Positions 1 through 28,010 of a DNA stretch of 28,010 nt are shown here, piece by piece. Every line of letters begins with the position of its first letter. Position 1 is the stretch's first letter. The stretch covers positions 1 through 28,010 of the forward strand of contig JAIXMF010000169.1 of the NCBI GenBank assembly GCA_025201365.1. The letters are read 5' to 3'. The notes beneath the pieces are model-generated. The model ran no database searches. It was not told the origin of the DNA and saw nothing but the letters and a program-made list of their open reading frames with translations. The position numbers and the translations under genes are program-made. Source of the DNA: Syncephalis plumigaleata (lineage: Eukaryota > Zoopagomycota > Zoopagomycetes > Zoopagales > Piptocephalidaceae).

Positions 1-2092
<2,092 letters not shown>

Positions 2093-2295
2093 AGTAAGTA
2101 GATAATTGGATGACGAGTATAAAGTTGGATAAACGCGAGTATAGCAGTTGTAGTAGCAGTAGTATAAACGGAATGTGGACAAGTGAAAGAGTGAAAGAAT
2201 GAAAGAGTGAGTGAGCGAGTGAGTGAGATCATCACGTCATCACGTTAAGCAACTCCTCTTTATTTTCCTCTCTCTCTCTCTTGCTCTCTAATACA
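2093..2295. promoter_or_regulatory. Shared divergent promoter region RPT1 / GPI2
   Basis: 203 bp separate the two start codons. The GPI2 side ends in a CT-rich leader (CTCTCTCTCTCTTGCTCTCT). The RPT1 side is CT-rich in its own sense direction (CACTCACTC and TTTCATTC runs). No TATA box and no proteasome-type GGTGGCAAA element was seen. That this acts as a bidirectional promoter is inferred from spacing only. Confidence 0.5.
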
Positions 2296-3859
2296 ATGTG
2301 GGCAACTTACTGCCCAGTCGATGGTTGTACATTCCAGGATAACGAGCAGCAATGTACTCAATGCGGCTACCCACGGCAAGTCATTACTAGTCTTCAACTA
2401 GATATTTATGTATGCATGTGTGCATGTATACTAACAGAAAATATGTATAGACCGTGGTTAACCCCATCAGCATCGCCTAATGCTGCTGCTGAAGCTAGAA
2501 AGTTATCCGTGCTACGTCGTCCATCGGAACCGCTGCCGAGTACCACGCCCACCTCGGAGCATTCGTGGTCATCTGAGCGTGTTCTATTCCGTAAAGTACT
2601 TTATATGAAACAGCCCTATCCGGACAACTATGTTGATGTCACTTTCTTGGAGCATCTTCAGCGTAACGGTAACTATACAGTTTGCTCCTTCCTCGTTGGA
2701 ATGATGCATCATTTTTTGATTATTGATAATAATTCAACTTTCTATTTATCTATCAATACAGCCAATCTACGTGTTCGCGACTACTGGACAACCGTGCAAG
2801 ATTTTAGCGTTATCCTGCAACATGCCACAAGCGTACTCATATTTGTTGCCGTATTTATACTGCTCTACACGGAACGTTTATCGTCGACTTTATTAATATG
2901 GATGGGCACACTATTTACCATTGCTGGCTATGTATTCTGGGATATTAGCATAAGACGTATTGATGCAGCGTATCAAGTACAGCGTAAGTCGACAAATCAT
3001 CATGCACATTAACGGAACAATCTAATGATGATGCTGGCACACGGCAACAATAGGACTACGCACATTGAAGAGTGCCTTCTTTATCTTTGCTACACTATTA
3101 GGATTATCGCCTATTCTGCGTATTCTCACTAAAGATATCAGTGTTGATACAATCTGGGCCATGACTGTCTGTATGTTCCTGGCCAATATGTTAATGCACG
3201 ACTATGGTCCAGGTGTACGTGGCAGTACTCAGTAAGCAACTACCCTACTCTACAATACTAGTAGCGACACATACTGATTTTGAGATAATGACGTGTAGAT
3301 TCTCTGGTGCCATGTCCACCAATACAGCTATATTTGCATCGGTGTTGCTCGCCTCTCGACTAGATAATAACATTGATGTATTTGCTCTAACTTCTATGGC
3401 CGTTGAATGGTTTGCACTACTTCCAATACTTCGTCGTCAATTCAAGGTAAGAGAGAGCGAGAGAGCGAGCGAATCAATATCCATTCAATTGATCATCATC
3501 GGCTTATTATACTATGTATACATCGGATAGCGATTATCAAGACGTTATAGCAACATCTTTACCTGTATTCTTGTTATCATGTGCACTATCATGTATTATC
3601 ATATCTCATGGCCATTGATGCTTATCTACGTGACAGCCTGCCTATTTATTACTTTTGTATGTACGTGGTGGCTTATCTCCATACAAAAATACAAAAAGTA
3701 AGTATATTCATATAAAATGTGGAACTAGTATCCAGTGCTACTGTTGCTGTTGCTGTTGCCATAACTAACAATATAACAATATGTAATGCTAGTGAAATTC
3801 ATGGACCATGGGATGAAGCTCGACCACAACTACAACGCCATATTACCGCATCCGATTAG
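2296..3859 (+). CDS. GPI2: GPI-GlcNAc transferase subunit Gpi2/PIG-C, with an N-terminal zinc-ribbon-like extension
   Basis: Multi-pass ER membrane subunit of the enzyme that adds GlcNAc to phosphatidylinositol, the first step of GPI-anchor synthesis. Exons: 2296-2375, 2451-2668, 2762-2983, 3054-3231, 3299-3446, 3531-3697, 3793-3859; 359 residues, phases consistent. Family marks: KVLYMKQPYPDNYVDVTFL, several hydrophobic segments, MSTNTAIFASVLLASRL, and the C-terminal EIHGPWDEA. Human and yeast proteins are about 280-300 residues. The extra N-terminus here carries CPVDGC-x9-CTQCGYPR, a four-cysteine ribbon-like motif, then a Ser/Pro-rich linker. Intron 1 (2376-2450) is GC-AG with a GCAAGT donor and an exact TACTAAC branch site. 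It is 75 nt long and free of in-frame stops, so retention would add 25 residues. The ATG at 2296 is the first in a CT-rich leader. The gene converges on SUS1; the stop codons are 40 bp apart. Confidence 0.93.
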
Positions 3860-3898
3860 AACATGTGCTGCACTGGCTTAGCATACCAATTAACTTAT

Positions 3899-4460
3899 TT
3901 AATCATCCGATATCCGCTGCTTCATGAATTCTTGTAGACGACTGACGATATCGGTTAATATCTCTGGAGGTACATCGGCTGTAGAATTGTGAAATATTAT
4001 AGAATAAATATTGTTCATTAGCAACCGATGTTCATTTACTTGCCGATATATGGATATATGGATATATCTATAATGACTACTCGATACTCACCTAGTGCAC
4101 TCGGTTTGGTCTCGTTCATTAACTGATTCACGGTAACATTCTCGATACCTTTGCTGCGTATCACATCTATACGGAAGAGAATAGACGTGTATGAATACCT
4201 ACTTGTCAATAGTCTAGCATAGTACTGCTCAGTATACGGTCCTACCTTTAGCACGCTTCTGTACACGATCTACCCAGCCAGTTTCAGTTAAGCGTTGTTG
4301 CAAGTGCTGCTTAAGACTAGTAATATTCCAGTAAATAAAGGCAATTCAATCTATATACATACACACGTAATAGCTCGTTATACCTGTCATATTCACCGGA
4401 TTCCGCTAGTTGTTGGTTGATAAACGCCCGGAAACGCTCTTCTTCTTCCTTACCAATCAT
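3899..4460 (-). CDS. SUS1: Sus1/ENY2 (SAGA deubiquitinase module and TREX-2 subunit)
   Basis: Small helical protein shared by the SAGA histone H2B deubiquitinase module and the TREX-2 mRNA export complex at the nuclear pore. Exons (minus): 4460-4384, 4316-4246, 4166-4092, 3978-3899; 100 residues, all phases agree. Recognised by AFINQQLAESGEYDR, then LTETGWVDRV, then KGIENVTVNQL, then PPEILTDIVSRLQEF, which follow the order and spacing of human ENY2 (101 residues). The start ATG at 4460 is preceded only by non-homologous sequence. The gene is divergent from the NDUFS6-like gene (150 bp between ATGs) and converges on GPI2. Confidence 0.92.
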
Positions 4461-4610
4461 TGCTTGTATACCTGGCTATGTGATGGCAAAGCGAAAAGTG
4501 GAAAGAAAACGGATAGCGATAATAATAATGATATAGGTTGAGGTAATAGAGAAGAGTGAGTATTACGGCGTAGCTTAATCTTTTCTCCTTTTTCTTTAGT
4601 TAACTTCATC
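4461..4610. promoter_or_regulatory. Shared divergent promoter region SUS1 / NDUFS6
   Basis: 150 bp between start codons. The NDUFS6 leader is T/C-rich (TTTTCTCCTTTTTCTTTAG). No TATA box was seen. The bidirectional role is inferred from spacing. Confidence 0.45.
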
Positions 4611-5319
4611 ATGCTTCGTTCTCTTACTTTGGTCGGCAAGCGTCCAGCATGGACGTTGCTGCGTCGTTTCCAGTCAAATGTACCGGCTAATCCGCTTGTA
4701 GGCAAGGATGTGGCGGAACAGGCACCTAATCGCACTCAAGTTTGGAGTAAAAATCAACGTGAACGTTCAGTGGCAATTGATAATGCGCGATTTGAACAGA
4801 CAGATTTGGCCGCGCAGGTAAGCTTGCAGTTAACTGGGCTAGCGAGTAGATATTGACTCGTGATGCTTTCTCGTTAATAGCCTAGACCTATGGCGGCTAT
4901 CGATCTTATTGCCGAGATTCCGGTAGTTCAAGTAGCAGGTCGTAAAGCAGTATGCAACGGTGGTTAGTATACATACACACTAGCAAGAATAAAGTAGATA
5001 TGCGCGTATATAATATAACCATTCTATCTATTATCTACTAGGTGGCGGTGCTCTAGGCCATCCAAGAGTCTATATCAACCTGGTAAGTTCATATTAGCTC
5101 ACTATATAATCGCGTGACTCTATCGACATCATTGCTAAACTGTACATACGATGCATATAGGATGAAGGCAAACCACAAGCATGCGGCTACTGTAAGTAAT
5201 TGATCCTACACATAGTGATATCATATACTGTTACTATTGCTGTTAATAATAATAATAACAACAACATGCTTATAGGTGGACTACGATTCCAACAAGAACC
5301 TCATCACCATCATCATTGA
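4611..5319 (+). CDS. NADH dehydrogenase (complex I) Fe-S protein 6 / NDUFS6 zinc-finger subunit, mitochondrial
   Basis: Accessory subunit of the N-module of respiratory complex I that binds one zinc ion. Exons: 4611-4817, 4881-4962, 5042-5082, 5161-5191, 5276-5319; 134 residues. The first about 30 residues are basic, hydroxylated and free of acidic residues (MLRSLTLVGKRPAWTLLRRF), fitting a mitochondrial presequence. The CHCC zinc-finger end is clear: AVCNGGGGALGHPRVYINL, then ACGYCGLRF. In NDUFS6 the zinc is held by this C, H, C, C set. The protein ends in a run of five histidines, as animal NDUFS6 ends in a short His run. Presence of this subunit shows the organism has complex I, unlike Saccharomyces. 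Confidence 0.93.
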
Positions 5320-5661
5320 TTATTTCATTCAACAAGTAACATTCGAAATAGCCATGAATTGCACAATAAATAAATGGTTCATTCACATACACATGTATAT
5401 ATGTGTATTGACAATATAGCATAGACTATTCGATGCAGATAGATGTTAGTTTCCATAACAACATTACATTTGATGCACATGTGCGGCTTTGCATTATTGC
5501 CATCGTTTATTGGTAGATACATCTACCATGTTCTTTGCTATCTGCAGTACATGCTAATGACACGGTGAACTTTAATACTCGTTACGTTCTCGTCAATCGA
5601 ACTAATATACCATATTGTCATCTCTTCTTCTTGCTAGTTCCCTTATCTTATTGTTGCTACA
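5320..5661. other. Intergenic, no gene seen
   Basis: 342 bp between the NDUFS6 stop and the acyltransferase ATG. AT-rich. It holds a CACATGTATATATGTGT-like inverted stretch near 5390-5405 and a pyrimidine-rich run (TCTCTTCTTCTTGC) about 30 bases before the next ATG. Nothing coding is supported. Confidence 0.6.
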
Positions 5662-6990
5662 ATGACTATTGACTACACGGAAGTCTGGATAACGCCAGAG
5701 GATGATACATCCAACCAGCAGACATATCAACTAAGCCATACTGACTATTTGGTCCCTCCATCTTGTCCACAACGATTTCTATTCTATAAGAATCACAACA
5801 ATGTTACTGATTTTATGCCAACGGATGTGTTAATCAAAGCGTTACGCAACACATTAAAACACTATCCTATGTTGTATGGACGACTTGTTTTCAGTGAGAA
5901 CGGCGAATACGAGGTACAGCCATCATCGAGAGGCATTCGCTTTATTGAAGCATTTTCAAAGGATGACATTTCGATATATGAACCTCATTGGCCACAAGAT
6001 TCATTTCCACCGGAGTGGCAGGCAATCGCTGACTATCCATCGGATGAGCCTCCGTTATTCGCGGTGAAACTAACACGTTTTGCCAATAACTCGGGTTTAG
6101 TCTTGACGGTGGGATGCGACCATTATATGGCCGATGAAGAGGGTTTCGTCCTACTGCTAAAGACATGGGCCGCACTAGTTCGTGGGGAAACACCGCCACT
6201 ACCAAGTCATGATCGTCATTTATTACGACTTTCTTCAATGCCAAAAGGACCATCAGAGAAGCATCTACCGGCTATTATCGAGCAATTACATTACGGTAAT
6301 CGATTGGAGGATGGACGAGTGCTTACCCTTTATTTCAGTCCGGAGAAGTTGGCTCACTTGAAAAAGACAGCCATCGAGTTGATTGATCCAAGTGAACGTG
6401 CCACCGAATGGTTCTCCACCCTAGATGTCCTTCTGATGTTAGTATGGCGTGCCACTATTAGAGCACGACAACTTCCGGAAACACATTTGCTAATCAAAGG
6501 TGCCACTGTGAATATGCGGTCTTGTCTGCCTGATCTTCCGGAAAACTACTTTGGCAATACGGTGGCATTCAGTCGATTCCCTATGACGGTGAAAGATGTT
6601 CTTAGTCAAGATATAGGTAAACTATCTGCCTTGTATCGCAAGTCCATCAACGCTGTAAAGAGCAAGGAAAAGTCAGTATGGATCGATAAGGCCGAGATTG
6701 ACAAGGAAAAGCCATTATTGGAGAGACTCGTCAACTGGTTGAGCCATCTCGATCTACTTAGTTCAGATTGGTCAAAATTCGACTGTTCCTGTATTGATTT
6801 CGGTGCTGGCAGACCAGTACGTTATCGATGCTACATATATCCATTACGTGTTCTTGCTCTTATACATGATGTCCCATCATCAGATAATGACAAACCTGGA
6901 CTTGAAGTATGCCTTACTATTGAGAAGCAACACTACGATCGTTTTGTTAATGACAAGGAACTTATGGCATATGTCACATTTCTTGGTTAA
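5662..6990 (+). CDS. BAHD-like (PF02458 transferase family) acyl-CoA-dependent acyltransferase, intronless
   Basis: Single open frame of 442 residues. Catalytic HxxxD is present as H154-YMA-D158 (GCDHYMADEEG), where the His is the general base in the family. The structural DFGWG motif appears as D379-F-G-A-G383, with Ala replacing Trp. Two CAT-like halves, with motif 1 near the end of the first and DFGAG late in the second, and the total length fit BAHD and fungal trichothecene-acetyltransferase-like proteins. There is no signal peptide, so a cytosolic enzyme is likely. The substrate cannot be read from sequence. Unlike nearly every other gene here it has no intron, although it is the second longest protein in the first 15 kb. 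That could mean retroposition, horizontal acquisition or simple intron loss. It stands alone, with no biosynthetic partners beside it. Confidence 0.85.
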   Translation: MTIDYTEVWITPEDDTSNQQTYQLSHTDYLVPPSCPQRFLFYKNHNNVTDFMPTDVLIKALRNTLKHYPMLYGRLVFSENGEYEVQPSSRGIRFIEAFSKDDISIYEPHWPQDSFPPEWQAIADYPSDEPPLFAVKLTRFANNSGLVLTVGCDHYMADEEGFVLLLKTWAALVRGETPPLPSHDRHLLRLSSMPKGPSEKHLPAIIEQLHYGNRLEDGRVLTLYFSPEKLAHLKKTAIELIDPSERATEWFSTLDVLLMLVWRATIRARQLPETHLLIKGATVNMRSCLPDLPENYFGNTVAFSRFPMTVKDVLSQDIGKLSALYRKSINAVKSKEKSVWIDKAEIDKEKPLLERLVNWLSHLDLLSSDWSKFDCSCIDFGAGRPVRYRCYIYPLRVLALIHDVPSSDNDKPGLEVCLTIEKQHYDRFVNDKELMAYVTFLG

Positions 6991-7312
6991 TTGCTAATAA
7001 TCAGATGTTGTACATATACAGTACATAAAGTAACAATGATATAATGAATGATTACATGCAATATTGATTTCTATATGTTAGAACATAGCTAGTTTAGTAT
7101 GTAAATGGCATGATTAAGTAAAGTAATTCCCTATTGTGTATTATCAATCAAATGTGACTAATATTATGATTTCCCCTTGAATTTACACGTCGTCAAGTAA
7201 CATCATCGTCATCATCATCATCATCATTCGAGATCAATATACAAGCTGTTTATTTGATTATCCATCCATCCATCCATCCATCCGTTCATCTACCTACTTA
7301 TAACATTCAAGC
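6991..7312. other. Intergenic with microsatellites
   Basis: 322 bp, AT-rich. Contains a CAT/ATC trinucleotide run at about 7201-7227 and a TCCA tetranucleotide run at 7261-7282, just upstream of the SmD2 start. No gene seen. Confidence 0.6.
7261..7282. repeat. TCCA tetranucleotide repeat upstream of SmD2
   Basis: Five and a half TCCA units, about 30 bases before the proposed SmD2 ATG. Confidence 0.9.
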
Positions 7313-7896
7313 ATGAGGTAGGTATTCAATGTTTATAGGATATTCATCAGCATCATTAGAGTAGCATCATAATGATATGCTAATTGTTGGATGTCAACGT
7401 ACAAAATATACACGACCTCATCTAAACAGTCATCAGCATTACTAATTATCATTTACTATGATCGCATTCGTGCCTCTTTCTATTCTAGTGCGACAATTGC
7501 AGCAAAACCAAAGTCGGAATTGACAGAAGAGGAGTTGCGAAAGTTGGAAGAGGAGGAATTCAACACTGGCCCACTCTCCGTACTTCAACAAGCAGTACGT
7601 AATAATACTCAGGTACTTATCAGTTGCCGTAATAATCACAAGCTATTGGCGCGTGTCAAGGCATTTGATCGACACTGTAATATGGTACTTGAGAATGTCA
7701 AAGAGATGTGGTCAGAGGCACCAAGAGCTGCTAAGGGACAGAAAAAGTCCAAACCTGTCAATAAGGATCGATTCATTAGTAAGATGTTTTTACGCGGTGA
7801 CTCGGTCATTCTTGGTAAGTAGTAGCAATATTCATACGCTCATTCATTAGTGCTCATTTCATTTCCCTTCTTATAGTTCTCCGTAACACGGTGTAA
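7313..7896 (+). CDS. Small nuclear ribonucleoprotein Sm D2
   Basis: Core Sm ring protein of the spliceosomal snRNPs. Proposed exons: 7313-7317, 7489-7814, 7877-7896; 116 residues (human SmD2 has 118). The body is nearly identical to the family: [20 protein letters not shown], then [16 protein letters not shown], then [20 protein letters not shown], ending VLRNTV. The Sm1 and Sm2 motifs are intact. The start is an inference. The long exon opens at a TCTAG acceptor (7488) in phase 2, and the only good partner found is ATGAG at 7313-7317 before a GTAGGT donor, giving [17 protein letters not shown]. This makes a five-base first coding exon and a 171-base intron, long for this region. The body is certain; the first exon is moderately sure. 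Confidence 0.92.
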
Positions 7897-8147
7897 TTAA
7901 AATTACATGCTATATATCAGCTAGTCATTTATATTGTTTTAATACTACAATTATATTTCAACATAAATCATAGGGTAACACTGTTCTATTGTAAAAGTGA
8001 TTTATAATGAATTCAAATGGTTAATATTGTTAAAGCATAGTATAGTCATATCAATACAAAATACGTAGATTGATATTCAATAATCAATTAGAGAAAACAA
8101 CAAGTTGACACTAATAAATTACAGTAGTATTTATTGTAAGCTATTCA

Positions 8148-8891
8148 CTATTCGCTATCATCATCACTATCATCATCACTATCATCGCTTGACTCATTTT
8201 CAGATACCATAATAATTTGAGGTGGTGATGTAGTAGTATTTGTATTAGATGATGTGCCTGGTAAACATATCTCTGGTATATTCTCCTCGGCATCAGCATG
8301 TTTCTTTTCCAACACGCCTAAACCTAGATTCTATATTATTCCTAGTGATTAATAACGTTTTCTTGTATATATTTCATTTCTTGTTAAATATTCGTATTAC
8401 CATTTCTATATATTCCTCGTCATCTGATACTGCTTCTATATCAAATTGTTGTGGATCTGCCTCCACCTGATGGAGTAATACTTGATTGGCTTGCTCCATC
8501 TGTGGTAGGAATGCGGCCACTTTAGACAACACTATAACATATGGCATATGAGCAATTGAACTACTCTATTCATTGTCTATATAGTCATCATTCTTACTTA
8601 CAATCATTGGGTGCGGAAATACGTGTAATATTAGGTTTAGTCATGGAAGGTGGTGATGCCATCTCAACATCGCTATCATCATCATCACTATCATGGATAT
8701 GAGCATTATCCTTGTCATTGATTGTTGTAGAAATATTTAGTCGTTGTGCTATTCAATTCATTAGCAATACAGCTGGATAAAAAAATAGAGTGCAATGATA
8801 TAAGCTTACCCAAGGAGGATGAAGACGAGCCAATATTAAGCAAGTCTTGCGATGTTTTTGTGTCATTCTTGTCAGATATCATACGTGACAT
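8148..8891 (-). CDS. NOPCHAP1/C12orf45-like protein (DUF4598), likely snoRNP assembly factor
   Basis: Exons (minus): 8891-8810, 8748-8602, 8531-8401, 8330-8148; 180 residues, phases consistent. The recognisable core is LLSKVAAFLPQMEQANQVLL, then SDDEEYIEMNLGLGVLE. This matches my recollection of the DUF4598 pattern of human C12orf45 (NOPCHAP1), which links the box C/D protein NOP58 to the R2TP chaperone. That function is carried over by family and not seen here. The N-terminus has an SSSSSL patch, the middle an acidic stretch (DSDDDDSDVE), and the C-terminus a strongly acidic Ser/Asp tail ending DDDSDDDSE. The gene is divergent from RRP45 (226 bp between ATGs) and convergent with SmD2 (251 bp between ends). 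The family call rests on a short core. Confidence 0.72.
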
Positions 8892-9117
8892 TGTTGCTGT
8901 ATATATATATGATAGTAGAACCACGAATAATAACCCTTATACTAGTGTATGGTTATAACAATGACAGAATAGAAACGAGACAATGAAAGAGGAAAGAAAG
9001 GTTAGTCGACAATAGTCTCGATTATTGTGTTGTGTTTTTTGTTTTTTTTTTCTTCGCGTTCGTCAACGAATTTCTTCTTTTCTTGATATTGTTGTATTTC
9101 GTTCATCTTGTCACATC
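8892..9117. promoter_or_regulatory. Shared divergent promoter region NOPCHAP1-like / RRP45
   Basis: 226 bp between start codons. It includes a T-run and pyrimidine-rich RRP45 leader at about 9031-9112. Both flanking genes act in nucleolar RNA processing, so shared control is plausible but is an inference. Confidence 0.45.
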
Positions 9118-10348
9118 ATGCCGAGGGAGATAGAACCGTCCACCAATGAACGTGAATTCGTTCTAGCAGCACTAGCTCAGGGCAAACGTGTTGATGGCCG
9201 TACACCCTATGATATGCGTATGATAGATATTCAACTGGGTCCTGCCTATGGTTTGGCCGAGATTGCTCTTGGTAAAACGCGGTAAGCAACGGCAACCTTA
9301 ATACTGGTAGTTACTAGTGTACACTTCCATAAACTAATTTATACGCGGGTACTATTAGGGTAGTGGCAAAGGTCGCCGCGCAAGTAGTGCGTCCCTATCC
9401 CGATCGTCCCAATGAAGGACAGTGTCAAATAAGCTTGGAATTGTCATCGATGGCTTCGCCCACCATTGAGACAGGTCGGTGAGTAGGGTATGACATGGTA
9501 GCACGACTATTGAGGTAATAATGCTTGCTTCCTTTTTGTATTTATTGCATATCGTAGATTGTCGGAAGAGGAGGTACTAGTAACACGTGTATTGGAGAAA
9601 GCAATTCGACAGAGTCGCGCAGTAGACACGGAAAGTCTATGTATTCTAGCGGGAGAGAAGGTAATCTTTATTCATTCATTTATTCATCATTTTATTGTAA
9701 ACAATCGCTACAACTGCTTATCATCGCTGTTAGGTTTGGTCGATTCGTGTTGATATTCATGTTCTTGATCATTACGGCAACTTGATTGACTGTGCTACAA
9801 TGGCCGCAATGGCCGCACTCCTACACTTCCGTCGACCGGATGTAACCATTGTTGGCGAGGATGTTACAGTGGTATGTAGTTATGCAACCTGCTAGTAATG
9901 TAATACTTACAATTGACTCGATTGATTAATTAGCATTCGTTGGAAGAACGTAATCCCGTGCCATTATCTTTGCATCATATTCCAGTTTGTGTTAGTTTCG
10001 GATTTTTCGAACAAGGGTAAGTAGAGGTAGATAGTTATTGCCGTATTATATCATTGACACGATGTTCTACAAAGTGAACAACTTGTCGTGGATCCCAGTT
10101 ACCTAGAGGAACGATTACAAGACGGCGATATGACGGTAACTGTCAACACACATCGCGAGTTGTGTGCCTTGTCCAAAGCAGGTGGTGCACCCTTACCCTC
10201 TGGACAGATACTACGCTGTATTCAGTTGGCCACCGCTAAAGGAGCCGAGATAACAGAGCTTATTCAAAATGCTGTACGTGAATCATTAACCAAACTGTTA
10301 CCAGGTGGTCAGAAAGGCGGCGGTGGCGGTATTGGTCTTGATCGATAA
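9118..10348 (+). CDS. RRP45: Exosome complex subunit Rrp45 (EXOSC9), RNase PH fold
   Basis: Non-catalytic RNase PH-type ring subunit of the RNA exosome, acting in nucleus and cytoplasm in 3' processing and decay. Exons: 9118-9281, 9359-9478, 9558-9660, 9734-9871, 9934-10016, 10075-10348; 293 residues, phases consistent (yeast Rrp45 is about 305). Diagnostic stretches follow EXOSC9: GKRVDGRTPYDMR, then DTESLCILAGEKVWSIRVD, then NPVPLSLHHIPVCVSFGFF, then VVDPSYLEERLQDG. These separate it from Rrp42 and Rrp43. It lacks the long acidic tail of animal EXOSC9 and instead ends in a Gly-rich GGQKGGGGGIGLDR. The last acceptor is CAAAG. The gene converges on ORM1, with 415 bp between stops. Confidence 0.94.
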
Positions 10349-10763
10349 TGAATTATGCTTATTATTACTATACTATTTGTTATTTCAAATTAAATGAACA
10401 TTACAATGATATCTCATCTTGAATTACAGTATTATAACTTTGTACATCAATCATAATAACACTTTAATATTATACTAATTTATTGATTAATTGATTGATA
10501 ATAGATAGATAAATGAATAGATGAATAGATGAATAGATTGATATAGAATTAGTATATATCATCTTAGCAAACACACTGACAATCATGGAATTCGACTTTT
10601 AGCATAGTCGGTCAATATCATAGAATCAATAATATTGACGATAAAGAAAAGAAAGAGAGAGAGAGAGAAAGGGGAGGGTGATAGCCATGTATATCATCCT
10701 ATCATTGATCCATTTATAGTTTGCGATCAATAATAATAATCATCGACTGGATGACATTTTAAT
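10349..10763. other. Convergent intergenic region RRP45 / ORM1
   Basis: 415 bp of AT-rich sequence at two gene ends. Contains TAGA/TGAATAGA-type repeats at about 10500-10535 and a GA run at about 10651-10668. Presumably 3' UTRs. No gene seen. Confidence 0.6.
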
Positions 10764-11816
10764 TTACGGGTCCACCTTATTGATGCCAAAGATACGAACA
10801 CGATGCATGGATGGCAGCTTGCCTACTAATACTGCGAGCAATGAAATGAAATTAACACAGAATGTCGGCACATCATAATGCGTGTAGTGTGTACTCATTA
10901 AGAACCTAGTAGTAGTATTAACGCGTCAGTATACAAAGTAGATGATGTTTGTTCATTCACTTTATCTCCACTTACAATATGGTAGGGACAGCAGTGAGGA
11001 ATTTACGCGTTGGCGTGAATTGTTGTCCATCATCGATCTGTTCCCAAAGTGTTAAACCATCACTATCACCTTGATCGAATCGGAAAGGTGCGCCCAATGT
11101 CCAATGGAACATGAAAAAGGTAATCTATGGCGTAGAGGAAGAGTAAGTGATTAGTATCAATCTATCAATCTATTTGTTTATGTATTAGGTATTATTATGA
11201 TGCATATAATAGATATTCTATTTAACTCCTAATATGTCTTATTATCTACCCATCGGATTCATGCCGATAACTCCGGATTAAATCGATAATAGGCATGAAT
11301 GATTATTACTCAGTATTGCTTAATAGACACGTGTAAGCATGTGTGTGGTACGCGCTTACACTGTCATTCAACTCATTCATATCCATATGCATAGAGGCAT
11401 ACGTATGTATGAGTATAGAAGCATGCCCCTGGCATGAATAGTCATAATATGTACATCAATGCAAGCTACATGGATAACTTGCATTCATATACATAATAAT
11501 AATAGAGTATACCCTAACTTACCAAGTTATAACTAAGTAGTGTTAGTGTCCAGCTGGATTCGGTAGTTGTGCCTGGAAGTGACGAGAAGAACAGCTTCAT
11601 AGCCACGACGAAAAAGACATGCACCATCCATGCACCTAGTACAAATGTCATCAGTTAAGTTAGTATAATATGCGTTGCAATAGGAGGAATGATAAAGTAT
11701 GGCTACTTACCTCGATAGTTTACCCAGGAGGAATTGGGATTGACCTGCGAGCCAGAACTACTACGACGACGATGATGACCAGGTCGCTTGGGAACAGACG
11801 CGTCTGGTAGAGCCAT
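10764..11816 (-). CDS. ORM1: Orm1/ORMDL family sphingolipid homeostasis protein
   Basis: ER membrane regulator that binds and restrains serine palmitoyltransferase. Exons (minus): 11816-11711, 11635-11523, 11124-10976, 10905-10764; 169 residues, phases consistent. The core is unmistakable: NPNSSWVNYRGAWMVHVFF, then SYNLITFFMFHWTLGAPF, then DGLTLWEQIDDGQQFTPTRK, then PSMHRVRIFGINK. Human ORMDLs have 153 residues. The extra N-terminus holds R16-R-R-S-S-S21, which fits the RxRxxS target of Ypk-type kinases and resembles the Ser cluster through which yeast Orm proteins are inhibited by phosphorylation. That regulation is inferred. Intron 2 (11125-11522, 398 nt) is several times longer than any other intron in the window and is listed separately. 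Confidence 0.95.
11125..11522 (-). other. Long structured intron 2 of ORM1 with four hairpins
   Basis: Seen directly: four perfect inverted repeats in 230 bp. They are 11257-11265 with 11292-11300 (9 bp, ATTCATGCC/GGCATGAAT); 11331-11338 with 11354-11361 (8 bp, GTGTAAGC/GCTTACAC); 11422-11427 with 11431-11436 (6 bp, CATGCC/GGCATG, 3-nt loop); and 11458-11465 with 11478-11485 (8 bp, AATGCAAG/CTTGCATT). Two stems share CATGCC. No convincing box C/D pair was found, and an H/ACA snoRNA is not excluded. The donor is GTAAGT and the acceptor CCATAG. Function unknown. Confidence 0.7.
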
Positions 11817-12615
11817 AGTTAAGCAACGAGACTAGACAAGATCCTTGCAATATGCCGTCAAGACCACTTGCTCAAGTTTAACCAAACGTGAAACGTTGTC
11901 AAAAGTGCAATAGGCGTATAATCACAGTAGCAATTATCAACCACAAATATAGCTAGGTAGATAGGAAGGAAATGAGCGAGACAGTCGACTACGACAAACG
12001 AGTAGGCTAGAGCGTATATATAAAGCGAGAGAAAGCTAAGCTTTAGCGAAATAGTGGATTTTCTTAGTGCTAATAGAAGGGAATGGAAAAAGAATGAAAT
12101 AGACTGAAATGGTATGTGTGTGGTGTGTGGCGGTTTCTTTTAACCATACCGGCGATTTACTCCTTGTTGATGAGCGTATGATGTGGTTGTTGCACATTTC
12201 TACTCCTAGAAATCACTCCACATTACTTCACATCATATCACATCCTACATATCACACGAACACACAGACGCATGCTCACACCTATTAATACTACATAATA
12301 GTTAGGTAGACAATGTTTACACATGATAAACTACTGCTGACCATGATCATGAATGTACGCGTGCATTGTCACGGGACCATTCACAATAATACGTATGCTA
12401 TTATTATTACTACATGTTATAGAGAAACATTACTAGTCGATTTCACACAAATGTCAATATTCTTTAGTGTATTTCATTGAGGCGGATTATTGAAATGGAT
12501 CAAAATATAGATGTACAATGATCCATAGCTACTGGAGTATGATCATCGACAAAGGAGAACAACACGAAGAGGGGTAATATGAAGCGACGACGACGACGAC
12601 GAGGACTTGGAAGAA
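11817..12615. other. Intergenic region between ORM1 start and HOG1 end
   Basis: 799 bp. On the right is the HOG1 3' UTR, with a CGA trinucleotide run at about 12584-12601. On the left is the ORM1 promoter side. A TATATATAAA stretch at about 12015-12024 reads on the plus strand, away from ORM1, and no plus-strand gene follows it. No coding sequence could be supported. Confidence 0.55.
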
Positions 12616-14565
<1,950 letters not shown>

Positions 14566-14568
14566 TTT

Positions 14569-14723
14569 CTAATGGAGAATTGGTTATAATCTAGACCGAT
14601 CCATACGCAATTAGTCACCAGTACCAGCATAGCTACTATTACTACTACTATATGAATTGTACTGCTAAAGGCATGACAACCATATACCATTGGCTTTATC
14701 GTTACAGCTAAGCTATTACTTAC
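14569..14723 (-). other. Intron in the HOG1 5' leader
   Basis: On the minus strand a GTAAGT donor follows a TTTCG exon end at 14724, and a CTCCATTAG acceptor ends three bases before the HOG1 ATG (the exon resumes AAAATGGCT). This defines a 155-nt leader intron. No ORF upstream is continuous with HOG1. Called from splice signals only. Confidence 0.6.
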
Positions 14724-15146
14724 CGAAATGATATGCACAATAAGCAAACGCTTGAAACCAAACAATATTGTGTCTGGCTCAGTTCAGTTTTTTCTTTTAG
14801 AAACGACAATGCAACACTTTTTCGCACCGTTCGGATAGAGCTGGATGAAGTATAGGCAGAAGTAAGAGGAGAGAGAAACGGTTTAGTACCAGTCTTTCTT
14901 TTTGACAGAGCTCCGTAGTATCTTTAGCATACAGACTAGAGCAATAGCAATAATGACAGAAGAGAAGGAAGTGCCGTGTGTGTGAGTGAGTGTGTGTGGG
15001 GAGGATGGTGGGTGGTGTGGGACTCGAGTTGTTGTGTGGGTGTGCGCTTCCTATTTAAAATGTCATCATCGTATTATCTACTTGTGCGTACATGTGTGGT
15101 ATATCTACCGCCTATCTATCACACTGCACGAGTGTATGTACGTATG

Positions 15147-15178
15147 CGTGTGTGTGTGTGTGTGTGTCTGTGTGTCTG
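15147..15178. repeat. GT dinucleotide repeat between HOG1 and SOD2
   Basis: GT repeat interrupted twice by CT. Confidence 0.9.
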
Positions 15179-15974
15179 TTTATCATCTACGACTAGATAT
15201 CTATTGTGTACAGCAACGCACCGTTATCCTATCTACACTGATAGATAAACATGGATATAGCAATGGATATTGACGTATTAACAGCATACCTTTTACTTTT
15301 TCATAGTAGACAGGTTAGGCTATTCATAGCCGATAATTAATAGGGATACCACATGCATGCATACTTACTCTACATGATGGTGCCTACACGTTTAATTCCT
15401 GTGTTGACGTTGTTCTAGTTCTTGTTCTTGTTGTTGTGTCTTTGCTGTTGCTGTAGTTGCTGTTGCTGCCGTGTATTCACAATAGAAACCAACCTAGATA
15501 AGTCGTGTATGGAAGGGCAGCAATGACATCATCGACTTCCATCTTGGTCGTAACTTTTGTCACATCATGCCAACCAACCTAAACTGTAAAAAGTCGAACA
15601 AGTAAGTTATTACAATTGTTGATTCGCTCTCATTGGCAATATTTTCAAGTTTGATATTGTACAATACGTATGATATTAAGCTCGAAAACATTGTCAATTA
15701 AAATGAATGGGTTGCGTTGATCGGCTTAAATAGATAAATTCTCCTATCTATGACGATGACAATGACGATGATGATGCATGCTATAGGCAACATCAGTGAT
15801 AAACTGTCGTCATCACCTCAACTATATTTATCTTTGCTGACTAACCCATGAGGTATACTTGCCAATATCCCCTTGTAATAACAATAACAATAGCAACAAT
15901 ACGTTATCACTATAGTTGTCATTCCTCTCCCTCTCCTTATTCTATTCGTGCTTGTTTTCCTCCTCCTCCTTCTC

Positions 15975-16009
15975 TTTCTTCTTATTCTTTCTTCTTATTC
16001 TTTCTTCTT
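15975..16009 (+). repeat. 13-bp pyrimidine tandem repeat in the SOD2 leader
   Basis: The unit TTTCTTCTTATTC occurs at 15975-15987 and 15988-16000, and partly at 16001-16009, inside a pyrimidine-only tract ending 32 bases before the SOD2 ATG. Confidence 0.85.
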
Positions 16010-16041
16010 GATTAAGAACGCGTTTATTCACATATTACACT

Positions 16042-17017
16042 ATGCTTCGCTCTACCATACTTCGTGCTGCCTCGGCTTCTCTACGTAAGCCAACCCTTGG
16101 TGTTGCGTCGACAGCTGGTATGCTCGTAAGGAACAAGCATACCTTGCCTGACTTGTCTTATGACTTCCATGAGTTGGAACCTGTTATCTCGGCGGAAATT
16201 ATGCGTTTGCACTATACCAAACATCACCAGACCTATGTGAATAATTTGAACACCGCTGAGGAGAAGTTGGCGAGTGCTGTCCACGAAGCTGATCCCGTCG
16301 AGTATATTGCTCTGGCTTCCGCGCTTAAATTCAACGGTGGTGGTCATATCAATCACTCAATCTTTTGGACTAACTTGGCTCCACCTAAGAAGGGCGGCGG
16401 TGACACACCCACTGGTTAGTCGCGTCATAGTAGCATTATTGTTACTGTTACTATCATCATATCATTATGCTAATCTATCAAACATGTATTGTGCACTCCT
16501 TATTAATAACAATAATAACTATAATGATGATGATGATTAGGTGATTTGTTGTCTGCCATCGAGCGTGATTTCGGCTCATTGGAAAAGTTCACTAGTAAAT
16601 TCAATACTACCACGGCAGCCGTTCAAGGATCTGGCTGGGGCTGGCTTGGCTATAACACGAATAGTAAGGAGCTTCAAATTACCACCACTGCCAATCAGGA
16701 TCCACTTCAGTGTAAGTAGCCAACATGACTGACTAATGCAAATAATTAAACAAATCGGCAGCAACTACTGGTTTGATTCCATTGTTGGGCATCGATGTAT
16801 GGGAGCATGTAAGTTGCATTAATATCTAGACTACTCATGAGTGGTCTCTCTCTTTCTCTCTCTGCCATTGAGCGTATAGCTTACATGATGCTATGTTGAA
16901 ATACAGGCTTACTATTTGGACTACAAGAATGCACGACCAGACTATTTGAAACGTATCTGGGAAGTGGTCAATTGGAAGAACGTTGCTGAACGATACAGCC
17001 AAGCTCAAAAGTCATAA
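16042..17017 (+). CDS. SOD2: Mitochondrial manganese superoxide dismutase
   Basis: Converts superoxide to oxygen and hydrogen peroxide in the mitochondrial matrix. Exons: 16042-16414, 16541-16711, 16762-16808, 16907-17017; 233 residues, phases consistent. The first about 32 residues are Arg/Ser/Ala-rich with no acids, a matrix presequence; the mature enzyme begins near [11 protein letters not shown]. Metal ligands by alignment to human SOD2: H57 (RLHYTKHH), H105 ([11 protein letters not shown]), D193 and H197 in the DVWEHAYY signature. [10 protein letters not shown] is present. The context and length fit the tetrameric Mn form rather than the cytosolic Cu/Zn enzyme. Upstream is the pyrimidine tract. 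Downstream it converges on ALG8, with 112 bp between stops. Confidence 0.97.
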
Positions 17018-17129
17018 AGATATACGATCTCTTCGCACGAGCAAGTGACAAGAAGAGATGGAACGGAATAGATGAATGATATAGGAATAAATTCCGTTTA
17101 TTTGGAAACAAAAGAGCCCATCACTTGTA

Positions 17130-19391
17130 TTAGTGGGTGTGTACTTTATTGCCACTTAACGAATGACTACTGCTCTTCTTGACAGTAAGATTACTTGATT
17201 TTACCTGTAAAAACTCGTAATAAAGCATGAACCATGAAGCGATAACACCAACTGCGCAGTAAACAGATAGCAGCATCAATGGTAGGAATGCCAATCGATT
17301 TACACCGAATAGCATGGAATGAAGTAGACCAGCGTATGTTTGCACGGCAATCAATCCTACGAGATAGATACAAAGTGGTCGACCGAGAATAGTCACCAAA
17401 TGATGATGATGAGTGTCTTGTTCACTACTTGAACTATAGCCATTGTAATATTGGTAAAGCGCGTTAATCAATTAAATGATATGACGCGCATTTCTATTAT
17501 ACATACGCTACAGATCGACCTAGTACCGTGTAGACTATTATCGACCAAATACTGATAATGGCTATTTTCGTAGGACCCTCTACAACAACAACAACAATAA
17601 TAATAATAATGAGATAAATAATAAATAACAAATAACAAATAAGTGATTACCTGCTGGTGTAAATAAAAGGGGCAGCAATGATAGATGACCTGCTGCACTT
17701 AGCAGTACAAATATACGAAATCCTTGTTTACTCTCGATGGCCATTAGACTATACGCAATGATTGAGTTAGTTAGTAGATGCACTGGTAATCAACAATAAA
17801 CATTGTCTATGTTGTTATCGACTACCTTAATGGTATGATCATTAGGAGAACTGCCTTTTCATGAACATGCCATCCAAATAGAAACGATGCATATCCACAA
17901 AGAACAAGAGCAGTGACGAATCGTTTAGTAGTTGGTCGTTTAAATAAGCTCACTAATGCCGGCTAGAATAGATAAAGTGTATTGGTTACTATACTATATC
18001 CTATATATTACTAGATTGTAGATTAGATTACCAGTTGAAATAATAGTGTCAATGCAAAGGTATGCCATGGTAGAATATCCGGTAGTATTCCGTAGGATGT
18101 GTCGCCCACTAATCCACGTGTCATGGATGCTGGCACCACAATATCTCGGCGTAAAACATATTTACTAGCTGTATAGGCAAGTTTTTATTATAAATATGAC
18201 TAGTAGTATTCCTGATCACTTACCCGCTAATAAGAATCGATCAATGAACGAGTATAATGCCCAAAAATTAGGAGCCCAATAAGCATGGCATAGACCACGT
18301 TTAAATGGAAATAGACGCGATATCACTTGACCGAGTTGACCTATAACGAGGAATGGCCCGAATGAAATGAGCGTAATACCAATGACTAGACCGCCTAGTG
18401 TAGCTGTTCGCATTACACCTTGACGTAGTCTATCGTAAGACCAGCCATGAGGGAAGCAGTAGGCACGCAATAAATAGATAAAGTAGGCCGGTGCAAGGTA
18501 TAGGAATATATGCTTGAAGTTTAACAGGATAGCAAACCAAGTTGCCGAGTGGAGTGGACGATTCTAGTATGCAATCGAGTATTAATGATGGCATCATTAT
18601 GTAGCTAGTCAGGTAGGATTATTCACCTTGATCATCTCCACGATAGACATGACAAGAATGCCGTAGAGAAATCCATTATATTGGAAATGAATATGTAGAT
18701 CAATAGAGTTAAGAAGCATCATTAGCTATAGAATTAGTAGTACTTGTCGTGTTAAGGATATGATCAATGATAAGTAGTCCAACATTCAGGAAAACACTAG
18801 CTGCCATGACAATACGTTCCTGCTTAGTATTCCAATCGACCAGTTTGATGAACCTATAAATGATAGATTGTCGATTAATATACATATGCATATATGCATG
18901 TATGCTACGCGCAATGAAATATCATAGCCATTACCGATGTAGAGCATAATAGAGTAGGCCATCAGTTAGGATAACCGTTATACGCTGATACAGAACACAC
19001 GACCAACTCTGATAAGGCAAGGCGGATATCACGGTGATACGCGGGTCAATCCAAGTGGTAGGCAGCGATAATAGATACTCGAACCACGCGAAGAAAGGTG
19101 GATAGTCAAGTGTCCACTCGCTAGTTGCCTATAGTTCATATACTTAAGCCTAGTGACTAGTTACTAAGATAAAGCAATATACTATACCTCGTAATACCAT
19201 TGCGATACAGGTAGTGTATGCGTAATGGCAAGCCAGTTACGATGTACGTCAAAGTCAGTGGAGCGACTATAGCCAATAGAGAATGAATGTGAATGTGAGA
19301 GAATGAGCAGTGGCACTACTTACTAGGAGGGAATAAGCAGTAGTTTAAGCAAGCTACCGACCAGTGCTGCTTGTACGAATGCAGATGACAT
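17130..19391 (-). CDS. ALG8: Dolichyl-P-Glc:Glc1Man9GlcNAc2-PP-dolichol alpha-1,3-glucosyltransferase Alg8
   Basis: ER multi-pass enzyme that adds the second glucose to the N-glycan precursor. Exons (minus): 19391-19324, 19266-19188, 19128-18935, 18853-18762, 18694-18627, 18563-18224, 18168-18032, 17962-17826, 17748-17651, 17579-17507, 17433-17130. Phases agree throughout; 529 residues, against 526 in human. Marks: [15 protein letters not shown] and [18 protein letters not shown] in the lumenal loop region, [32 protein letters not shown], and [18 protein letters not shown]. These distinguish Alg8 from Alg6. Exons 4 and 5 are joined by an AT-AC intron (separate entry); only that junction restores DHIHFQYNG. 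The last exon carries a short Ser/Lys-rich tail not seen in human Alg8; a GTAAAA at its start could be an alternative donor. Confidence 0.95.
18695..18761 (-). other. U12-type AT-AC intron 4 of ALG8
   Basis: 67 nt. The 5' splice site is ATATCCTT, identical to the U12 AT-AC consensus. The branch site is TTCTTAAC at 18715-18708 (consensus TTCCTTAAC), with its adenosine about 14 nt from the 3' end. The 3' end is AC. Splicing joins ATTGATC to ATATTCATTTCC, giving [11 protein letters not shown] as in Alg8. No GT-AG alternative that preserves this conserved stretch was found. Confidence 0.93.
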
Positions 19392-19896
19392 ATTGATAGA
19401 TTAGTATAACTGAAGAATAGGTTGGAATGTAGAGTGTGTGGGTCGTGTCGTGTTTATTTGGCATAAATATGGTAAATATAGTAGGAGAGCGAATACACAC
19501 ACTACGAATGGTAGTAGGAGTTCCTACACGCGAAAGCGGAGTTATACTCAGTCCCTATCATTATTACTATTACTAGCTAGCTAGCTAATCTAGCAATGGG
19601 ATATACAACAGCTTATTCATGTATTAATAAACAATACAACATTATAGTACACTATGTTATGTTTTAAACAATGTTTACTAGGCTATACAAACAAAGCAAA
19701 CGAGTGATGACACAAATATAATTCCGTTTAGGTTAGGGGTTATCCTTATTCATCTTGTCATGGAGTATACAGGTAACGGTCGAGAAGGATCTTATCGTGT
19801 GAGCAGTCCTTCTTCTTATTCTTGTAAACCATATATGCTTGAGTATCGGTCCCAGGACAGGATGAATACAATCGTGTTGATTGATGGATATCCATT
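19392..19896. other. Intergenic region ALG8 / metallothionein
   Basis: 505 bp. The left part is the ALG8 promoter side, with a short AGCTAGCTAGCTAAT palindromic stretch near 19573-19588. The right part, below 19897, is the 3' end of the metallothionein gene. Open frames on the plus strand here are antisense to the metallothionein and not supported. Confidence 0.5.
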
Positions 19897-19989
19897 TTAT
19901 TTGCCACAGTTGCAAGTGGAACCGCAACCGCAAGGATCACCGCAACCACAGCCACCGCAACCTGGATCAGCCTTAGTTTGAGGGATCAT
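19897..19989 (-). CDS. Metallothionein, 30 residues, 7 cysteines
   Basis: Small cysteine-rich metal chelator, presumably cytosolic. The frame from ATG at 19989 to TAA at 19897 encodes 30 residues. It begins MIPQTKADPG, then has the cysteine pattern C11-x2-C14-x-C16-x3-C20-x-C22-x3-C26-x-C28, and ends GK. Seven cysteines, four Cys-x-Cys or Cys-x2-Cys spacings, ten glycines and no aromatic residue are the hallmarks of fungal copper metallothioneins; the 26-residue Neurospora protein also has seven cysteines but different spacing. In the overlapping frames the same DNA encodes nothing family-like. A TATAAATA box lies about 175 bp upstream. Copper, zinc or cadmium preference cannot be judged. It is too short for length-filtered gene calls. 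Confidence 0.85.
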   Translation of the reverse strand: MIPQTKADPGCGGCGCGDPCGCGSTCNCGK

Positions 19990-20163
19990 GTTGATGATAT
20001 TGATGTTGTTGAAGTTGTTAAGTAAACTTGTAGAACTTGACTTGTAGACGCAAGTGATAAGCGACTAACTAGAGCAGAGAGTGATGATGGCAGTGATGAA
20101 AAGAAAACACACAAGTGACGAATGAAGTGAGAAACACCGATGGATTCATGATTTTCATCCCCC

Positions 20164-20171
20164 TATTTATA
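20164..20171 (-). promoter_or_regulatory. TATA box upstream of the metallothionein
   Basis: On the minus strand the sequence reads ACATATAAATAGGGGG, with TATAAATA about 175 bp before the ATG. The AGGGGG following it resembles a stress-response AGGGG element, but its position downstream of the TATA box makes that weak. Metallothionein genes are typically TATA-driven and inducible. Confidence 0.55.
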
Positions 20172-20920
20172 TGTCCTTTCCGTATGCCTATCGCGAGATA
20201 TCCGGCCCAAAATGGCCAACCTGTACGTCATGCTCAGCGATAACGGCAACACGCTGCGAATGAACAGCAAGGGCTCTATTCGGTGTATAAGGACGAGGAA
20301 ACACCGTTCATCCTACTAGGAATGCGTGAATTTTGCCTACGTATTAAAAATTGCTCAATGCTATCGCGTGTAACCCAATGCCTTGAGCTAAGGAGTTTTA
20401 TTATGAGCGATTTATTTCATAATGTGCGCAAAAGTAACATGTGGTGCGATTTATTAACGTGTGCGCATGTATTGTAGATGTATGGTCGAATGATGTTCTA
20501 GTCATGTGCTCGTAAAAGAAATCATACGGCACAATACGGAATGGAATCCTTGTTGGGATGATGATGCACTCAACCTTTCAGCAAGTCATTCCAAATGAAT
20601 CTAATCATTCACATTGTGCATATTCGTTGTTACTAGGCCGATAGTGAACTTGCATTCGTGTTATTGACGTCTATTGAGCGGCATATGCCTATTGGTTAGG
20701 GCTTGATCCAATCAGTGATGGTGAATGATGTGGAAATAGGAAAAGTGTAGAAAATTTATTGAAAATGCTACACCACGTGATCCTTATTTATCGCATTTAT
20801 GCCGTTCTCTTTCTTAGTTTGCTGTGCACGTATTCACCCTACAAACGAAGTGAACAAGTACTGGATTACTGCTGCTACTACTACTGCTACTGCTATTGAA
20901 GACATGCTTACAGTATCACG
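20172..20920. other. Intergenic region, metallothionein promoter side and unassigned ORF
   Basis: About 750 bp between two divergent genes. The stretch about 20190-20480 is more GC-rich and holds a plus-strand open frame (to the stop at 20477, in-frame text such as SVYKDEETPFILLGMREF) that I cannot assign; it has a stop just upstream and no splice model. CCAAT motifs occur near 20690-20712. No further gene is supported. Confidence 0.4.
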
Positions 20921-22238
20921 ATGAAGTCCACTTCTTACGCTCTATCAAGTAAACGAGATAAACTACCCAATGTATACACATGTCTCAATAAGACAAGTAG
21001 TCATTCACCGGTTATTCGTAATCGAAAGACACGTCAACGACAACAACGACAACGACAGCAACGACAACTATCAGCTGACTCATTTTCATCATCGCCATTG
21101 TCGTATGTGTCACCTGTGACAGTGTCAGATGCGAGTTTTTCGCCGACAATCAATTCGAGTCATTCCAGTCTATTTTGGTCAATACCATCTATTCTCTCCG
21201 ATATAACTTATTCGAATGATACGACAACTACAAGTAGAACAGGAACAAGAACATCATCATCATTATCAACGCGTAGTCATTCCAAATTCAGCTTCGTAAA
21301 TGAACTGGTAATTGACGACGATGCATTACATCACAAGCTTAATGATAGTCCAGCGTATAATACACGATCCAGAACTAGAGCAAAACAAGTTACTTGGTAT
21401 ACTAGTCAATTAAAGAGACATGATTTGAATACTGCTACGCGTGCTAGTGCTAGAACACAGCCTAGTTCAGATGGAATGTTAAAAGAAATGGCAGTAATCG
21501 AGTCGGGTAGATTGAGCGAGTCATTCCTTAAGAAAACCGATCGATGGCTACAAACCGGTGGATCATTACTTTCCATGGCTGTTTCTGTAGGACCTAACTC
21601 GCCCAATACCAATCGATTGGGGCAACTGCTAGATAGTCAGAACATGAGTGTGACGAGTAGCGTGTCACGGAAACGATCGCGACATAGTTCACCAAGATAC
21701 GAGTTAAAATCAACACGATTACCTGTGGAAACGAAAAGATACAAGGGAGTAGTATCACCTAGACGTCGAATACACGAGTGAGTAATGAAGTATAGGTCTA
21801 GTATTTCTTATTAAGCATGATTAAACTAATACTCGTGCAATTAAACCAAGTCGAAGCTTTTCTTTCGTTAATAGTCCCCTAGTGGCCAGACGTTCACCGC
21901 ATCTCGTTCGACATTACACTACCATTCATAAGCCAGATCGACCATTGTTACTTCCATCATTACGTAACCGTTCGAATCTACCTAGAAGATCAGGTATGGA
22001 TTTAGCATTGTTGCCTATACTATAATGGTTGACCATTTCACTAGATCAATATAGGCTATTTCAACAAGACCGATATCAAACAGGACGTTATTCTCCGCGA
22101 AAACGACAACGACAACAACAACAACAACGAAATGAAGATGACACAAGCTCATCATTGTCCTTGGAATACTGGAGTAATAGACTGAGACTTCATAATATGT
22201 CTTCAAGTCAAGAATCTGATCTATTACTTGATGAGTGA
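20921..22238 (+). CDS. Hypothetical basic, Ser/Arg-rich, largely disordered protein
   Basis: Not recognised. Exons: 20921-21777, 21875-21993, 22045-22238; 389 residues, with consistent phases and good junctions (GTGAGT and GTATGG donors, AATAG and ACTAG acceptors). Visible: a QRQ/RQQ repeat (about residues 40-50), long Ser/Thr stretches, an acidic patch VIDDDALHH, a more ordered-looking helix-prone segment (MLKEMAVIESGRLSESFLKK), then RKRSRHSS and RYSPRKRQRQQQQQR, which look like nuclear localisation or SR-type stretches, and a C-terminus ending SSQESDLLLDE. Many SP sites suggest proline-directed phosphorylation. A nuclear role is a guess from composition. The ATG at 20921 is the first in frame. 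It lies between the metallothionein and the LINE remnant. Confidence 0.7.
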
Positions 22239-22644
22239 ATGAATGAACATATATAGGTGATAGGATAGCCTATTCATTGTATAAAACTAATATACATTTG
22301 TACGCACGTATAGCTAGTTATTCGTGATCATACCAAAAGTTAGTCTACATGATTTAGTAGATCTATCATAATTGTATTGTAACAAATAAAGAACAATAGT
22401 CTGAATTCATTAGTGCATTCAATGCAATAATGGCAACGTATACGTAATGCCTCATATGAAACGTCATCCGATTCTACATCTGCACGCATGACGTAACACA
22501 TCAGTTACTAATTACGTTGATCTGTCCATTATTTGACGTTTTGGTCATTGATAACATTCGGAAGTTGCTTAATGGTGAGATTCATTGGAATCCATATCTG
22601 GGCAAATGGATAACGTGTAAACCATTGTTATCTGGTTAATTTAT
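22239..22644. other. Intergenic, no gene seen
   Basis: 406 bp of AT-rich sequence between the disordered-protein gene and the LINE remnant. Includes an AATAAA at about 22385, a possible polyadenylation signal for the upstream gene. Confidence 0.5.
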
Positions 22645-23660
22645 TTATATATGTGTGCGAAAAGTGTTTATTGATTGATGTGAATAAAGATAACAAAATT
22701 CAATGTTAATCAATAGAGATGTTAATAAAATCCATTGCCATTTGTGATAGAAGGATTGAAGAAAGGATTGTACAATTGCCGTACGGCGTTTGGCGTATAT
22801 GATGTCTTTAAGTATGGATTGCCATATATAAAAGATGGTTGTATGATCAGTTGGCTTGTCGCCATATATACTCGCCATTCGTGTACGGTGGATTGCCCAG
22901 AGTGCGCTAACGACTGCTGGCTTGATACACGGTAATAGGTGTTGAATCTACTACCAGCAACTGGTGTACAACATCTTGCCAGCGAGCTGGTTGTTATCTG
23001 CCTGCAGTCTGGAAACAACCTTTGACGTGTGACGGGGTAGTAAGCACATTTTGGCTGAACCGGTTGGACATGTGCTTGTGGAAGGGCGACTTCGTTCGGT
23101 TGATAGTGTACTGATTGCGTGCCCCGTTCCAAGTGAATAGGTCTGACATGACCGTTACATCGCGTTTGTGAGCAACTGTACCAGAAGTAATCGGTGTTCC
23201 ATCTGGTTTGGTGATAACGCACTCGATAGGAAGAGCTAGGATGATTTGCGGGCTAAGCTTCTTGAAATCTGGCTGTATACTTCCTCCAGTTCCTGACCAA
23301 GCGCGTAGTTTGTCGTACCATTGATCTAGAATTTTACCTCTAAGGCGTTTTCTATAGAAGGAATTGGTAATAAACACATGAGGTTCTAATCCGGCTTTCA
23401 TTAGTTGTAGATGTAGTAGCTCGCGTGTCAGTCTGCACCCTAGTGGTGATTCTAGTGAGAAAACGCGGCTAAACCATTTGGTTAATATGCATTTTGTTTG
23501 CAAGATAAGTGGGAGGAGACTAAGGCCACCTTGTATATTGGTTTGCATTATTTGTTTCAAGAATATCTTCTCTTTCTTACCATTCCAAATAAACGTTCGT
23601 ACCAATGAGTGAAGCGATGATATTATGTCACTGCTCGGTGCAGCGACTATTTTGTATAGC
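22645..23660 (-). pseudogene. LINE (non-LTR retrotransposon) ORF2 3' remnant, 5'-truncated and frameshifted
   Basis: The minus strand carries the typical post-RT segment of LINE ORF2: LVRTFIWNGKKEK, then QGGLSLLPLIL, then KWFSRVFS. This corresponds to the widely conserved FxWxGKxxxxxxxxLxxPxxxGGLxL block after the reverse transcriptase. The frame runs from a stop near 23660 to a stop at 22994. In a second frame, from about 22955 to 22645, the C-terminal block HLLPC-x8-ALWAIHRTRMASIY follows, which resembles the His-Cys and Trp segment at the end of the RT-associated zinc-binding domain. At least one frameshift separates them, and the endonuclease and RT core are absent. This is a dead, 5'-truncated copy, the usual product of LINE insertion. 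No target-site duplication could be identified by eye. Confidence 0.8.
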
Positions 23661-24047
23661 TAATTAGAATAATGGAATATGGTATCATTTATACGAGGAT
23701 TGATAATCCTTACAGTTTATAACATAGACTCGTGTTTAATTTGGCAAATTGTATACCCCTCAATACAGGTGATGTTTATTCAATTAAGCTCGTTGCACAA
23801 CGACCTCGAAATATGCTCATTATCAGTGTTCTCTGATGCTGACGCGTGCATGCTTTCGTTGTTGCTTACGTACCATAGGCCAAATGCCGATTTTAACCGA
23901 GCAGATAAAACATATTTCGAGTAACGTTTAAATAGTCCCGTTTCATATGCACCACTCCAACGTTAACTATATCGCTCCATCACGATTATTGTTTAAAGCA
24001 ACTACAAGTGTTATTATCTTTCTAAGCCAGCTATCTTTGTCGTCACC
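23661..24047. other. Region between the LINE remnant and the monooxygenase
   Basis: 387 bp. Short open frames exist on the plus strand but show no family resemblance and no splice support. Presumed promoter and leader of the monooxygenase; no TATA box is evident. Confidence 0.45.
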
Positions 24048-26049
24048 ATGGAGACAGACACGAAGTATCCCGTTATTGTCATCGGTGCTGGACCTTCTGG
24101 CTTGTTGGCCAGTATTGTACTTGCAGAAGCTGGTGTACCAGTGGAGATATATGGTCAGTCATTATATCCGTGCCGCATCTGCTTAACTAATACCGAATAT
24201 TGATCATGTTAGAATGTAAGCTGGAACCGATGAACGAACTACGCTCGGCGGGTATTCAACCACGTTCCCTAGAGATACTAAGTGCTTATGGCTTGGTTGA
24301 CCGTTACATCAAAGCGGGAACTCCGTTCGTGCACACCACTGTCTATAGGGACGGTCGATTCAGACCCTTAGTGAGCATCGATTGTATGCGCACCGAGTTT
24401 CCCTTCATATTAGCCTGCGGACAAAGTAGTAATGAGGGTATACTTACTAAGCGATTGCTCGAGCTTGGGATCCAGATCAAGCGTGGTTGGCGATATATTG
24501 CACATGAAACGACCGAGGGCAATAGTCACGTTACTGTGCAATTACAACGCGTTGACTCCGAGGAGATCATACAGAGACGAGCATTCTATGTTGTTGGCTG
24601 TGACGGCGGTCACAGTAGTATACGCAAGGCAATCGGCGCACAGTTCAATGGTATAACACTCGGTTTTAAACTGCTTGTATGTGACATTGAGATGGACATT
24701 GAGAATTTCCCGACGACGACGTAAGAAGTATACAAATCCATCTAACGAATTCAAGATACTAAACTGTATTATTATTATTATTGTTGTTGTTGTTGTTGTT
24801 GCTTAGTGCCGCGGCAAGTCCTGAGGGGTTCATCGGCTGTGTCCGTGCAGTAAGAAATGGTCGATATCGTGCGTTTATGGGATGGAATTCCGCTTTGCCT
24901 GATATGAATGAAGCAGAATTTCTGGAGACTATCAAGCGTCAATTCCATCCATTGGATCTCAAAGTGAAACGCCTATTGTCATTCTCGACCTTCAACGTTA
25001 ATGAACGACGAGCGTCCAAGTATCAATCCGATGATAAGCGTGTATTTATCTGCGGTGATGCGGCACATACGCACAGCCCAGCTGGCGGGCAAGGCATGAA
25101 TACAGGCCTACAAGATGCAGAGAATCTTGCCTGGAAGATTGGCATGGTGTACAATGGCTACGCTAAGCCCGATATACTAGGGTCGTATATGACCGAGAGA
25201 GCACCCATTGCTGATGACATCATTAGATTCTCGGCGAATTTAACCAATCTCACCAGGCAACCGTGGATATTCCGGATATACGTGTATGTGTTGCATGTAT
25301 TCCACTACTTGCCAAAATTGTGGATACGGCCATTTGTGGAAAGAGCTGCTCAGCTTCGTTTTAAATATGAATCTTCAGAATATGGTGGTATCTTTCCGGA
25401 TACACCGGCATGGACGAAGGCATCCACATCACTATTGTCGGCACTATTATCATGGCTACCATTTCAGTCGTCGTCATCGTCGTCAACGTCACTATGTACG
25501 CCAGGTACCCGTGCCATCAATTGCGAAGTGATTGACACTAGCAATACTATAACTACACGGATTGGTAAATTCTTCTCGGCTAATAGGAAATCATATACGG
25601 CAATTGTATTCGTTGACTGTCGTTTATTAGACATCGATGAGACGATGTCAGCATCATCAAGTGCTACACAATTACCAACTAGTTTCATTGAACAACTAGA
25701 CGATCTATCCGAATCACTACAAGCATATCGTTCGCGTGTACCATTAGCATTTGTACTGCATGGTATTGCAATAAGACCAAAGACCGAGGATCTACAAGAG
25801 ACCGTTCAAGCAATTGCCTCGCAATTACGAACGCGCTTTACCTCTCCTGTCTACGTTGACATCAAACAAGAGAAACGCTTCAGTGGTGATACTATGGCGG
25901 ATATCTATAAATGTACATCATTGAATGAGCATGCTGTATATCTCGTTCGACCAGATACTTATGTCTCTGCTCGCATGCTACTATCGGAGGCGGCCAACAC
26001 GGTACGTGCGCACTTTGACAGCATGGGTATGATCAAGTCATCTGAATAA
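24048..26049 (+). CDS. FAD-dependent aromatic monooxygenase (phenol 2-monooxygenase / PHBH-type, FAD_binding_3)
   Basis: Group A flavoprotein hydroxylase expected to use NAD(P)H and O2 to hydroxylate an aromatic substrate; which one is unknown. Exons: 24048-24153, 24213-24720, 24807-26049; 618 residues, consistent phases. Visible: Rossmann dinucleotide motif G13-AGPSG18 followed by the strand end VPVEIYE; the R-S-AGIQPRSLEIL active-site helix typical of the family; the DG motif C-D166-G-G-HSSIRKAIG; the GD motif C-G-D289-AAHTHSPAGGQGMN followed by GLQDAENLAWKI; and a C-terminal thioredoxin-like domain (about residues 450-615) with YLVRPDTYVSAR, as in phenol hydroxylase. There is no signal peptide. 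Intron 2 ends in an ATT/GTT triplet repeat. The low-complexity SSSSST stretch near 25470 sits in an interdomain linker. It stands alone, with no ring-cleavage enzyme next to it. Confidence 0.9.
24770..24801. repeat. ATT/GTT trinucleotide repeat at an intron 3' end
   Basis: An ATT run passes into a GTT run just before the TTAG acceptor of monooxygenase intron 2, forming its T-rich tract. Confidence 0.9.
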
Positions 26050-26499
26050 TTGCATCCGTAATTATATTATTATTATTATTATCAAAGTATTATATTAAAT
26101 AAACTACCACTGTTATCGTTGTTACTTGTTGAATTGATTAGCATATTATGCAAGTGAGCATCATCTTAATCCGATGACAATTATAGAATACTTGCTACGT
26201 GAATTTAATCCTATCATACTCGATAATACGCTTAATATAAATGAATATAAATGAATATATATTTGTATGACTAATAATGAAACGATAACATTGCAAACAA
26301 ACAAAACGCAACAAAGATCAAGTGATACTGACGTTATATTGCCGAAAAGAAAGCATGATATAAAAAAGTAATAAATGAGCCAGCATTTAAGTAAACATAA
26401 AGTAGATAATCAAGTAAAATACAACAAAGATATATCAATATAAGACTTCTTCTCTTCCTCCTTCTCTTCCTCCTAGATGGCCTTCCACGCTAATAAAAT
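26050..26499. other. Convergent intergenic region monooxygenase / PHD gene
   Basis: 450 bp, strongly AT-rich, with an ATT run at about 26064-26081 and AAATAAA at about 26096-26102 (likely polyadenylation signal for the plus-strand gene). A TCTTCCTCC repeat lies at about 26450-26474. No gene seen. Confidence 0.55.
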
Positions 26500-28010
26500 C
26501 TAGACATTGCTGGTCACCTTGTTATCGCGGCCATTGTTGTAGACTCCCGCCGAACAACCTTGACAAATCCACGAAGCTGGAATGGCACGTTCATTGATTC
26601 TATTACAGTGCATTAGCTCATTTGCAATGATGAACGACCAATAATGATATACTTACCCTACACATCGTCTATGAAGAATAAGAGATTGGTTGATGTAATA
26701 TAAAGTTTGAATGAGTTATTAGATAAAACAAATGGTATACTAACTATTTACTTACCCATGGAACCAACTATGACAACGCTGTAATAAATAAGCAAGCAGT
26801 TGGTTAATATGCATACATTGACTCATCATTACTACTACTACTACTACTACTACTACTTACGTCGCAGTCTAGCATTACTAGTCCGGATTGTCCATCCTTA
26901 CACACTTGGCAGCATACATCTTCTTCGGCCAGCTGTTGCAATGGCTCAAATCCAAGTGGTGGAGGCAGGATAGGGAGTAGCATCGAGGATGGCAAACTAT
27001 TACGCTTACCCATCGACATGCCCAAAGGTGGATAACCCGTGTTATCATTCTATGATAACAATGATCATTCATGTTAATCGTGCAATCAATACAACGTGTC
27101 TTCCTACTTACTTTGTGCATATTACTGTTTGATGCATATTGCTCGTTATTTGCCTCCATTGCCATAAGTGTAGAGTTACGTCGATTGAAGTAGCTACGCT
27201 TCATATCCTCGTATTCAACATCACTAATGAATAGACAACGATTAGTTGGCATTTGTCCAGTGATATGGAATAAACCACTTACACGATAGATTTACGTTTG
27301 CGGAACATTGAAATAGGTTCGAATGAGCTATCGGCATCGCTGCTTGCCAGCAATACAATATCTTGTTCCACTCGAGGTTCCATCATCTAGTCATGCGTTA
27401 GTTATTACATATGAATGGCGTATTATTGTTTTCTTATGCTGTTGCTATAATACTTACCGGTTTCAATGGTTCCTTCTTGTGTTCCGAATCTAAAAATGGC
27501 TGCTGTGCCAAAAAACTCATTCTGAGCTTCATTATCCGCCTCCTGTTTTACAGGCTGGATGGTTGTGCATGCATCATTGCTCGTTGACGTATCTGTAGAC
27601 TTCTCCGCATGAGATGAGTTACTAGACGTCAACTCCAATGACACGGAGGTGTCGCGGTCGACTTGGAATGCACGGGCATCTCATTAGCAACGGCAGCGGG
27701 AGCTGTATTCGCTGTGGGTGGCGTGCCAGCTGCCGATACTGCAGGAGGAGATGTAGGTTGAGAGACGGGCGATGGCGTGGGAGGTGCTGTTTCCTTTGTG
27801 CTCGCGATTGGCGATGCCGATGATGCATCAGTTAACGATGCATTCGAGGAAGATATCGAGCGTCTAGAGCGTTTACCAGTGCTGGATGGAGGCACATCAG
27901 ATGCAGCGCTTATTGATGATTTACGATTATTGCTATGTTATTATTATTAAACTGTATGGTCTGCATACTTGGTCCGGGTGTTGGTAATGGTGCTCCCGGT
28001 TGTGACATGT
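26500..28010 (-). CDS. PHD-finger protein, 5' part unresolved or cut by the window edge
   Basis: The C-terminal PHD finger is assembled from four exons (26861-27049, 26756-26778, a 12-nt microexon 26657-26668, and 26500-26599). Its ligand pattern is C-x2-C-x9-C-x2-C-x4-H-x2-C-x13-C-x2-C, complete Cys4-His-Cys3 (CCQVCKDG, then LDCDRCHSWFHGRC, then IPASWICQGC). PHD fingers usually read histone H3 tails. Upstream exons 27112-27223, 27283-27386 and 27458-27502 are in phase. A 49-nt intron (27503-27551) joins the latter to an acidic Ser/Thr-rich exon ending at 27552. A Ser/Thr/Pro/Ala-rich exon from 27932 is coding-like, but its joins on both sides (about 27930-28008 and about 27620-27665) fail with introns of normal size. 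An in-frame-looking ATG at 28008 (MSQPGAPLPTPGP) may be the start. The family beyond the PHD finger is not identified. Confidence 0.75.
26657..26668 (-). other. 12-nt microexon inside the PHD finger
   Basis: ACGATGTGTAGG lies between a TTCATAG acceptor and a GTAAGT donor. It supplies the Arg-Cys-Val part of WFHGRCVGI, including the sixth zinc ligand. Skipping it would keep the frame but remove a zinc ligand. Confidence 0.85.
26831..26856. repeat. ACT trinucleotide repeat in a PHD-gene intron
   Basis: About nine ACT units on the plus strand, immediately after the GTAAGT donor on the minus strand. Confidence 0.9.

What the first reader, a model, noticed from the sequence alone, without database searches (positions are those of the whole stretch)
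18695..18761. U12-dependent AT-AC intron in ALG8
Seen: 5' ATATCCTT, branch TTCTTAAC, 3' AC about 14 nt later, and exact restoration of the conserved Alg8 stretch [11 protein letters not shown] only when this intron is removed. Known: the minor spliceosome has been lost from most fungi, including the well-studied Dikarya, and is retained in some early-diverging lineages. Inference: this organism has a working minor spliceosome, which also limits its placement. All other introns modelled here look U2-type, so this is a single minor intron among more than sixty.
Basis: partly seen in the sequence, partly recalled or inferred. Interest (0 to 1): 0.75.

Follow-up and report, generated by a model that had tools for sequence, protein, structure and literature searches.

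The report
Minor-spliceosome intron in ALG8 gene
A sugar-transferase gene in this apparently fungal genome carries one intron of a rare type that needs a second, minor splicing machine, and the genome holds several parts of that machine; it looks real, but it is of a kind already known from other early-branching fungi.

Summary
On the minus strand, 18761..18695 is a 67-nt phase-1 intron, ATATCCTTAA...TTCTTAAC-TCTATTGATCTAC. Removing it restores [14 protein letters not shown] in an ALG8 model (Pfam Alg6_Alg8, 530 bits). Of the enumerated single cuts that keep these two exons open, 3 GT-AG and 2 GC-AG cuts exist and none restores that stretch. A collinear copy of the region (about 98% identical, contig C90) has the identical intron. 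Strict U12 motif pairs occur 26 times genome-wide (18 distinct loci) against 2 for reversed-pattern controls; at 10 of 18, intron removal gives a family match across the junction. U11 and, by 0.7 bit, U6atac exceed Rfam's thresholds, and the U11/U12-25K protein is encoded. A U12 snRNA candidate is far below threshold but has the right core and an Sm-like site. U4atac and the SCNM1 zinc finger were not found; neither search proves absence. No RNA data were available, so splicing is inferred, not shown. Minor introns in Rhizopus, Phycomyces, Rhizophagus and Basidiobolus, and minor snRNAs in Lichtheimia, are in print, so this is a new member of a known kind. The point worth following is U4atac, undetected here and in Lichtheimia.

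The parts
18695..18761 (-). U12-type AT-AC intron of ALG8, 67 nt, phase 1
   Evidence: identical in the C90 copy
18754..18761 (-). 5' splice site ATATCCTT, exact minor consensus RTATCCTT
   Evidence: rule quoted in PMC2846911
18708..18715 (-). branch-site motif TTCTTAAC (one change from TCCTTAAC, giving a G-U pair with U12)
18695..18696 (-). 3' splice site AC, 14 nt from the last A of the branch motif
18762..18853 (-). ALG8 exon 4, ends ...LLIID(H)
18627..18694 (-). ALG8 exon 5, begins (H)IHFQYNGF...
   Evidence: aligned through the junction to the glucosyltransferase of PDB 6snh
17503..19391 (-). ALG8 gene, exons 1-10 as modelled; the other 8 introns between these exons are GT-AG; the C-terminal end of the protein is not resolved
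   Evidence: Pfam PF03155 positions 3-409 of 482

Best explanation
The 67-nt element is a U12-type (minor) spliceosomal intron of the AT-AC subtype in ALG8. In the inferred mechanism U11 pairs with UCCUU at the 5' splice site, U12 pairs with UUCUUAAC at the branch site with the branch A bulged, and U6atac then replaces U11 at the 5' site; the exons join to read [14 protein letters not shown]. The genome keeps minor-spliceosome parts (U11, U6atac, a U12 candidate and the 25K protein) and at least nine other likely minor introns. Shown: sequence motifs, an open and conserved reading frame after removal, presence of the snRNA and protein genes. Inferred: that the intron is spliced, and by this machine.
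For: Motifs and junction; ALG8 identity 530 bits and alignment to PDB 6snh through the junction; second copy of the region with the identical intron; 26 strict motif hits against 2 control hits; 10 of 18 distinct loci give family matches across the junction, 8 over Pfam's cut-off and 2 by PDB sequence search; U11 and U6atac over Rfam thresholds, U12 candidate with conserved core, 25K protein; U11, U12 candidate and U6atac each pair with the intron motifs in duplex calculation.
Against: No transcript data. U4atac not found; SCNM1 zinc finger not found; a human-like 21-base U12 core pattern with up to 3 mismatches found nothing, its reversed control 5; the U12 candidate scores far below its Rfam threshold, E 0.02, and its Rfam search at E<=10 also rings in 7 of 14 control genomes; U6atac passes its threshold by only 0.7 bit and at E<=1 rings, below threshold, in 8 of 14 controls. 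The loose motif score alone is matched by 37 of 100 shuffles of the window. 8 of 18 distinct motif loci gave no family match across the junction.
Confidence: 0.96

Rival explanations
1. A U2-type (major) intron with AT-AC ends, or a GT-AG or GC-AG intron placed a little differently, removed by the ordinary spliceosome.
For: A few AT-AC introns are removed by the major spliceosome (general knowledge); the other 8 introns between ALG8 exons 1-10 are GT-AG.
Against: None of the 3 GT-AG and 2 GC-AG open cuts enumerated restores [10 protein letters not shown]; the 5' site is ATATCCTT, not GT-type-like, and a minor branch motif lies at a minor-type distance; U11 and U6atac genes exist.
Confidence: 0.03
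2. No intron at all: a sequencing error or decayed copy of ALG8 that only looks like an intron.
For: The window is a whole 28-kb contig, about 98% like part of C90, so it could be a poorly assembled second copy.
Against: C90 carries the identical 67 nt; the exons on both sides align to PDB 6snh without a gap at the junction; no stop in exons 1-10.
Confidence: 0.01

Closest known systems
U12-type introns of Rhizopus oryzae and Phycomyces blakesleeanus (PMC2846911; passages and section 11 read)
   Same: Same 5' rule RTATCCTT and branch type; few found (3 and 17 by the Burge method in EST data).
   Different: ALG8 does not occur in the main text of that paper.
Minor introns of Rhizophagus irregularis (205) and Basidiobolus meristosporus (249), PMC10639083 (passages read)
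   Same: Fungal genomes with minor introns; for Rhizophagus also minor snRNAs, minor proteins and a phase bias away from 0.
   Different: Here 18 distinct loci by a strict pattern (a lower bound), and U4atac not found, whereas all four minor snRNAs are reported for Rhizophagus.
Minor spliceosome RNAs of Lichtheimia corymbifera (PMC4133162; passages read)
   Same: There: U12 atypical, second half of U6atac highly divergent, U4atac not detected. Here: U12 scores low, U6atac is 57 bases longer than the model beyond its 5' part, U4atac not found.
   Different: That paper found none of the usual Pol III promoter motifs (TATA, PSE, Oct); here ATCCCAT precedes U6, U6atac, U11 and one U12 copy. [quoted passage not shown]

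Membership tests
U12-type (minor) intron | 5' splice site RTATCCTT | tested here: met
   ATATCCTT at 18761-18754
U12-type (minor) intron | Branch motif close to TTCCTTAAC a short distance (about 8-21 nt, recalled) before the 3' end | tested here: met
   TTCTTAAC, last A 14 nt from the end; both TTCTTAAC and TCCTTAAC recur genome-wide
U12-type (minor) intron | Termini AT-AC or GT-AG at a junction that restores the reading frame | tested here: met
   AT-AC
U12-type (minor) intron | Removed by the minor spliceosome in the cell | not testable with these tools
   needs RNA and loss of U11, U12 or U6atac
Minor spliceosome present | U6atac snRNA | tested here: met
   33.7 bits, gathering 33; 0 of 14 controls over the cut-off
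Minor spliceosome present | U11 snRNA | tested here: met
   53.7 bits over its full length, gathering 39; 35.7 in the genome search
Minor spliceosome present | U12 snRNA | tested here: inconclusive
   27.4 and 22.8 bits, gathering 53, but core GAGUAAGGA, stem-loop and Sm-like site present
Minor spliceosome present | U4atac snRNA | tested here: inconclusive
   no match in G000 at E<=1; pairing-derived pattern found only the U6atac gene; neither shows absence
Minor spliceosome present | U11/U12-25K protein (SNRNP25) | tested here: met
Minor spliceosome present | SCNM1 zinc finger (PF15803) | tested here: inconclusive
   0 matches in G000 and in all 14 controls, so the answer does not show absence
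Minor spliceosome present | 65K, 48K and 35K proteins | not tested

The most novel reading that the evidence does not exclude
This lineage splices U12-type introns without a U4atac snRNA, another RNA (most simply U4) chaperoning its altered U6atac.
Probability: 0.08. Interest if true: 0.75.

Novelty: new member of a known kind. Interest (0 to 1): 0.33.

Why it matters
It adds a genome with minor-spliceosome parts and a set of likely U12 introns to the early-diverging fungi (if it is one), the part of the kingdom where losses are being mapped. It names ten host genes or families at which intron positions can be compared with animals and plants. The failure to find U4atac (Lichtheimia in print, this genome here) makes it testable whether a minor spliceosome can run without it.

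Tried and rejected
U12: the default Rfam search gave nothing and a human-like core pattern gave nothing. A pattern for the sequence shared upstream of U11 and U6atac returned 161 hits against 104 for its control; besides those two genes 28 loci were fetched, and Rfam on 20 of the 28 gave no match at E<=0.1. A relaxed Rfam search found the U12 candidate. U4atac: Rfam at E<=1 gave none in G000; a pattern derived from U6atac pairing hit only U6atac itself, read from the other strand. U4 in place of U4atac: cofolding with recalled human and yeast RNAs gave no support (this U6atac gains -17.3 kcal/mol with human U4atac, -11.4 with human U4, -6.2 with yeast U4). Relatives of ALG8: none in viral contigs; in genome contigs 18 stretches matched a pattern and none encodes a relative, so intron position in other species was not compared. 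Papers holding ALG8 with 'U12-type' or with 'minor intron': 0 and 0 in the held open-access library; ERCC5 with U12 and AT-AC: 0. SCNM1 zinc finger: none.

The 8 of 18 distinct motif loci without a family match across the junction: L001 and L004, L009, L024 and L028 gave no Pfam match; for L008 no junction peptide passed my length filter, so none was searched; the L018 junction peptide gave none, and with neighbouring exons a sub-threshold Snf7 match (19.1 against 27.3 bits) begins after the junction; L027 gave none at the junction and matched Foie-gras_1 only in neighbouring exons. Of the 10 counted, the UCH locus L011 gave no match with its junction peptide alone and matched only when neighbouring exons were added; ERCC5 (L002) gave no Pfam match and E 0.0012 against the PDB; the WD-repeat locus L023 was below Pfam's cut-off (16.7 against 154 bits) and rests on PDB matches. 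In the DHHC locus L020 the branch motif lies 26 nt from the 3' end used, farther than usual. My choice of 3' end for each locus was guided by open frames and by the match. In some searches I used 17755/17756 as the end of one ALG8 intron; one search corrects it to 17749 and no result used here changes.

Full report
What is there. On the minus strand of the window an ALG8 gene can be read as ten exons from 19391 to 17503. A 430-residue stretch of the product matches Pfam Alg6_Alg8 with 530 bits over positions 3-409 of 482 and aligns to the alpha-1,3-glucosyltransferase of PDB 6snh (Alg6, name recalled; E 2.4e-32); the aligned stretch runs straight through the junction in question: [17 protein letters not shown] against LMLIDHGHFQYNSVMLG. 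The C-terminal end was not resolved. The other eight introns between these exons begin GT and end AG, and so does a tentative next one to 17434. The fourth intron does not: 18761..18695, 67 nt, phase 1, begins ATATCCTTAA and ends TTCTTAACTCTATTGATCTAC.

Is it chance? Unspliced, each of the three frames has a stop inside the intron. Enumerating single cuts between the two exons (at least 20 nt, leaving at least 30 and 20 bases of flank) gave 2833 that keep the frame open, among them 3 GT-AG, 2 GC-AG and 18 [15 protein letters not shown] results only from eight slid versions of the 67-nt cut, of which one has a standard pair of ends, AT-AC. A rough base-composition estimate for an exact 5' motif at six cuts plus a branch motif in 12 places is 1.4e-7. 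Told against this: with a loose score that ignores the protein, 37 of 100 dinucleotide shuffles of the window hold a site as good, so motif without frame would not suffice in a window of this size.

Second copy. The window is a whole 28-kb contig (C78) of an unnamed 32.6-Mb, 383-contig assembly. It is collinear with C90 at 97.7 to 99.0% identity in blocks covering 2629 to 28010 of the window. The intron is identical in both (0 differences in 67 positions). The other ALG8 introns compared have 0 to 2 substitutions each and one has 12 indel positions. Identity in a second copy makes a sequencing error unlikely but, at this divergence, says nothing about selection.

Genome-wide. RTATCCTT followed after 15-45 nt by TTCTTAAC occurs 13 times, its reversed control 0 times; with TCCTTAAC 13 against 2. 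Eight of the loci have a near-identical second copy among the hits, leaving 18 distinct loci. At 10 of 18, removing the intron gives a peptide with a family match across the junction. Eight exceed Pfam's cut-offs: ALG8 (530 bits), DUF747 membrane protein (114.8), DCP2 box A (99.8), UCH ubiquitin hydrolase (50.0, only with neighbouring exons added), DHHC (34.4), zf-HIT (33.5), dynactin p22 (33.3) and CDT1_C (28.8). Two rest on PDB sequences: ERCC5 (E 0.0012) and a WD-repeat protein whose match to actin-interacting protein 1 has E 9e-5 and whose best match is a designed propeller, E 5.7e-9. The DCP2 case is the cleanest: 93 residues align to the mRNA decapping subunit 2 of PDB 5j3t without a gap. 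The other 8 of 18 were not confirmed (see Tried and rejected). The 18 are a lower bound for strict motifs, since only two exact branch motifs and one exact 5' motif were searched, and some of the 18 may be chance (2 control hits).

The machine. U6atac: one locus over the cut-off, 33.7 bits (gathering 33), 183 bases against 126 in the model, with a TATA-like box upstream and a run of T at the end; the search at E<=1 also rings in 8 of 14 control genomes, in none over the cut-off. U11: 35.7 bits in the genome search (below threshold) but 53.7 over its full length (gathering 39), with a 71-base insertion in its first stem-loop and an Sm-type AUAAUUUUUUGG. U12: two copies, 27.4 and 22.8 bits (gathering 53), far below Rfam's own line and weak by score alone (E 0.019 and 0.24; the search at E<=10 rings in 7 of 14 controls), but with AAUUAAUGAGUAAGGAUAUAAC, a following stem-loop GGCCUAGGGUAAUGCCUGGCC and AAUAUUUGG. 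U4atac: no match at E<=1, and a pattern deduced from U6atac pairing found only U6atac itself. The U11/U12-25K protein: two neighbouring exons match PF18036 (34.4 bits over a cut-off of 22.8, and 20.1; 0 of 14 controls ring); the joined 189-residue protein matches the U11/U12 25 kDa protein of PDB 8r7n with E 1e-15. The SCNM1 zinc finger was not found, and no control rang either. The 65K, 48K and 35K proteins were not tested.

How it works. Inferred from established knowledge of minor splicing: U11 reads the 5' site, U12 the branch site, U6atac takes over the 5' site. In duplex calculation each of the three candidate RNAs pairs with the ALG8 motifs; U12 pairs with UUCUUAAC at -3.4 kcal/mol against -6.3 for UCCUUAAC, one G-C having become G-U. 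Splicing itself is not shown by any search.

Comparison with print. PMC2846911 (passages and section 11 read) gives U12 introns in Rhizopus oryzae and Phycomyces. PMC10639083 (passages read) gives 205 in Rhizophagus, 249 in Basidiobolus, minor introns in Spizellomyces and Neocallimastigomycetes, and no convincing support in Ascomycota or Basidiomycota; it calls minor introns present with at least three introns, at least two minor snRNAs and a fraction limit; the first two are met here by my own, different methods, the third I could not apply. PMC4133162 (passages read) reports for Lichtheimia corymbifera an atypical U12, a divergent second half of U6atac and no detectable U4atac, which resembles what is seen here; it adds that the other basal fungi show a U4atac copy. 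PMC5604411 (one passage read) reports U6atac but not U4atac or U12 in Apophysomyces. In the held library no paper contains ALG8 together with 'U12-type' or 'minor intron', so this intron may be unreported, but it is one more of a known kind. That the organism lies near the Mucoromycota is a guess from these resemblances and was not tested.

Most novel reading. If U4atac is truly absent, something else must chaperone U6atac. My one calculation, with recalled RNAs of other species, did not favour U4, and absence from two imperfect searches is weak, so I give it 0.08.

Noticed in passing
L031 (U11), L014 (U6atac), L015/L016 (U6), L062 (U12): The heptamer ATCCCAT lies 76, 67, 62 and 54 nt upstream of the predicted starts of U11, U6atac, U6 and one U12 copy; U11 and U6atac share the 18-mer ATCCCATAATWTGATCAT. 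It may be a shared snRNA promoter element; U1, U2, U4 and U5 were not looked at.
   Followed up: partly
L063 1682-1501 (-): A second U12 copy with 5 substitutions in the first 240 aligned positions against L062, but a different 5' flank and no ATCCCAT: a dispersed copy or pseudogene.
   Followed up: partly
window 2629-28010 against C90:384985-413720: The window contig is a collinear second copy (97.7 to 99.0% identical in blocks) of a stretch of C90; eight of the motif loci also come in near-identical pairs, as in a diploid or dikaryon-like assembly.
   Followed up: partly
about 19895-19980 (-): Short Cys/Gly-rich metallothionein-like reading frame ending ...CGCGSTCNCGK, read by eye.
   Followed up: no
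22994-23659 (-): Open frame that looks by eye like part of a LINE-type retroelement; no Pfam match.
   Followed up: no
7376-7822 (+): LSM-domain protein (60 bits) that looks like SmD2, a core protein shared by both spliceosomes (name recalled).
   Followed up: no
L014 1683-1501 and L031 1698-1501 (-): U6atac and U11 are 57 and 64 bases longer than the Rfam models; U11 has a 71-base insertion in its first stem-loop.
   Followed up: no
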